Position numbers and translations under genes: made by a program. Positions 1 to 64,000 of a stretch of DNA of 64,000 bases are shown here, in pieces. Numbering within the stretch: position 1 is the stretch's first letter; the number at the start of each line of letters is the position of its first letter. The DNA comes from Methylocystis heyeri (GTDB lineage Bacteria; Pseudomonadota; Alphaproteobacteria; Rhizobiales; Beijerinckiaceae), in the NCBI RefSeq assembly GCF_004802635.2, contig NZ_CP046052.1, positions 558,001-622,000 on the forward strand, in the 5' to 3' direction. The notes beneath the pieces were generated by a model. That model was not told where the DNA came from. It searched no databases and saw only the letters and a program-made list of their open reading frames with translations.

Positions 1-2
1 TC

Positions 3-569
3 GTCGTCGGCGACGAACAGGGATATGTGAAGCGTATAAACGTGCGCTCGACCGAAATTGAAACATTCGATCGCGCCACCATGATCGTGCCCAACTCCAA
101 TCTCGTGACCGGGGTCGTCAAGAACTGGCTGCGGGGCGACAAGGTGGGGCGCATAAAAGTCGCTCTGTCTCCGAGCGCCAAGGTCGATCCCGAGCAGATC
201 CGGGACATTCTCCTGGCCGCCGCCCGAGCCCAGGAAGGCGTGCTGCGCATTCCGGCTCCGCAGGTGATGTTCCTCGCCATGGAGTCGGACACCTTCCGCT
301 TCGAATTGTGGTGTTTCGTCGAGGACGTGCAGCAGGCGACGCGGCTGCGCAGCGATCTGCATTTCGATCTGCACAGGCGGTTGGCGGAGGCGGGCATAAG
401 CATCGCTCCGGAGCCTGTTCCTCCCACGGTCGTGCAGTTTCCCGGCCTTGAAAAATTCGCAGCCGCCGCCGGGGGCATCGTCGTCGAGCAAAGGCTGCTC
501 GAAGAGGATTTCAGGAAGATCGGCGAGGAAGAGCGCAAGGAGCCGGAAGTCGCGGGGGCGCTGGGGTGA
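3..569 (+). CDS. MscS-family mechanosensitive channel, C-terminal part (5' end outside window)
   Basis: The reading frame is already open at the window edge, so only the last 188 residues are present. The first visible residues (VVGDEQGYVKRI) followed by ETFDRATMIVPNSNL match the beta-domain of MscS-type small-conductance channels, where the 'GDxxGxVxxI' and 'VPNS' motifs lie just after the pore helix. The remainder (about residues 45-135) fits the alpha/beta C-terminal vestibule domain, followed by an acidic, probably cytoplasmic tail. The family releases solutes through the inner membrane on osmotic downshock. The pore helices and any periplasmic N-terminal domain cannot be seen, so the exact subfamily is not assignable. 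The next gene starts 64 bases downstream on the same strand. Confidence 0.85.
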   Translation, partial: VVGDEQGYVKRINVRSTEIETFDRATMIVPNSNLVTGVVKNWLRGDKVGRIKVALSPSAKVDPEQIRDILLAAARAQEGVLRIPAPQVMFLAMESDTFRFELWCFVEDVQQATRLRSDLHFDLHRRLAEAGISIAPEPVPPTVVQFPGLEKFAAAAGGIVVEQRLLEEDFRKIGEEERKEPEVAGALG

Positions 570-633
570 ATCGCGCTCCAGAAAGTCGATGGTTCTTCAT
601 TTTTCGTGAACCCTATTGACGCAGAAAGGGCGC

Positions 634-1164
634 ATGAAGCTTCGTCCGGCGTTCAAGCGCATCTGCGGAATTGGGTTTTTGCTCGCTCTCGCCTCCTGCG
701 GCGGACCGCCGGCCGAAGCCCCGCGCGCGCCGACGCAGGGCTCGACGCCGAGCATGTATCTCTCGCTGGCGCATCCCGGCGCCGCCGTGGATGCGGAAGC
801 GGCGCGCGACATGATCTCGCAGTATCGGGCCAACGGCGGTCTTGCGCCTTTGGCGCTGGACGAGAGGCTGCAGGAGTTCGCGCAACAGCAGGCGAAGGAA
901 ATGGCCCGACGGGGCTCGATGCTTCCCGACGCGCGCGCTTCCCTGAAGGCGCGTCTCTCGGAGCGGGGCGCGCGGCCCGGGTTTGCGGCCGAGAATGTCT
1001 CCGCTGGATACGATACGCTCGCCGAGGCCTTTTCCGGCTGGCGGCAGTCTCCACCGCACAATGCGCGAATGCTGGAGCCGAGTGCCCGAAGAATGGGCCT
1101 CGCAACGGCCTATGCGCCGGGTTCGAGATATAAAATATTCTGGGCGTTGATCCTGACCGACTGA
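634..1164 (+). CDS. CAP-domain (SCP-like) lipoprotein
   Basis: 176 residues. The N-terminus MKLRPAFKRICGIGFLLALASC is a lipoprotein signal with a lipobox (LASC) and Cys22 as the predicted lipidated residue. I chose ATG at 634, preceded by AAAGGG, over an upstream TTG at 616 because it gives a normal signal peptide. The mature part resembles the bacterial CAP/SCP domain: 'LDERLQEFAQQQAKEMARRG', 'AENVSAGYDTLAEAFSGW', 'SPPHNARML' and a C-terminal hydrophobic strand. The second conserved histidine is present (SPPHN). The position where bacterial homologues usually have the first histidine (SHxG after MARxG) reads SMLPD, so a metal-binding cavity may be incomplete. Bacterial CAP proteins are envelope proteins of mostly unknown function. 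Confidence 0.8.
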   Translation: MKLRPAFKRICGIGFLLALASCGGPPAEAPRAPTQGSTPSMYLSLAHPGAAVDAEAARDMISQYRANGGLAPLALDERLQEFAQQQAKEMARRGSMLPDARASLKARLSERGARPGFAAENVSAGYDTLAEAFSGWRQSPPHNARMLEPSARRMGLATAYAPGSRYKIFWALILTD

Positions 1165-1177
1165 AGGGCTGCGCCCA

Positions 1178-1381
1178 TCAACCCCGCGCGCGTCTTTTGC
1201 GTTTCTTGGCTCCCGCGCCATGGGCGCCATGCGCTTCGGGCTCCCCGCCCGGGGTCAGGAAAGGCTCTTCCGCCCGCATGTAACGGACGCCGAGAAAGAA
1301 CAGAATCTCCGCCTCGCCCGAAGGCGTGGCGGCGGACCGCGCCGGGCGCGGCCTCGATTGCAGCGAAATTATCTGAGCCAT
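1178..1381 (-). CDS. Small conserved-looking basic protein
   Basis: 67 residues starting MAQIISLQSRPRPA, with the middle segment EILFFLGVRYMRAEE and a basic tail (GAKKRKRRARG). The ATG at 1381 has a good GGGGAG ribosome site eight bases upstream; an in-frame upstream codon at 1411 has none. The gene converges with the CAP lipoprotein gene (13 bases between stops). No signal peptide or membrane segment is visible and I recognise no domain. The reading frame and ribosome site suggest a real gene, and the Lys/Arg-rich tail suggests nucleic-acid or ribosome contact, which is inference only. Confidence 0.6.
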   Translation of the reverse strand: MAQIISLQSRPRPARSAATPSGEAEILFFLGVRYMRAEEPFLTPGGEPEAHGAHGAGAKKRKRRARG

Positions 1382-1503
1382 GCGTACATCTCCCCGCCAA
1401 TTCGTGCACAAAGAACGAGCCGACTCTCACAAGCGGATTAGGGAATGGCGAGGGTTAATGTTCCGTCAACGCCCGCTCCGTAAAATGCCGGCAAGTTCCT
1501 CCC

Positions 1504-1540
1504 GTTGGTCGAGGGACGGTTTCCTGCGTTGGTCGAGGGA
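1504..1540. repeat. Tandem 13-bp direct repeat in the leader of the DUF2336 gene
   Basis: GTTGGTCGAGGGA occurs at 1504-1516 and again at 1528-1540, a 24-base period, with further partial similarity before each copy. The second copy carries the GAGGGAG ribosome-binding sequence for the start codon at 1551, so the duplication doubles the Shine-Dalgarno-like segment. Confidence 0.8.
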
Positions 1541-1550
1541 GTGAGTGCGT

Positions 1551-2636
1551 ATGCTGTCCCGGAGTTGCGAAGGGCGGAAGGTAGATCGCGCGTTGTTGCG
1601 GACCATCGTCGAGCAATTCGTCGCCCGAACCGGATACAGACAGAGCGATCTTCAGGAGTTCGGGCGTCTCGCCGGCGGCCTGATCGATCTCGCCGAAGCA
1701 GAGGCTGTCGTCGATGTTGCAGAGGCGCTTTGCCGCCATCCGGAAACGCCTCGCGAACTGATCGCGAAACTGTTTGATCTCGGCGGGACCTGCGCCCGCA
1801 TCGCATTGGAGCATGCGCCAGATGCGCCGCTCGCTGAATTGACCGCTTACGCCGAGCAGGGCCCCACGGATTTCGCCGCTGCGATCGCCCGGCGGCCCGA
1901 TCTTTCCAGGGACGTCGTGTCCGCCCTTGCCGCGCGCAGCGAATCTGCGGTGCTGCATGCGCTGGCGGCGAACCGCCAGGCCTATCTCGACCCGGGCGCG
2001 CTGAGGTCGCTGATACAGGTCGCCCGTGACGACCAGGGCCTTGCGAGGATTCTGCTCGACCGGGAAGACCTCGACGTCGATCCCGAGCCGCTCTTTCTCG
2101 CTGCGACCCCGGCGGAGCGCGAGAAAATCATCCTCTCCGCATGCCGATCGGCGCTTTCTTCCGGGGCAGTGGAATCTGCGGCCCGGCCGGATCAGCGTCT
2201 AGGGTCGGAACTGGAGGCGCTCGCGCTTTCGGGCGACGAAGGAGCGACGATTTCGCGCATGGCCGACGCACTGGATGCGCGAAAAAGCCGCATACGGAGG
2301 ATTTTTCTGGATGAAGGCGGCGAGGCGCTGGCCCTCGCGCTGACGGCGCTCGGAATCCATCCCGACGTCGCGACCAGGCTCTTTATCTGCCACCGCCGGG
2401 CCGCCGGGCTCGACGCCAAGAAAATGCGCGCGCTTCGCGCCTTGATGACTTCCACGCCCGCCCGCGCCGCCGCGCGCATCGTGGCCGCGATCAACGGCAA
2501 CCGGGATCCGCAGCGCCGGGTCGCCGGCTGGCGGGAGGAGGCCTCGGCCTCGGCGGGCGCCCGTAGACGTCCGGCGATCGGTCTCAAGGCGTCGGCCGAG
2601 GGACGCAAATCCGCCCGGCTGGATCAGTCCGCCTGA
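1551..2636 (+). CDS. DUF2336 domain-containing protein
   Basis: 361 residues, soluble, with no signal peptide. The helical-repeat pattern (for example HPETPRELIAKLFDLG, ARRPDLSRDVVSALAARSESAVLHALAANRQAYLD) is typical of DUF2336, an alphaproteobacterial family of HEAT-like helical proteins with no established biochemical role. ATG at 1551 is preferred over GTG at 1545 because GAGGGAG lies nine bases before it. The C-terminal 40 residues are Arg/Ala-rich and look disordered. The gene stands alone on the + strand, between the small basic gene (divergent) and the DUF1491 gene (convergent). Confidence 0.75.
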   Translation: MLSRSCEGRKVDRALLRTIVEQFVARTGYRQSDLQEFGRLAGGLIDLAEAEAVVDVAEALCRHPETPRELIAKLFDLGGTCARIALEHAPDAPLAELTAYAEQGPTDFAAAIARRPDLSRDVVSALAARSESAVLHALAANRQAYLDPGALRSLIQVARDDQGLARILLDREDLDVDPEPLFLAATPAEREKIILSACRSALSSGAVESAARPDQRLGSELEALALSGDEGATISRMADALDARKSRIRRIFLDEGGEALALALTALGIHPDVATRLFICHRRAAGLDAKKMRALRALMTSTPARAAARIVAAINGNRDPQRRVAGWREEASASAGARRRPAIGLKASAEGRKSARLDQSA

Positions 2637-2668
2637 TCGAGCCTCTCTGTTGCCGGAGGAATGAAAAG

Positions 2669-3010
2669 TCAGGCGCCGACGTCGAGGAACGAACGGCCCT
2701 GGCGATCCTCGATTTCGACGATCCACAGATCGGGGTCGAAGGAAATTTCGCGTTGCAGACGTTGCTCGAGGGACAGCGGATCGCGCCAGTCCTCTTCGTG
2801 CAACCGGACAAACAGCCTCGCGACGCCTTCGGGAACTTCGACGCTTTGCGGGGCGGGGCCGTAGAGAGCCGCCCTGCCGTCGAGGCGGTCCACTTTCACG
2901 AAAATGGCCCCGGCCTCTGCGGCGCCGCGCCGGCGCAGCATCGCCGTCGCGCCTTCGATTTCGGCGCGCCGGATAAGCGCCGAAACGAAAATATCGGATC
3001 GCAGCCGCAT
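2669..3010 (-). CDS. DUF1491 family protein
   Basis: 113 residues from MRLRSDIFVSALIRRAE. The pattern 'GAAEAGAIFVKVDRLDG', 'LYGPAPQ' and 'DPDLWIVEIEDRQGR' is characteristic of DUF1491, a short, widely conserved alphaproteobacterial family of unknown function. The start at 3010 (MRLRSD) matches how family members begin; seven extra residues upstream to 3031 would run into the T-run of the preceding terminator. It follows the peptidoglycan-binding gene on the same strand, but a terminator hairpin (3030-3051) separates them. DUF1491 is often found beside peptidoglycan-binding genes in this order, so the adjacency may be conserved. Confidence 0.8.
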   Translation of the reverse strand: MRLRSDIFVSALIRRAEIEGATAMLRRRGAAEAGAIFVKVDRLDGRAALYGPAPQSVEVPEGVARLFVRLHEEDWRDPLSLEQRLQREISFDPDLWIVEIEDRQGRSFLDVGA

Positions 3011-3029
3011 CGAGCCCTCTGTTTCGGAC

Positions 3030-3051
3030 AAAAAAGCCGCCGCGGCGGCTT
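3030..3051 (-). terminator. Rho-independent terminator after the histidine kinase/peptidoglycan-binding pair
   Basis: Read on the minus strand, a 7-bp stem AAGCCGC/GCGGCTT with a 4-base loop is followed directly by a run of T. It lies 45 bases past the stop at 3096 and just before the DUF1491 start. Confidence 0.75.
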
Positions 3052-3095
3052 GCCGCGACGGCCGGCGTCGAGCCTCGCATCGCCGCCGGGCGGCG

Positions 3096-3756
3096 TTATT
3101 TTACCGCAATGCCGGTGCGCGCGCTCAGCAGGCGGCGAATTTTCGGCGAAAGCTCGCCCGTGACGGGCATGCCGTTGGCGCGCTCGAATTTCTCGATCGC
3201 TTGCCGCGTCGTGCCGCCGAAAACGCCGTCCTGATGGAGCGCAAAGCCCAGCTTGGCCAATGCGCGCTGCGCCGCGAGAACGGTCTTGTTCTTGTCGTCC
3301 GCGCTCGCATTGCGCGGCGCTCCGCCTTCCAACAGCCGGCCGATGAGATCGCGGGACTTTTCCGCGGGCTTGGCGGCTTCGACCCTGGTCGTTTCCGTCG
3401 CCGCTGCCGTTTCGCTTTTGACGGCCGGGGCCGCATGCAGCGGCTTCGCGGGCTCGCCCTGCTGCGCCGGGCCATGGGCCTGCTGGGGCGCGGTCGGCAG
3501 GGCGAGAATGCTCGCCGCCTTCTGGAAGATGGGGGCGGGATGACGCCCGTCCTGCAGGAACAGCGCGTTCACGGGCACGCCGATCGCCGCGATCGCCGCA
3601 AAGCCCAGGAACAGCATGGCGCCCGTGCTCCGCTTGCCGCCGAACATTCGGCGCCACAACGGAAGAGGCTTCGCCTTGGCCGGTTTGTCTCGCCGCCGGG
3701 TCTGGGCGCCGCGACCTTCCTTGGCGATGAAATCTTGATTGGCTGCGGCGAGAGCT

Positions 3757-3764
<8 letters not shown>
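3096..3764 (-). CDS. Membrane-anchored peptidoglycan-binding domain protein
   Basis: 222 residues in three parts. The first is a basic cytoplasmic N-terminus (about 1-46). The second is one membrane helix (about 48-70, GAMLFLGFAAIAAIGVPVNALFL). The third is a long Ala/Pro/Glu-rich linker ending in a PG_binding_1-type module (about 160-220: VLAAQRALAKLGF, DGVFGGTTRQAIEKFE, NGMPVTGELSPKIRRLL). It should sit in the inner membrane and contact murein. The start is a TTG at 3764 that overlaps the end of the histidine kinase gene by eight bases, implying translational coupling; no better start precedes residue 41. The arrangement suggests the two proteins act together in sensing or tethering, which is inference. 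Confidence 0.8.
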
Positions 3765-5634
<1,870 letters not shown>

Positions 5635-5863
5635 AGCGACGCTCCCTTACGACGCCACCTTTTCAGATCGTCGTTAAGTGACTGCTAAACGCAGCGCCCG
5701 TCTTGTTTATGCCGGCGAAAGCGCGGGCGCGATCTCGCCTCATGGTTTGCAAGCCGTTGACGCGCGCCGAATTTCCGGCGGCGGACGAATTCATCTTTGC
5801 GAAAGGATTTGACCGCAATGCTCCTGCGCAGCGCCGCTTTCGGCGGGCGTTCAGGAGCGGACG

Positions 5864-6151
5864 GTGGGTTTTCTTCTCAAATGCTTCATAGCCATCGCGC
5901 TGGTTTACTTTGCGGTGAACAAGGGCGAGTTGAGCGCGCTGATGGCTTCGGCCGTTTCGCCGGCCCGCGCGATCGGCGAAAACGGGAGCAAAATCGGGAG
6001 GCAGGAGCCCTTGTCGGAGCTGCAGCGGGCCGCGGCGGCGAAGCTGATGGGCGCGGCGCGCGAGCATTGCCTCGCCAAGCCGGCCGATTGTCTGGCCTTG
6101 CTGAAGTCCGCCGGCGCCGAAGTCAGAAAACCGGAACATAAAGACCACTGA
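5864..6151 (+). CDS. Small single-pass membrane or secreted protein
   Basis: 95 residues from a GTG start at 5864 with AGGAG six bases upstream. The N-terminal hydrophobic segment (GFLLKCFIAIALVYFAV) is a membrane anchor or uncleaved signal; the rest is hydrophilic, with two cysteines (EHCLAKPADCLALL) seven residues apart that could form a disulfide if exported. It is divergent from the histidine kinase gene, with a 229-base intergenic region that must hold both promoters. I recognise no named family; similar short 'anchor plus CxnC' proteins are common in Hyphomicrobiales. Confidence 0.6.
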   Translation: MGFLLKCFIAIALVYFAVNKGELSALMASAVSPARAIGENGSKIGRQEPLSELQRAAAAKLMGAAREHCLAKPADCLALLKSAGAEVRKPEHKDH

Positions 6152-6333
6152 TTTCCCCCAAGCTTCGGCGTCGCGCCGCAGGCCCGGGGCCGAGCAGGCG
6201 GCAAAGCTGCGCCGGCAAAAGTTTTTGTTGCCGAATCGGAGAAACGAATGTGTATCATTTTTAAACAAAGCCAGAGTAGTAGTTCGCGTGCCCGCTTTGT
6301 AATCACCGCCCGCGCTTGAGTCGGGTCAATATC

Positions 6334-6347
6334 AGGAGGCTGCCCTG
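6334..6347 (+). promoter_or_regulatory. Ribosome-binding site that selects a CTG start
   Basis: A perfect AGGAGG at 6334-6339 is followed five bases later by CTG at 6345. No ATG, GTG or TTG lies at a suitable distance; the next conventional candidate, TTG at 6411, has no ribosome site. See the gene that follows. Confidence 0.65.
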
Positions 6348-6956
6348 TCTGACGAAACTGAGACCCCCGCAAGCGAGAATTTCGCCGCCGCGACCATCGA
6401 TGTCGGCGCCTTGCAGGAGCAACTGAAAAGCATCTCCGCGGACCGTGATCGCCAAGCCTTCGAAAAGGCGGAGATCATTGAAAAAGCCAACGTGATTTCG
6501 CGCGAGCGGGACGATATCCGCAGCCGACTCGCCGCTGAAACCGCCGAGCGCGAGCGTCTCGGCTCGGAAAACTCCCGACTGGCTTCGGAGGTCGAGTCGA
6601 CTCGTCGCTCGCTTTCCGAAGCGCAGCGGCGCGCGGAGGAGGCGAGCGCCGAAGCCGCCAATCTCCGCAAGCTCCTCGAAGCGAAGCCCGGCAATGATCC
6701 ACTGGTCCTGCTCTGGGAGGTCGCCCGGCAGAAAACCACGGCCGGCGTCGCGTTTTTGCGCTCGAAGATCCCCGCGAATCACCCGGCGCTGCCCTGGTTC
6801 GACAAAACCGTCGAAGTCCTGACCAAGCTCGGCTGCCTCGCCGTGCAATTGACGATCGCCTTCGCCAAATGGCTGAAGGCCGAGGGTCTGCCGCGCGCCA
6901 AGGCGCTGTCTCAGAAGCTGCTGGCGGAAATCGAGACGCGCCTCGCCAAGAAATAA
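6345..6956 (+). CDS. Coiled-coil protein, probable CTG start
   Basis: 203 residues if translation starts at CTG 6345, giving (M)SDETETPASENF, a typical acidic N-terminus. Residues about 25-115 form a long charged coiled coil (QEQLKSISADRDRQ, RDDIRSRLAAETAERERL, SLSEAQRRAEEASAEAANL). The C-terminal third (about 120-200) is a helical, partly amphipathic module (DPLVLLWEVARQKTTAG, VLTKLGCLAVQLTIAFAKWL). No signal peptide is present. It could be a peripheral membrane or cell-envelope scaffolding protein, but no family is recognised. A hairpin and then a strong terminator follow before lepA, so it is probably monocistronic. Confidence 0.65.
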   Translation: MSDETETPASENFAAATIDVGALQEQLKSISADRDRQAFEKAEIIEKANVISRERDDIRSRLAAETAERERLGSENSRLASEVESTRRSLSEAQRRAEEASAEAANLRKLLEAKPGNDPLVLLWEVARQKTTAGVAFLRSKIPANHPALPWFDKTVEVLTKLGCLAVQLTIAFAKWLKAEGLPRAKALSQKLLAEIETRLAKK

Positions 6957-6981
6957 GCCCGCGCCGCAGGTTCGGAACATT

Positions 6982-7016
6982 GGAGCCCGCCGGAACGCTC
7001 TGTTTCGGCGGGCTCC
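6982..7016 (+). other. Perfect 11-bp hairpin overlapping the following terminator
   Basis: GGAGCCCGCCG (6982-6992) pairs perfectly with CGGCGGGCTCC (7006-7016). Its right arm shares 7013-7016 with the left arm of the terminator at 7013-7038, so the two hairpins cannot both form fully. Confidence 0.7.
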
Positions 7017-7038
7017 TCGCGCCCGAGGAGGCTTTTTT
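7013..7038 (+). terminator. Rho-independent terminator upstream of lepA
   Basis: A 7-bp stem CTCCTCG/CGAGGAG with loop CGCC is followed by GC and six T. It ends transcription of the coiled-coil gene and isolates lepA. Confidence 0.85.
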
Positions 7039-7130
7039 CTCCGGTCGGCCGGCGCGCGCTGTTGCGGAACTCGGCCCGGCCGTTTCTGCGCACTTCCATT
7101 CGTGGCCCCGCGCTGCTATCGGGGTGCGCC

Positions 7131-8936
<1,806 letters not shown>

Positions 8937-8957
8937 TCAGCATACGCATCAAATCAT

Positions 8958-9116
8958 GTGGCGACGAACCATGAGCCTGTGCTGATCACGCGCGATCACG
9001 GCAAGCCGGCGGCGGTTCTCGTATCGTTGGAGGATTACGCCGCCTTCGAGGAGACCGCTTACTTGCTGTCGAGCCCGCGCAATGCAGCGCGCCTATTGCG
9101 TGCGATAGACGACTGA
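8958..9116 (+). pseudogene. Truncated Phd/YefM-type antitoxin remnant
   Basis: Read in frame up to TGA at 9114-9116, this gives [38 protein letters not shown] and [10 protein letters not shown]. That is the core and C-terminus of a YefM antitoxin. The N-terminal DNA-binding segment (usually 'SEARxxLxxLxxxV') is missing; the frame upstream runs into unrelated sequence directly after the lepA stop. No YoeB/Txe toxin gene follows. GTG at 8958 could start a 52-residue fragment, but no ribosome site supports it. I read it as an orphaned, 5'-deleted antitoxin. Confidence 0.7.
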
Positions 9117-9139
9117 CCAACAAAAGCTGATTGCTCGCA

Positions 9140-9260
9140 CGTCATTGCGAGCAAAGCGAAGCAATCCAGAGCCACGCCAGCGCTGCAATTGCGTTTAGTT
9201 CGCTTGTGTACGGAATAAATATTGTGTCTGAATTACTTCGCCTGCGGCTCACAATGACGC
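9140..9260. repeat. Palindromic dispersed repeat (small MITE-like element)
   Basis: The left arm begins CGTCATTGCGAGCAAAGCG (9140 on) and the right arm ends with the imperfect reverse complement (ATTACTTCGCCTGCGGCTCA, then CAATGACG, to 9259). The CGTCATTGCGAGC...AGCAATCC signature is a repeat I know to be scattered through many alphaproteobacterial intergenic regions. The reading frame that crosses it (9131-9379) is not protein-like and is not annotated. Confidence 0.7.
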
Positions 9261-9375
9261 CCTTTTCGCTATCGTCACACCTGCGACACGCTCCCCCCGC
9301 TTGCTCTGGATGTTTCGGGATTAGCCCCTACTTGCGAAACTGTCCTCGCAATTTGATGCCCGGAAATGGTCAGTT

Positions 9376-10263
9376 ATGAAACAAGCGCTCATTGGCATTG
9401 CGTTTTTCGCGGCCCTTTTTCCCAACTCCTTCGCCCTTGCTGAAACCGATTGGCTGCAGGTCGACGCCGCTCTCGGAAAGAAGGCTACCGTCATCGGCGC
9501 GGTTCATAAATACGGTTTTCCGCGCGGCGATCTTCATGTGAAGCTGGAGAATGTCGATATAAAGCCCGGCCTCGCTCTCGGAGGATGGGTCGCTTTCGAG
9601 CCGGCTGGAGACGCGGCCATGATGATGGGCGATCTCGTGCTGACCGAAAACGAAGTCGGCCCCGTCATGAAATCGCTGCTCGCGGGCGGCGTGCAGGTGA
9701 CGGCGTTACATAACCACCTGTTTCGAGCGACCCCCGCGACCTTTTATATGCATGTCGGCGGGCACGGCGATCCGGCGCAACTCGCCAAAACGCTTCGCGA
9801 AGCCCTCGCGCAAACGAAAACGCCCTTCGACGCGTCCGCGGCTTCTCCCGCGGCAGACCAGAAAATCGGCTTCGACGTCGGACAAGTCGAGCAGATTCTG
9901 GGCTTCCAGGGGAAGAACAACGGTGGAGTCTTTCAGTTCAGCGTCCCGAAGGCCGAGCGGATCAGCGCTGGGGGCAGGGCGCTTTCTCCCGCCATGGGGA
10001 TCGCGAACGCCATCAACTTCCAACCTACCGACGATGGCAGGGCGGCGATATCGGGAGATTTCGTCGCCACAGCAAGGGAGGTCCAGCCTCTGCTGAAAGC
10101 GCTCCAGTCGAACGGGATCGAAGTCACGGCCCTGCACAACCATATGCTGGACGACGAGCCCAGGTTGTTCTTCGTCCATTTCTGGGCCGACGACGAAGCT
10201 GCGAAGTTGGCTCGCGGCGTGCGTGCAGGTCTCGACGCCGTGCATGCCGCACCGGCGAGCTGA
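9376..10263 (+). CDS. DUF1259 (LppY/LpqO-type) secreted protein
   Basis: 295 residues with a signal peptide (MKQALIGIAFFAALFPNSFALA, cut around residue 22). The mature protein is an internal duplication. One half covers about 25-150 with VTALHNHLFRATPATFYMH; the other covers about 165-290 with VTALHNHMLDDEPRLFFVH. Each ends in a 'LAxxxRxxL' helix. This two-unit arrangement is the DUF1259 signature. The conserved HNH in each half could bind metal. Function is unknown; homologues are periplasmic or lipoproteins. It is convergent with phaB, from which a terminator on the opposite strand separates it. Confidence 0.85.
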   Translation: MKQALIGIAFFAALFPNSFALAETDWLQVDAALGKKATVIGAVHKYGFPRGDLHVKLENVDIKPGLALGGWVAFEPAGDAAMMMGDLVLTENEVGPVMKSLLAGGVQVTALHNHLFRATPATFYMHVGGHGDPAQLAKTLREALAQTKTPFDASAASPAADQKIGFDVGQVEQILGFQGKNNGGVFQFSVPKAERISAGGRALSPAMGIANAINFQPTDDGRAAISGDFVATAREVQPLLKALQSNGIEVTALHNHMLDDEPRLFFVHFWADDEAAKLARGVRAGLDAVHAAPAS

Positions 10264-10280
10264 TCCGTTGCGCCCTTCGA

Positions 10281-10318
10281 CGCAAAAGCGAAAACGGCGC
10301 CCGGTTCCCCGAGCGCCG
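10281..10318 (-). terminator. Rho-independent terminator of the phaA-phaB operon
   Basis: On the minus strand, CGGCGCTCGG and CCGGGCGCCG form a 10-bp stem (one G-U pair) closed by a GGAA loop and followed by TTTTCGCTTTT. It lies 29 bases past the phaB stop. Confidence 0.85.
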
Positions 10319-10346
10319 CCCAAGCTTCCAGGCCTTACAAAAGACC

Positions 10347-11072
10347 TCAGGCCAGATACTGGCCGCCGTTGACGGTCAGCGTAGAGCCGGTGATGAAGCC
10401 GGCGTCGTCGGCGGCGAGGAACACCACCGCGCGGGCGATTTCCTCGGGTTCGCCGAGACGGCCCACCGCGATATGCGGGATGATGTGCTTGTCGAGCACG
10501 TCCTGCGGCACCGCCTTGACCATTTCGGTGGCGATGTAGCCGGGAGCGATGGCGTTGACGGTGATGCCCTTGGAGGCGCTTTCCTGCGCCAGAGCCTTCA
10601 CGAAGCCGATATCGCCCGCCTTGGAGGCGGAATAGTTGGTCTGGCCGGCCTGACCCTTCTGGCCGTTGATCGACGAGATCACGATGATGCGGCCGAAGCC
10701 GCGGTCGCGCATGCCGTTGATGACCGGGCGGGTGACGTTGAACAGCGAGTTCAGATTGGTGTCGATGACGGCCTTCCACTTCGCCAGGTCCATCTTGTGG
10801 AACAGGCCGTCCTTGGTGATGCCGGCGTTGTTGACCAGAATCTCGACCGGGCCGAGGTCTTTCTCGATGGCGGCGATGCCGGCGGCGCAGGCGTCGTAGT
10901 CGGAAACGTCGAACTTATAGACATTGATGCCGGTTTCCGCCTTGAACTTGTTGGCGGCTTCGTCGTTGCCGGCATAGGTCGCGGCCACTTTGTAACCAGC
11001 CGCCTGCAGCGCCTTGGAAATGGCTTCGCCGATGCCGCGCGTGCCGCCGGTCACAACTGCTGTTCTCGACAT
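10347..11072 (-). CDS. phaB: Acetoacetyl-CoA reductase (NADPH), PHB synthesis
   Basis: 241 residues, standard length. Reduces acetoacetyl-CoA to (R)-3-hydroxybutyryl-CoA, the monomer for PHB. Classical SDR fold: cofactor motif TGGTRGIGEAI, NNAG, catalytic Ser in VISSINGQKGQAGQTNYSASK with the YxxxK pair, and the C-terminal FLAADDAGFITGSTLTVNGG. Start at 11072 (MSRTAVVTGG) with AAGGAG upstream; the longer in-frame extension to 11126 is not family-like. It follows phaA on the same strand with a 72-base gap that contains a perfect stem-loop, and ends at a strong terminator, so phaA-phaB is an operon. Confidence 0.97.
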   Translation of the reverse strand: MSRTAVVTGGTRGIGEAISKALQAAGYKVAATYAGNDEAANKFKAETGINVYKFDVSDYDACAAGIAAIEKDLGPVEILVNNAGITKDGLFHKMDLAKWKAVIDTNLNSLFNVTRPVINGMRDRGFGRIIVISSINGQKGQAGQTNYSASKAGDIGFVKALAQESASKGITVNAIAPGYIATEMVKAVPQDVLDKHIIPHIAVGRLGEPEEIARAVVFLAADDAGFITGSTLTVNGGQYLA

Positions 11073-11111
11073 TTGTTTCTCCTTGGAAGAATCTTTTTGC
11101 TTTTCAGTGGC

Positions 11112-11136
11112 GCGCGTCCGCAGCAAGCGGACGCGC
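11112..11136 (-). other. Intercistronic stem-loop between phaA and phaB
   Basis: GCGCGTCCGC and GCGGACGCGC form a perfect 10-bp stem with a 5-base loop. No T-run follows in either direction, so it is more likely an mRNA stability or processing element than a terminator. Confidence 0.7.
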
Positions 11137-11144
11137 TGCGCAAA

Positions 11145-12320
11145 TTACCGTTCGACCGCCATGGCGATGCCCATGCCGCCGCCGATGCAGAGCGTGGCGA
11201 GGCCCTTGCCGGAGCCGCGGCGCTGCAACTCATAGAGCAGGGTGGTCAGAATGCGCGCTCCGGAGGCCCCGATCGGATGTCCGATGGCGATGGCGCCGCC
11301 GTTGACGTTGACGATGGCCGGGTCCCAACCGATGTCCTTGTTGACCGCGAGGGCCTGGGCGGCGAAAGCCTCGTTGGCCTCGACCACATCGAGGTCCGAA
11401 ACCTTCCAGCCGGCCTTTTCCAGCGCCTTGCGGGTCGCCGGGATCGGGCCCGAGCCCATGACGCTCGGATCGACGCCGGCGGTGGCCCAGGCGGCGATGC
11501 GGGCGAGAGGCGTCAGGCCGCGCTTCTTGGCTTCTTCGGCGGTCATGACCACGAGGGCCGCGGCGCCGTCGTTGATGCCCGAGGCGTTGGCGGCGGTGAC
11601 GGTGCCGTCCTTGGCGAAGGCCGGGCGCAGCTTGGAGACGCTCTCCAGGGTGACGCCGTGCTTAACGTATTCGTCCTGGTCGACGGTCACGTCGCCCTTG
11701 CGGCCGGCGACCACATAGGGAACGATCTCGTCCTTGAACTTGCCGGCCTTCTGGGCCGCCTCGGCCTTGTTCTGGGAGGCGACGGCGAAAGCGTCCTGCT
11801 CGGCGCGGCTGATCTGCCACTTGGCCGCGACGTTCTCGGCGGTGATGCCCATGTGGTAGTTGTTGAAGGCGTCGGTGAGGCCGTCGACGATCATGGTGTC
11901 GGCGAAGCTGACCGGGCCCATCTTGGTGCCGGAGCGAAGATGCGCGGCGTGGGCCGAGAGCGACATGCTCTCCTGGCCGCCGGCGACGACGATGCGGGCG
12001 TCTCCGGCCACGATCTGCTGGGCGGCGAGCGCCACGGCGCGCAGGCCCGAGCCGCAAACCTGGTTGACTCCGAAGGCGGTGGCGCTGTCGGGAACGCCCG
12101 CCTTGATCGCGGTCTGACGGGCGGGATTCTGGCCGTGGCCGGCGCCGAGCACCTGGCCCAGGATCACTTCGCAGACTTCGGCCGGCGCAACTTGGGCGCG
12201 TTCCAGAGCGGCCTTCACGGCGACCGCGCCGAGATCATGGGCGGGGACGCCGCCGAGAGCTCCATTGAACGATCCAACGGCGGTCCTCGCCGCGGAAACG
12301 ATCACGATTTCGGTCGTCAT
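11145..12320 (-). CDS. phaA: Acetyl-CoA acetyltransferase (beta-ketothiolase), PHB synthesis
   Basis: 391 residues, full length. Condenses two acetyl-CoA to acetoacetyl-CoA. Thiolase motifs are complete: nucleophilic Cys in [35 protein letters not shown] with the catalytic His, and the second Cys in [12 protein letters not shown]. Start at 12320 ([18 protein letters not shown]) with GGGAGA five bases upstream. It is the first gene of the phaA-phaB operon and is divergent from phaR across a 247-base region that should contain both promoters and probably a PhaR operator, although I could not pick a convincing one by eye. Confidence 0.98.
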
Positions 12321-12567
12321 GTCGATCTCCCTCAGAGTTTCGAGCTATGGGCGCTTTTGCGCCGCAGGCGAAAATGTGGAGCGCAAGAGGCCCGGCCTCG
12401 CGCGCGCTAGCGTCGTTATGCACGGTTTGGCCCGGAACGAAAGCCGTCCAAGACGAAAATATTGCCGCAGGGAAGCTTTTGTGCCTATCGTCGCAGTGCG
12501 GGATAGATCGTTTTGCAAGGGGCGCAAAAGCGCTCGATCCGTCACGGGGAGGCGACGCAAGCGCATC

Positions 12568-13185
12568 ATGGCCAACGAAAAAAAACCGACGACCATTAAG
12601 AAGTACGCCAACCGCCGTCTATACGACACAGGCACGAGCACATATGTCACGCTCGAGGATCTCGCCGCCATGGTCAAGCGCGGCGAGGATTTCGTCGTTT
12701 GCGACGCGAAATCGGGCGAAGACATCACCCGGCCGGTGCTGACCCAGATCATCTTCGAGCAGGAAGGAAAAGACGGGCAAAGCCTCTTGCCTGTCTCCTT
12801 CCTTCGCCAGCTCATTCGCTTTTACGGCGACTCCATGCAGATGCTGGTTCCGAGCTATCTCGAATTCTCGATCGACAAATTCACCCGCGACCAGCAGAAG
12901 TTCAGGGACCAGCTCAGTTCCGCGCTGCCTTCCGGCCCCTTCACCGAGCCCACGAGGCAGGCTTTCGCCGCAATGGAGGAGCAGGCCCGCAAGAACATGG
13001 TGGTGTTCCGCCAGGCCTTGAGCATTCTCAATCCTTTCGGCATCGTCGCCGAAGGCGCGGCGGCTCCGGCGCCCGGAGAAGAATCCAGCAATGCGACCGC
13101 AAAGCAGCAGGCGGATGTGGACGAACTCAAGCGTCAGCTCGAAGAACTCAACAAGCGCATAGACAAGCTGTCCGCCGGGGCGTGA
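12568..13185 (+). CDS. phaR: Polyhydroxyalkanoate synthesis repressor
   Basis: 205 residues. PhaR binds both DNA and nascent PHB granules and releases phasin and pha promoters when polymer is present. The N-terminal PHB/DNA-binding domain is clear: TIKKYANRRLYDTGTSTYVTLEDLAAMV, then DITRPVLTQIIFEQEGK. The PHB_acc repeats follow (LLPVSFLRQLIRFYGDSMQMLVPSYLE), and the C-terminus is a short coiled coil (QADVDELKRQLEELNKRIDKL). Start at 12568 (MANEKKPTTIKKYANRR); the longer open frame upstream is not conserved in character. It is divergent from phaA, the usual arrangement in this group. Confidence 0.96.
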   Translation: MANEKKPTTIKKYANRRLYDTGTSTYVTLEDLAAMVKRGEDFVVCDAKSGEDITRPVLTQIIFEQEGKDGQSLLPVSFLRQLIRFYGDSMQMLVPSYLEFSIDKFTRDQQKFRDQLSSALPSGPFTEPTRQAFAAMEEQARKNMVVFRQALSILNPFGIVAEGAAAPAPGEESSNATAKQQADVDELKRQLEELNKRIDKLSAGA

Positions 13186-13296
13186 GCCCGTCTTCCGCCG
13201 GCGCGCCATTGCGTCGGACCGGATCGCCGGAGCGCAGGCTCAAGCGCAAAAGCCGCCGGGTTTTTGCGCGCATGCGCTGCGGCGAAGGGCGGATAT

Positions 13297-15111
13297 TCAA
13301 CCGCCGGCCGTCATCGGGGAAGGTGGCTGCGAAGGCCGTCGCGACGTCTCGGGTCCTGCGGAGCCGAACAGCGAGCCCTGGAAGTAATCGACGCCCCAGC
13401 CTCTCAGCAGGCCGGCGGTCTCCTCGTCCTTCACCCATTCGGCGACGATCTTGAGATCGAGATGACGGGCGAGGTCGATCAGCGTGCGCACGAAGAACCT
13501 GTCATCCTCGGAATTGACGATGTTCTCCACGAAGGCGCCGTCGATCTTCACGAGATCGAACGCGAGCGCGCGCAGATTGCGGAACGAGGTATGGCCGGCG
13601 CCGAAGTCGTCCATCGCCACATGGACGCCGAGCCGCTTGCAGGAAGCGATCGCCTGGCTCGTAGCTTCGATGTCCTCGATCACGCTGGTTTCGGTTATCT
13701 CGATCGTCAGTCTTTGGGCGACGCCGGGATAGGCCTGGACGCCGGCCGAAAGCCGATCGGGCCAGTCGGGATCGAGAATGCTGGCGAGCGACGCGTTGAC
13801 GGAAAGATTGAGCGTCTCGTTCTCGGAGAGGGTCACGAGGGCGAGTTCGAGCACGCGCTGGTCGAGAAGCCGGACCAGACCGGCTTTTTCAGCCACCGGC
13901 AGGATCGAGCCGGGCGTCACCACCGAGCCGTCGCCCAGCCTCACGCGCAGGAGCGCCTCGTAAAAGGCCGTCTGTCCGTCCCCGGCGTGGACAATGGGCT
14001 GGAAGGCGAGCTCCACCCGGCGCTCGTTGAGCGCGGAAACGATATTGTCCGCCATCTGCAAGGCGCGGATGCGGGAGTCCTCCCGCGCCAGCGAAGCGGT
14101 GTAGGGGACGAAGCGTTCGCCGTTGCGCTGGCGCGCCACGTCGAGGGCTTCCTCGGCGTGTTGGAACAGCGCCTGGGTCGTGCGCCCTTCCCGCGGGCCG
14201 ACGACGCCGCCGATGCGGACCGTGGCCGGGACCGGGCCGGCAGAGGTCTCGAACGGCGCCGCCGCGACGGCCTCGATCATTCTGATGGCGATGGCCTTGA
14301 GCTGCTCGGCGTCGCAGTCCTGCAACACCACGGCGAATTTGTTGCCGGCGTGACGCGCGACCATGTCGTTGGCGCGCAGATTTTCCGAAAGCCGCTTGGC
14401 GAGGCCCGCGATCACCTCGTCTCCGGCGTCGTAGCCGTAGGTTCGGTTGAGCCCGAACAGATTTTCGAGCGCCACCAGAAGAATGGCGAAGGGTTTGCGG
14501 GTGCGTTCGGACGCGTCGAATATCCGCCGCACCTGCTCGCAAAGATGGGCTCTGGTGAAGACGCCGGTGAGGGGATCGAACTGCGTCTGCTGCGCCAGGC
14601 GGGTTTCTTTCTGATGCCGCTCGGTGATGACCCGGACGACGCCGTGGGCCCGCAGCGGCCGGCCGTCCTCGCCTCTGAACCAGCGTCCCGTGTCTTCGAT
14701 CCAGATCGTCCGCCGCGCGCTTGCGTCGCGAGGGGTGGAAAGGGCGTAATCCACCTGATACGGAACGCCCTCGCCTTCATCCATGCGCCCGGATTTGACG
14801 ACGGCGTCGTAGCGCGAAGTCGTGCTCTCGGGCGAAAGCATCTGGGCGTAGGCCATGCCCGAGGATAGATCGCTTTCCGCCAAGGGGCCGAGCGTTCTGG
14901 CGAGATTTTCCCCCCAGACCAGCCGGTCGCTGACGAGATCCCACTCGTAGACCAGATCCCCGATCGAATTGACGATGGCGTTCGTATCGGGCGACGGCGC
15001 GCTCCAGGCGACCGGATCCGGACTCTGCGGCTCGGGCGAGATTTCTACCGGTTCGGGAACCGCCGCCTTCGGCGCGGACGGGGTTTTGACCGCAAGATGT
15101 TTCAAAAGCAT
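13297..15111 (-). CDS. PAS-GGDEF(degenerate)-EAL cyclic-di-GMP protein
   Basis: 604 residues, cytoplasmic. A PAS-like region (about 40-165) has 'NSIGDLVYEWDLVSDRLVWG'. The GGDEF domain (about 180-335) starts FDPLTGVFTRAHL, but the active-site loop reads AGNKF in place of GGDEF, so cyclase activity is unlikely. The EAL domain (about 345-590) keeps the signature residues: EALLRVRL, the glutamate in IEITE, DDFGAGHTSF, and K in DLVKIDGAFV. The late motif reads VAEWVKDEE and ends QGSLFG. Prediction: a c-di-GMP phosphodiesterase with a regulatory, possibly GTP-binding, GGDEF relic. A monocistronic unit converging on phaR. Confidence 0.9.
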   Translation of the reverse strand: MLLKHLAVKTPSAPKAAVPEPVEISPEPQSPDPVAWSAPSPDTNAIVNSIGDLVYEWDLVSDRLVWGENLARTLGPLAESDLSSGMAYAQMLSPESTTSRYDAVVKSGRMDEGEGVPYQVDYALSTPRDASARRTIWIEDTGRWFRGEDGRPLRAHGVVRVITERHQKETRLAQQTQFDPLTGVFTRAHLCEQVRRIFDASERTRKPFAILLVALENLFGLNRTYGYDAGDEVIAGLAKRLSENLRANDMVARHAGNKFAVVLQDCDAEQLKAIAIRMIEAVAAAPFETSAGPVPATVRIGGVVGPREGRTTQALFQHAEEALDVARQRNGERFVPYTASLAREDSRIRALQMADNIVSALNERRVELAFQPIVHAGDGQTAFYEALLRVRLGDGSVVTPGSILPVAEKAGLVRLLDQRVLELALVTLSENETLNLSVNASLASILDPDWPDRLSAGVQAYPGVAQRLTIEITETSVIEDIEATSQAIASCKRLGVHVAMDDFGAGHTSFRNLRALAFDLVKIDGAFVENIVNSEDDRFFVRTLIDLARHLDLKIVAEWVKDEETAGLLRGWGVDYFQGSLFGSAGPETSRRPSQPPSPMTAGG

Positions 15112-15222
15112 GAGTGAATCCAGATTCCCGGACTGGGCGCTGCCCGCGTCTGCAGTATGCCGGCGAAAAGTAAAATCGGCGTTAGAGCCGCTGGTTTTTC
15201 ACTGCGACGCAACAGCATGATT

Positions 15223-15708
15223 TCAGGCCGGTTTTGCTTTCTCCATTTCCTCTTCCTCGATTCTGGGGGAAAAATTCTCGCCCGCCATCTCGAATTTGGA
15301 GAACTCAAAGCCCGGGGCCACCGTGCAGCTGACCAGAGTCCATGGCCCGAGGCTCTTCGCGGCCTGCCAGCATCCCGGCGGGACGACGCATTGCGGACGT
15401 TCTCCGGCGAGGAGATCGACGCCGAGGCGATGGGAGGTCGCCGCTTTTCCGTCGACCGAGAGCGAAAGCAGAAGAGGCGCTCCCGCATGGAAAAGCCATG
15501 CTTCGGCGGCGTCCACCCGGTGCCAGGCCGAGCTTTGTCCCGCGCACAGCAGGAAATATATCGCCGTCGACGCCGCGCGTCCCGTTCCCGGCAGATCGGC
15601 GTCACGGAAGGTTTCGCGGTAATAGCCGCCCTCTGGATGCGGCTTCAGCGCGAGCATCTCGACGATCTCTTGGGCGCCGAGGGCTCGGGTTGGATCGGAG
15701 CCGTTCAT
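15223..15708 (-). CDS. Cupin superfamily protein (DUF985)
   Basis: 161 residues. MLALKPHPEGGYYRETFRD, TAIYFLLCAGQSSAWHRVDAAEAWLFHAG and VVPPGCWQAAKSLGPWTLVSC, VAPGFEF are the standard DUF985/Cupin_5 motifs. These are small double-stranded beta-helix proteins of unknown enzymatic role. Its ATG overlaps the stop of gloB (ATGA, 15705-15708), so the two are translationally coupled, gloB first. The C-terminal acidic-to-basic tail (EEEEMEKAKPA) lies beyond the domain. Confidence 0.85.
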   Translation of the reverse strand: MNGSDPTRALGAQEIVEMLALKPHPEGGYYRETFRDADLPGTGRAASTAIYFLLCAGQSSAWHRVDAAEAWLFHAGAPLLLSLSVDGKAATSHRLGVDLLAGERPQCVVPPGCWQAAKSLGPWTLVSCTVAPGFEFSKFEMAGENFSPRIEEEEMEKAKPA

Positions 15709-16481
15709 GCGCGGAAATTGTTCTTGCGCTCGCGCATTTTCGCGAACACCTCGACCGGATCGCTGTCGCTCATGCCCATGGCGCGCTGGACGAGGGGGTC
15801 TTCGCAGCGCAGGAACGGGTTGGTCGCGCGCTCCAGCATGATGGTGGTGGGAAGCGTGAATCGCCCCGCGGCCCTCAGGGCGTCGACGTTCTGGGCGCGG
15901 TCGGCGAGAGACGGGTTCTCAGGGTCCACGGTGAGCGCGAAGCGCGCATTCGCCTTTGTGTATTCGTGACCGCAATAGACCCGGGTCTCGTCCGGGAGCG
16001 ACGCCAGCCTCTCCAGCGAGCCGTACATTGTGGCCATGGTTCCCTCGAAGACCCTTCCGCACCCCAGGGAAAAAAGCGTGTCCCCGACGAATACCGCTTC
16101 ATCCTCGCTAAAATGGTAGGCGAGATGCCCTGTGGTATGGCCGGGCGTCTCCAGAACCAGCGCGCGGGCGGCGCCGATTTCGATCGCATCGCCTTCCTCG
16201 ACCAGGACGTCGAGCCCGTCGATCCGATAGGCGTCCTTGCGGGCGCCGCATACTTTGATCTCCGGAAAGGCTGCGCGCAATGCGGGGACCCCCTCGATAT
16301 GATCGAGATGGTGATGCGTGAGCAGCGCATGGGTGAGGCGCCAGCCGAGCCTTTTGGCCTCCTCGGCGATGGCGTCGCCGTCCGGCGCATCCACCGAAGC
16401 GGTCGCCCCGGTTTCTCCGTCGTGCACGAGCAGGCCAAAATTGTCGTCGAGGCAAATAAACTGGTGAATCTCAACCGCCAT
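15705..16481 (-). CDS. gloB: Hydroxyacylglutathione hydrolase (glyoxalase II)
   Basis: 258 residues, normal length. Hydrolyses S-lactoylglutathione to lactate and glutathione, the second step of methylglyoxal detoxification. Metallo-beta-lactamase fold with metal motif LTHHHLDHIEG, then ETPGHTTGH, VGDTLFSLGCGR, and YCGHEYTKANARFA for substrate and second-metal binding; the C-terminal helical domain ends in MRERKNNFRA, typical of GloB. Start at 16481 (MAVEIHQF). Coupled to the downstream cupin gene by a four-base overlap. It is divergent from a methyltransferase gene across 122 bases, an arrangement often seen in Hyphomicrobiales. Confidence 0.95.
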   Translation of the reverse strand: MAVEIHQFICLDDNFGLLVHDGETGATASVDAPDGDAIAEEAKRLGWRLTHALLTHHHLDHIEGVPALRAAFPEIKVCGARKDAYRIDGLDVLVEEGDAIEIGAARALVLETPGHTTGHLAYHFSEDEAVFVGDTLFSLGCGRVFEGTMATMYGSLERLASLPDETRVYCGHEYTKANARFALTVDPENPSLADRAQNVDALRAAGRFTLPTTIMLERATNPFLRCEDPLVQRAMGMSDSDPVEVFAKMRERKNNFRA

Positions 16482-16603
16482 CGCGCATCTCTCCCGGCTT
16501 TCGGCCCCTATCATAGGACATTCGGCGAAGGCGGGAACGCCTGTCTTTTCCGGCCGCGTCGTTGTCCTTGCATTGGCCCCGATTCGAGCCAATTATCCGC
16601 CCC

Positions 16604-17413
16604 ATGTCTCTCGATGTCGTCGATTTACGGGCATTCTATGATTCGCCGTTGGGACAAGTGGCCCAACGGCTTATCGCCAAGCTGATACGCGCCCGTTGGG
16701 ACGGACCGACCTCCGGCCTCAGCATGCTCGGCGTCGGCTACGCCACGCCTTACCTCGCCGGGGTTCAGGCCCAGAGGGTTCTCGCCTTCATGCCCGCGAC
16801 GCAAGGCGTGGTGCACTGGCCATGCAATGGTCATTCCGCTTCGGCGCTGGTCGACCCGACCATGATGCCGCTGCCGGACGCCTGCGTCGACCGCATATTG
16901 GTGATCCACGCCCTGGAGACGGGGGAGCATCCGCGCGATCTGCTCGAAGAAATCTGGCGCATTCTCGCTCCGGGAGGCCGCGTGATCATCGTCGCGCCGA
17001 GCCGCACCGGGCTTTGGGCGCGGCTCGACACCACGCCTTTCGGCAACGGCCATCCCTATTCCCGCGGCCAGTTGCACGATCTGCTGCAGGAAACCCTGTT
17101 TCTCCCGGTATTCTGGGGTGAAGCCCTTTACGTTCCTCCCTTCAGCAGCGCCTCGCTCCTGCGGTCGGCGCCCGCTTTCGAGCGGATCGCCGGGCGTTTC
17201 TCCCTGCCGGGCGGAGGCGTGCATGTCGTGGAGGCGACAAAGCAGCTCTACCGTCCCATCGGCGCGCGGCGGGCGGTCAGGCGAAGCGTTCCGATCCTGG
17301 AGCCCGTGCTGGAGCCGGTCGGCGCCGCCCGCCTTCGCGGCGCGCTTTCGGGGCTCGGCCCGCAAAAGGGCGAGCTGAAAGCTCAGCTCGGACAGAGCCG
17401 CCAGAAGACTTGA
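16604..17413 (+). CDS. SAM-dependent methyltransferase (class I)
   Basis: 269 residues. The motif order fits a Methyltransf_11-type enzyme: SMLGVGYATPYLA (motif I, GxGxxxPY variant), MMPLPDACVDRILVIHALE (motif II, the usual 'LPFxDxxFDxV' position), and EIWRILAPGGRVIIVAPSRTG (motif III). The start at 16604 (MSLDVVDLRAFY) is the family-like start. The C-terminal 60 residues are Arg/Gly-rich and may be disordered. The substrate is unknown; this gene is regularly beside gloB in Hyphomicrobiales. A terminator follows 41 bases after the stop. Confidence 0.85.
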   Translation: MSLDVVDLRAFYDSPLGQVAQRLIAKLIRARWDGPTSGLSMLGVGYATPYLAGVQAQRVLAFMPATQGVVHWPCNGHSASALVDPTMMPLPDACVDRILVIHALETGEHPRDLLEEIWRILAPGGRVIIVAPSRTGLWARLDTTPFGNGHPYSRGQLHDLLQETLFLPVFWGEALYVPPFSSASLLRSAPAFERIAGRFSLPGGGVHVVEATKQLYRPIGARRAVRRSVPILEPVLEPVGAARLRGALSGLGPQKGELKAQLGQSRQKT

Positions 17414-17453
17414 GCCGGGCGAAGTCGTTTCCACGGCTCGAATGCGTTTTCGC

Positions 17454-17472
17454 AAAAGCCGGCGGGCTTTTT
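17454..17472 (+). terminator. Rho-independent terminator after the methyltransferase gene
   Basis: AAAAGCC pairs with GGCTTTT across a 4-base loop (GGCG), followed by another T. Confidence 0.75.
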
Positions 17473-17613
17473 ACGCGATTCACGACAACCCTATGATCGC
17501 GCGACGGCTCGTCGATCCGATGCGCTCGTGGGGCCGCGAGCGCAAGGGATTCTGGCCGAAAAGGAGGGATATTTTTCCTTGTGAGATTTCGCTTTCGGGC
17601 GGAACATTAAATT

Positions 17614-18645
17614 ATGAGACCGAACCTGATCGAGAGAGCGACACAAGAGACAGGCCGGTTCCGCCGGATCGGCTTCCTCATTTTCGCGGATTATCAAATT
17701 CTGGACCTGTGCGGCCCGTTCGAAGCGTTCTACTTCGCGGGCCAGTGGCTCGAGCGGCTCGGAAAGACGACCGAGCCGGCCTACTGCCCCTTGATCATTT
17801 CCGGCGGAAGCGAACCGGTCAGAAGCATGTCGGGGCTCGCGATTCTTCCCAGCCAGAGTTTCAACGACATCAGCGACGGAATCGACACTCTGATCGTCGC
17901 GGGCGGGACCGGCATGGAGGAGGCCTCCAGGGACCGGGAACTGGTGGATTGGGTGCGTTCCATAGCCCCGCGGGCGCGGCGCGTCGCCTCGATCTGTTCC
18001 GGCGCGTTCATATTGGCGTCGGCCGGCCTGTTGCATCGCCGGCGCGCGACCACCCATTGGATGTATTCCGATCTGCTGGCCGCGACCTATCCGTCGATCG
18101 AGGTCGACGCGACCAAAGTCTTCATTCGCGACGGCAATATCTACACCTCCGGCGGCATTACGGCCGGCATCGACCTCGCCCTGGCGCTGGTCGAGGAGGA
18201 TATGGGGACGGATGTCATGCTCGCGGTCGCGCGGACGATGGTGGTCTTTCCTCGTCGCCCTGGAGGGCAATCGCAGTTCAAAACCTACAATTATTCGACC
18301 GACGGGATCGGCCGGGCGGAATTTCGTCAGCTCCATATCTGGATAATGGCCCACCCGGAAGCGGATTTGAGCGTGCCGGCCCTGGCCGAGCGCATGGGCA
18401 TGAGTCCGCGCAACTTCTCGCGGGTTTTTCGCGAGGAAATGGGCCAGACCCCGGCCCAGTTCGCCGAAAAGGCGCGCGCCGACGCGGCCCGCTGCAAGCT
18501 CGAGCAGACCCTCCTGCCGGTAGAGACGATCGCGCTGGAATGCGGCTTCGGCGATCCCGAGCGGATGCGGCGAAGCTTTCAGCGCCTCTATGAGATCAGC
18601 CCGGCGGATTACAGGGCGCGGTTCCGTTCGACCGCGATCCAGTAG
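17614..18645 (+). CDS. GlxA-family transcriptional regulator (DJ-1/PfpI plus AraC)
   Basis: 343 residues. The N-terminal DJ-1/PfpI-like domain (about 15-200) has IGFLIFADYQILDLCGPFEAF, TLIVAGGTGMEEA and RVASICSGAFILASAGLL with the 'nucleophile elbow' Cys. An AraC-type double helix-turn-helix follows (about 235-335): LSVPALAERMGMSPRNFSRV and PVETIALECGFGDPERMRRSF. Members regulate amidase-like or detoxification genes, with an unknown ligand bound by the N-terminal domain. It is 61 bases upstream of hypX on the same strand, so it may share a transcript with it or control it. The ribosome site is weak. Confidence 0.9.
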   Translation: MRPNLIERATQETGRFRRIGFLIFADYQILDLCGPFEAFYFAGQWLERLGKTTEPAYCPLIISGGSEPVRSMSGLAILPSQSFNDISDGIDTLIVAGGTGMEEASRDRELVDWVRSIAPRARRVASICSGAFILASAGLLHRRRATTHWMYSDLLAATYPSIEVDATKVFIRDGNIYTSGGITAGIDLALALVEEDMGTDVMLAVARTMVVFPRRPGGQSQFKTYNYSTDGIGRAEFRQLHIWIMAHPEADLSVPALAERMGMSPRNFSRVFREEMGQTPAQFAEKARADAARCKLEQTLLPVETIALECGFGDPERMRRSFQRLYEISPADYRARFRSTAIQ

Positions 18646-18706
18646 GCGCTCCGCGAGGTTCTAAAAATCTCTCAATCAACCAAGCAAAAACATGGGAGGA
18701 TTTTCC

Positions 18707-20665
18707 ATGCGCATTCTTTTTTTGACCTCGGCGCACAACAGTCTGAGCCAGCGCCTGCTCATTGAACTGACCGAGCGCGGTCATGAGGTGCGCGTCTGCG
18801 TCGTGGCGACGCCAGAACAAATGATCGAGGGAGTCGGCGCGAATCAACCCGATCTCATCGTTGCGCCAATGCTCAAAGCGGCCGTCCCCGAGGAGGTCTG
18901 GTCGCGGCATGTCTGCCTGATCGTTCATCCGGGCGTGAAGGGCGACAGGGGGCCGTCATCGCTCGACTGGGCTATCGCGACCGGCCAGAAGATCTGGGGC
19001 GTCACCATTCTGCAGGCGGTCGCCGAAATGGACGCGGGGCCGATATGGGCGTCCTGCAATTTCGATTTGCCGTCGCGCCCGCCGTCGAAAAGCAGCCTTT
19101 ATCGCCGGCAGGTCACGGAAGCGGCCGTGCGCGGCGTGCTGCAGGCCATCGAGAGGTTCCAGTCCGGAAACTTCCAGCCCGAGCCTCTCGACTATTCCCG
19201 CGCCGATGTCGTGGGGCGTCTCCAGCCCGCCATGCGCCAATGTGATCGCGCCATAGACTGGGGCCGGGATGACGCAGCGACGATCGTCGGAAAATTGCGC
19301 GCGGCCGACAGCGCTCCCGGCGTGCTCGGCAAAGTGCTCGGCGTCGAATGCTTTCTTTTTGGGGCGCATGAAGAAGAGGCCTTGCAAGGACCGCCGGGCG
19401 AAGTTCTGGCGCGGCGCGACGGCGCCATATGCATCGGCGCAAGAGACGGAGCGGTTTGGATTTCCCATCTCAAGCTCAGAGGCGACCGCGCGACGCAGAC
19501 AGAGTTCTGCCGGCTCGCCGAGGCGGATGGCGAATGCGCCGCCTGCGACGCGGAATTTTGCCGCATCGCCGGAATAAAGCTGCCGGCGGCCCAAGTCCTG
19601 GGGCGGTTGCTGGACGCTGCGCCGGATGCTCCCCTGGAGATCGACGCGCCCTCCGACCGTCGAACCTATCGAGAGATAATCTATCGCGAAGAGGGCGAGG
19701 TCGGATTTCTCTCTTTCGATTTCTACAATGGGGCGATGAGCGTCGATCAGTGCCGTCGTCTGCGCGACGCCTTTCTTTACGCTCGTTCGCGTCCGACCAA
19801 GGTGATCGCGCTGACGGGCGGCGCCGATTTCTGGTCGAACGGCATCCATCTGAACGTGATCGAGGCGAGCGCCGACCCCGCGCAGGAATCCTGGCGCAAC
19901 ATCAACGCCATCGATGATCTGGTCTGCGAGATCGTCAACACATTCTCGCATCTCGTGGTCGCGGGGCTGCGCGGCAATGCCGGAGCCGGCGGCGCCATAC
20001 TCGCCCTCGCGGCGGACCGGGTCTTCGCCAGGAAGGGGGTTGTGCTCAATCCGCATTACCGCGGCATGGGCGAGCTTTATGGCTCCGAATACTGGACCTA
20101 TCTGCTGCCGCGGCGGGTGGGGCGTGAAAAAGCGCTCGAGCTCATCCGGTCATGCCGGCCGATGGGCGTAAGAACGGCCTGCGAATTCGGCTTTATCGAC
20201 GCCGCCTTCGGAAACGGCGTCGAGGAATTCGAGGCCGAACTGGCGGTCCATGCGCAGCGGCTCGCGCAGGATTCCGAGTTCTGGGCGATGCTGAAGGCCA
20301 AACACGACGCGCGCATGCGCGACGAGCAGGTCAAGCCCCTGGCGCGCTATCGCGCCGAGGAACTGGCGCGAATGAGGGAAAATTTCTTCGGTCCCGATCC
20401 AGCCTATCACGAGGCGCGCCGCAGCTTCGTATTCAAAGGCGCACCGCCTCGCGTCGCTTTGGCCGCGGGCGCCGCCAGCGTTGAGCCGGCTAGGGAGCCG
20501 AAGGTTCAAAAGCCTCATGCGCAGAGGGGCAGGGAGTTGATGGCGCAGTGGCTGGCCCTGATCGGCTTCAGGATTCCGCAGATGCGCCCGGTGGCCGAAC
20601 CAGACTCGGCCGGCGAGATTTCCTCCGCAATGTCGAACCGTCGGGACAAGGTCGCGAGTTCCTAG
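18707..20665 (+). CDS. hypX: Hydrogenase maturation protein HypX (HoxX), formyl-THF to CO
   Basis: 652 residues. In oxygen-tolerant [NiFe]-hydrogenase producers, HypX makes the active-site CO ligand from formyl-tetrahydrofolate. The N-terminal formyltransferase-like domain (about 1-260) has HPGVKGDRGPSSLDWAI and 'GVTILQAVAEMDAGPIW'. The C-terminal crotonase-like domain (about 325-570) has ALTGGADFWSNGIHLN and AGLRGNAGAGGAILALAAD, the usual HypX forms. ATG at 18707 has GGGAGGA six bases upstream, better than the ATG at 18692 that lies against the ribosome site itself. No hydrogenase structural or hypA-F genes are in the window, so its partners must lie elsewhere. Confidence 0.93.
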   Translation: MRILFLTSAHNSLSQRLLIELTERGHEVRVCVVATPEQMIEGVGANQPDLIVAPMLKAAVPEEVWSRHVCLIVHPGVKGDRGPSSLDWAIATGQKIWGVTILQAVAEMDAGPIWASCNFDLPSRPPSKSSLYRRQVTEAAVRGVLQAIERFQSGNFQPEPLDYSRADVVGRLQPAMRQCDRAIDWGRDDAATIVGKLRAADSAPGVLGKVLGVECFLFGAHEEEALQGPPGEVLARRDGAICIGARDGAVWISHLKLRGDRATQTEFCRLAEADGECAACDAEFCRIAGIKLPAAQVLGRLLDAAPDAPLEIDAPSDRRTYREIIYREEGEVGFLSFDFYNGAMSVDQCRRLRDAFLYARSRPTKVIALTGGADFWSNGIHLNVIEASADPAQESWRNINAIDDLVCEIVNTFSHLVVAGLRGNAGAGGAILALAADRVFARKGVVLNPHYRGMGELYGSEYWTYLLPRRVGREKALELIRSCRPMGVRTACEFGFIDAAFGNGVEEFEAELAVHAQRLAQDSEFWAMLKAKHDARMRDEQVKPLARYRAEELARMRENFFGPDPAYHEARRSFVFKGAPPRVALAAGAASVEPAREPKVQKPHAQRGRELMAQWLALIGFRIPQMRPVAEPDSAGEISSAMSNRRDKVASS

Positions 20666-20680
20666 CGTCTTTGTTTAATC

Positions 20681-20728
20681 GTGTTTTCTTCACGCGAGCC
20701 GGTATCCACTTCGCTCGAAAACACTTTT
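20681..20728. terminator. Inverted repeat between convergent hypX and LysR genes
   Basis: GTGTTTTC (20681-20688) pairs with GAAAACAC (20717-20724), and an inner CGAGC/GCTCG pair shortens the loop; four T follow. It can act as a terminator for hypX and, on the opposite strand, for the LysR gene. Confidence 0.65.
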
Positions 20729-20739
20729 AGCGCCGCCGC

Positions 20740-21627
20740 TCACCGCGCGACATAGGCCGACAAACCCTCGGCGAGATGATCCATCAGCAGGCGGATCCGC
20801 CGACTCGCCCGCAGATCCTCATGGACGCACAACCAGATCTCCAGGGGGAGGCGGAACCGGTCGGCCAGCACGGGAAGCAGATCCGGATCGCGCGCCGCAA
20901 TGGGGATCTGGCAGGCGCCGATGCCGAGCCCCGCCCGCAGGGCCGCCAACTGCCCGGGATGGCTATCGCAGCGGATTCGAAAGTCCTCGTGTCCGAGGGG
21001 AAAGTCCGCGATCGCCTCGGCCGCCACGCCAACCTCCCTGTCCCAGCCGATCAAAGCGTGGCTGAGCAATTCTTCTTGGCTTTCCGGAGCGCCGTGGAGG
21101 GCGACATAGCTTCGATGCGCGAACAGCCCTATCGCCACCTCGCCGATCCTCCTGGCGACCAGCGCCTCCTGGCGGGGGCGCAGGTGGCGGATCGCGATAT
21201 CGGCGTCCCGGCGCAACAGGTCTTCCACCCGGTTGGTCAGCGACAGCTCCAACGTGACTCCGGGATGGCGGCGCCGGAAGGACGCCAGCATGGGCGGCAG
21301 TGCCTCGAGCCCCATGATCTCGCTGGCCGAAAGTCGGACCGAACCTGTTGTTCCTTCTGTCTCCCCGGAGGCAGCGCGGGCCAGAGCCTCGGCTGCGGCC
21401 GCCATGGCCTCCGCGTGGGGCAGCAGTTCGAGAGCCTGCGCGGTCGGGGTCAGGCCGTGGCGCGAGCGCGTGAACAGCGCCATTCCCAATGCCGCCTCCA
21501 AGGCGTCCACATGCCGGCCGAGACTGGGCTGGCTCATGCCGAGCCGGGCGGCGGCGGCGGTCAGAGTGCCGTTCCGCATCACGGCGAGAAAGGACCGGTA
21601 GAGATCCCAGGGGGGCGACGACGTCAT
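20740..21627 (-). CDS. LysR-family transcriptional regulator
   Basis: 295 residues. The N-terminal winged HTH (MRNGTLTAAAARLGMSQPSLGRHVDALEAALGMALFTRSRHGLTPTAQA region, about 15-62) is classic LysR; the rest is a substrate-binding domain (SVRLSASEIMGLEALPPML and on). Divergent from a gene for an NAD(P)-binding oxidoreductase with 96 bases between starts. That is the typical LysR/target arrangement, so control of that gene is likely. The effector cannot be deduced. Confidence 0.93.
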   Translation of the reverse strand: MTSSPPWDLYRSFLAVMRNGTLTAAAARLGMSQPSLGRHVDALEAALGMALFTRSRHGLTPTAQALELLPHAEAMAAAAEALARAASGETEGTTGSVRLSASEIMGLEALPPMLASFRRRHPGVTLELSLTNRVEDLLRRDADIAIRHLRPRQEALVARRIGEVAIGLFAHRSYVALHGAPESQEELLSHALIGWDREVGVAAEAIADFPLGHEDFRIRCDSHPGQLAALRAGLGIGACQIPIAARDPDLLPVLADRFRLPLEIWLCVHEDLRASRRIRLLMDHLAEGLSAYVAR

Positions 21628-21723
21628 ACAAATACGAATACATAATCTGCAGCTTTATACAATTTCTTCTGACTTGAGCTTTTGCGATCTTGCTTCCCGT
21701 TGGCGCAACAGGAGCATCCGAAG

Positions 21724-22683
21724 ATGGTTGGGCGGAAGGGCGCTGTTCTGGTTATCGGAATTGGCGGAGCGATCGGCGGCGCGGCTGCTCGCGCCATGCT
21801 CGCGCGGGGCTGGACGATTCGCGCGCTGGTTCGCGATCCCGCCAAATTTGCGCACTGGCCGGACGAGATCCAATGGGTCTGCGGCGATGCGTTGGATACG
21901 GAGACGGTGGTCGCAGCCGCCGAAGGGGCGGACATCGTCTTCCACGGCGCCAACCCGCCCATGTATCGCCATTGGCGGAAATGGGGCCTGCCGATGCTGG
22001 CGAACTCCATCGCCGCCGCAGAACAGGCCCGGGCTCGTCTCGTGTTTCCTGGCAATGTGTATAATTTCGGCCCTGACGCCGGCGCCGTGATCGACGAGGA
22101 CTCGCCCCAGCATCCTCTGACCCGCAAGGGCGCGATCCGGGTCGAGATGGAGGCGATGCTGCGGGACGCGAGCCAGCGCGGCCGGATGAGGGCGCTGGTC
22201 GTGCGCGCCGGCGACTTTTTCGGCGGCGGAGCGCGTGGTTCGTGGTTCGCCGAGGTCATTGCGCCGGCGAAGCCGGACGGCCCGATCCGCTATCCCGGCC
22301 GCTTCGATGTCGGCCATGCCTGGGCCTATCTGCCGGATCTGGCCGAGGCGATGACGCGGCTGATCGAGATCGAGGCGTCACTGCCGGCCTGGGAGGCGGT
22401 TCATTTTGGCGGCCACTGGGTGGAGCCGGGAGTGGAAATGGCCGAGGCCGTCCGTCGAGCGCTGGGCGGGCGCGGCGCCGTTCGCCCGCTCCCGTGGCTC
22501 CCGTTCCGCCTGTTGTCGCCCTTGTCGCCCTTTTTGCGTGAGTTGCTGGAGATGCGCTACCTCTGGCTTGAACCGCTGCGGCTGAACAATGGAAAGCTCG
22601 TCGGCTTGATCGGCGACGAGCCCCACACGCCGCTCGATCAGGCTGTGGAAGCCGCCGTCGCCGCCCTGGGCAGGGAGTTGTGA
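21724..22683 (+). CDS. NAD(P)-binding, epimerase-like oxidoreductase
   Basis: 319 residues with an extended-SDR Rossmann fold: VLVIGIGGAIGGAAARAML (nucleotide-binding loop), then DALDTETVVAAAEGADIVFHGANP and RLVFPGNVYNFGPD. The active-site tyrosine is probably the one in NVYNFG, but the usual YxxxK spacing is not obvious, so the activity may be atypical. Homologues are annotated NAD-dependent epimerase/dehydratase family. ATG at 21724 has AGGAG nine bases upstream. Its promoter region is shared with the divergent LysR gene. It converges on the esterase gene with no clear terminator in the 55-base gap. Confidence 0.8.
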   Translation: MVGRKGAVLVIGIGGAIGGAAARAMLARGWTIRALVRDPAKFAHWPDEIQWVCGDALDTETVVAAAEGADIVFHGANPPMYRHWRKWGLPMLANSIAAAEQARARLVFPGNVYNFGPDAGAVIDEDSPQHPLTRKGAIRVEMEAMLRDASQRGRMRALVVRAGDFFGGGARGSWFAEVIAPAKPDGPIRYPGRFDVGHAWAYLPDLAEAMTRLIEIEASLPAWEAVHFGGHWVEPGVEMAEAVRRALGGRGAVRPLPWLPFRLLSPLSPFLRELLEMRYLWLEPLRLNNGKLVGLIGDEPHTPLDQAVEAAVAALGREL

Positions 22684-22738
22684 CCAAATGATCCGGCGGT
22701 GTGGGGGCTGGGCGCTGCGTGCCTGCGGCGCGGCAGTC

Positions 22739-23434
22739 TTACCCCGCTGCGCGGGGGCCGAACTCCACGGGCACGCCGAAGCTCTGGGCGAGGAAAAGCG
22801 CGCCATGCACCAGCCCGACATTGTCGATGCCGTGGCCGAGGCCGGGGGAAAGATGCCATTGCGCGGGAAGCCCCATTTCCCCCAGCAGATTGCTGGACAG
22901 GAACAAGGCCTGGGCGGGGATGAGATCGTCTTCCTCGCCATGGACCAGCATGATCGCAGGCGGCGGGTTCTGAGCCACTCTGGCCTCTCCGGCGGTTTCC
23001 GGCCCGGTCACGAGAACGCCGGAATAGCCCAGGATCGCCCGCGGCGCGACGCTGCGGCGAAGGCCGGCGTGGAGGGCCATCATCGTGCCCTGGCTGAAGC
23101 CGACCAGGGCCAGGGACCTCTCGTCGAGGCCCCGCTTGGCCAGTTCCTGGTCGATGAAGGCGTCGAGAGTCGGGCGCGCCGAGACCACGCCTTTCCAGCG
23201 CTCCTCGGGATCGCGCATGGTGAGGGGAAACCATTGCCTGCCGCCTGGAGACATTGAACAGCGTTCAGGGGCGTGGGGCGAAACGAAATCGGCGTCGGGA
23301 AGAAAATTGCGCCACTGCCGCCCGATCTCGATGAGGTCGTTGCCGTCGGCGCCGTAGCCATGGAGGAAAACGACCAGTTGCTTTGCGACGCCGGATTTCG
23401 CAGCGACTTTGGGACCGTCGATGGGCGTCGGCAT
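22739..23434 (-). CDS. Alpha/beta-hydrolase, phospholipase/carboxylesterase family
   Basis: 231 residues. LVVFLHGYGADGNDLIEIG (oxyanion region), LALVGFSQGTMMALHAG (nucleophile Ser in GFSQG), HGEEDDLIPAQA (catalytic Asp) and SPGLGHGIDNVGL (catalytic His) match the Abhydrolase_2 carboxylesterase family. Such enzymes cleave short acyl esters in the cytoplasm. I chose the start at 23434 (MPTPIDGPKV) because AGGAG lies upstream; 15 extra residues to 23479 are possible. Confidence 0.88.
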   Translation of the reverse strand: MPTPIDGPKVAAKSGVAKQLVVFLHGYGADGNDLIEIGRQWRNFLPDADFVSPHAPERCSMSPGGRQWFPLTMRDPEERWKGVVSARPTLDAFIDQELAKRGLDERSLALVGFSQGTMMALHAGLRRSVAPRAILGYSGVLVTGPETAGEARVAQNPPPAIMLVHGEEDDLIPAQALFLSSNLLGEMGLPAQWHLSPGLGHGIDNVGLVHGALFLAQSFGVPVEFGPRAAG

Positions 23435-23546
23435 GGGTTGGTTTTCTCCTGTGATGCGCAGGGCGAGCTTTAACGGCAATCGGGCGCGAACGCCACACCA
23501 TTGATCCTGGCCGGGATAGCAAGCAGGCGCCGGGGAAATCTTCTTT

Positions 23547-24284
23547 CTATGCCGCCGCTATGTCGTCGAAGGTCTTGGCGGCCTCGTCGATGTCGAAATC
23601 GCCGACCGCCGCGGCGGCGAGAGGGTCCCCACCGGCGAGCCACTGGTCCAGCGCCTCAGGGTTGGAGAGCGCGAGATTCAGCGCCCCGGCAAGCTCATAG
23701 GGCCGCCAGGCGAGGCCCGCCTCGCGCAGCGCCGACATCATCGCGTTCTGGACCAGGCTGCGAACCATGAGATGGGGAGAGGACACCGGGGCCTGCACAT
23801 TTTCGCCTTGGGCTGCTTTTTCGCAGGCCTCCCTATCGAAGGAGGCGTGGCCGCGGCAGGCGAGGGGCCTCACGCGATAGGCGAGACAGAGCCCGTTTTC
23901 GATGAAAGGACAGTCGCGCCGCAAGGACATGCGCTGTTGCTCCGACAAACCGCCCGCGTCGGCGTCCAGCTCGGCGATCCTGCTGCGAATATCCATGCCG
24001 CGCTGCTCGAACGAGGCGGCGTTGACCTCGATGAAGCGGGCGACGAGAAAGACCTCCGGCGCCGTCGCGACCACGCGCAGCGTGCAGCAGGCTGCGCATT
24101 CGCCCTGGCAGGCGACCGCCGGCGCGTCCTCGGCCTGAATCGCTACATTTTTGTCGAAACTGTCGAAAGCCTGAAGGCAGAGGCGCCCGATCGCTTCGGG
24201 TTGCCCGCCGGCCGAGGCGAGGGTTTCGCCAAAGGCCTGCGAAAGGGCGTTGAAGAAGGAAGCGGGTCCTTTGTCGGCGTTCAT
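23547..24284 (-). CDS. YkgJ-type cysteine cluster protein
   Basis: 245 residues from ATG 24284 (MNADKGPASFFNAL). A zinc/iron-chelating CxxxCxxCC cluster is visible as VACQGECAACCTLRV, with further cysteines in RDCPFIENGLCLAYRVRPLACRGHASF. The set matches the YkgJ/CxxCxxCC family, in which the cysteines are thought to bind a metal or Fe-S cluster. Function is unknown. It lies divergent from the formate dehydrogenase gene. The longer open frame to 24419 lacks a ribosome site. Confidence 0.82.
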   Translation of the reverse strand: MNADKGPASFFNALSQAFGETLASAGGQPEAIGRLCLQAFDSFDKNVAIQAEDAPAVACQGECAACCTLRVVATAPEVFLVARFIEVNAASFEQRGMDIRSRIAELDADAGGLSEQQRMSLRRDCPFIENGLCLAYRVRPLACRGHASFDREACEKAAQGENVQAPVSSPHLMVRSLVQNAMMSALREAGLAWRPYELAGALNLALSNPEALDQWLAGGDPLAAAAVGDFDIDEAAKTFDDIAAA

Positions 24285-24487
24285 CGTGATCGGCTCTCGT
24301 TCATGCGCCCGAGCAATAAGCCGAGACCGGCTTGCTTGGAAAGGAGCTCCCGGGCGGGGTCGGATTTCCAGGGGTCGCGCGGGCGTCTCATCATATAGAA
24401 AGAATATATATTTACGCAATCGATGGCGGGTGCATGCGGTCCGTTCTTCTTCATAGGTCCGCTGAATAGCCCCATGGAACGGCTTTA
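24285..24487. other. Gene-free 5' flank of YkgJ and formate dehydrogenase genes
   Basis: About 200 bases without a convincing gene. It includes a conspicuously AT-rich stretch (about 24390-24420) in an otherwise GC-rich window, plausibly the promoter of the YkgJ gene on the minus strand. I see no terminator or RNA structure. Confidence 0.4.
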
Positions 24488-24516
24488 TTGACGTTTTGCG
24501 CTTCGCAGGCTGTTAT
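24488..24516 (+). promoter_or_regulatory. Candidate sigma-70 promoter of the formate dehydrogenase gene
   Basis: A -35 element TTGACG (24488-24493) is followed after 17 bases by TGTTAT (24511-24516), a 4/6 match to the -10 consensus. It lies about 70 bases before the start codon and its -10 overlaps a palindrome. Confidence 0.55.
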
Positions 24517-24533
24517 GTAAAGTGATTACATAA
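24513..24533. promoter_or_regulatory. Candidate operator palindrome at the formate dehydrogenase promoter
   Basis: TTATGTAA and TTACATAA form a perfect 8-bp inverted repeat separated by AGTGA. It covers the -10 and the probable transcription start, the position expected for a repressor site. No adjacent regulator gene identifies the protein that binds. Confidence 0.65.
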
Positions 24534-24585
24534 TAAACGCGAGCCGGCCTGCGCAGAGGCGCGAGCCGCAAAGGGTACAGCGACG

Positions 24586-27465
24586 ATGACTCTCATCAAG
24601 GAATTGGATTACGGCACGCCTGAGTCGAAGTCGGAAAAGCTGGTCGCCCTGACGATCGACGGCCATGAGGTCTCTGTCCCCGAGGGAACCTCGATCATGC
24701 GGGCGGCGATGGGCGTCGGAGTCGAAATCCCCAAGCTCTGCGCGACCGACAGTTTGAAAACCTTCGGCTCCTGCCGGCTCTGTCTCATCGAGATCGAGGG
24801 GCGCAACGGCCTTCCCGCCTCCTGCACGACGCCCGTCGCGCCCGGAATGGCGGTCAAGACCCATTCGCCGCGCCTCGACGCCGTCCGGCGCGGCGTCATG
24901 GAACTCTATATCTCCGACCACCCGCTCGACTGTCTCACCTGCGCCGCGAATGGAGATTGCGAACTCCAGCAAATGGCCGGCGCGGTGAATCTGCGCAAGG
25001 TCCGCTACGACGCCGACGGACGAAATCACATATCCGCGCGCAGGGATGGCGAGCATAACCGGGATTGGCGGCCAAAGGACAAATCCAATCCCTATTTCAC
25101 CTATGACCCCGCCAAATGCATCGTCTGCAATCGCTGCGTTCGCGCCTGCGCCGAAGTGCAGGGGACTTTCGCGCTGAGCATCGAGGGCCGGGGGTTCGGC
25201 AGCCGCGTTTCGCCCGGAATGGGCGAAGCCTATATGGAATCGGAATGCGTTTCCTGCGGGGCCTGCGTGCAGGTCTGCCCGACCGCGACCCTCATCGAAA
25301 ATTCGGTCATCGAGATCGGCCAGCCGGAGCACTCCGCCGTCACCACCTGCGCCTATTGCGGCGTCGGCTGCACCTTCAAGGCGGAGATGCGCGGGGAAGA
25401 AATCGTGCGCATGGTTCCCTGGAAAGACGGCAAGGCCAATCACGGCCACAGCTGCATCAAGGGCCGTTTCGCCTATGGATATGCGCTGCATCGCGACCGC
25501 GTGCGCTCTCCGATGATCCGCGAGAAAATCACCGACCCGTGGCGGGAGGTTAGCTGGGAGACTGCGATCAACCACGCGGCCTACGAGTTCAAGCGCATTC
25601 AGGCCAAATACGGCCGGCTCTCGGTCGGCGGCATCACCTCTTCGCGCTGCACCGTCGAGGAGACCTATCTGGTCCAGAAGCTGATCCGTTCAGGCTTCGG
25701 CAACAACAATGTCGACACCTGCGCCAGAGTCTGTCATTCGCCTACCGGCTATGGTCTCAGCCAGGCTTTCGGCACGTCGGCGGGGACGCAGGACTTCGAC
25801 TCGGTCGAGGAAGCCGATGTCGTCCTGATCATCGGCTGCAATCCGACCGACGCCCATCCGGTCGTCGGTTCGCAGATCAAGAAGCGTTTGCGCGCCGGAG
25901 CGAGGCTCATCGTCATCGATCCGCGGCGCACCGAGCTGGTTCGCTCGCCACATATCGAGGCCGACTATCATCTGGCGCTGCGCCCTGGAACCAATGTCGC
26001 GATGGTCACGGCATTGGCCCATGTCATCGTCACCGAGGGGCTGGCGAACGAGGCTTTCGTCCGCGAGCGCTGCGACTGGGACGAATATCTGGACTGGGCC
26101 GCTTTTGTTTCCGAGGAACGCAACAGCCCCGAGGCGGTCGAAAAGCATACCGGGGTAGCGGCTCATCTCGTGCGGCAGGCCGCGCGGCTCTACGCCACGG
26201 GCGGCAACGCCACGATCTATTACGGTCTCGGCGTCACCGAGCACAGCCAGGGATCGACGACGGTGATGGGGATCGCCAATCTCGCCATGGCGACCGGAAA
26301 TCTCGGCCGGCGCGGCGTGGGCGTCAATCCGCTGCGTGGTCAGAACAACGTTCAGGGTTCATGCGACATGGGCTCTTTCCCGCATGAATTCCCCGGCTAC
26401 CGCCATGTCTCCAACGACGACGTGCGGCGCAGTTTCGAACAGGCCTGGGGCGTGACGCTCGATGCAGAGCCCGGCCTGCGCATCCCCAACATGTTCGACG
26501 CCGCGGTCGACGGCGTGTTCAAGGGCCTCTATGTGCAGGGCGAGGACATTCTGCAGTCCGACCCCGATATCAAGCATGTGTCGGCGGGGCTTGGGGCGCT
26601 CGAATGTCTCGTCGTCCAGGATCTCTTTCTGAACGAAACCGCAAATTACGCCCATGTGCTGCTTCCGGGCGCGAGCTTCCTTGAAAAGGACGGGTGCTTC
26701 ATCAATGCGGAGCGGCGCATCCAGCGCGTGCGGCGCGTGATGAGCCCCAAGGCGGGCTACGCCGACTGGGAGTCGACCCAGCTTCTCGCAAAGGCTGTCG
26801 GCTGCGACTGGAATTATTCCCATCCCAGCGAAATCATGGCCGAAATCGCGCGCCTGACGCCGGCCTTCGCCCATGCGACTTATGAGAAGCTGGAAGAGGT
26901 CGGCTCAGTCCAGTGGCCGTGCAACGACGCTTCGCCCGACGGAATGCCGATCATGCATATCGAGGGATTTGCGAGAGGCAAGGGCAAGTTCGTCATCACC
27001 GAATATGTTCCGACCCAGGAGCGTAGCGGTCCGCGGTTCCCCCTGCTGCTGACGACCGGGCGCATCCTCTCGCAATATAATGTCGGCGCGCAGACCCGCC
27101 GCACCGAAAACAGACAGTGGCACCCCGAAGACGTGCTGGAGATCAATCCACAGGACGCCGAGATGCGCGGCGTGCGCGACGGCGACTGGGTGCGCGTACA
27201 AAGCCGGGCGGGCGAGACCACGCTGCATGCCAAGATCACCGATCGCGTCGCGCCCGGCGTGGTCTACACCACCTTTCACCATCCGCTGTGCCAGACCAAT
27301 GTGGTGACGACCGACAATTCGGACTGGGCGACCAATTGCCCGGAATACAAGGTCACGGCGGTTCAGGTCTCGCCTTCCAACGGCCCGAGCGATTGGCAGG
27401 AACGCTACCGCAAGATGTCCGAACTCAGCCGTCGCATCGAGCCCCCGGTCGACGTCGCCGAATGA
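24586..27465 (+). CDS. fdsA: Formate dehydrogenase, molybdopterin alpha subunit (FdsA/FdhF type)
   Basis: 959 residues, full length for NAD-dependent FDH alpha. Oxidises formate to CO2. In order: N-terminal [2Fe-2S] ferredoxin domain (CATDSLKTFGSCRLCLIEIEG, about 52-72), a His/Cys cluster (CLTCAANGDCELQQ), two [4Fe-4S] motifs (CIVCNRCVRAC; CVSCGACVQVC), a further cluster motif (TTCAYCGVGCTF), the bis-MGD domain with the Mo-ligand Cys in DTCARVCHSP, and the C-terminal MGD-binding domain (YTTFHHPLCQTNV). The usual partner genes (fdsG, fdsB, fdsC, fdsD) are absent on both sides, so it is either an orphan paralogue or works with subunits encoded elsewhere. Promoter and operator candidates lie upstream. 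Confidence 0.93.
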   Translation: MTLIKELDYGTPESKSEKLVALTIDGHEVSVPEGTSIMRAAMGVGVEIPKLCATDSLKTFGSCRLCLIEIEGRNGLPASCTTPVAPGMAVKTHSPRLDAVRRGVMELYISDHPLDCLTCAANGDCELQQMAGAVNLRKVRYDADGRNHISARRDGEHNRDWRPKDKSNPYFTYDPAKCIVCNRCVRACAEVQGTFALSIEGRGFGSRVSPGMGEAYMESECVSCGACVQVCPTATLIENSVIEIGQPEHSAVTTCAYCGVGCTFKAEMRGEEIVRMVPWKDGKANHGHSCIKGRFAYGYALHRDRVRSPMIREKITDPWREVSWETAINHAAYEFKRIQAKYGRLSVGGITSSRCTVEETYLVQKLIRSGFGNNNVDTCARVCHSPTGYGLSQAFGTSAGTQDFDSVEEADVVLIIGCNPTDAHPVVGSQIKKRLRAGARLIVIDPRRTELVRSPHIEADYHLALRPGTNVAMVTALAHVIVTEGLANEAFVRERCDWDEYLDWAAFVSEERNSPEAVEKHTGVAAHLVRQAARLYATGGNATIYYGLGVTEHSQGSTTVMGIANLAMATGNLGRRGVGVNPLRGQNNVQGSCDMGSFPHEFPGYRHVSNDDVRRSFEQAWGVTLDAEPGLRIPNMFDAAVDGVFKGLYVQGEDILQSDPDIKHVSAGLGALECLVVQDLFLNETANYAHVLLPGASFLEKDGCFINAERRIQRVRRVMSPKAGYADWESTQLLAKAVGCDWNYSHPSEIMAEIARLTPAFAHATYEKLEEVGSVQWPCNDASPDGMPIMHIEGFARGKGKFVITEYVPTQERSGPRFPLLLTTGRILSQYNVGAQTRRTENRQWHPEDVLEINPQDAEMRGVRDGDWVRVQSRAGETTLHAKITDRVAPGVVYTTFHHPLCQTNVVTTDNSDWATNCPEYKVTAVQVSPSNGPSDWQERYRKMSELSRRIEPPVDVAE

Positions 27466-27792
27466 TCAGGCAGAGCCTTCGGCGAGAGCTTGCAGCTCTC
27501 GCGCGAGGGCGCGGGTCTGGTCCCAATCCAGCGTCACGGCGTCGCGGCCCGGGGACGTCACCGCGACGCCGCCCGCTTCGGCCAGGGCTTCGAAGTCGTG
27601 GTCGCTGGCGATCGGGCTCATATAGATCTGGCGCTCGGAACTCTGGCCTTCGGCCACGGCTTTGAGCGCGCGGGAGACGGTAAGCGCTTCCTGGCGGGTG
27701 AAACGCCGTTCCGGCTGACCGGAAACGGCCAGCAGGATCACCTCGCCCATGGCCCGATGCGGAGCGACCGCCAAGCTGAAAAACTGCGTCAT
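27466..27792 (-). CDS. Hypothetical protein, convergent with fdsA
   Basis: 108 residues (MTQFFSLAVAPHRAMGEVILLAVSG at the start), soluble, mixed alpha/beta. No family recognised. Its stop codon directly abuts the stop of fdsA with no intergenic space, so there is no room for a dedicated terminator between them. Purine-rich GGGA and AAGGAG precede the ATG. It does not resemble FdsD. It could be an overlooked small accessory protein, or a fortuitous frame; amino-acid composition favours a real gene. Confidence 0.6.
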   Translation of the reverse strand: MTQFFSLAVAPHRAMGEVILLAVSGQPERRFTRQEALTVSRALKAVAEGQSSERQIYMSPIASDHDFEALAEAGGVAVTSPGRDAVTLDWDQTRALARELQALAEGSA

Positions 27793-27845
27793 GTCTGGTC
27801 CCGTCTCCTTGGGTCGGAGCGCAGGGCGATCGGGTGAAGGGCTAT

Positions 27846-27972
27846 TACCCTACCCTTGAGGAGGAGGGTCGCCGCGAAGCGGCGGGGCGGGGTGGTTTTC
27901 CGCCCTATTTTGCGCCTTTTACCACCCACCCGATCGGCTTTGCCGATCGACCTCCCCGCCAAAGGGAGGTAT
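27846..27972. repeat. Palindromic intergenic repeat element
   Basis: The left arm (27846-27897: ACCCTACCCTTGAGGAGGAG, and on through GCCGCGAAGCGGCGG to GGGTGGT) and right arm (27921-27972: ACCACCCACCC, GATCGGCTTTGCCGATC, to CCCGCCAAAGGGAGGT) are partly complementary and each contains its own small hairpin. This type of 'GGGTGG-N-CCACCC' block with flanking GGGAGG arms is a dispersed non-coding repeat in many Hyphomicrobiales. Confidence 0.6.
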
Positions 27973-28031
27973 TCGCCCCACATCGAAAGGTTCCGTCCTT
28001 CACCCGACTGCCCTGTGTCGGAGCGAGGGCC

Positions 28032-29411
28032 TTATTGCGCGCAGGCGACGTGCTGCGCGCCGCCGAAGACCTCCCGCGCCGGATGCGCACATTGCAGTGC
28101 GAAGATCGTACCGAGGCCATTGGCGCCGCCGTAGGAGGTGACGCCATAGACGGCTGCGCCGAAGCCATAGCCGAGCGCGCCGAAAGCGAGCCCGCCGAGA
28201 GGATTTCCGCCGTCTGCGGCTCCGGAGAAACCGTGCAGCGTTGCGAGGGTCCAATTTGTCGCGGGGGCGGCCGGCGGGCGAAGCTGGAACAGAGCGCCGC
28301 AACCGTTTCCGCCGCAGCCGCCTCCATTGCCATATGCGGTTGTGCCGTAAAGCGCTCCGCCCGCCAGGGTGAGGGGGCCGAAGGACGTCGCGCCGTCCTT
28401 GCCGCCGGTGAAAGTGTAGAGCGTCGTCTGTGTCCATTGTGTCGCGGGCGGCGTCAATTTGAATATGACGCCGAAGTTGTACGTGCCGCCGTTTTTGGTC
28501 GCCCCGTAGAGAGCGCCGCTCTTATCCATGACGACGCCGCCGAACGCGCTTCCTCCGTCGACTCCCCCGGTGAAAGCGTAGAGCACGGTCTGGCACCAGA
28601 GATTGGGAGTCACGGGCGTGCAGCCCGTGCCGCTGCGCATCAGCTTGAACACGACGCCGGCTCCGGCGGGGCCGCCGAACGAGGTCGTTCCGTAAAGCGC
28701 GCCGCTCGTGTCCGTAATGAGCGTCGAGGAGGGAAAACCGCCGTCGGCGCCGCTGAAATTGTAGATCGCGGCGGAAGTCCATTGACCCAGGCCGGAAGGC
28801 GTGAGCTGATAAACGACGCCGCCGCCATAGAAGCCGCCTTGCACCGCGCTTCCATAAAGCGCGCCGAGGCCGTCGAACACGAGCCCGCCGAGAAGCGTCG
28901 AGCCCGTCGTGCCTATGTCGGAGTTGAAGATCGTAGTGAAGGTCCAGGGCGCAGCGGGCGTGACGGGCGGCGTCAGTTTGAAGGCCGTGCCGCAACCGCC
29001 GGGACAGTTGGCGGAAGCGCCGCCCCTCAGCGTCGTGCCGTAGAGCGACCCTTGAGAATCGAAAATCAGCCCAGCAAGTGGGGCGGCGCCGTCGGCGCTG
29101 GAGAAGCTGTGGATCACCGTCTCGGTCCAGGCGGTTTGGCCAAACCCGGGCGGCGTCAGCTTGAAAACCGCGCCGAGCCCGTTCGAGCCGCCGTATTGCG
29201 ACGTCCCGTAAAGCGCGCCTTTGCCGTCGATAGCCAGCGTGACATATTGCGGGAACGCGGCGTCGGTCCCGCCCGCAAAACCATACAGCGTGCTCATGCT
29301 GAAAGGCGTCGCCGGCGCGACCTGGGCGAGGGCGGGGGCGCCCGTCGCGGCCAGCAACAAAGCGGCTCGCAAAAGCCCGCGGCAATGCCTGAAAATCGAC
29401 CCCAAATGCAT
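28032..29411 (-). CDS. Secreted GloVer-repeat protein (TIGR03803 type), isolated copy
   Basis: 459 residues with a signal peptide (HCRGLLRAALLLAATGAPALA). The mature protein consists of seven imperfect repeats of about 55-60 residues built on 'LYxFxGGxDGxxP...DxxGALYGTTxxGGxxGxGxVFKLTPP...WTxT', the GloVer repeat. Seven units suggest a seven-bladed propeller. The C-terminus ALQC...AREVFGGAQHVACAQ is shared with the tandem family at 59.2-64 kb. It lies on the opposite strand, about 30 kb away from that family, without an adjacent partner. Function of GloVer proteins is unknown; surface binding or structural roles are plausible. Confidence 0.85.
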   Translation of the reverse strand: MHLGSIFRHCRGLLRAALLLAATGAPALAQVAPATPFSMSTLYGFAGGTDAAFPQYVTLAIDGKGALYGTSQYGGSNGLGAVFKLTPPGFGQTAWTETVIHSFSSADGAAPLAGLIFDSQGSLYGTTLRGGASANCPGGCGTAFKLTPPVTPAAPWTFTTIFNSDIGTTGSTLLGGLVFDGLGALYGSAVQGGFYGGGVVYQLTPSGLGQWTSAAIYNFSGADGGFPSSTLITDTSGALYGTTSFGGPAGAGVVFKLMRSGTGCTPVTPNLWCQTVLYAFTGGVDGGSAFGGVVMDKSGALYGATKNGGTYNFGVIFKLTPPATQWTQTTLYTFTGGKDGATSFGPLTLAGGALYGTTAYGNGGGCGGNGCGALFQLRPPAAPATNWTLATLHGFSGAADGGNPLGGLAFGALGYGFGAAVYGVTSYGGANGLGTIFALQCAHPAREVFGGAQHVACAQ

Positions 29412-29551
29412 ACCCCGATCCCCTGAAAAACGAATTTTTATCCCGCCATCAGGAGCCTATCGGCCGCCGCACGTCAACTTCGCGAGAAAGGCGCTGGAAA
29501 TCCCGTGGCTTCGCCCGATAATCCGTTTCGGAGAGCTTGCGGGAGAGAGCG

Positions 29552-29866
29552 ATGTCGGAGTCCGGCGCAGGTGCGAAACAGGACGCGCCGAAGCATGGCG
29601 GCGTCAGGAAGAACGCCGCCCTCGGGCGTTTCGAGCTCGAAGTCGATGGACGCACCGCGATTGCGGATTTTCGCGTCGAGGACGGCGTAATGGATTTCAC
29701 GCATACGCACAGCCCGCCGGAACTGCGCGGCAAGGGCGTGGCGTCGCGGCTGGTGCGAGGCGCCCTGGAGATCGCGCGCGAGGAAAATTACAAAGTTCTC
29801 GCCAGCTGCTCGTTCGTGGCGGATTTTCTCGCCCGGCATCCCGAATTCTCCGACCTCGCCCGATAG
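29552..29866 (+). CDS. Small GNAT-type N-acetyltransferase (YjdJ-like)
   Basis: 104 residues from ATG 29552 with GGGAGAG upstream. The minimal GNAT core is clear: FELEVDGRTAIADFRVEDGVMDFTHT, then HSPPELRGKGVASRLVRGAL (acetyl-CoA pyrophosphate loop, RGKGVAS) and SCSFVADFLARHPEF. This is the YjdJ/GCN5-like short family that acetylates an unknown small substrate or protein. A terminator follows within 20 bases. Confidence 0.88.
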   Translation: MSESGAGAKQDAPKHGGVRKNAALGRFELEVDGRTAIADFRVEDGVMDFTHTHSPPELRGKGVASRLVRGALEIAREENYKVLASCSFVADFLARHPEFSDLAR

Positions 29867-29881
29867 GCCGCCGCCCCATGC

Positions 29882-29908
29882 GCCGCAGGGCCGCTTCTGC
29901 GGCATTTT
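29882..29908 (+). terminator. Terminator after the small GNAT gene
   Basis: GCCGCAG (29882-29888) pairs with CTGCGGC (29897-29903) over an 8-base loop, followed by ATTTT. Confidence 0.65.
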
Positions 29909-30011
29909 GACTTGCCGTCGACGGGCTTGAACCGGGCGATTTCGATTCATATGCTGCCGCTCGCCACGTTTTGAGAATTTCCTACGACTTTCCTTCTCAC
30001 GGAGCTTAAAA

Positions 30012-32186
30012 ATGCCCGTTTCATTCGACGAACATTTGCCTGCCGCCGCTCTCGACATCGTATCCACCGGAGAGACCGCCGCCCTTGGACATGTCATCCT
30101 GCGCGTGGAAGCGCGCGGCGTCGCTCTGGCGGAAGGCGTCTCTCCCGACGCCGGCAAGACCAACGCCTGGTGCTATGTGCGGCAGGGCTCGCTCAAGGAC
30201 GTCCCCGGCCTGCTGGCGAATTACCTCGGCCCGGTCCTCAATGTGACGCGGGGACAGCCGCTGAAGATTTCCTTCGTCAATATGCTCGGCTCCATGCCGG
30301 CGATGCCGCCCGCCAAGCCCGGAGCTGCGCGGACGCTGATCGACCCGCCGATCGATCCGCTGCCGATGGCGAAGATCGACGCCGAGCAGCTTCCGCAATG
30401 GTCCTCGATGAATTTCTCGGTCGGCGTCGTGGCGCATCTTCATGGCGGCAAGGTCCCCCATGACTCGGACGGCTGGCCGCTGGAGCCGGCGAGCTTTTCG
30501 AGCAACCCTTTCGGCTTTCCGATGCAGCGGACCTATCACTGGCCCAACGACCAGCGCGCGGCGATGCTGTGGTTCCACGATCACGGCATGGACAACACCG
30601 CGCCTCAGGTGCACGCCGGGCTTGCCGGGGTCTATTTCCTGCGCGACCAGTCTGATGCGGACATCTTCAACCTGATCGGCTCCGAGGCCCAGGAGCTGCC
30701 GCTCGTCGTCCAGGATCGCATCCTTGCAGGCGACGGCAAAAGCTTCGATTATTTTGCCGGTCTCGCGCCGGTCTACAGCTCGGACGGCTCGAAGATAACC
30801 GACTTCGACCGGCCCGAGTATCTGGGGCGGACGATCTTCGTCAACGGCCGCCAGACGCCCCACGCACATGTGCATCCCGGCATATACAGGCTGCGTCTGC
30901 TCAACGGCTCCAATGCGCGCAGCTATGCTCTGGCGCTGGCCGAGCCCACCGGCGCGGCAGGCGGCAAGATCTGGCGCAGCGACCTTTTCACCGTCATCGG
31001 CAACGACGGCGGTCTCTACGCGAAGTCCCTGCGGCTGAAGGAGACCGACTATCTGCTGCTCGCCCCCGGAGAGCGGCTGGATGTGCTGGTGGATTTCTCG
31101 AGCTTCGACGGCAAGAGCCCGCCGCTCGTTCTCTATAATCTGGCGCTGAAAGGGCTGGCCGCCGATCCGGGCGCCGCGGAGCCGATCTTTCAGACCGAAA
31201 CCGAGTCGGTGCTGGCGTCGACCGACGCGGGCAGCGCCGCCAACATCAAGGACGCCGCGGCTTTCCCGCAGCTTTACGTCATGCAGTTCCGTTTCGCCGA
31301 CCCCGCGGGCATGAGCGGGATGGGCGCGACGCCCGCTCTCGACGCGGCGATGCGGAAGGACCTCGACGAAGTGCTGGCGCATTACGCCTGCGGCGACGGT
31401 TTTGTTTGGGATGCGGCCAGGCAGCGCCTCGGCTGCGATCCGAGGAACGGCGGGATCGTTAAGAACCGGCTGATCCTGCTGATGAACGACACCGAGGGCA
31501 AGGCCGGCGATCCCGGCACGCGGTCAAACCCGATCACAGGCCTGCCCTGGCGCGACACCCAGATCTGGGAAATGATCCGGGGAAATCCCCTGGGCGATCC
31601 CGCCAAAGCCTTCAAGCTTCCTTTCGATGCGCAACTCGCTTCGACGGAGCGGGGCGGGCCCTCGGATCTCAAGGAATACAGGGTGTCGCGCGCGACCTTC
31701 TTTCATCCCGAGGACGAGACCCACGCGCCAAGGACCCAGGACCCGCTGTGGCCGCTCATCACGGAAAATCCCCATGGCCATCCGCCGCTGTTCAAATATG
31801 GGCGGCTGTTCCAGGGCGAAGTCGTCAAGCCGCAAGCGGGAACCTATGAGCGCTGGTATGTGGCCAATATCGGCAACGCGCAGCCGGAGCCGAACGGCAA
31901 GCTTCCCGACATGCATCCTTTCCATCTGCATCTCGTGAATTTCGTGGTGACGAACCGCTATGCGCTCCAGGCGGATGCGGCGGGGAAATGGCGTTATGTT
32001 CCGGCGCCGAGGCCCGCCGTCGATTCAGACGACATTGCGAGGCACGACACGACGCGGATTCAATCCAATGAACTCGTCGAGCTGCTGGTCTGGTTCCCGC
32101 CGGAATATAAGGGCAGATATCCCTACCACTGCCACCTCGTCGAACATGAAGACATGGGCATGATGCTTCACTTCGAGACGGTGTGA
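30012..32186 (+). CDS. Multicopper oxidase family protein
   Basis: 724 residues. All four copper motifs are present: HLHGGKVPHDSDG (HxHG), WFHDHGMDNT (HxH), HPFHLHLVNF (HPxHLH), and YHCHLVEHEDMGMM (HCHxxxHxxxM), giving one type 1 and a trinuclear type 2/3 site. Overall layout is that of CotA/bilirubin-oxidase-like three-domain enzymes, which oxidise phenols, metals or bilins with O2. There is no Tat or Sec signal at the N-terminus (MPVSFDEHLPAAALDIV), unusual for a periplasmic copper oxidase. GGAG lies nine bases before the ATG. It is followed by a perfect 12-bp hairpin. Confidence 0.92.
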   Translation: MPVSFDEHLPAAALDIVSTGETAALGHVILRVEARGVALAEGVSPDAGKTNAWCYVRQGSLKDVPGLLANYLGPVLNVTRGQPLKISFVNMLGSMPAMPPAKPGAARTLIDPPIDPLPMAKIDAEQLPQWSSMNFSVGVVAHLHGGKVPHDSDGWPLEPASFSSNPFGFPMQRTYHWPNDQRAAMLWFHDHGMDNTAPQVHAGLAGVYFLRDQSDADIFNLIGSEAQELPLVVQDRILAGDGKSFDYFAGLAPVYSSDGSKITDFDRPEYLGRTIFVNGRQTPHAHVHPGIYRLRLLNGSNARSYALALAEPTGAAGGKIWRSDLFTVIGNDGGLYAKSLRLKETDYLLLAPGERLDVLVDFSSFDGKSPPLVLYNLALKGLAADPGAAEPIFQTETESVLASTDAGSAANIKDAAAFPQLYVMQFRFADPAGMSGMGATPALDAAMRKDLDEVLAHYACGDGFVWDAARQRLGCDPRNGGIVKNRLILLMNDTEGKAGDPGTRSNPITGLPWRDTQIWEMIRGNPLGDPAKAFKLPFDAQLASTERGGPSDLKEYRVSRATFFHPEDETHAPRTQDPLWPLITENPHGHPPLFKYGRLFQGEVVKPQAGTYERWYVANIGNAQPEPNGKLPDMHPFHLHLVNFVVTNRYALQADAAGKWRYVPAPRPAVDSDDIARHDTTRIQSNELVELLVWFPPEYKGRYPYHCHLVEHEDMGMMLHFETV

Positions 32187-32204
32187 TCGCAGCGATGGGC
32201 GCTT

Positions 32205-32230
32205 CCCTCTCCCCGCAAGCGGGGAGAGGG
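32205..32230. terminator. Perfect hairpin after the multicopper oxidase; also a dispersed repeat type
   Basis: CCCTCTCCCCGC (32205-32216) and GCGGGGAGAGGG (32219-32230) form a perfect 12-bp stem with a two-base loop, then TCAGGGTGAGG. This 'CTCTCCCC...GGGGAGAG...CAGGGTGAGG' block recurs between genes in many alphaproteobacteria. No long T-run follows, so factor-independent termination is uncertain. Confidence 0.6.
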
Positions 32231-32331
32231 TCAGGGTGAGGAGCCGGGGCAAGAGGCGCGAAAGGAAAACGGGCATTCATATTTGCTCGCGTCTTCTTCT
32301 CGCGCGAACCGTTATACGCTCCGATCGCGCG

Positions 32332-32601
32332 TCAACTGAACTTTCCTATCGCCTTGGCGGAGGCAATGCCCCTGAATGTATGGAAGTTGGGACTTGCCCC
32401 TGTCTCACGGCAATAGCGGACAAAATCATCCGCGCTGACATCGATCAAGACAACTTCCCATCCGCTCCTCTCCCAATTGCCGATCTCCTTGGCCTGGAGA
32501 TAAAGCCATTTTTCGTAAGTGTCGGCCGGGTAGTTGCCGACGAGGCGCCGCAGAGCCTCGTGTTCCGTCGCATTGACCCGGGGGAGATAGGTAGTCGGCA
32601 T
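32332..32601 (-). CDS. Small hypothetical protein next to GTPase pair
   Basis: 89 residues (MPTTYLPRVNATEHEALRR start). The segment 'YPADTYEKWLYLQAKEIGNWERSGWEVVLIDVSADDFVRYC' looks like a compact alpha/beta domain, without signal or membrane segments. It is 27 bases downstream of the first GTPase gene on the same strand, so probably part of the same operon. No family is recognised, so a role beside the GTPases is inference from position. Confidence 0.65.
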   Translation of the reverse strand: MPTTYLPRVNATEHEALRRLVGNYPADTYEKWLYLQAKEIGNWERSGWEVVLIDVSADDFVRYCRETGASPNFHTFRGIASAKAIGKFS

Positions 32602-32628
32602 GTCGGTTTCTCCGCCGCGGGCTCGTCT

Positions 32629-34161
32629 TCAGCGTTTCTCGAAGAGGACAGCCTTGCTCAGCCATCGCCCGGCCGCCGCCATTTGTTCCAATACTCTTTT
32701 GCTCGAAAAGGCCCGAGCGTCTTGGAGAAGCCGATCCAGCTTAGCAAAGCGCGCATCGTCCAGATGCATCGCAATCAAGCTCCAGAGAAGGTCGACGTTA
32801 TAGGCCATATCGAGGTCACGCACACAGACGGGAACAATGCGCTCACGGTCAATTTTCAGGGTAGCGCCGATGTGGTCGATCGCCTCTCGAATCCGAGCGG
32901 CCTTGGCGTCATCGGTCTGCGTGAGGTCGTATGGCGGATTCCATTCGTTCGCCGGGCGCAGCTCGTCGATGTGGGTCACCGCACAAAGCACCGGAGGCAT
33001 GTGGCGTCCCTTCTGTTGGAATTCATCACGAGTCGCCCGCAATGCGCTCAGATCGGGCGCAGATGCCGGCTGGGTGGCCGAGACGACCCAGAGGATCAAA
33101 TCCGCTTTCGCGCGTTGATCGGCAAAGATATCGAGAGTCCAGAGCTTGTCGCCGATGCCGGGCGTGTCGATCAGAACGACCTCGGGACGGCCCGCCAGGG
33201 TCAGCGTCACCTCCGCCGGAATATCCCGGATCGGCGTTACTCCCACGCTTCGCTGCGCCTGTCCCGCGATCGCATTCAGCAGGCTTGATTTGCCTGCATT
33301 CACTTGCCCTGCAAGAAGGACCCTGATCGGACCGACGAGATCGCGAGCCGCTCCCGAATTTTCGGCTTGCGCCGCGGATTGAATTTCTTGTGGGGCAAGC
33401 CGAAGGCGCCCCGAGTAGAGGTCGATCGCCGCTCTACCAGTTTCGCGGACAAGCAGGGCGGTGAATTCGGAGCGCAGCCGTAAAGTCACGAAGTCAACGA
33501 CTGGTCCTGCAAGCCGGCCCGTGGCCTCGGACAGCAGCGCGCTTTCGGGCCGCGTCCATCTGCTCAAACGAAGAAAATTGGTAAAATAGGGGTGCGCAAT
33601 TTTCACCCATGGGCCATGACGATCATATCTCTCCTTCAACCAAAGCAGGTGGCTGATTTGGATTTCTCGCGCTCCCGGAAGATATTTCACGGCTGCGGCG
33701 CGCAAGTCGCGCGACACCCGCTCTGTCAGCAACAACATTTCCGGGAGGGTGATCCTGAAGCGCGCTTGCGCCGCATCCTCATGGAAAAATTCAGCTACCG
33801 CGTCCACGGTCTGCTCCATGAGCGCGATGGCCCGCGTTGACTCGGTCAGCGGCTCAGACTCTCTGGCGATATTTTCCACCAATCGCCAGGCTTCTTTTTC
33901 TTTCGGCCCCCATTCATTCGAGACTGGCGACGCCTGTTCGGCAATCTTTTCAGTTTCGGCTTTTACATTCGCCGCAATGCTCCGCCTCAAAGCGAATGCC
34001 GCTACGCCAAAGGCAGAGGCGAGAAGAAGCCACCAGTAGAGCAGCGCGCTTCGCCATAACCAATAGAAGCCGAGCGGCGCCAAAGCCAACCAGGGCAGAA
34101 GGATCGCCGCGAAATAGGCTGCTTCTCGCCAATAACGCCCAAATATGGAATTCTTGAGCAT
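32629..34161 (-). CDS. Membrane-associated GTPase (first of a pair)
   Basis: 510 residues. Two membrane helices near the N-terminus (about 11-60: AAYFAAILLPWLALAPLGFYWLW and LLYWWLLLASAFGVAAFAL), a helical middle region, then a TRAFAC-class GTPase domain (about 285-440). Its motifs are G1 LLAGQVNAGKSSLL, G3 VVLIDTPGIGD and a G4-like VTHID. The C-terminus is helical (LDRLLQDARAFSSKRVLEQM). The layout resembles the YcjF/DUF697-linked and dynamin-related membrane GTPases. It is 12 bases downstream of a second, unrelated-looking GTPase gene, so both should be made together. Confidence 0.85.
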   Translation of the reverse strand: MLKNSIFGRYWREAAYFAAILLPWLALAPLGFYWLWRSALLYWWLLLASAFGVAAFALRRSIAANVKAETEKIAEQASPVSNEWGPKEKEAWRLVENIARESEPLTESTRAIALMEQTVDAVAEFFHEDAAQARFRITLPEMLLLTERVSRDLRAAAVKYLPGAREIQISHLLWLKERYDRHGPWVKIAHPYFTNFLRLSRWTRPESALLSEATGRLAGPVVDFVTLRLRSEFTALLVRETGRAAIDLYSGRLRLAPQEIQSAAQAENSGAARDLVGPIRVLLAGQVNAGKSSLLNAIAGQAQRSVGVTPIRDIPAEVTLTLAGRPEVVLIDTPGIGDKLWTLDIFADQRAKADLILWVVSATQPASAPDLSALRATRDEFQQKGRHMPPVLCAVTHIDELRPANEWNPPYDLTQTDDAKAARIREAIDHIGATLKIDRERIVPVCVRDLDMAYNVDLLWSLIAMHLDDARFAKLDRLLQDARAFSSKRVLEQMAAAGRWLSKAVLFEKR

Positions 34162-34173
34162 CGCCTTCGTCCC

Positions 34174-35412
34174 CTACGACCGGTCGGCTTTCGGCTTCTT
34201 CGCCTGAGACCTCGCGAACGCGTCCTCGAAAGCGCGACGGATTTTCTCCGACGACACGATTTGGCCTTTGCGTATCTCTCCCAGATAGACGCAAGCCGCG
34301 ATCCCGATTGCGTAAACCAGTGCGGAGGCGCCTGCCGCGTTGAGGGCGCCGCCGGCTATCGTTCCCTGGATTGGAATAAGCTTCACCAGTTCGCCGAGCC
34401 CATATCTGAAAGCAAAGCCGCCGGCTGCGCCTAAACCGATTGCGCCCGCGAATTGCGAGATCCGCATCCGATTCCAGTCCATCTCGTAGCGGCTCGCCAA
34501 GGCGTGCAGCATAAGGCCGACCGAACTTGCAAGGGCGCCGATCCCGACGATGGGTATCGGGACGGCTCCCGACGCCCCCGCCGCGGCGGCATAGCCTAGA
34601 ATAAACGGATGCGCTTGTCGGGCGATTTCGTCATTCGCCTCTTCGGCGAAGTTCTCCTCGATCTTTCGCAAAACATCGGCGCCGGTCTTTATGAGCGCCG
34701 CCTTCAGCGTCTCGTCGCCAAAACCGATTGGGACATGACCGTCTTCAGGCAAGGTGAAATCGAGCGGCACGAAAATTGGGGCGCGACCTGCGATTCTTGC
34801 AAAGAGTTCGCGCTGATAACGAAGGGCGCGGCGAAGATCCGTCGGCAGCGCGATGTTCCGGTCATCGGCGTCGGTTCCCGCATAAGGATAGGTGGGCGGA
34901 TGCGTTTCGCCGCGAGGATAAAGGGCGTGCAACGTCGTTTGCGCGACGACGATTGGCCACTCTGGATGTTTGAGCCTTATTTTTTCGACGACCGAAACGA
35001 CTTCGCCTTGCGACGGGTCTGATATCTTCGCCGCGACAAGCAGGATATGGGTTTGTGCTTCGGCATAGGCGATATCTTCGGCGGGATCGTAGTCAGCCTC
35101 TCCAAGCCCTCTGGTGTCCAGGAATCGTAAGATCGGCGCTTCTCTGGGCCAGTCGTAAATGGCGGATCGGGCGGTGCATGGCTTGTAGCCCTCCCCAATG
35201 GTCGCTTTGGGGTCTCCGGTCAGGGCGGAGGCGATGGAACTCTTGCCCGAACCCGTCTTTCCCAACAGCCAGATGATCGGGGCCGTCGCCGCCGCGCTGC
35301 TTTGCGTCTTTTCGGCGTCCTCTTCATCCGCCGCCGCCGCGGTCCGTCCGACCGCCTCCCAAAACCGGGTCAGTCTCCAACCATTCAGGCGTTTCCAGAG
35401 AGCCTCTAGCAA
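34174..35412 (-). CDS. GTPase with C-terminal membrane region (second of the pair)
   Basis: 412 residues from TTG at 35412, where GGGAGGG lies seven bases upstream; an upstream GTG at 35490 would add 26 residues, and the frame beyond overlaps the P450 gene antisense. GTPase domain (about 45-210): G1 LLGKTGSGKSSIASAL, G3 FLDTRGLGE, followed by LLVAAKISDPSQGEVVSVVE. The C-terminal half (about 255-400) is strongly hydrophobic with glycine-rich segments (GYAAAAGASGAVPIPIVGIG, FAGAIGLGAAGGFAFRYGLG), like DUF697 domains that insert in membrane. It starts the operon and likely partners the adjacent GTPase. No catalytic G4 NKxD is obvious. Confidence 0.78.
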   Translation of the reverse strand: MLEALWKRLNGWRLTRFWEAVGRTAAAADEEDAEKTQSSAAATAPIIWLLGKTGSGKSSIASALTGDPKATIGEGYKPCTARSAIYDWPREAPILRFLDTRGLGEADYDPAEDIAYAEAQTHILLVAAKISDPSQGEVVSVVEKIRLKHPEWPIVVAQTTLHALYPRGETHPPTYPYAGTDADDRNIALPTDLRRALRYQRELFARIAGRAPIFVPLDFTLPEDGHVPIGFGDETLKAALIKTGADVLRKIEENFAEEANDEIARQAHPFILGYAAAAGASGAVPIPIVGIGALASSVGLMLHALASRYEMDWNRMRISQFAGAIGLGAAGGFAFRYGLGELVKLIPIQGTIAGGALNAAGASALVYAIGIAACVYLGEIRKGQIVSSEKIRRAFEDAFARSQAKKPKADRS

Positions 35413-35537
35413 TACGTCCCTCCCGTGCGAGTCCGCCTGCGCGTAATGCTGTGACTTGCAACACACGACTATAAGTCCAACAATGCGGACAAGGAACCAC
35501 GCTGGCCGCCGCGCCTCGAGGGTCGGGGCGAATCGGC

Positions 35538-36908
35538 TCAGCCCCTGCGCTCCAATCGCATGCGAATCCCGTCGCGAGGACGCTGCGTGATCCGAAGATC
35601 CAAAACGATATCCTGCCCGGGGGTGAGCTTCAGCCGATAGCGTTGCGCCATGGCGCCGAGGAGGAGCATGACCTCGGCGATGGCGAATTGCGCGCCGATG
35701 CAGACGCGCGGTCCCGCGCCGAAGGGCAAATAGGCATAGCGCGGGCGCGCTTGGCTGCGCTCGCGCGAGAAGCGCCAGGGATCGAAGCGGTCGGGATCGT
35801 CCCAAAGCGTCCTGTGTCGCTGCGTCACCCATGGCGAGATGACGATCTCCATGCCTTTGGCGACCCGAACGCCGCAAATCTCGTCGTCTTCGCGTGCGAT
35901 GCGGCTCGAAAGCAGCGGCGCGGGTGGATAGAGCCGCAGCGCCTCATCCACGACCATGCGCGTATAGACGAGTTTTTCGAGGTCGTCGTATGTCGGCGTG
36001 CGGCCGCCGAGCACGGCGTCGAGTTCGGCGTGGAGAGTAGCTTCCGCTTCAGCGTGGAGCGACAGGAGATACCAGGCATAGGTCGCGGCGAGAGCGCTGG
36101 TTTCATGTCCCGCGAGGAAGACGATGACGACCTCGTCGCGCACTTCTTCGTCCGTCATGCGAAAGCCCGTGTCGGCGTCGGTCGCGGCGATCAGCCGATC
36201 GAGCAGGTCTCTAGGCGGCTGCCCCGTGCGCTTGTCCCGACTGCGGATCAAGCCTTGCATCACAGCATCCACGGCCTCGAAATTGGCGCGCACGCGAGCG
36301 AGCTTGCGCTTCATCAGCAAGGGCCCGATCACGGGCGCGAGATGCTGGAAGCCGAAACTCAGTTCGGCGATGCATTTGCGGAGGGTTTCATCGAGGCGCC
36401 CCTGCAGGCATTCGCTGTCCGTCGAGAACATCGTGCGCGAGATGATCCCCAGCATCAGCGTGGTCATCTCGCGCGCAATATCGATCTCGGCGCCGTTTTC
36501 CATCGCATCCCAGTCCTCGAGCCGCGCCTCGGTCGCGCGGGTGACGACCGGCGCATAGGAGGCGACGGCGCGCGGATCGAAAGCCGGCGACATCACGCGC
36601 CGATGCGCACGCCATTTGTCGCCCTCGCTTGCCAGCAGCCCATCTCCGAAGGCCGTGCCGAGAATGCGCGCGTCGAGCGGCGCCTTGGCGTAGTTCGCGG
36701 CATTGTCGACGAGGACGCGCTTGATTCCGGCGGGCTCGCTGACGAGCAGCTGAGCGCCGAAGATGCTCTTCGCCTCCCAGAACGGTCGCTGATAAGCCGC
36801 CAGCGGAAGCGTCGCGATGGGATTGTCTTTCATCGCGCGCATCGCGGTGAAAAAGGGCAGTTTCTTTATCGGCGGTTTTGGTCCGATGAGATCGGGATAT
36901 CGAGACAT
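35538..36908 (-). CDS. Cytochrome P450
   Basis: 456 residues, soluble. I-helix AGHETSALAATYAW, K-helix ExxR in DEALRLYPP, and the heme-thiolate loop FGAGPRVCIGAQFA are complete. It resembles the bacterial CYP1xx/fatty-acid-hydroxylase-like families; the substrate is not deducible. Start at 36908 (MSRYPDLIGPKPP) with AGGAG upstream; a further 51-residue extension is unlikely. No ferredoxin or reductase gene is adjacent, so electrons must come from elsewhere. It is next to tRNA-Phe. Confidence 0.93.
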   Translation of the reverse strand: MSRYPDLIGPKPPIKKLPFFTAMRAMKDNPIATLPLAAYQRPFWEAKSIFGAQLLVSEPAGIKRVLVDNAANYAKAPLDARILGTAFGDGLLASEGDKWRAHRRVMSPAFDPRAVASYAPVVTRATEARLEDWDAMENGAEIDIAREMTTLMLGIISRTMFSTDSECLQGRLDETLRKCIAELSFGFQHLAPVIGPLLMKRKLARVRANFEAVDAVMQGLIRSRDKRTGQPPRDLLDRLIAATDADTGFRMTDEEVRDEVVIVFLAGHETSALAATYAWYLLSLHAEAEATLHAELDAVLGGRTPTYDDLEKLVYTRMVVDEALRLYPPAPLLSSRIAREDDEICGVRVAKGMEIVISPWVTQRHRTLWDDPDRFDPWRFSRERSQARPRYAYLPFGAGPRVCIGAQFAIAEVMLLLGAMAQRYRLKLTPGQDIVLDLRITQRPRDGIRMRLERRG

Positions 36909-37146
36909 GAAAGGCGCTCCTGAAAGAAAATGCTTTCGTCGGCGGCGAAGCCGACACGAAATGGCGCCAATATGGCGTATCCGCGGCCGTTCGGGGAAGA
37001 CGAATTCAATCGGCGGCGCTTGTAGCGACGAGGCGCGCAAGCACGTAAAGAAGCATTCCACCCCGGGAAAAAATGGGGCGGCTGAGCGCCCACCGACGTC
37101 AAGCCGGGGCGGGTAGGGTTGTCCTTGAACTTTTTTAGGCGGGGAG

Positions 37147-37222
37147 TGGTGCCCGGGGACGGAATCGAACCATCGACACTGCGATTTTCAGTCGCATGCT
37201 CTACCAACTGAGCTACCCGGGC
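37147..37222 (-). tRNA. tRNA-Phe (anticodon GAA)
   Basis: Minus-strand cloverleaf of 76 bases with encoded CCA: acceptor GCCCGGG/CCCGGGC, D-arm TAGCTCAGTTGGTAGAGC, anticodon stem-loop ACTGAAAATC (anticodon GAA), T-loop GGTTCGATTCC, discriminator A. Canonical. Confidence 0.97.
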
Positions 37223-37507
37223 GTGTGCGTCAGCGACGCAACGTGGAGCGGCTTATAGAAAGCGGTCGGCGTCTTGTCCAGCCCCTTGCGGGCATTCTTT
37301 TCGATTTTATGTCAGCGACCAAGGCCAAGGCCGCCGGATCGCCCGGAAAGCTTGCTCCTGCGGGCGCCTTCGCCTAAACCGGCGGCGACCAGAGCGAATT
37401 CCAGCGGGCCGTTTTCGACGGAAATTCGCTCCGCTTTTTCACTTGGCGCGATTTCTCGTCGATCGAACGAGTCGTTCGATCGCAAAACGCGCTCGAAGGA
37501 GGATTTA

Positions 37508-37861
37508 ATGTCGAAGATCAAGCGCATCGGCGCGGGACCCCGCATGAGCAAGGCCGTGGTGCACGGCGACACGATTTTCACCGCCGGCCAGGTGGCCGAG
37601 AAAACCAAGGGCGGCTCGGTCAAGGACCAGACCGGGGAGATTCTCGCGCTGATCGATTCGATTCTGGCCGAGGCGGGAAGCGAAAAGGCCAAGATCATTT
37701 CCGCCACCATTTATCTGGCTGATATCTCGACCTTCGCCGAGATGAACGGCGTCTGGGACGTCTGGGTCGACAAAATCAATCCGCCCGCCCGCGCCACGGT
37801 GGAAGCCAAGCTGGTCGCGCCGGATTACAAGGTCGAGATCGCGGTTATAGCGGCGGTCTGA
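37508..37861 (+). CDS. RidA family protein
   Basis: 117 residues from ATG 37508 (MSKIKRIGAGPRMSKAV) with AAGGAGG upstream. The YjgF/RidA core is clear: VVHGDTIFTAGQVA, SILAEAGSEKAKIISATIYLADISTFAEMN, and PARATVEAKLVAPDYKVEI with the conserved arginine. RidA proteins deaminate reactive enamine/imine intermediates formed by PLP enzymes, in the cytoplasm. It converges on the moeB-like gene. In-frame codons further upstream to 37274 are not conserved in character. Confidence 0.92.
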   Translation: MSKIKRIGAGPRMSKAVVHGDTIFTAGQVAEKTKGGSVKDQTGEILALIDSILAEAGSEKAKIISATIYLADISTFAEMNGVWDVWVDKINPPARATVEAKLVAPDYKVEIAVIAAV

Positions 37862-37868
37862 CATGACA

Positions 37869-37886
37869 GGGCCGCTGCGGCGGCCC
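37869..37886. terminator. Possible terminator between convergent RidA and MoeB-like genes
   Basis: GGGCCG and CGGCCC pair across CTGCGG, followed by a short C/T run. Weak, but placed in the 39-base gap between the convergent stops. Confidence 0.4.
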
Positions 37887-37900
37887 CCTTCGCGCCGCCG

Positions 37901-38677
37901 CTACTTCCCGGCCCCGGAAAGCGGATTGTCGGGATCGTGGCCGTATCTGATGGTCTCGAAGCGCATCGCGCGCGTATCGATCAGCAGCAGGCGCCCGACC
38001 AGTCCCTCGCCGAAGCCGACGATTTCCCGGACGACCTCCAGCGCCATCATGGCGCCGACCATGCCGGTGAGGGCGCCGAGCACTCCGGCCTGCTCGCAGG
38101 TCGGCACGGCGCCGGGCGGGGGCGGGGAGGGGAACAGGCAGCGATAGGTCGGATTGGGGCGGCCCCCCGCGTCCTTCTCGAAAGGCCGCAGCGTGGTCAG
38201 CGAGGCGTCGAAGCCCCCGACCGCGGCGGTGACGAGAGGCTTCTTTTCATGGAAACAGGCGTCCGACACCGCATAGCGGGTCGCGAAATTATCCGATCCG
38301 TCGGCCACGATGTCATAGTCGCGGACGAGTTCGCGCGCGTTTTGGGCGTCGATGCGCAGGCGCCGCCGCTCCACTGTCACATGAGGATTGAGCCGCCTTA
38401 TCGCCGCCTCGGCGCGCTCGACCTTGGGCTGGCCGATGTCCTCCGCGCCGTAAAGCACCTGGCGCTGCAGATTGGACAGCGACACGTCGTCGTCGTCGAC
38501 GATTCCGAGAGTTCCGAGCCCGGCGGCGGCGAGATATTGCAGCAGCGGCGCGCCCAGCCCGCCGGCGCCCACCACCAGGACGCGCGCCTTGCGAAGCTTC
38601 TGCTGACCCGGCCCGCCGACCTCGCGCAGGACGAGGTGACGCGCGTATCGTTCGATTTCTTCGGAGGAGAGGCTCAT
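37901..38677 (-). CDS. moeB: HesA/MoeB/ThiF-family adenylyltransferase (MoeB-like)
   Basis: 258 residues. VLVVGAGGLGAPLLQYLAAAG (ATP-binding glycines), DDDVSLSNLQRQVLY, DIVADGSDNFATRY (catalytic Asp). It activates the C-terminal glycine of a ubiquitin-like sulfur carrier (MoaD or ThiS) by adenylation. The first zinc Cys pair is reduced to TYRCLF (one Cys, plus one in VPTCEQAG), so the structural zinc may be absent. No rhodanese domain is fused. MoaD/MoaE genes are not in the window; the molybdenum link would fit the formate dehydrogenase elsewhere in it. Confidence 0.88.
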   Translation of the reverse strand: MSLSSEEIERYARHLVLREVGGPGQQKLRKARVLVVGAGGLGAPLLQYLAAAGLGTLGIVDDDDVSLSNLQRQVLYGAEDIGQPKVERAEAAIRRLNPHVTVERRRLRIDAQNARELVRDYDIVADGSDNFATRYAVSDACFHEKKPLVTAAVGGFDASLTTLRPFEKDAGGRPNPTYRCLFPSPPPPGAVPTCEQAGVLGALTGMVGAMMALEVVREIVGFGEGLVGRLLLIDTRAMRFETIRYGHDPDNPLSGAGK

Positions 38678-38738
38678 CCCCGCTGTTTAGCGGCTTTCCG
38701 AATCGAGTGAAACGCCTCGCGGGACGAGCCCTTCGTAT

Positions 38739-40202
38739 TTATTGCGCCATGCCGTTCAGCGCCGTAGCGGCGCGCAGGAAGCGCGCGGGATCGACCGCCT
38801 CGCCGTCGATGCGCACCTCATAATGCAGATGAGGCCCGGTGGAGCGGCCGGTCGAGCCCACCCGGCCCACAGTGGCGCCGGGGGAGACCTGCTGCCCCGG
38901 CGAGACGGCGATGGAGGAGAGATGAGCGTAGCGGGTGGTGAGGCCGCCGCCATGGTCGATTTCCACCATATTGCCGTAGCCGCCGGTCGGTCCCGCGGAA
39001 AGCACGACGCCGGCCGCGGTGGCGCGGGCGGGGGTTCCGTATTCCTCGCGCAGATCGACGCCGCTGTGCAGCGCCGGACGGCCGAGAAACGGATCGGTGC
39101 GATAGCCGAAGGTGGAGGTCATCTGCAGTTCGCCGTTCAGCGGCTTGCGCAGCGGCACGCTGGGCAGGGCGCGGCGCAGCCCGTCCAGCGTCGCCACGGC
39201 GGTCTGTGCGGTGGCGAGGTCGCGTTCGAACGATCCGCCTCTGGGATCGGCCGGGACGAAAGGCCCGCCCACCGCCGTCGTCGTCGCGCCGGCGCGCGCC
39301 TTGTTCTTGCCGAGGTATTTTTCGACCGGCAGGCCCGCCACGTCGAAGGCGCGGCGCAGTTTGACCGCGGCGTCCAGCGCCGGCTTGACGATGTTGGAAA
39401 GCCCGGCGGCCTGCTCCTTTTCGACGCGGTCGAGCGAAACCGCGAGGCTGGCGAGGCGCGTCGGCATCGGCAGGGCGGGATCGGCGGCCTCGGTGAGAGC
39501 GGAGCTCTTGCGGCTGGAGGCGGGCATCGGCGTTCCGGTTTCGTAAGCCTCGTTCTGGCCGGGGCGCTGCGCGTTCTTGCCCGGTTCGCTCTCGTGGCCG
39601 AGACGCAGATCCATGCCTTCGGGGTGGGGTTTCCCTCCGACCTGCTCGATCTGCTCCTCGGCGGAAATCTTGGGCGGAGGCGCGAGACCGAGGCCGGAAG
39701 CCGGGACGGCGGAAAGCGTCGTCGCTCCGGCGGCGGCTGGCGCGGCTCCCTTTTTCACGACGCTCTCGCCCGGGCGGGCGCTGGCGACGGTCGCGACGGG
39801 ATCGCGGGCCGTGTGCTCGACGAGCTGCGCCACCACGGCGGCGCGCGTTTCCAGCATGGCCTGGCGGATGACGAGGTTCTGGACTTTGCCTTCGACCGTG
39901 TCCTGGTCGATGAACTGCCGGCTCGTCACCTGGTCGAGTCTCAGCCGCGCGGCCGCGAGCCGGTCCTCATAGGCGTATTGCATCTGGGTCTGGCGCTCGA
40001 CCAGATTGGCGACGAGATCGTCGCGGAAGATCATATAACCTGCGGCGCCCAGGGCCGCCGCGCCGACCAGCACGGCGGAGATCCCGCCGAGAAGCGCCAG
40101 CGGCGACACATCGAATCGCCTGCGATACTGGCCGCGGCTGAAGTGGACCACGAAGTCCGAGGTTGCTTCTACGAATTGGTAAGACTTTTCGCGCAGCGCC
40201 AT
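38739..40202 (-). CDS. M23-family murein peptidase with membrane anchor
   Basis: 487 residues. N-terminal cytoplasmic region, one membrane helix (about 30-52: LALLGGISAVLVGAAALGAAGYMIF), a periplasmic coiled-coil/low-complexity region (about 60-330), and a C-terminal LytM/peptidase M23 domain. Its zinc motifs HSGVDL and HLHYEV are both complete, so the enzyme should be active. Start at 40202 (MALREKSYQFVEATSDF); an upstream extension to 40334 is less likely. Family role: cleavage of peptidoglycan cross-links during growth or division. Confidence 0.88.
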   Translation of the reverse strand: MALREKSYQFVEATSDFVVHFSRGQYRRRFDVSPLALLGGISAVLVGAAALGAAGYMIFRDDLVANLVERQTQMQYAYEDRLAAARLRLDQVTSRQFIDQDTVEGKVQNLVIRQAMLETRAAVVAQLVEHTARDPVATVASARPGESVVKKGAAPAAAGATTLSAVPASGLGLAPPPKISAEEQIEQVGGKPHPEGMDLRLGHESEPGKNAQRPGQNEAYETGTPMPASSRKSSALTEAADPALPMPTRLASLAVSLDRVEKEQAAGLSNIVKPALDAAVKLRRAFDVAGLPVEKYLGKNKARAGATTTAVGGPFVPADPRGGSFERDLATAQTAVATLDGLRRALPSVPLRKPLNGELQMTSTFGYRTDPFLGRPALHSGVDLREEYGTPARATAAGVVLSAGPTGGYGNMVEIDHGGGLTTRYAHLSSIAVSPGQQVSPGATVGRVGSTGRSTGPHLHYEVRIDGEAVDPARFLRAATALNGMAQ

Positions 40203-40521
40203 GACACGGTTCCTGACGGCTTGTTTCAGCCGACGTCGCCAAAACTCACGAACTGCGGGCCGCTCCCGCCGCTCTCCGGGGCCGACCCATGGCCGCCGAA
40301 GGCTTCGCGGACAGGAGCCCCCCGCAAAATTCATTAGACATCATTAAGGTTAACGCTTCGCCAAACAGCGACTTGCGGGGCATGCGGTCGAGGCGCGCAG
40401 GGGCGGGCGCAGTTTCTTGGGCGAAAGATCATTCCTGGCTTGATTGCGCGCGCCGACGCATGTTATCTGCCCGCAGACCACGTAAGCGGCCACGGTCCAC
40501 CAGGACCGCGAGCCGCCCGCC
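40203..40521. other. Gene-free region upstream of the M23 gene and tRNA-Ser
   Basis: 319 bases without a credible gene. A modestly AT-rich patch (about 40333-40350) is a plausible promoter for the peptidase on the minus strand; the segment next to 40521 would hold the tRNA-Ser promoter. No repeat or hairpin stands out. Confidence 0.4.
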
Positions 40522-40611
40522 GGAGAGGTGGCAGAGTGGTTGAATGCACCGCACTCGAAATGCGGCATACGGGCAACCGTATCGGGGGTTCAAATCCCTC
40601 CCTCTCCGCCA
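40522..40611 (+). tRNA. tRNA-Ser (anticodon CGA)
   Basis: 90 bases with encoded CCA: acceptor GGAGAGG/CCTCTCC, D-arm GCAGAGTGGTTGAATGC, anticodon stem CCGCACTCGAAATGCGG (anticodon CGA), long class-II variable arm (ATACGGGCAACCGTAT), T-loop GGTTCAAATCC, discriminator G. Canonical Ser tRNA reading UCG. Confidence 0.96.
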
Positions 40612-40621
40612 TTCTCCAAAT

Positions 40622-41794
40622 TCAGCTTTCCAGAAAAAAGCGCAGCATTTCGCGAGAAGCGTCGGGTCCGCGGCGCTCGGTATGCGACCCTTCCGGCGAG
40701 CCTCCACACCACGCATGCCCCAAGCCTTCTATGGCCCAATATTCCAGCTGGACGCCTGCGGCATCGGCCACGACCGTGCGCTGATATTGAAGCCCGTTCG
40801 ACATTCCCCGCTGCGTCGTCTCCTCACAGTCGCCAGAAATTCCCGCGCGCGCTTCGGTCAGAATCCGTTCCGCGTTGATCGGGTGCACCTTGGCGTCGCG
40901 AGCGCCGTGAAAAATGACGGTTCGAACGCGGTTGCGTGCAAAGCGTTGCCGGCATTGTTGTGATTTTCCGCTCATCGCCATGAAGGCCGAGGCCTGGTCG
41001 GCGGCGACCCCATAGGCCAGGCCCGAATGGATGCCCGCGGCGGCGTAGAGGTCCGGATAGGTCACGCTCATCACATCGGCCATGGCGCCGCCGGCGGAAA
41101 GGCCGGCGACGAAGACGCGTTCACGATCAAGGTTCATCTCGGAAATCAGAGCGCGGGTGAGGCCGGCGATGATGCTCGGCTCGCCACAATCCCTCAGCTG
41201 ATGCTTTTGGTCGAACCAATTCCAGCACCGCATCTGATTATCGGCGGCCGGCTGCTCCGGATAAGCGACGATAAACCCGAGTTCTTCGGCAAGACGGTTC
41301 ATTCCGGTTCCAACCGCGAAATCGTCCGGATTCTGTGTGCAGCCGTGAAGCATCACGAGGAGCGGGGCCCTGGCGCCGCGCAATTTGCTCGGCACATAGA
41401 CCTTGTAACGTCGGGCTCCCGCCGTCCCGATAAACTCGCGTGAAAGATAGGAGGCTCCTTCGGGAACCAGCACCTTCGGCCTTTTGCCGAGTTTCGAGAG
41501 GGCCTCCGGGTCCAGCCCAAAGCTCGGGACTTCGCCGCTGCGCAGGCGCGCCAGCGTCTCTCCGAGGGGCATGCGCAAGCGTGTGGCGGGGCCTTCGGCG
41601 CCGGATGTGACGCCGACCCTGGAATCTATGCGGGGCTGCGCTGGATTTCCCCGTTCTTCAGGCGCCGGTTGCGTGGGCGTTTTGAAGCGGCCCACGGAGA
41701 GGCGGTTCAACAGCAGGCGCGTCGCTCCGATCGGGTTTTGCTCGCGGGCGAGCCTCATTGCCTCTTCGATTGCATTGCCGGTGAAGGGTTGCAT
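40622..41794 (-). CDS. PHB-depolymerase-family esterase
   Basis: 390 residues. Polymer/short-chain esterase of the PHB depolymerase (Esterase_phd) family: YKVYVPSKLRGARAPLLVMLHGCTQNPDDFA (oxyanion His), VFVAGLSAGGAMADVM (nucleophile Ser in GLSAGG), HGARDAKVHP (Asp), and GLGHAWCGG (His). About 100 N-terminal residues precede the hydrolase; they contain no clear signal peptide, so it may act on intracellular granules. In the same direction, a ribbon-helix-helix regulator lies 29 bases upstream, suggesting an operon. No polymer-binding domain is evident. Confidence 0.85.
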   Translation of the reverse strand: MQPFTGNAIEEAMRLAREQNPIGATRLLLNRLSVGRFKTPTQPAPEERGNPAQPRIDSRVGVTSGAEGPATRLRMPLGETLARLRSGEVPSFGLDPEALSKLGKRPKVLVPEGASYLSREFIGTAGARRYKVYVPSKLRGARAPLLVMLHGCTQNPDDFAVGTGMNRLAEELGFIVAYPEQPAADNQMRCWNWFDQKHQLRDCGEPSIIAGLTRALISEMNLDRERVFVAGLSAGGAMADVMSVTYPDLYAAAGIHSGLAYGVAADQASAFMAMSGKSQQCRQRFARNRVRTVIFHGARDAKVHPINAERILTEARAGISGDCEETTQRGMSNGLQYQRTVVADAAGVQLEYWAIEGLGHAWCGGSPEGSHTERRGPDASREMLRFFLES

Positions 41795-41823
41795 TGATCA
41801 CGCCTGATTTTGAGGGAGATTGC

Positions 41824-42240
41824 TCAGCTTATTCGGTCCGCGAGCGCAGCCTTTACCGATGCGCTTGCCTGAAGCGCCCCGAGAACGGTGATCGAGTCGA
41901 TCGCCTTCCTCGCGAGTTCGGGCGTAACGTCGTCGGCTATGACGGCGAGCCCGATCACCTGTATGCGCAGTTTGCGGCCGGCGGCCTCGACCGCTTCCAG
42001 CTCTTCGCGCGTGAATTTCCTCAAGCCGAGTTCGAGCGTGTTGCGGACGATCGATTGCCTGATCGCATCCGAATGGTTGGCGAGCTGGTTGCGAATAGCC
42101 GTACGGATAAGATCCGTGCGGTTAGAGTAGAACCCTTCGCGCACCAGAAGGTCGATATGACCGAGGTCGACGTAACCCACATTGACGGTGACCTTTTCGG
42201 TCTCTCCGACCTTTTCGCGCAGCCTCTGTATCTCCGCCAT
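41824..42240 (-). CDS. Ribbon-helix-helix (CopG-type) DNA-binding protein
   Basis: 138 residues from ATG 42240 (MAEIQRLREKVGETEKV). KVTVNVGYVDLGHIDLLVREG (beta strand plus helix) followed by YSNRTDLIRTAIRNQLANH is an RHH/CopG unit. The C-terminal part (LELGLRKFTREELEAVEAAGRKLRIQVIGLAVIADDV) is a helical extension not seen in the shortest CopG proteins. Probably represses its own operon with the esterase gene immediately downstream; it could tie esterase expression to polymer metabolism, which is inference. Confidence 0.82.
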   Translation of the reverse strand: MAEIQRLREKVGETEKVTVNVGYVDLGHIDLLVREGFYSNRTDLIRTAIRNQLANHSDAIRQSIVRNTLELGLRKFTREELEAVEAAGRKLRIQVIGLAVIADDVTPELARKAIDSITVLGALQASASVKAALADRIS

Positions 42241-42396
42241 CCCTGTGCACTCCAGCTGGATGGCATATGGAGAGCGATGGCGCCTCTTCAAGAGGAAAGG
42301 ACGTTTCGAGGGGCTGGACTTCGGCTCTTTTGTTCTTTATTTGTTCTGTTATCGAGGCCGTGCTTTCGAAGCAGCGAACATTGGAGGGGATGCAGC

Positions 42397-43101
42397 GTGT
42401 CGCGCCGGACATGCCTTTATTACGCATTCACGGTTTTCGCCGCGACAGCCTCTGCGGCGGTCTTCGCCGGCGAGGCGGAGATCCACTATGCGCCGGTAGA
42501 AAATCTCGAGCGGATCGACCTCGCTCTGCTACGGTCGGCGCGCAAGAGCATCGATATCGCCGCCTACACGCTGACGGATCGCCCGGTCATCGAGGCGCTG
42601 ATCGACGCGCGACGACGCGGAGTCGCGGTGCGGCTCGTCCTGGATCCCGGCCAGAACCACGCCCTCGAACTGCTTCGGCCCCTGTCGGGCGGCGTCCGCA
42701 TGAAGCCGCCGGGCCCCTACATGCATCTCAAGGCCTATGCGATCGACCGCGTCGCGCTGCGGTCGGGGTCGGCGAATCTTTCGGCCTCGGGTCTGAAGAA
42801 GCAGGACAACGACCTCATCGTCCTGCGCGATAGCCCCAAAGCCGTCGCTGCGTTCGAGGCGCGTTTCGACGCCATATGGACCGCGGCCGACCCTTGGACG
42901 GCGTCGGCCGGCGCCCCTGCGCCGGAACGCGGCGGCGCGGCCTGCGCGATCAAGGGCAACGTGAACAGCCGGGGCGAGAGGATTTACCATCTGCCTAATG
43001 GGCGAGGCTATGCTCGCGTGACGATGAAGGGCGACGGCAAGCGCTGGTTCTGCTCGGAAGCCCAGGCGGTCGCCGCAGGATGGCGAAAGGCGGCGCGCTG
43101 A
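42397..43101 (+). CDS. Secreted phospholipase D-like nuclease/phosphodiesterase, single HKD
   Basis: 234 residues from a GTG at 42397 with GGAGGGG upstream. A signal segment (YYAFTVFAATASAAVFA) is followed by one PLD module: ARKSIDIAAYTLTDRPVIEAL, and the HKD motif MHLKAYAID with RSGSANLSASG. One HKD only, so it would work as a dimer, as in the Nuc endonuclease. The C-terminal 45 residues (GNVNSRGERIYHLPNGRGY, KRWFCSEAQAVAAGWRKA) match the short 'sunset' module often seen fused to nucleases and hydrolases. Export suggests degradation of DNA or lipid outside the cytoplasm. Divergent from the RHH/esterase operon. Confidence 0.85.
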   Translation: MSRRTCLYYAFTVFAATASAAVFAGEAEIHYAPVENLERIDLALLRSARKSIDIAAYTLTDRPVIEALIDARRRGVAVRLVLDPGQNHALELLRPLSGGVRMKPPGPYMHLKAYAIDRVALRSGSANLSASGLKKQDNDLIVLRDSPKAVAAFEARFDAIWTAADPWTASAGAPAPERGGAACAIKGNVNSRGERIYHLPNGRGYARVTMKGDGKRWFCSEAQAVAAGWRKAAR

Positions 43102-43203
43102 ACGAAGAGCCGACTCATTGTCGTTGAGGACGGCGTCGCTCGAAGCCCTTCGAGACCTCTTTTGCCGGCGGACGAAGCATCCGACCCGGCGTTCAACCGG
43201 CTT

Positions 43204-44019
43204 TCAGCTGTCGGCGCAACTTCGTGAACATCCCGAATAGTCCATCTTTACAAATCCGGAAGACAAGCAGCGCTGAAGCGCCTTGTTGGCGCGATTCATG
43301 AAGCTGGGCGTTATGGTTCGACCGTAAACGGGGGCGCCGTCCTCCCGCTCGGCGGCCTCTTTGAGGATTCGGGCGCCGACGAACCGAATCAATTGGCTCC
43401 CGTTCTCGGACGCGGCGATCATGAATACGGGAAGCCGGCGGAGCGCGAGACGCGTCATCTGCGTCATGCGCCAGGAAAGTAAGCTGGACAACAACACAGA
43501 CCGGGTTATGACGTTGAAATCCCCTGTTACGACAACCGATCCGATATAGGCATGGGTTTTGCTGAAATTGTCGTCCGAGGGCGTGATCAGCAATTCAGGA
43601 GAAAGGTCCGGCTCCGATATGCTTCCGGAAATAAAGTGGAGCGCTTGTTCGGGAGCCATTGTAAATATGGTTGAATAGCCGACGATATTGGCATCCTCAT
43701 TTTCAATGACGCAGAACATTTCTGGGCAGAATTCATGTATTTCTCGTATTCGCTCCTTCGATAAGGAAACGCCATCGAATAAATGATGCTCGATTTTCGT
43801 GAGGCGGCGGATGCCCGCTTCGTCGGGCACTTTACATGTAAACATGCATATGACTTTCGATTGAATTTTGCCCGAGCGCCCGAGCGTCCTGAAATCTTGC
43901 GTTTTAGTCCCTGAGAGAAATTCAGGGGCTTCCTGCGCATGCGAGTTCTGACGCATGCGCAGGAGAATTTCCACAGCTTTTTCAACCGGGGATCGCAGTT
44001 TTTTTAATAGAGCAGGCAA
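43204..44019 (-). CDS. Hypothetical protein, possible GNAT-like fold, low GC
   Basis: 271 residues (MPALLKKLRSPVEKAVEILL start). Segments CVIENEDANIVGYSTIFTMAP and HAYIGSVVVTGDFNVITRSV look like the beta-strand/turn pattern of GNAT acyltransferases, but the acetyl-CoA loop is not clear. Bases are visibly richer in A/T than neighbours, hinting at recent transfer. It is flanked by two unrelated genes on either side and forms no evident operon. No signal peptide. I do not recognise the family. Confidence 0.55.
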   Translation of the reverse strand: MPALLKKLRSPVEKAVEILLRMRQNSHAQEAPEFLSGTKTQDFRTLGRSGKIQSKVICMFTCKVPDEAGIRRLTKIEHHLFDGVSLSKERIREIHEFCPEMFCVIENEDANIVGYSTIFTMAPEQALHFISGSISEPDLSPELLITPSDDNFSKTHAYIGSVVVTGDFNVITRSVLLSSLLSWRMTQMTRLALRRLPVFMIAASENGSQLIRFVGARILKEAAEREDGAPVYGRTITPSFMNRANKALQRCLSSGFVKMDYSGCSRSCADS

Positions 44020-44070
44020 AATCCGCCGCCCGGGAATGCGACGGCGGGGCGTCTTTGTTTTCGCGATGCG

Positions 44071-45503
44071 TCAGCTCGCCGTCGTCACCGGCGGTATCGT
44101 CCAGGACCCATCGAGAATCGACGGTTTCTTCTCGCTGGGCCAGTACATACGAAGCATCAGCACGAACTTGCCCTCCGGCGCCGGCAGCCAGTTCGCCTCC
44201 TTGTCCGGCCCCGGCGACTCATGCTGGATGTGGACGATCAGAGACCCGTCTTTCTCCAGCTTCGGATTGGTGCGCATGCTCATCGAATAGCGATTGATCG
44301 GATTGGCGACGAAGAAATAGTTTTCGTCGTACATCGTGAGCGACCAGAAGCCTTTCGCCGGCGGCTGTTGTCCCGGCGGAAACCGCATCACATATTTTTT
44401 CGACCCTTCGTAGCTTTCGAACGTCGAGGGTTTCAGCGACGTCGGATAGACTGCGTCTTGAGGCCTGTTTGCGCCCAGGCCGATAACCGTGACCAATGCG
44501 CGCTGGATATAATCGGTTCCGTAGAGACCGGTCTTGATCGTGTAACTCCAGCCGTTGACATTGGTTACGTCGCCGTCGCTGAACTTGAAGTGAAACATGA
44601 TGCGGTCGCGCGAGATTTTCGGGATCCGCGTCTCCCATCGGTCGTCGATCGCCTTGCCGTCGAAGTCCTGGCCGGGGACAAGGCCGATTTCCGCGAAACG
44701 GGCGAGCGCCGGCGCGTCCTTGGGCGAAGGCGGATTGCGCTTCATCAGCTCCGCGAGAAGCTTGAAGAACTGCGTCGCCGTCAAGCGGTCGACCTGATCT
44801 CGAACCGGCGTCTTCATGTCGACCGAGGGATCGATCTTGCCGCCGGGCGGCGTCCAGGGCTTGCCTGAGGCGCTGAGCGGGTAGAGCCTGAATTTGTCCT
44901 GAAGCGCGTGGACCGCTGCGTAATCTTCCGCGGAACCGGTGCAGTAGATGCGGCCCAACAGCCAGACGATGCTGGTGGAAGAGACCAGATGCTTCACGCC
45001 GGGGGAACCTTCCCCTTCCAACTTGCGCTGGAAATCAGGTAGGTCTGCGCCTTGGTTCCGGTCGTCCGAGCGCCGGGGTCCTGGAACACATCGGTCCATC
45101 CGTCGAGCATCGGCAGGAGGAAATAGCGTCCTTCCATGTCGGGCGCCTCGAGAACCCAGGGTTCGTCGCCGACATCGAAAAAGGCAGTGGTGTAAAGTGT
45201 GTCGGCGTTGGGCGCGGTGACGTCACGGAACGACGCGTCGGGATACTGCCGAAGCTTGATGATCTGACCCATCGGCGCGCGCGTGCCCTCGGGGGCTGCG
45301 ACATTGGTCATCACCCGCCGCGTCATTTCCATGGTTACCAGCGGGTATCCGTAGATGTAGGCGTCGGAGGCGATCTTGAAAGCTTCGACGTCCTCGATGG
45401 CGTCGAGCGCGAAATTATCCCAGGCGAAGCTCGGGGGAGAAAACGCCCCGGTCGCAATTAAACCGAGTCCTCCCATTGCGGCGGCGCGGCGTGTAATTTC
45501 CAT
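44071..45503 (-). pseudogene. DUF1254/DUF1214 protein interrupted by a one-base frameshift
   Basis: Two abutting frames give one protein. The first (45503-44994) starts MEITRRAAAMGGLGLIATGA (Tat-like signal) and runs DAYIYGYPLVTMEMTRRVM, GRYFLLPMLDGWTDVFQDPG to KGKVPPA and a stop. The second (into 44071) continues GVKHLVSSTSIVWLLGRIYC and ends with the DUF1214 part (KGFWSLTMYDENYFFVANPINRYS). In intact homologues this is continuous ('WKGxxPxGVKxxxSPTxxVWxLGR'). A run of five C (minus strand; 45001-45005 as G on plus) would need six to keep frame. So this is a one-base deletion, sequencing error or phase-variable site. Function: DUF1254 proteins are exported and poorly understood. Confidence 0.8.
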
Positions 45504-45616
45504 GGAGCTCTCCTGATGTTGGCGCCTTGCCGTGCAATGCCCCTCGGCAAGGTTTCGGGTCGTCGCTAAAACATCGTCCGGGCCCCGGCGCGCACGAATT
45601 TGGACTGCAAATCCTG

Positions 45617-45652
45617 AAAAAACGCCCCGGCCGCGGGTTGGCGTCGGGGCGC
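45617..45652 (-). terminator. Rho-independent terminator after the HdeA-like gene
   Basis: On the minus strand, CGCCCCG and CGGGGCG make a 7-bp stem with a GC-rich loop followed by six T (45622-45617). It lies just past the stop at 45674. Confidence 0.75.
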
Positions 45653-45673
45653 ATTTGTTTTCGGCCGCGAGCG

Positions 45674-46027
45674 TCAGTTGGCCTTTATACCCTGGTCGGC
45701 GCGATACTTCTTGAATACGACGTCGATGGCCTGAATGACCTTCTTTTCCCTGTTTTCCTTGCAGTAGACGATAACCTCATGCTCCAGGGTTCTGGCGCGG
45801 TCGACTTTCATTTTGTGTTTCTTGCCGAGGCCATTGTACCAGCCGCTGTACCAGACGGTGAGGTAGTCGGCGTCTTCCTGAAACGTATTGGCCAGCTGGT
45901 CGCAGGTGAGCGCCTGGACGTCGATGTAACCATCCTTGTCGGCGTATTCGGTCAATTCGGTCGCAGCGATAGCCGAGCCCGCAGCCAGCGAGAGCAGCAG
46001 GCCGCATAAAGCTGTCTTGAAGTTCAT
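45674..46027 (-). CDS. HdeA/HdeB-family periplasmic chaperone-like protein
   Basis: 117 residues with a signal peptide (MNFKTALCGLLLSLAAGSAIA). The mature segment DVQALTCDQLANTFQEDADYLTVWYSGWYNGL is the HdeA-family pattern, with one Cys in LTCDQL and another in EVIVYCKENREKK to form the family disulfide. HdeA-type proteins protect periplasmic proteins at low pH; here the gene is alone, without hdeB or hdeD, so an acid role is inference. GGGAGG precedes the ATG. Confidence 0.8.
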   Translation of the reverse strand: MNFKTALCGLLLSLAAGSAIAATELTEYADKDGYIDVQALTCDQLANTFQEDADYLTVWYSGWYNGLGKKHKMKVDRARTLEHEVIVYCKENREKKVIQAIDVVFKKYRADQGIKAN

Positions 46028-46144
46028 GTAATCCTCCCATTTTACTATTTTATACGCGCCCGCGACCGCAGCCTCGGAAGCGATGACGGCACAATAACAC
46101 GCGTTACTCCAAATTTCGCTATCTTCACCTGGGTTTTCGGCAGC

Positions 46145-46160
46145 TGGCGATAATGCGCCA
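46145..46160. promoter_or_regulatory. Candidate operator palindrome upstream of the nitrite reductase cluster
   Basis: TGGCG and CGCCA form an inverted repeat separated by ATAATG, in the 226-base region between the HdeA-like gene and the nitrite-reductase cluster. The binding protein is unknown; spacing does not fit a sigma-54 GG-N10-GC promoter. Confidence 0.4.
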
Positions 46161-46253
46161 AATTATGAGATACTGCTTGCCATGGGGTCGGCCTTCGGCT
46201 AATTTTGACACAGGGGGCCGATTTTCGGGTGCTTGAGATGCGAGGCTGGCGTC

Positions 46254-46604
46254 ATGCGCGACTCCGTCCCCCAATTTCTGCAGGGCGTATTTGAATTTGT
46301 CGGAGCAGGACTCGACAAGCCCCGACTTCTGCACGAAAAACTGAGTTACATCGTCCCGCCCGACAGGCGAACGCAGCCGATCTATTTCCGCGGCGGCAAT
46401 TCCTCCGGCGAAATGATCATCGCAATATTGATGCGCGACGGCGCACCCATGCGCTATTTCGCAATCGGGTCGAAGGCCGGAACCCATGTTCCGCTGGCAG
46501 TGGTCGAGGACCTGCCTCCCGACACCAGGATAGATATTTTTCTTGCCGCGCCGGGGGGCGTCGCCGGCTTCATCATGGTTGATGTCGGATTGGTGGAAAT
46601 ATGA
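46254..46604 (+). CDS. Conserved hypothetical protein of the nitrite reductase cluster
   Basis: 116 residues from ATG 46254 (MRDSVPQFLQGVFEFVGAG) with GAGG eight bases upstream. It reads LDKPRLLHEKLSYIVPPDRR, IYFRGGNSSGEMIIAILMRDG, PMRYFAIGSKAGTHVPLAVV, then LPPDTRIDIFLAAPGG. I recall short proteins of this type directly upstream of nirB in several Hyphomicrobiales nitrogen-assimilation clusters; it has no characterised function. It is 26 bases upstream of nirB on the same strand, so operonic. No signal or membrane segment. Confidence 0.7.
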   Translation: MRDSVPQFLQGVFEFVGAGLDKPRLLHEKLSYIVPPDRRTQPIYFRGGNSSGEMIIAILMRDGAPMRYFAIGSKAGTHVPLAVVEDLPPDTRIDIFLAAPGGVAGFIMVDVGLVEI

Positions 46605-46630
46605 CCTGAAATTCCACTCGGGAGGCCGGG

Positions 46631-49069
46631 ATGGCCAAGAAAAAACTCGTGGTCGTCGGCAACGGCATGGCCGGCGTGCGCGCTGTAGAGGAGGTTCTCC
46701 TCCGGGGCGGCGCCGATCTCTTCGACATCGTGATCTTCGGCGCCGAGCCCTACGGCAATTACAACAGGATCATGCTTTCCAGCGTCTTGAGCGGCGAGCA
46801 GGACGCGAGTGAAATCTTCATGAATCCGCTGGACTGGTACAGGGAGCGCAACATCGCCCTGCATGCCGGAGATCCGGTAGCCAGGATCGATCGCGCCGCC
46901 AAAATCGTGGTTTCGGAAGCGGGCCTTCGCGAAGGCTACGACAAGCTTCTCATCGCGACAGGAAGCCGTCCTTTCATTCCGCCGATCGATGGCGTTCGCG
47001 GCGTCGACGGAGGGTTGAAATCCGGGGTCTTCGGTTTCCGCAGCATGGATGATTGCAACGCCATCATGGCGCGCGCCGGGGAAAGCTCACGCGCCGCCGT
47101 CATCGGAGGCGGCCTGCTCGGACTCGAGGCCGCCCATGGCCTGCTGAAGCATATGAGCGAGGTGCATGTTGTCCACAGCGGCAGGCATCTGATGAACCAG
47201 CAACTCGACGCCGCGGCGGGGGCGATGCTCGCGGCCGGCATGGCGGAGCTCGGCGCCCGGGTGCATCTCGATAAGCGGACGGTCGGCGTCGTCGGCGAGA
47301 GCGAGGTTGCAGGCGTCGCCTTCAAGGACGGCGAGAGGCTGGATTGCGAATTGGTCGTGCTGGCGGCAGGCGTGCGACCGAATATTGAAATCGGGCTCTG
47401 CGCCGGCCTGACCGTCGAACGCGCCATCGTCGTCGACGATCACATGCGCACGGAAGACGATCCCGACGTTTATGCGCTCGGCGAATGCGCCCAGCATCGC
47501 GGCAAGGTCTATGGCATGGTCGCTCCGCTGTGGGAGCAGGGCAAGGTCTTCGCTGACCATGTGACTCAAACCAATCCGGACGCCCGCTATCACGGCTCCA
47601 AGCTGGCGACCAAGCTGAAGGTCATGGGCATCGAGCTTGCGTCGATGGGCTCGCCCGAGCCCCAGGAAGGCGACGAACTGATCCAGTTCTCCGAGCCCCG
47701 AAGGGCCGTCTACAAGAAACTCGTCATTCGCAACGGCCGCCTCGTGGGAGGGGTCCTGCTCGGCGATATCGCAAAAGCGGCCTATCTGATGCAGGCCTTC
47801 GCGAAAGACGCGCCCTTGCCGGAAGACCGGTTGCGGATGCTGTTCGATTTCGGCGCGCCGAGCGGGACGGCGGCGATCGAAGAGATGTCCGCCGAAACGC
47901 AGGTCTGCAACTGCAGCGGCGTCACAAAAGCTGCGATCGCCTCCTGCGTCGCGGCCGGCCATCGCACTTTGAAAGCGGCGATGGATGCAACCCGAGCCGG
48001 CAAAGGCTGCGGCGCCTGCAAACCCCTCGTCGCCGAGACGGTGCTCTATTTTTGTGGCGGCGAGGCCGAAGAGGATCCTTCGATCCATTACTACGTCCCG
48101 TGCATTCCCATGACGAAGCCGAGGCTGGCCGCGGAGCTGCGGGAGAGGGGCCTCAAATCCGTTTCCGCTGTTTTCGATGCGCTCGCGGGGGGAGTCGAGG
48201 ACGCGGCGAGCAAGCCTGCGCTCGCCTCGCTGCTGGCGACGATCTGGAACCGCGATTACGAAGACGAGCGCGGCGCCCGCTTCATCAATGACCGCGTGCA
48301 CGCCAATATCCAGAAAGACGGATCGTTCTCGGTCGTTCCGGAGATGCCGGGCGGCGTTTGCACGCCTGCGGAGTTGATGCGCATCGCCGAGGTCGCTTTG
48401 AAATATCATATTCCGCTCGTCAAGCTGACGGGCGGGCAGAGGATCGACCTCGTCGGAGCGCAAAAGAATGTCCTGCCCGCGATCTGGCGCGATCTCGACA
48501 TGCCCGCCGGGGCGGCCTGGGCCAAGGCCTATCGTACCTGCAAGAGCTGCATCGGTTCGGACTATTGCCGTTTCGGCCTCGATGACAGCATGGGATTGGC
48601 CCAGAAGGTCGAGCGTCGGTTTCGCGGGGTGGAAAGCCCGGCCAAACTCAAGCTCGCCACGGCGGGATGCCCTCGCAACTGCTCGGAAGCCATGATCAAG
48701 GACGTCGGCTTCGTTGCGATAGGCGATGGCAATTGGGAGATTTATGTCGGTGGAGCGGGCGGCTCGCATGTGCGCAAGGGCGACTTGCTTTGCACGGTCG
48801 ACGGCGAAGAAAAGGCGCTCGCTCTCGCCGGCCGTTTTCTCCAATACTACCGCGAGAACGCCAACTGGCGCGAGCGCACTTACGATTTCATCGAGCGCGT
48901 CGGCATAGATCATGTCCGAGCGGTTGTCGCTGCGGATTCCGAAGGGCAGGGAGCGGCTCTCGACGCGGCCATGCAGGCGGCTGTCGACGCCGCTTGCGAT
49001 CCCTGGAAGGAAGCGTCGGCGCCGAGGACTGCGAACCAGTTCGCCGCCGCGATTGGCGCGGAGGACTGA
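46631..49069 (+). CDS. nirB: Assimilatory nitrite reductase, NAD(P)H-dependent large subunit
   Basis: 812 residues, full length. Reduces nitrite to ammonium with NAD(P)H in the cytoplasm. N-terminal FAD/NAD(P)-binding halves (VVVGNGMAGVRAVEEVLLRG; IGGGLLGLEAAHGLL), the BFD-like [2Fe-2S] motif (CNCSGVTKAAI ... GCGACKPL), and the siroheme/[4Fe-4S] ligands TCKSCIGSDYCRFG and TAGCPRNCSEAM are present. It follows a conserved small gene by 26 bases and is followed by nirD after three bases, making one operon. No nitrate reductase or nitrate transporter gene is in the window. Confidence 0.98.
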   Translation: MAKKKLVVVGNGMAGVRAVEEVLLRGGADLFDIVIFGAEPYGNYNRIMLSSVLSGEQDASEIFMNPLDWYRERNIALHAGDPVARIDRAAKIVVSEAGLREGYDKLLIATGSRPFIPPIDGVRGVDGGLKSGVFGFRSMDDCNAIMARAGESSRAAVIGGGLLGLEAAHGLLKHMSEVHVVHSGRHLMNQQLDAAAGAMLAAGMAELGARVHLDKRTVGVVGESEVAGVAFKDGERLDCELVVLAAGVRPNIEIGLCAGLTVERAIVVDDHMRTEDDPDVYALGECAQHRGKVYGMVAPLWEQGKVFADHVTQTNPDARYHGSKLATKLKVMGIELASMGSPEPQEGDELIQFSEPRRAVYKKLVIRNGRLVGGVLLGDIAKAAYLMQAFAKDAPLPEDRLRMLFDFGAPSGTAAIEEMSAETQVCNCSGVTKAAIASCVAAGHRTLKAAMDATRAGKGCGACKPLVAETVLYFCGGEAEEDPSIHYYVPCIPMTKPRLAAELRERGLKSVSAVFDALAGGVEDAASKPALASLLATIWNRDYEDERGARFINDRVHANIQKDGSFSVVPEMPGGVCTPAELMRIAEVALKYHIPLVKLTGGQRIDLVGAQKNVLPAIWRDLDMPAGAAWAKAYRTCKSCIGSDYCRFGLDDSMGLAQKVERRFRGVESPAKLKLATAGCPRNCSEAMIKDVGFVAIGDGNWEIYVGGAGGSHVRKGDLLCTVDGEEKALALAGRFLQYYRENANWRERTYDFIERVGIDHVRAVVAADSEGQGAALDAAMQAAVDAACDPWKEASAPRTANQFAAAIGAED

Positions 49070-49072
49070 TCG

Positions 49073-49387
49073 ATGGGTCTGGTCAGGATCGGCAACATCG
49101 AAGAAGTTCCCAGAGGCGAGGGGCGGCGGTTCAGGCTCGGGGACCGCGAAATCGCCGTCTTCCGCACCTGGGCGGGCGAAATCTTCGCCGCCCAGCCGGA
49201 TTGTCCGCATGCGGGAGGCCCGCTCGCGGACGGCCTTCTCGGAGGCGCGTCCGTGACCTGCCCGCTGCATGATCGTTCTTTCGACTTGCGCTCGGGCAGG
49301 AATCTCAGCGGGGACTGCGAGGATATTTGCGTCTTTCCCGTCGCAATCGAGCGGGATGGCGGAATGGTCGTCGAATTGGCGGAGTAA
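49073..49387 (+). CDS. nirD: Nitrite reductase small subunit (Rieske-type)
   Basis: 104 residues. Rieske [2Fe-2S] motif CPHAGGPL ... CPLHDRSFDL (CxH...CxxH) in the standard NirD layout; supports the NirB large subunit in nitrite reduction. The ATG is three bases past the nirB stop, so translation is coupled. A perfect 12-bp stem-loop lies 200 bases downstream (49587-49616), but no classical terminator. Confidence 0.95.
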   Translation: MGLVRIGNIEEVPRGEGRRFRLGDREIAVFRTWAGEIFAAQPDCPHAGGPLADGLLGGASVTCPLHDRSFDLRSGRNLSGDCEDICVFPVAIERDGGMVVELAE

Positions 49388-49586
49388 TTTCTCGAACTTG
49401 TTCATTTCAGCCGGAAACCGGCTGGCGCTCGCCTGCGTCTTATCCTAAAGAATGGGGCAGGGCCGTTCGACGTTCGAACGCGGTATCTTCCCGCCCTAGA
49501 TATTCTCCCCGATATCCGAATTCGCGAGAAGGCGGAGGCGACGCAAAAAGCGCAGGGCCGCCGCCGAGCTTCGACCACGGAGCCTG

Positions 49587-49616
49587 TCGCGTCAATTCGA
49601 ACCTGAATTGACGCGA
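49587..49616. other. Perfect 12-bp stem-loop in the nirD downstream region
   Basis: TCGCGTCAATTC and GAATTGACGCGA pair perfectly over a six-base loop GAACCT. No T-run follows in either direction. It may be a protein-binding site, an RNA structure or a factor-dependent termination signal for nirD; the surrounding 291 bases (49388-49678) hold no gene. Confidence 0.65.
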
Positions 49617-49678
49617 GCGCCCGCGACATCCCCTGCGGGCGGTTGAGACGGTCCGAAGCAGACAATGGAGTGATGACG

Positions 49679-49897
49679 ATGGCTCGCAAGCCTGGGACAA
49701 AAAGCGAATATGTCCTTTTCGACGTCATCTACGATGACGGCAGCCAACGCTCCAATCGCCGGGTGCCGAAGGATATCCTCGGCGGGCTCGACGGAGACGA
49801 GCCGGCGCGCGCAGTGATCGAAGCTCAGGATCGGGAAATCGCCGAACGCTCGGGACGACCGATGGCGGCGATCAAGGCGGTGCGACGTTCATCCTGA
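49679..49897 (+). CDS. Small conserved-looking hypothetical protein
   Basis: 72 residues from ATG 49679 (MARKPGTKSEYVLFDVIYDD) with GGAG eight bases upstream. Basic start, acidic middle (GGLDGDEPARAVIEAQDREIAERS), basic end. Looks like the short, soluble 'SEYVxFDVxYxDGxxxSNRRVP' proteins that I have seen annotated only as hypothetical in Hyphomicrobiales. Stands alone, followed by a hairpin on the + strand. Confidence 0.65.
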   Translation: MARKPGTKSEYVLFDVIYDDGSQRSNRRVPKDILGGLDGDEPARAVIEAQDREIAERSGRPMAAIKAVRRSS

Positions 49898-49965
49898 GCA
49901 TCGGACGGAGCGACGCAGGCGCCGCTTCGCGGCCACAAGACATTCACTGAAAATTCCTGGGGGAG

Positions 49966-50000
49966 GAAGCGGCGGAAAGCCGTCGCTTCTCGTGCTTTTG
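49966..50000 (+). terminator. Possible bidirectional terminator
   Basis: GAAGCGGCGG and CCGTCGCTTC (one G-U pair) form a 10-bp stem over AAAG, then TCGTGCTTTT. Serves the small + strand gene and possibly the convergent cold-shock gene. Confidence 0.5.
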
Positions 50001-50032
50001 CTTCGTTTCAGAGGCCTATGGCGCTGCTGCGA

Positions 50033-50245
50033 TCAGCTTTCCAGCTTCAGCATGTCCGCCGAATATTTGCCGCTGCGCTTGTCGACCATCAGGTCGAAGC
50101 TGACTTTTTGGCCCTCTACGAGAGTTGAGAGGCCGGCGCGCTCAACCGCGCTGATGTGGACGAAAACATCGTTTCCGCCGGAATCGGGCTGGATGAAGCC
50201 AAAGCCCTTTTGGGCGTTGAACCACTTTACGGTTCCGCTGATCAT
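50033..50245 (-). CDS. cspA: Cold-shock domain protein
   Basis: 70 residues, standard CspA length. Nucleic-acid-binding motifs: RNP1 KGFGFI (about 13-18) and RNP2 VFVHIS (about 27-32). It binds single-stranded RNA/DNA to keep mRNA unfolded. The reading order [18 protein letters not shown] is typical. Preceded on the minus strand by a longish 5' region (50246 to about 50400) that would be an RNA leader, as usual for cold-shock genes, though no known structure is recognisable by eye. Confidence 0.96.
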
Positions 50246-50541
50246 AGAATGTCCTTTCCAGGAGCGTTTAGGCGCCGGCGCGTTGAGCTGCTGGCGCGAG
50301 AGAGAATCGAAGTTCTGGAGAGGAAGTCACGGGCCGACGCGCCTATTATGGCGAGAAAGACAGTAAGATCGTCCGGCCGAAACCCGATAAGCTACAAATA
50401 GGCGGTTTTTCTCGAATGGCAACCTCGACCGGAAAAGTAATTCCTTCGACGCCGCCGCCCGGCCGCGGGGCGCCCGAAAGGCGCCGCCGCTTTTCGATGG
50501 CCCATCAGAATTCCTTCAGCTTTGTCCGCCAGGAATCGCGA

Positions 50542-51243
50542 ATGCAGCAAATCACTCCACCCATCCTCAGCCGAAGAGACGCGCTGCGCCTCATCGGCGT
50601 CGTTCCCTTCGCCGTCGCCGCGCACGCCGACGACACGCAATGGTATCCGATCCAGGGCGACGACGGCGCGCCGGTCAGGAACTTTCGCATTCCGGCGGAA
50701 CTCGATCCCGCCGCTACGCCCGGAATCGTCTGGCGCGGTGCGGAAGGCGCCGACGCGGTCCTCTATGAGTTCTTCGACTACAATTGCGCCTGGTGCCGAA
50801 AGGCGGCCCGCGAAATCGAGGCGCTCGTCGCAAAGGACAAGCGCCTGCGCCTCGGGCTCGTCAACAACGCCATGTTGTCGATCGGCTCGGTTCAGGCTGC
50901 GAAGGTTCAGCAGGCCATCCTCAGGCTTTACGGGCCCAAGGTCGCCTATGATTTTCACCTGCGCATGTTTGCGCGCAAGGGCCAGAACGACGGGCTCGCC
51001 GCGCTCGACGTGGCGCGGTCGATGAAGCTCGACGCCGCGAAGATCGAGGAATCCGCCGACAGCGACGTCGTATCCGACGTGCTGAAGCGCCAGACGCGAC
51101 TCGCTTCCAGCCTCGACATGAACATGACGCCGTCCTTCGTCATCGCCGGCGCCGCCTTGATCGGATGGCCCGGGATCAAAGCGCTGGGGTCCGTCGCCGC
51201 CGCCGTGCATCAATGCGGCCTGCCGGTCTGCGAGAAAAAATAA
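50542..51243 (+). CDS. DsbA-family thiol:disulfide protein
   Basis: 233 residues from ATG 50542 (MQQITPPILSRRDALRLIG) with AGGA eight bases upstream. The N-terminus is a Tat-like signal (SRRDALRLIGVVPFAVAAHA). The active site is FDYNCAWCRKA with the CxxC, and cis-Pro region NMTPSFVIAGA; the fold is thioredoxin-like with an inserted helical domain. Expected role: disulfide formation or isomerisation in the periplasm. An in-frame extension to 50416 is less likely. Confidence 0.85.
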   Translation: MQQITPPILSRRDALRLIGVVPFAVAAHADDTQWYPIQGDDGAPVRNFRIPAELDPAATPGIVWRGAEGADAVLYEFFDYNCAWCRKAAREIEALVAKDKRLRLGLVNNAMLSIGSVQAAKVQQAILRLYGPKVAYDFHLRMFARKGQNDGLAALDVARSMKLDAAKIEESADSDVVSDVLKRQTRLASSLDMNMTPSFVIAGAALIGWPGIKALGSVAAAVHQCGLPVCEKK

Positions 51244-51341
51244 CTCGAGGAGAGCGGCAATTCGCCGCGCGGGTTCGGCCCACGGCTTCGCCTAGTCTTT
51301 GCGCGAACATTTTCGAGTCGCGCAAAAAAGGGAAAGCCGCC

Positions 51342-52511
51342 ATGCAGCAGATCGATTCAATCCTCGACGCCGTCCGGCGGATTGAACCGGTCATACGAGA
51401 AAACGCTCCCGCCGCAGAGCGCGACCGTAGGCTGGCGGCGCCGGCGGCGGCCGCGATGCGCGAGGCGGGGCTTTATCGGCTGTGGCGTCCGAAAGCTCTC
51501 GGTGGACTCGAGGTCGATCCGGTAACCGGCTTTCGCGTCATCGAGGAGCTCGCGCGCATCGACAGCGCGGCGAGCTGGAACCTTCAGGTATCGATCGCGC
51601 ATGATCTCTTTGGCCCATGGTTCGGCGACGCCGCCGCGCGCGAGATTTTCGGGGGCGACGCCATAACCGTGGGCGGCCAGCAGCCCGCGCGCCGCGCCGT
51701 TCCCGTCGAGGGAGGCTATCTCCTCTCCGGCAAGACCCCCTTTGTGAGCGGCGCGCATCAGGCGACCGCCTACATCGGTTACGCCAACATAGTGGAGAAC
51801 GGCGAACTGCGTCGCGGCGCCGATGGGACGCCGGAGACGCTTCTGGTCGCCTGTCCCGCGAAAGACGCCCAAATCGTCGACAATTGGAACGTCATCGGCA
51901 TGCGCGGCACCGGCAGCCATGACGTCGAGATGCACGACGCTTTCATTCCCGCGCATTGGACGGTTCCGTGGGCGCCGTTGCAAAAGCCGGGCAGCGCCTA
52001 TCAGGGGCCGCTCTATCGTCTCACCGTATGGCCGGCGATAGCCGCCCTCACGCCGCCGGCGCTCGGCATCGCCCGCGCCGCGGTCGACGAGGCGGTGGCG
52101 CTCGCGACCGCGAAGACTCCGGCCTTCGGCGCCAGGGCGCTCAAGGACAATAGCGTCGTTCAGTCGCAACTGGCGCGCGCCGAAGCGCGGCTCTGCGCCG
52201 GTCGGGCTTTGTTTTACCAGACCTTCGCGGAGGCCTATCGGGAAGCTGTCGCCGGGCGCCCTATCGACATCGGCTTAAAGGCGAAAATGCAGCTCGCCAT
52301 GACCCACGCCATGCTCGAAGCGGCGGCGGCGGTCGACATCGTTCATGAGATCGTCGGCGCCTCGGGCGTGCGCGACGAATACAGCTTCTCGCGGCATTTC
52401 CGCGACATCCACGTCATCACCCAGCACGGCTTCATCAACTCCGCCAAATTGCAGGGGGTGGGGCAGATCATGCTGGGCCTTGCGCCGGACTGGCCGTTCT
52501 TCGCCTTTTGA
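51342..52511 (+). CDS. Acyl-CoA-dehydrogenase-fold flavoprotein (possible two-component monooxygenase)
   Basis: 389 residues from ATG 51342 with AAGGGAAAG upstream. The segments RDRRLAAPAAAAMREAGLYRLWRPKALGG, ARIDSAASWNLQVSIAHDLFG and SGKTPFVSGAHQATAYIGYA belong to the acyl-CoA dehydrogenase/flavin-dependent monooxygenase superfamily (HpaB/HsaA/DszC-like), rather than classic fatty-acid oxidation. Substrate is unknown and there is no flavin reductase nearby. It converges on the PepSY gene, 24 bases away, with no obvious terminator. Confidence 0.85.
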   Translation: MQQIDSILDAVRRIEPVIRENAPAAERDRRLAAPAAAAMREAGLYRLWRPKALGGLEVDPVTGFRVIEELARIDSAASWNLQVSIAHDLFGPWFGDAAAREIFGGDAITVGGQQPARRAVPVEGGYLLSGKTPFVSGAHQATAYIGYANIVENGELRRGADGTPETLLVACPAKDAQIVDNWNVIGMRGTGSHDVEMHDAFIPAHWTVPWAPLQKPGSAYQGPLYRLTVWPAIAALTPPALGIARAAVDEAVALATAKTPAFGARALKDNSVVQSQLARAEARLCAGRALFYQTFAEAYREAVAGRPIDIGLKAKMQLAMTHAMLEAAAAVDIVHEIVGASGVRDEYSFSRHFRDIHVITQHGFINSAKLQGVGQIMLGLAPDWPFFAF

Positions 52512-52535
52512 ATTGGGCTGCGCTTTTCGACTTCT

Positions 52536-53777
52536 TCACTCCGCCGACGCTTGCGCGGCGATTGTGAGCGGCTCCGGCGCGACGCGCTTCTGCGAGGGGA
52601 TGCGCTTTCGCGCGCGTCGCTTGCGCAACCAGATGTACACGCCGGTCCCTGAGAGCATCGTGATGGCGAAGCCGAGCGCGCAGACGAAAATCTTGTACGG
52701 AAGACCGAACAGATTGGCCATGTGGAGCGCCACGAGCCAGGATGTCAGCGTATTGCCGGCGTGCTCCCCGCTGGGGAGACCAAGCGCGTGAAACTCTCCC
52801 GAATAGGCGTCGAAGTAGACCGTGGTCGAGCCGTATTTCTCGCCGACGTCGCGGCTGGAATGCACGCTGTAACCATAGAGCCCACGAGCGCGCATATATG
52901 ACAGCGCGTTCGGCCGGTCGATCTTGAAGTCGTGATTTCTCGCCTGTTCGTCCATCAGCCGGACGCCGATCGCCTGCGCCTCCTCCCAGCCCAGCGGCTT
53001 GCGGTTTTTTTGCGCCGGCGCCGGCTCCGCTTCATGCTTCATGAGCGGTTCCTCGTAAGCGAGGAACAGTCTCGTCGCTGCGGCGTAAACGCCGTTCAGA
53101 TGGAACGAGACGCTCGACCACGCGAATACGAGCAGCATCGCCCACAGCCATAGCCCGCCCGCGCGATGCAGGTCGAAATTGAGGCGATAGCTGGAGGCCG
53201 GCCATTTCACCATCCAGGCGGGACGCCAGCGTGCGAAGTAACCGTTGCGCGCCGCGCGGCTGGGAACAGGCAGCGTCAGATAGAAACCGTTGAAGCAATC
53301 CAGCGTCCAGACGAGAGCGACGATCCCGAGTATCCAGGCGCCGGTCGGCCCCATCAGCAGATTCATGTGCAGCTGGTAGACGAAGGGGATGATCGTCGCG
53401 AGGCCGGTTGGAAGACCGCCTGCCTCGCGCCGGCCCAGTTCATGGCCGTCGATAGGATCCAGCATCAACTGCTGGAAGTCGAGCTTTTGAGCCGCGCCGG
53501 GCCGCGGCTCCATTCGAACCATCGCCGTCCCGGCGAAGCCGAGATAGACCGAGCTTGTCCGCGCTTGCGGAACCAGCTCCTCGGCGCTGCGCGCCAGCGT
53601 TCCGGCGTCGAGCCGGACGCCGGGACGCGGCTCGGGGAAGAGTTCCGGCGAGAGCCAGTGGTTCAACTCGCCGAAGAAAGCGAGCACGCTGCCCGTAAGC
53701 CCGACGACGATGAGAAAGGCCGCCATTGCCAGGCCGGTCCAGCGATGCACGACGACCCAGAGCGAGCGCGTAATCAT
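52536..53777 (-). CDS. PepSY-associated TM-helix protein (metal-uptake ferric reductase-like)
   Basis: 413 residues from ATG 53777 (MITRSLWVVVHRWTGL). Four membrane helices in the PepSY_TM pattern: VVHRWTGLAMAAFLIVVGLTGSVLAF, WILGIVALVWTLDCFNGFYLTL, LWLWAMLLVFAWSSVSFHL and FVCALGFAITMLSGTGVYIWL. Two periplasmic PepSY-like domains lie between. Often encoded with TonB-dependent siderophore receptors, where the protein is thought to reduce or release iron from siderophores. It is third in the operon, 61 bases after the receptor gene. Confidence 0.88.
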   Translation of the reverse strand: MITRSLWVVVHRWTGLAMAAFLIVVGLTGSVLAFFGELNHWLSPELFPEPRPGVRLDAGTLARSAEELVPQARTSSVYLGFAGTAMVRMEPRPGAAQKLDFQQLMLDPIDGHELGRREAGGLPTGLATIIPFVYQLHMNLLMGPTGAWILGIVALVWTLDCFNGFYLTLPVPSRAARNGYFARWRPAWMVKWPASSYRLNFDLHRAGGLWLWAMLLVFAWSSVSFHLNGVYAAATRLFLAYEEPLMKHEAEPAPAQKNRKPLGWEEAQAIGVRLMDEQARNHDFKIDRPNALSYMRARGLYGYSVHSSRDVGEKYGSTTVYFDAYSGEFHALGLPSGEHAGNTLTSWLVALHMANLFGLPYKIFVCALGFAITMLSGTGVYIWLRKRRARKRIPSQKRVAPEPLTIAAQASAE

Positions 53778-53838
53778 GTTCCATTCCCTTGAAAAAGGCG
53801 CCGCCGCCGCGGCGGCGGCGCTTTCGACTCGCGAAGTG

Positions 53839-56163
53839 CTAGAACTTGACCTTGATCGACCCGATGAAAGTTCTCGGTTGTCCGTAGACGGCGTATTGGC
53901 TGTTGACCGCCGTGTCGAAATATTTGGCGTCGGCGATATTGACGACATTCAACTGCGCCTCGACCTGATGACCTTCGAACACGGTGCGATAGCCGATCAT
54001 CGTATCGAAGCGCACGTAGCCCGGCAGCGCCCAAGAGTTCGTAGCGTTTGCTTCGCGCAGGCCGTTGGCGAAGGCTCCGGCGCCGAAGCTCCAGCCCTCC
54101 TTCAGACCGGGCGCCGTGTCGTATTTCGCCCAGAGGCTGCCGGCGTTTCGCGGAACGCCGGGCTGACGTTTGCCGAGAATGGCGCCGGTTCCGGTCGTAT
54201 TGTCCTTGATGACCAGGGCGTCGTCATAGGTATAGCCGCCGATGATGCTGATGTTGTCGGTGACCTGTCCGGCGATGTCGAGTTCAACGCCGCGGCTGCG
54301 CACCTCGCCGGCGGCGATCGAAAAGCCCGAATTGGCCGGATCGGTCGTCAGCACGTTGGTCATGTAAAGATCGTAGGCGGCTATCGACGCCGTGAGCTTG
54401 CCGTCGTAGAGGCTCGCCTTGGCGCCGATTTCATATTGCCTGCCCTCCTGAGGCTGGAACGGCGCGCCGCTGAAGCTGCGCGCAGTCGCGTTCGACGTTC
54501 CGAACGACTCGGCGTAGCTGGCGTAAACCGAATATTCGGGCGTCAGCTTGAACAGCAGTCCGCCGCTGGGCGAGACCTTGTGATAGGTCGGATTGCCTTT
54601 CCACGGCGGGGTATAGTGGCCGTCGCAAAGCGGAAAGCAGGGGCTCCCCGAAACCGTCGCGAAGGCGAGCTCCGAGGCGGCGTCGAACGCGATGTCGTAG
54701 CGTCCGCCGATCAGGAAATGGATGATATCGTTATAATCGATGTCGTCCTGAACATAATAGCCGACGTCCAGGGACTTGTTGCGGCTCTTGTTGCCATGGG
54801 CATAGGCCTGCTGGGCGCCGATGATCGTCCAGTTTATGCCGCCATAGGCTGGAGCCCAGATGTTGAACGCTGGGATTTCCGGCACCGCCCTGGGGGCGGG
54901 ATTGTCGCCGAGATACAGGTTGTGATAGTCGTAATAATCGAAGCCGAACAAAAGGTTGTGTTTGACGGGGCCGGTTTCGACCTTGCCGGTCACGTCGAGA
55001 TTGATGGACCAGTTGTCGCGATAGACCTGGCTCCAGCTCAGGCGCCGCAGGAGATTGCCGGTTTTGTAATTCAGCGCGACGGGAGCGGCGAGAAGATAAT
55101 TCTCGTTTTCATCGCTGTGATTGTACAAGAACCGGTTGGTCACCTTCCATTGATCGTTGAAGCGATAGGTCCAGTCGGCGGAGACCAGCTCGCGCTCGAT
55201 CGTATCCGGAAACTGGTTGTATTTTTGTGGATCGTTTTGCGTCCAATCGCGCGGCAGATAGGCGGGCCGTCCAATGAGCCACGGCACTTTATAGGTCGTC
55301 GCGATCGCGGGGATCATCCCCGCGTAGCCGCCGCGGTTGGCGTCGCTGTCATTGTAATATTCGAGACCCACATTGGCCTCGAATTGCGTCGTTGGCCGCC
55401 AGCTGACTTCGCCTGAGAAAGCGCCCTTGTCGTGATGCTCGAAATCGACCCATGAGTCAGAGTGATCGAACGCTCCCATGACGCGATAGAGGACGGATTT
55501 ATCCGAGGTCACGGGTCCGGTGAGATCCAGCGTGGTGCGCGACAATCCCCAGCTTCCGAACTGTTCCTGAATGCTGTAGGCAGCCTCCTCCTGCGGGCGC
55601 TTCGTCACGAAATTCACCAGTCCGCCGGGTTGGATGCGCCCATAAAGCATCGCGGTCGGCCCCTTCACGATCTCGACCCGGTCGATGAAGGACACATCCT
55701 CCGAGCCGGCGACCGCGAACAGCTTGAGGCCGTTCCGGTAAGTGTTCGAGGCGGTCGGAAATCCGCGGATGATGTAGCTGTCGTAATAGACGCCCAGGCC
55801 CTGCTGCACGCCCGACACGAATCTCACCGCATCCTGCGTGTTGAGAACCTGAGCGTCCTCCAGCACCTGCTTGGGAACGACGACAATGGCTCTCGGCGTA
55901 TCGAGGATCGGCGTATCGGTCTTGGTCGCCGTTGTCGCATAGCTGCGGGTGTAGGAGTGCTCCTCGGCCTTCTCGCGCTCCTTAGCCGTCATAGGACCGG
56001 GCGCTGGAGTCGAGGTCGCGGGCGCCGAGGTCGCCGGGGGCGCGGCGCTGCCGACGTCTATGGACGGCAAGGCTTCCTGCGCGAGGGCGGCTGGGCAGGA
56101 CGAGGCGAGGACGAGTGCGAGCGCGCCGGCGGAAGCGCGGCGTGGCGGGGTCGAACGGAACAT
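53839..56163 (-). CDS. TonB-dependent siderophore receptor
   Basis: 774 residues from ATG 56163 (MFRSTPPRRASAGALALVLA) with AGGAG. A signal peptide, an N-terminal extension (about 25-75) and a TonB-dependent plug (about 80-210: DTPRAIVVVPKQVLEDAQVLNTQDAVRFVSG, DRVEIVKGPTAMLYGRIQPGG) precede a 22-strand-type barrel, ending with the C-terminal Phe of outer-membrane proteins (GSIKVKF). The plug resembles FhuA/FpvA-like ferric siderophore receptors. Cargo cannot be told from sequence. It lies between a DUF2946 gene and the PepSY gene on the same strand. Confidence 0.92.
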   Translation of the reverse strand: MFRSTPPRRASAGALALVLASSCPAALAQEALPSIDVGSAAPPATSAPATSTPAPGPMTAKEREKAEEHSYTRSYATTATKTDTPILDTPRAIVVVPKQVLEDAQVLNTQDAVRFVSGVQQGLGVYYDSYIIRGFPTASNTYRNGLKLFAVAGSEDVSFIDRVEIVKGPTAMLYGRIQPGGLVNFVTKRPQEEAAYSIQEQFGSWGLSRTTLDLTGPVTSDKSVLYRVMGAFDHSDSWVDFEHHDKGAFSGEVSWRPTTQFEANVGLEYYNDSDANRGGYAGMIPAIATTYKVPWLIGRPAYLPRDWTQNDPQKYNQFPDTIERELVSADWTYRFNDQWKVTNRFLYNHSDENENYLLAAPVALNYKTGNLLRRLSWSQVYRDNWSINLDVTGKVETGPVKHNLLFGFDYYDYHNLYLGDNPAPRAVPEIPAFNIWAPAYGGINWTIIGAQQAYAHGNKSRNKSLDVGYYVQDDIDYNDIIHFLIGGRYDIAFDAASELAFATVSGSPCFPLCDGHYTPPWKGNPTYHKVSPSGGLLFKLTPEYSVYASYAESFGTSNATARSFSGAPFQPQEGRQYEIGAKASLYDGKLTASIAAYDLYMTNVLTTDPANSGFSIAAGEVRSRGVELDIAGQVTDNISIIGGYTYDDALVIKDNTTGTGAILGKRQPGVPRNAGSLWAKYDTAPGLKEGWSFGAGAFANGLREANATNSWALPGYVRFDTMIGYRTVFEGHQVEAQLNVVNIADAKYFDTAVNSQYAVYGQPRTFIGSIKVKF

Positions 56164-56237
56164 AAAGGAGTCTCCTGCGCGGCGCCGGGCGCGCGCGCGA
56201 ACCAAGAACGGATACGGCCGGGGCCGCGTTCAGTGGG

Positions 56238-56657
56238 TCAGGAGAAGATCGGCGGGCCGCGCGGCGACCGGGCCTCGAACCAGACCCTGGAAGGCGTCCG
56301 GGAATCGGAGAGCGCCGGTCGGCCCAGCGTCGTCGGCGGAGCGTGGGGGACGATGAATACCAGCGCCGCGGGCGAGATCGCGGCGCCGAAGGCCGCTGCA
56401 TGATGCCTGACGAGACAAAAGGCGCAGGCGTCATGATGATGCGAAGTGGGCGCGGGGACCTTGCCGTCTCCGGGCGCGCCCGTAGCGGCGCAATCGACGG
56501 CGAGAAGGGAGGCAGGGGCGCCGAGGCCCCAGTGTTGCGCCGCGCTTCCGGATTGGAGCGGAGCCAGGACAAGCGCCTTGAGAACGAGCAGACAGATGGC
56601 GACCGTCGCGAGAGCCGCGCGGGCCGATCCTGTCTTTGTTCCCCAGACCTTCGGCAA
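56238..56657 (-). CDS. DUF2946 family exported protein
   Basis: 139 residues from a proposed TTG at 56657 (LPKVWGTKTGSARAAL), where GGAGAG lies eight bases upstream; an earlier TTG at 56696 would add 13. N-terminal hydrophobic segment (ALATVAICLLVLKALVLAPL) anchors or exports it. The cluster HHHDACAFCLVRHHAA is a likely metal-binding site (His3, two Cys, then His2). DUF2946 proteins co-occur with copper- and iron-uptake receptors. First gene of the receptor operon, 74 bases before it. Confidence 0.75.
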   Translation of the reverse strand: MPKVWGTKTGSARAALATVAICLLVLKALVLAPLQSGSAAQHWGLGAPASLLAVDCAATGAPGDGKVPAPTSHHHDACAFCLVRHHAAAFGAAISPAALVFIVPHAPPTTLGRPALSDSRTPSRVWFEARSPRGPPIFS

Positions 56658-56750
56658 GGTTTCGTCTCTCCAGGAGCGGGCCGCTCGGCCGCTCAAAGCA
56701 TTTGAGCAGCGTAACTAAACACTTTCGGCGCACGAAAAATTTCATGACGA

Positions 56751-56784
56751 TTTCGACAGTATGGAATTCTTAAAGTTTTCGACA
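56751..56784. promoter_or_regulatory. Direct repeat in the divergent promoter region of the metal-uptake/two-component locus
   Basis: TTTCGACA occurs at 56751-56758 and 56777-56784, 26 bases apart, inside the 229-base intergenic region between DUF2946 and the response regulator gene. OmpR-class regulators bind direct repeats, but the spacing is not the usual 10-11 bases. Confidence 0.35.
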
Positions 56785-56886
56785 CTGTGCCATTTTTGCC
56801 ACATCGGAGCGGCGCGAGCCGGATTGACGGCGCGGCGAATTACCTGTTCTTCTTGATGGTTCCTCGTGTTCCCGATGGAAGGCCGC

Positions 56887-57561
56887 ATGCGAATCCTGTT
56901 GGTCGAAGACGAAATGGAAGTCGCGCTCTCGATTTCTAGCGCACTCGGCCGCGCGGGCTTCGTCTCGGACCATGTTTCCTCCATCGACGAGGCGCGGCGC
57001 GCGCTGGCGCGCCAGCCCTATGCGTTGGTCGTTCTGGATCGGCGCCTCCCCGACGGCGATGGCATTTCCCTGACGCCGGAGATGCGGCGGATGCGGCCGG
57101 GCATTCAGGTTTTGATGCTCACCGCATGCAACAAGACCGACGAGATCGTCGCAGGGCTCGACGCCGGCGCCGACGATTATCTGTCCAAGCCTTTCGATTT
57201 CGACGAATTGCTGGCGAGAATCCGCGTCGGGCTGCGTCGCCATGGCGACGCGCTGCCGAAGATCGTCGTCGGCGACTTGTCCTTCGATCCCCGCATTCGC
57301 GATGTTTCCGTGCGCGGCAAATCCGTGATCGTCCACGGGCGCGAATTGACGCTGCTCGAAGTTCTGATGCGTCACGCCGACAGGATGGTGTCGCGCCAGA
57401 GCCTGCTCGACGAAATCTACGGGCCCGACGACGACATTCAGCCGGCGGCGCTGAACGTGCTGGTGCTGCGCCTGCGACGGACCCTGGAGGAGCATCGCGC
57501 GGGCGTCGCGATTCACTCCGCGCGCGGGGTCGGCTACATGATAGGGGCGGTGTCCGCATGA
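56887..57561 (+). CDS. OmpR/PhoB-family response regulator
   Basis: 224 residues from ATG 56887 (MRILLVEDEMEVALSISSAL); ATG at 56875 is an alternative. Receiver domain with Asp51 (LVVLDRRLPDG), Thr (LMLTACNK) and Lys (LSKPFDF); winged-helix DNA-binding domain (ELTLLEVLMRHADRMVSRQSLLDEIYG ... HSARGVGYMIG). Translationally coupled to the downstream sensor kinase (ATGA overlap). Divergent from the metal-uptake operon, which it probably controls. Confidence 0.93.
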   Translation: MRILLVEDEMEVALSISSALGRAGFVSDHVSSIDEARRALARQPYALVVLDRRLPDGDGISLTPEMRRMRPGIQVLMLTACNKTDEIVAGLDAGADDYLSKPFDFDELLARIRVGLRRHGDALPKIVVGDLSFDPRIRDVSVRGKSVIVHGRELTLLEVLMRHADRMVSRQSLLDEIYGPDDDIQPAALNVLVLRLRRTLEEHRAGVAIHSARGVGYMIGAVSA

Positions 57562-59003
57562 AGAAGCCGACCTCTCTCTCCTCCCGATTGACGGTCTATT
57601 GGATCGTTGGTTTCGCAGTCTCCTATTTTACCCTGCCGATCATCGTCGCCCTTCTGCTCGCGGCGCTGCGGCTCAACGAATTTTCGGACGCAAACCTTCA
57701 GAGCTGGACGACGAAACGCGCGCGTTTCACGGTGGAGGCGGCGCTGCGCAAGGGGCCTGACGGGCGCCTTTTCGTCGAACAGACCGACGAATTGCGCGCC
57801 TATATGGAAGCCAATCCGCACTTTCGCTTCGCCGTGCTGGACGCGAAGAACGACGAACTCTTGCCGGGCTCGTCCGAAGATCTGGCCGCCGCCTTCGCCC
57901 CGCGAGGCCGCGCCGACATGCTCACCATTTCGTTTCATCTCGCCGACGATCCGGACCCCGACGCCCGCGGCTGGGTCCGCACGATCGCCACCGAAGTCGG
58001 AACAGTGCGTTTCATCCTCTACGGCGCGAATTTTCACGGCGACGACGTGCTTTATCAGATTTCCTACGCTTTCACTTGGGGGAACTTCTTCGTTTATCTT
58101 CCGATCTGTGCGGTGATGGCGCTCATCGCGCTTTTCGTCGTGCGGCGCGGCCTTGCTCCCTTGCGCGCCGCGGCGGGCAAGGCGGCCAGCATCGATTTGA
58201 ACTCGCTCGACCAGCGCATTCCCGTCGCCGGTCTTCCTTCGGAAGTCGCGCCTTTTGTCGAAGCGATGAACAAGGCGCTGGAGCGCGTCGACGACGGTGT
58301 CGCCCGTCAAAAACGCTTTCTCGCCAACGCCGCGCATGAATTGCGCACGCCGATCACGATATTGTGCTCGCACATCGCCAATCCGGACGATCAGACATTT
58401 CGCGAGGACATCAAACGCGACGCGCGCCGCATCCGCACCATCGTCGAGCAATTGCTCAGCGTCGCCCACATCTCGGGCCAGAAGGGCGCCAGCGAAAAGG
58501 ACATCGATCTCGGCAAGGCCGCGCTCTCGGTGATCCTCGACTATATGCCGCTCGCGATCGAAAGCGGGCGCAACATCGAACTCGACTGCGCGTCGTCTCC
58601 GGTGATGGCCCGGGCAAACGGCTGGGCGCTGGAGAGCGTGGTCACCAATCTGGTTGAAAACGCGGTTCGCGCGGAGCCGGTCGGCGGAAACGTGCTCGTG
58701 CGCGTCTCGCCCGGCGCGACGATCGAGATCGTCGATCATGGCGAGGGCGTCGCGCCCAATGATCGCGAGGCGATTTTCGAGCCGTTCTGGCGCAAGAGCA
58801 ATTCGACGCGCGGCGCGGGCCTCGGCCTCGCCATCGCCAGGGAGCTGATCGACCAGCAGGGCGGGCGCATTTGGGTCGAGGAAACGCCCGGCGGCGGCGC
58901 GACATTCAAAGTGTCCCTCCCGCACGTCGTTCAGGAGCCGGTTTCGCCGCCCCTGAACGACCTCGCCGCGCCCCAGCTGGCGAAACCCGCCTTCATCGTT
59001 TGA
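57558..59003 (+). CDS. Sensor histidine kinase of the two-component pair
   Basis: 481 residues from ATG 57558, overlapping the regulator stop by four bases. Two membrane helices (about 10-35 and about 170-195) flank a roughly 130-residue periplasmic sensor domain (ANLQSWTTKRARFTVEAAL onward). HisKA His260 is in NAAHELRTPITIL; HATPase_c motifs NLVENAVRAEPVGG, VDHGEGV and GAGLGLAIARELI. Typical of kinases that sense an extracytoplasmic signal; a metal or siderophore ligand is plausible from its neighbours but not shown. Confidence 0.92.
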   Translation: MKKPTSLSSRLTVYWIVGFAVSYFTLPIIVALLLAALRLNEFSDANLQSWTTKRARFTVEAALRKGPDGRLFVEQTDELRAYMEANPHFRFAVLDAKNDELLPGSSEDLAAAFAPRGRADMLTISFHLADDPDPDARGWVRTIATEVGTVRFILYGANFHGDDVLYQISYAFTWGNFFVYLPICAVMALIALFVVRRGLAPLRAAAGKAASIDLNSLDQRIPVAGLPSEVAPFVEAMNKALERVDDGVARQKRFLANAAHELRTPITILCSHIANPDDQTFREDIKRDARRIRTIVEQLLSVAHISGQKGASEKDIDLGKAALSVILDYMPLAIESGRNIELDCASSPVMARANGWALESVVTNLVENAVRAEPVGGNVLVRVSPGATIEIVDHGEGVAPNDREAIFEPFWRKSNSTRGAGLGLAIARELIDQQGGRIWVEETPGGGATFKVSLPHVVQEPVSPPLNDLAAPQLAKPAFIV

Positions 59004-59196
59004 TTTAAGGCGTCGGAGCTTCCTCCGTGGCGCGGTTGACGCGTCCGGCGCCGTTATCGCATCGAGCACAGTGGCCTGCGCGCTTTCAGATCGAGCATGC
59101 AAATGGTTATGTGCAATAGGTTTTTTCCTGTGCGCTTAATGTGCTGGCAACTTCTGCTGGCTAAATCGTAAGATTCTCCAGCAGGAGTCGTCACCT

Positions 59197-60549
59197 TTGT
59201 CCATCTTCAATACTGCTCGTTTCGCTCTTGCGGCCTGGCTAGGCCTGGCGGCGTCCTCCGCTTTGGCTCAGGCGGTTCATCCGGACGGCGCTGCTGCGCC
59301 CTTGGTGGTGACGCCGATTTTCTCTTTCTCAGGCGGGAACGACGGGTCGATGCCGGCTTCCGAGCTGGCGGTCGACAGCGACGGCGCGCTCTACGGGACC
59401 ACAGTGGCGGGCGGCGCCTATAACGACGGCGTGGTGTTCAAACTGACGCCGCCGGCCGCGGGCTCAAACAATTGGACCGAGACTGTCCTTTACAGCTTTT
59501 TGGGAGGGTCCAACGGGCTCAACCCCATGTTTACGCCGACCATCGACTCCCGAGGAGTCATCTATGGCGCCACACAGTACGGCGGAGCGAACGATAATAG
59601 CGGCGCCGCGTTCCAGTTGACCCCGCCGATCCCGCCCTCGACCCAATGGACCGGGACCAAGATTTTCGACTTCAGTTACGCCTCGACCGGAGCTAACCCC
59701 AAGGGCGGCTTCGTGATCGACAGCAGCGGCGCGCTTTACGGAACCACCTCGACCGGCGGCCCTCAGGGCAAGGGGACGGTGTACAAGCTTACCCCCCCTA
59801 CGCCGCCCGCCACGCAATGGACCGGAGCGGCGCTTTACAGCTTCTCCGGCGGCGCGGACGGCGGCAATCCCGGAAGGACGCTCGTCATAGACAGCAGCGG
59901 CGCGCTCTACGGCGGGACCGCATCTGGCGGCGCGAGCGGAAGCGGCGTCGTGTTCAAGCTGATCCCGCCGGGAGGGAATTGCACGCCGACAGCGCCCAAT
60001 CTGTGGTGCGAGACCGTGCTTGCGGACGGAATCGGCAGTCTTTCCGGCGGCGTAGTCATGGATTCGCACGGGGCGCTTTACGGCGCGGCGCAGGGCGGCG
60101 GAGCCTATAGCCACGGCCAGCTCTTCAAATTGACTCCGCCTGTGCCTCCCGCCACGCAATGGACCCTGGCGACGCTTTACAGCTTCACCGGCGGCGCCGA
60201 CGGAGCCAATCCAACAAGGGCTCCGATTCTCGTGGGCGGCGTCCTCTACGGCACAACGTCGTTAATGGGGAACTGCATCTATTGCGGCGCGATCTATGAG
60301 CTCACGCCGCCGGTTCCGCCTTCCACCCAATGGACCGAGACCACGCTCTGGAGTTTCGCCACCCCCCACGGACCGTTCCCGTCCGGCCTGAGTTTGGCGC
60401 CGTCCAATTTCGGCCTCGGCATTGCGATCAACGGCGCCGTACAAATGGGGGGTGGGGCAGGCGGCTACGGCGAGATCTTCACCTTGCGGTGCCCCCCGCG
60501 AGGCAGACAAGTCTTTGGCGGGGCCATGCGGACGGCCTGCGCGCTATAG
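59197..60549 (+). CDS. Secreted GloVer-repeat protein, tandem copy A
   Basis: 450 residues from TTG 59197 (AGGAG nine bases upstream), giving (M)SIFNTARFALAAWLGLAASS with signal cleavage near ALAQ. Seven GloVer-type repeats follow on the 'LYSFxGGxDGxxP ... DSxGALYGTT ... GGAxGxGVVFKLTPP ... WTxT' pattern. Repeat five is short (the 'YSFAGDADG' part is missing compared with copy B). The C-terminus TLRC ... RQVFGGAMRTACAL carries the family's two cysteines. Predicted exported beta-propeller; function unknown. First of four head-to-tail paralogues. Confidence 0.85.
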   Translation: MSIFNTARFALAAWLGLAASSALAQAVHPDGAAAPLVVTPIFSFSGGNDGSMPASELAVDSDGALYGTTVAGGAYNDGVVFKLTPPAAGSNNWTETVLYSFLGGSNGLNPMFTPTIDSRGVIYGATQYGGANDNSGAAFQLTPPIPPSTQWTGTKIFDFSYASTGANPKGGFVIDSSGALYGTTSTGGPQGKGTVYKLTPPTPPATQWTGAALYSFSGGADGGNPGRTLVIDSSGALYGGTASGGASGSGVVFKLIPPGGNCTPTAPNLWCETVLADGIGSLSGGVVMDSHGALYGAAQGGGAYSHGQLFKLTPPVPPATQWTLATLYSFTGGADGANPTRAPILVGGVLYGTTSLMGNCIYCGAIYELTPPVPPSTQWTETTLWSFATPHGPFPSGLSLAPSNFGLGIAINGAVQMGGGAGGYGEIFTLRCPPRGRQVFGGAMRTACAL

Positions 60550-60617
60550 CGCGGTCTTGCGAGAGCGCGACGACACGGCATGACGAAATAAATATCGCAG
60601 CAGCAGGAGCTATCGCC

Positions 60618-61826
60618 TTGTTCATTCTCAACGCCACGCGCTTCACGCTGGCGGCCTCGCTCGGCCTGTCGGCGTCCTCCGCTTTGGCTCAGGTCGTTCA
60701 TCCGGGCGGCTCTGCTGCGCCCCATGTTTTGACGTCGCCCCGCGTTTCGACACCGCCTCTTCCCCTGACGCCGCTCTACGCCTTTTCCGGCGCCGGCGAT
60801 GGCGGCGGCAAGTCTCTCAACGTGACGGTCGATAGCGACGGAGCGCTCTACGGAACCACTCTCACGGGCGGCTCCGCCAATAATGGCGTCGTGTTCAAAC
60901 TTACCCCGCCGGCTCCCGGCAACGCCATATGGAGCGAGACCGTCCTTTACAGCTTCTCGGGGCCCGACGGGGCCAGCCCCTGGTTTACGCCTAGTTTCGA
61001 CTCCTGGGGAGCGCTCTACGGCGCGACGAGCGGCGGCGGCGCAAATAATATTGGCGTCGCTTTCAAGCTCACGCCGCCTGCGCCGCCCGCCACGCAATGG
61101 ACCGCCGCGGCGCTGTATAATTTTGCCGGCGGCGCGGACGGCGGAACACCTGGGATAACGCTCGCCATGGACAGCAGAGGCGCGCTCTACGGCGGGACGG
61201 CATCTGGCGGCGCCAGCGGAAACGGCGCCGTGTTCATGCTGACGCCGCCTGGAGCGAATTGCACGCCGGCGGCGCCCAATCTCTGGTGCGAGACCGTGCT
61301 CTACAGCTTCGCCGGCGACGCCGACGGGGCCGGCATCGTGGGCGGCGTCACATTGGATTCGCACGGGGCGCTTTATGGCGTAACACAGGCGGGCGGCGCC
61401 TATGGCTACGGCCAGCTCTTCAAATTGACGCCGCCGACGCCTGCCTCCACGCCCTGGATCAAAACCACGCTCTACAGCTTCACGGGCGGCGCCGACGGGG
61501 CCAATCCGTTCAGTGCTCCGGTCCTCATCGACGGGGCTCTTTACGGCGCTACGACGAACAAGGGGAACTGCTCCTCTTGCGGCGCCATCTATCGGCTCAG
61601 GCCGCCGGTTCCGCCGGCTGTCCAATGGATCGAGGACACGCTCTGGAGCTTCACCGGCGGCGCCGATGGCGGAGCTCCAGTGGCGGGCCTGACTTTCGCC
61701 CCATCCAATCTGGGCCGTAGCGTTTCTATTTTCGGCTCGACGCCCGGCCAGATTTTCGCCCTGCAATGCGCCCCCCGCGCGCGGGAGGTGTTCGGCGGCG
61801 CCCCGCGCGCGGCCTGCATTCAATAG
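60618..61826 (+). CDS. Secreted GloVer-repeat protein, tandem copy B
   Basis: 402 residues from TTG 60618 (AGGAG eight bases upstream), (M)FILNATRFTLAASLGLSASS, signal cleavage near ALAQ. Only six repeats, one fewer than copies A and C: the counterpart of copy A's 'IFDFSYASTGANPKGG' blade is absent. Ends ALQC ... REVFGGAPRAACIQ. Follows copy A after 68 bases. An in-frame open stretch back to 60330 overlaps copy A in another frame and is not the start. Confidence 0.82.
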   Translation: MFILNATRFTLAASLGLSASSALAQVVHPGGSAAPHVLTSPRVSTPPLPLTPLYAFSGAGDGGGKSLNVTVDSDGALYGTTLTGGSANNGVVFKLTPPAPGNAIWSETVLYSFSGPDGASPWFTPSFDSWGALYGATSGGGANNIGVAFKLTPPAPPATQWTAAALYNFAGGADGGTPGITLAMDSRGALYGGTASGGASGNGAVFMLTPPGANCTPAAPNLWCETVLYSFAGDADGAGIVGGVTLDSHGALYGVTQAGGAYGYGQLFKLTPPTPASTPWIKTTLYSFTGGADGANPFSAPVLIDGALYGATTNKGNCSSCGAIYRLRPPVPPAVQWIEDTLWSFTGGADGGAPVAGLTFAPSNLGRSVSIFGSTPGQIFALQCAPRAREVFGGAPRAACIQ

Positions 61827-61912
61827 CGCGGTTTTGGGCGGGCGCGATTCACGGCGTGGAAACGCCTGCGGGTTAAACTCATGGTTGAGTTTTCACGCAG
61901 GAGTTTCGCATC
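61827..61912 (+). promoter_or_regulatory. Conserved leader of copy C, similar to that of copy D
   Basis: The 86 bases before copy C resemble those before copy D. Both have an IR of AAACT(C) and (G)AGTTT around a 6-8 base loop (61875-61892 and 63369-63386) and then the identical CACGCAGGAGTTTCGCATC segment that contains the ribosome site. Confidence 0.75.
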
Positions 61913-63322
61913 GTGTCTATCTTCAAGGCGGCGCGCTTCGCGCTCGCGGCGGGGCTCAGCCTCTCGGCGACTTTCGCCTCGGCGCAGGTCTATGGCCGTC
62001 CGCCCACCGCAACAGGCGGCATCCCCTCCGGCAGGACGACGATTTACGGCTTCGCGGGCGGAACCGACGCCGCCACGCCGAAATACGTCAAGCTGGCGAT
62101 AGACAGCCAGGGGGCGCTCTATGGAACCTCGGCCTATGGCGGGGCCAATAATCTCGGAACCGTGTTCAGGCTGACCCCGCCCGGTCCGGGCCAGACCAAA
62201 TGGACCGAGACAGTGCTTTACAGCTTCGCCGGCGGGAGCGACCTCGCCAATCCGCAAGCGGGCGTGGTGATGGACACCAGCGGGGCGCTTTATGGGGCGT
62301 GGGGCGGACTTGTCTACAAGCTGACCCCGCCGGGGCCGAGTTGCGCCCCCACCGCCCCCAATCTTTGGTGCGAAACCATCCTTTACAATCAGGCGGTCTC
62401 GCCGGAGGCGGTTCCGGATTCGCCCCTGATCTTCGATTCCCAGGGAGCGCTTTATGGGATCTCTTGGATTGCGATTGTGGGCGTTTTTGCCGGCGTCACG
62501 CCAACCGAGCAGGATTTCGCTCTCGTCACCAAGCTGAGTCCGCCCGGCCCCAATTGCGCTCCCGTCGCGCCCAATCTGTGGTGCGCGGCCTCGCTCGCCA
62601 GTTTCGACATGAGGGCGGGCAGCATTGCTAATCTTCCGTCGATCGCTCTCGTGATGGACTCGGCCGGCGCTCTCTACGGCACGACTCCCATTGGCGGCGC
62701 GGGCGGTTACGGCACGGTGTTCAAGGCGACCCCGCCGGGGCCGAACTGCACGCCCACGGCGCCATTCCCCTGGTGCGGCTCGGTTCTGTACAACTTTTTC
62801 GGCGCTGATGGCCAGACGCCCGCAGCGGAGCTGACCATCGACAGCAGCGGCAATCTCTATGGAACGACGCTCTCGAACGTCTTCAAGCTGACGCCGCCCG
62901 GCCAGGATTGCAGGCCGATAAGCCAAAACCTCTGGTGCGAGACCACACTCTATGCTTTCACCGATCCATTGGGCGGCAGCGCTTCCCAGGCGGGCGTGAC
63001 CATGATCGGCGGCGCGCTCTACGGGACCGCCTCTCAGGGTGGTTCGGCCGGCAACGGCGTGCTGTTCCAGCTCAGGCCGCCGGTTCCACCCTCGACGAAA
63101 TGGACCGAAAACGTCCTTTACAACTTCTCGGGCGGCGCTGACGGCGGCAATCCTCTCGGCGGCGTGATCTTCGGTCCCACCGACTTCGGCTTCGGGGCGG
63201 CGATCTACGGCGTCACTGCGACGGGAGGCCCTGCCGGAAAAGGCGTGGTTTACCAGTTGCAGTGCAAACCGCAGACCGGCGAGATCTACGGCGGCGCGCA
63301 GCATGTCGTTTGCGCGCAATAG
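61913..63322 (+). CDS. Secreted GloVer-repeat protein, tandem copy C
   Basis: 469 residues from GTG 61913 (AGGAG nine bases upstream), (M)SIFKAARFALAAGLSLSATF, signal cleavage near ASAQ. Seven repeats, but several are more divergent than in A and B: repeat 3 has a long inserted loop (SWIAIVGVFAGVTPTEQDFA) and repeats 2 and 5 are shortened. Four repeats have the extra CxPxxxNLWC loop, which gives a Cys pair, also seen in copies A, B and the isolated copy. Ends LQCKPQTGEIYGGAQHVVCAQ. Confidence 0.84.
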   Translation: MSIFKAARFALAAGLSLSATFASAQVYGRPPTATGGIPSGRTTIYGFAGGTDAATPKYVKLAIDSQGALYGTSAYGGANNLGTVFRLTPPGPGQTKWTETVLYSFAGGSDLANPQAGVVMDTSGALYGAWGGLVYKLTPPGPSCAPTAPNLWCETILYNQAVSPEAVPDSPLIFDSQGALYGISWIAIVGVFAGVTPTEQDFALVTKLSPPGPNCAPVAPNLWCAASLASFDMRAGSIANLPSIALVMDSAGALYGTTPIGGAGGYGTVFKATPPGPNCTPTAPFPWCGSVLYNFFGADGQTPAAELTIDSSGNLYGTTLSNVFKLTPPGQDCRPISQNLWCETTLYAFTDPLGGSASQAGVTMIGGALYGTASQGGSAGNGVLFQLRPPVPPSTKWTENVLYNFSGGADGGNPLGGVIFGPTDFGFGAAIYGVTATGGPAGKGVVYQLQCKPQTGEIYGGAQHVVCAQ

Positions 63323-63328
63323 CGCTTC

Positions 63329-63355
63329 TTCCGCGGCGTGATTCACGCCGCGGAA
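63329..63355. terminator. Near-perfect palindrome between GloVer copies C and D
   Basis: TTCCGCGGCGTGA and TCACGCCGCGGAA are perfectly complementary around a single central T, so a 13-bp cruciform or a hairpin with a small loop can form directly after the copy C stop. The matching gap between B and C has only a degenerate version. Confidence 0.65.
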
Positions 63356-63407
63356 ACTCGCGCGGCTTAAACTTGCGGTTGAGTTTTTCACGCAGGAGTT
63401 TCGCATC

Positions 63408-64000
63408 TTGACTATCCTCGACGTCGGCCGTTTCGCGCTCGCGGCGGCGCTCGGCCTTTCGGCCTCCTCGGCTTCGGCGCAGGTTCGTGTCGGCGCCCCG
63501 CCATCGTCCTTCACCGTGGTTCGGCTTTACACTTTTTCCGGCGCCGATGGGGGAAACCCGGAAGCTGGTCTGACGGTCGACAGCGACGGCGCGCTGTATG
63601 GGACCACGGTGACAGGCGGCGGCGCCAATGCGGGCGTCGTGTTCAAACTGACTCCTCCGGCTCCCGGTAAAAGCAAGTGGACCGAGAGCGTGCTTTACAG
63701 CTTCTCGGGGCCCGACGGGGCCAGACCCTCGTTTACCCCGGCGCTCGACTCCCGAGGCGCGCTTTACGGAGCCACGTCTCAGGGCGGCGCGAACAATCTC
63801 GGAGTCGCGTTCATGCTGACTCCGCCCGTCGCCCCTTCGACGCAATGGGTCGAGACCAAGATTTTCGACTTCACTTACAGCGTCGGCAGTTGGCCCGGGG
63901 GCGCTTTCGTGTTTGACAGCAATGGAGCGCTCTACGGGGTGGGTGGGGAAGGCGGAGCCTCGGGCTATGGCACCGTATACAAGCTCACGCCCCCTGTTCC
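63408..64000 (+). CDS. Secreted GloVer-repeat protein, tandem copy D (3' end outside window)
   Basis: 197 residues seen from TTG 63408 (same AGGAGTTTCGCATC leader), (M)TILDVGRFALAAALGLSASS, signal cleavage near ASAQ. Three complete repeats and the beginning of a fourth are present: RLYTFSGADGGNPEAGLTVD, then LYSFSGPDGARPSFTPALDS and IFDFTYSVGSWPGGAFVFDS. The frame stays open to base 64000. The first two blades resemble copies A and B closely, and the third matches the blade that copy B lacks, so D is nearest to A. Confidence 0.82.
   Translation, partial: MTILDVGRFALAAALGLSASSASAQVRVGAPPSSFTVVRLYTFSGADGGNPEAGLTVDSDGALYGTTVTGGGANAGVVFKLTPPAPGKSKWTESVLYSFSGPDGARPSFTPALDSRGALYGATSQGGANNLGVAFMLTPPVAPSTQWVETKIFDFTYSVGSWPGGAFVFDSNGALYGVGGEGGASGYGTVYKLTPPV

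Follow-up and report, generated by a model that had tools for sequence, protein, structure and literature searches.

GloVer repeats are described by TIGR03803 (NCBIfam Gloeo_Verruco, "choice-of-anchor tandem repeat GloVer-containing protein"), a model that names no function; the "choice-of-anchor" in NCBI's name presumably implies an exported protein. The described structures nearest to the proteins studied here are the Photorhabdus PLL/PHL lectins, which form a seven-bladed ring with Trp-containing sugar sites between the blades, and Tachylectin-2, which is five-bladed. In the published accounts, several homologous PLL/PHL lectins occur per genome (PMC6943638, PMC12203525), and no signal peptide was recognised in the N-terminal part of PLLs (PMC12203525). 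A literature search on TIGR03803, "GloVer-containing" and Gloeo_Verruco found no paper, and none was found on Methylocystis with lectin and propeller. The sole match to "choice-of-anchor" with "GloVer" was false, being a species name, and term counts in the main text of a Methylocystis pan-genome paper gave neither "lectin" nor "propeller" (PMC7285482).

We analysed a window of 64,000 nucleotides from the Methylocystis heyeri genome (contig NZ_CP046052.1, positions 558,001 to 622,000). The initial annotation had reported four consecutive one-strand genes at its end. The array and its strand proved real, with 68, 86 and 85 bases between A1/A2, A2/A3 and A3/A4, and the gene number was corrected to five; reading past 64000 revealed one further copy, and array A comprises five head-to-tail genes, all on the plus strand (Table 1). 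The GloVer-type repeats were recovered: A1 to A4 scored 168.6, 140.5, 148.1 and 110 bits (A4 partial), far above the TIGR03803 cut-off of 44 bits, which places them in the same family. An AGGAG or GGAG site precedes the TTG or GTG start in all five A genes; the start of A2 was moved from the mechanical ORF start at 60330 to 60618. The A genes all use TTG or GTG, and the six B genes, C1, C2 and E were taken to begin with ATG, some of the B, C and E starts having been picked among in-frame alternatives.

The export proposed earlier is in line with the N-termini of A1 to A4, which are hydrophobic and end in A-x-A-Q. Judged by hydropathy and by eye, a hydrophobic N-terminus was present in all fifteen tail-bearing proteins (the start of D being provisional), with an A-x-A-Q junction in 13 and A-F-G-Q in C1 and C2. 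The tail-bearing GloVer proteins thus have signal-peptide-like features at the N-terminus, unlike the PLLs as described in PMC12203525.

Table 1. Tail-bearing GloVer genes of M. heyeri. Plain positions are those of the window; kb values refer to the contig and L031 is the locus that includes the end of the window.
Feature	Position	Strand	Description
A1 (gene 1)	59197..60549	+	GloVer, 450 aa, TTG start; signal peptide features, predicted seven-bladed propeller, C-tail with Cys pair
A1 C-terminal 24 residues	60475..60546	+	most of strand C of the last blade, which holds the first invariant-pair Cys, followed by an 18-residue tail with the second
A2 (gene 2)	60618..61826	+	GloVer, 402 aa, TTG start; lacks one blade
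A3 (gene 3)	61913..63322	+	GloVer, 469 aa, GTG start; divergent member of the array
A4 (gene 4)	63408..64000	+	GloVer, TTG start; cut by window end; whole gene L031:6408-7745, 445 aa
A5 (gene 5)	L031:7831-9150	+	GloVer; outside the window, after A4
B1-B6	contig 1, 903.5-913.1 kb		array of six tail-bearing GloVer genes
C1-C2	1904.5-1907.3 kb		pair of tail-bearing GloVer genes
D	2543.7 kb		single tail-bearing GloVer gene; start provisional; TIGR03803 204.7 bits
E	28032..29411 (586 kb)	-	459 aa, ATG start; tail-bearing singleton of the same family as array A; TIGR03803 167 bits

Genome-wide, we observed 109 TIGR03803 repeat matches (E <= 0.001). Fifteen GloVer genes share a common C-terminal tail; they lie in arrays of five (A) and six (B), a pair (C) and two singles (D and E), and the copies of this genome are therefore not single and scattered. 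GloVer genes lacking the tail number three intact ones (near 1845 kb, near 535 kb and at 4006 kb) and one split gene. The gene at 4006 kb (L037:6142-8751, minus strand) encodes 869 aa with 14 repeats and could form two seven-bladed rings; the split gene at 2563.6-2565.0 kb (L036:7569-8992) is spread over two frames. The tail profile also detected four tail-bearing remnants, two in array B, one at 1907.4 kb and one at 1267.9 kb. A short frame between B6 and another degenerate copy (L032:15158-15391, minus strand) has a signal-peptide-like start directly joined to the tail, all blades being gone. The partial tail at 1267.9 kb (L150 near 5919, position 1267919 of contig 1) is far from the intact copies, and its leader resembles the one 5' of an array B remnant.

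The fifteen tail-bearing proteins form one group, with a support of 99/99 in a tree with nine outgroup proteins and 98 in a tree with 72 others. Within it, A1, A2, A4 and A5 group at 100/100 and A3 adjoins them at lower support (91/89); the B and C genes group at 100/98, with C not clearly outside B. The recent duplication suggested for the array is ruled out by the within-array dS of 0.53-0.76 (22 pairs, A3 excluded), by protein identities of 61-69% among genes 1, 2, 4 and 5 and 46-49% for gene 3, and by the longest exact DNA tract common to any two of the fifteen genes, which is 36 bases. As judged from this divergence, the tail-bearing copies are old duplicates. The median dS between groups was 1.03 (69 pairs, A3 excluded), that of A3 relative to the other A genes ranged from 1.20 to 1.34, and the median dN/dS of all pairs was 0.42.

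Of the other 38 genomes examined in the genus, two have a match to the family profile (E <= 1e-6), one with a single gene (G007) and one with pieces, of which one carries a stop (G031). In the family sample, 7 of 198 other genomes match TIGR03803 (E <= 1e-8). Among 24 genomes from elsewhere in the order, one had a match. The tail was absent from all 384 other genomes of the class sample at E <= 0.001; among the 396 of the order sample, two weak matches (E 0.005 and 0.007), followed by a motif scan, were taken as chance. The family, order and class samples overlap and hold one genome per species, so that one M. heyeri genome was covered. The best 80 of 199 related GloVer loci, mostly Acidobacteriota by title, were also compared, with ORFs listed by a motif rule. 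A GloVer ORF was found at 77 of the 80, and the tail ends none of the ORFs listed. Tandem same-strand GloVer neighbours were present at 10 of the 80, and at an eleventh with an opposite-strand ORF in between. Tandem GloVer copies therefore recur in the wider family, and the tail-bearing expansion was met in one genome only. The tandem pattern expected from the array was accordingly found in the second array and the pair of the same genome and in these related loci, and not in most relatives within the genus, which have no copy. By the titles of the best 80 of 199 loci, GloVer repeats are present in many soil and peat bacteria.

Structure prediction gave gene 1 a seven-bladed propeller (pLDDT 91.2, pTM 0.88), with the strands of seven blades assigned by DSSP, and gene 2 six blades, the last one poor, which agrees with the six or seven blades anticipated. 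In a Foldseek search of the PDB, the top seven matches of gene 1 were Photorhabdus PLL/PHL lectins (E 1.1e-9 to 1.1e-8), and the same lectins fill ranks one to ten for gene 2. The gene 1 list also includes PL25 ulvan lyase, glycoside hydrolase and rhamnose-glucuronate lyase chains. VIA-align placed Virginiamycin B lyase on top, with integrin and WD40 chains scoring nearly equal. At the sequence level, PLL/PHL lectins were not among the matches at E <= 1 of profile searches with the 15 proteins or with 70 rows. The 15-protein profile matched 5c2m_A at E 2e-4 with the repeat in register, and the 70-row profile at E 1.1e-3; NADH dehydrogenase chains (E 0.055-0.093) and a photosystem protein (0.39) in the former search were taken as chance. 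Tachylectin (PF14517) was the sole Pfam family matched at E <= 0.01 by the members, 13 of 15 reaching it. Gene 1 (29.1 bits) and gene 2 lie below its curated cut-off of 29.8 bits, and gene 3 and the partial gene 4 gave no PF14517 match at E <= 0.001. The likeness to the PLL/PHL lectins thus lies in the fold, the seven-bladed ring and the several copies per genome, and that to the Tachylectin family in a weak but significant sequence match, with seven blades in the present proteins versus five in Tachylectin-2.

The number of Cys residues after the signal region is even in all fifteen tail-bearing proteins and their spacing is pair-like, from which we infer disulfides between the paired residues. 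A C-x8-C pair lies in the CD loop of blade 4, another Cys pair, absent from A3 and D, in the BC loop of blade 6, and the tail pair keeps a spacing of exactly 16 residues in 15/15; E has an extra Cys pair in blade 2. A3 contains four C-x8-C pairs, in the CD loops of four blades. Blade duplication was considered for A3, whose blades 2, 3 and 5, taken whole, resemble type 4. The likeness is lost once the CD loop and strand D are left out; therefore, these blades share just the CD-loop module with the blade 4 type.

BC and DA loops of a propeller share one face, which is commonly ligand-binding. Column entropy was highest in strand A (1.66 bits) and the BC loops (1.44), followed by AB (1.32), DA (1.22), CD (0.94) and strand C (0.90), the strand and loop classes being taken from one model and one alignment. 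The following numbers of 10,000 shuffles, which assume independent columns, gave as large a difference: 54 for BC versus CD, 218 for BC versus AB and CD, 177 for BC versus the rest, 436 for BC and DA versus AB and CD, and 0 for BC and strand A versus all other parts of the propeller, a grouping made once the entropies were known. The dN/dS of BC loops was 0.65 in the A genes (A3 excluded) and 0.90 in the B genes, compared to 0.27 in both for CD loops, 0.47 in both for AB loops, and 0.24 and 0.53, respectively, for DA loops; values below 1 do not prove positive selection. By these measures, the BC loops would fit a diversifying face and the DA loops of the same face would not. The view of a clustered, diverged family is supported, with variation highest in strand A and the BC loops.

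We propose, with a probability of about 0.5, that these proteins are lineage-specific, exported, disulfide-stapled lectins, multivalent and with a diversifying binding surface, built on the predicted seven-bladed propeller. Each protein would be exported to an oxidising compartment and fold into a ring whose last blade is completed by the N-terminal strand, and several similar sites round the ring would allow multivalent weak binding of glycans. The targets might belong to the cell itself, as capsule or exopolysaccharide, or be polysaccharides of plants and microbes in acidic peat; the M. heyeri strain was described as encapsulated and came from an acidic Sphagnum bog lake (PMC6639610). The copies would have arisen by old tandem duplication, with the greatest divergence in strand A and the BC loops; some would also have been lost, as the remnants and the blade loss suggest. 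Glycan binding and its target, a surface or a released location and the role of the tail are parts that we infer. In a cultured methanotroph with fifteen diverged paralogues, whose fold is predicted and whose variation is mapped, the lectin hypothesis becomes directly testable, for a family whose model is without function and in a host that matters for bog methane release.

Propellers could also bind proteins or each other, as a structural layer or adaptor in the periplasm or at the surface, rather than sugars. The integrin and WD40 chains near the top of the VIA-align scores are consistent with such a scaffold, and the tail is conserved among the B and C genes (dN/dS 0.20-0.24, B being 0.24), as would suit a common docking partner; in the A genes (A3 excluded), however, the tail value is 0.50. 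No recurring neighbour gene was seen next to any of the A to E loci in ORF listings with ten proteins scanned and partial annotation, and it is lectins that head the Foldseek list and Tachylectin that the members match in Pfam. We therefore consider a scaffold unlikely. Polysaccharide-active lyases or hydrolases, each copy with its own substrate, would account for the Virginiamycin B lyase at the top of VIA-align and for the lyase and hydrolase chains found by Foldseek. However, the polar residues kept after the signal region in at least 14 of the 15 paralogues comprise Cys, Asp and Tyr that are repeated, a few Thr and a single Lys. Neither His nor Glu nor Arg reaches that level, Asp does so solely as a repeat residue, and an enzymatic role appears very improbable to us.

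An expansion that is of little use and drifts under weak constraint might be read from the four degenerate copies, the split tail-less gene, the missing blade of gene 2 and the overall median dN/dS. Fifteen full-length frames have nevertheless been maintained at pairwise dS of 0.53-1.42 (A3 excluded; D start provisional), with even Cys numbers, a fixed tail spacing and a dN/dS of 0.20-0.35 in CD loops and strand C, and we regard drift as distinctly unlikely. Returning to the lectin reading, an extension of it is equally doubtful: that the tail, about 18 residues past the last strand with its Cys fixed 16 from that of the last strand, serves as a new, dedicated tag for attachment or sorting and displays a species-specific lectin repertoire, the binding surface of these lectins being diversified through loop change, loss of blades and a stapled CD-loop module spreading between blades. 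As a genome-wide sorting signal the tail was rejected, its profile giving the 15 genes, the 4 remnants and one chance match (E 3.4), and nothing else.

The sequence past 64000 showed no transporter or partner in the operon of array A. The next large ORFs 3' of A5, an ABC ATPase with a TOBE domain and a solute-binding protein, lie on the opposite strand, a pair that we take to follow the molybdate-uptake pattern. A response-regulator-like ORF (by eye), a histidine kinase and a TonB receptor lie 5' of the array. Elsewhere, the genome has two secretin matches and three matches to the methane/ammonia monooxygenase family. No sigma-70-like promoter was found in L031 1900-9400, and terminator-like sites there numbered three compared to 7.9 in shuffles. 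RNA folding was better than in shuffles for two of the four gaps in the array (z -3.4 and -3.2) and not for the other two (z 0.56 and 0.92), and the stretch 3' of A5 folds no better than shuffles; with only 2/4 gaps standing out, intergenic RNA structure was dropped as an array-wide feature. The better-folding gaps are window 61824-61915 and 63320-63410, and one has a 12-pair hairpin right behind the stop codon.

A link to phages was also dropped, since gene E had no match in the phage collection and the fold matches among viral proteins point to propellers generally. Three plasmid records match gene E, all below 60% identity; a Methylocystis bryophila plasmid record is one carrying a GloVer gene. 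In fold, the viral protein that matched gene 1 best was an uncharacterised one of Pithovirus LCPAC304 (BFVD A0A481Z910; E 5.7e-16, TM 0.64 by query length, 21% identity).
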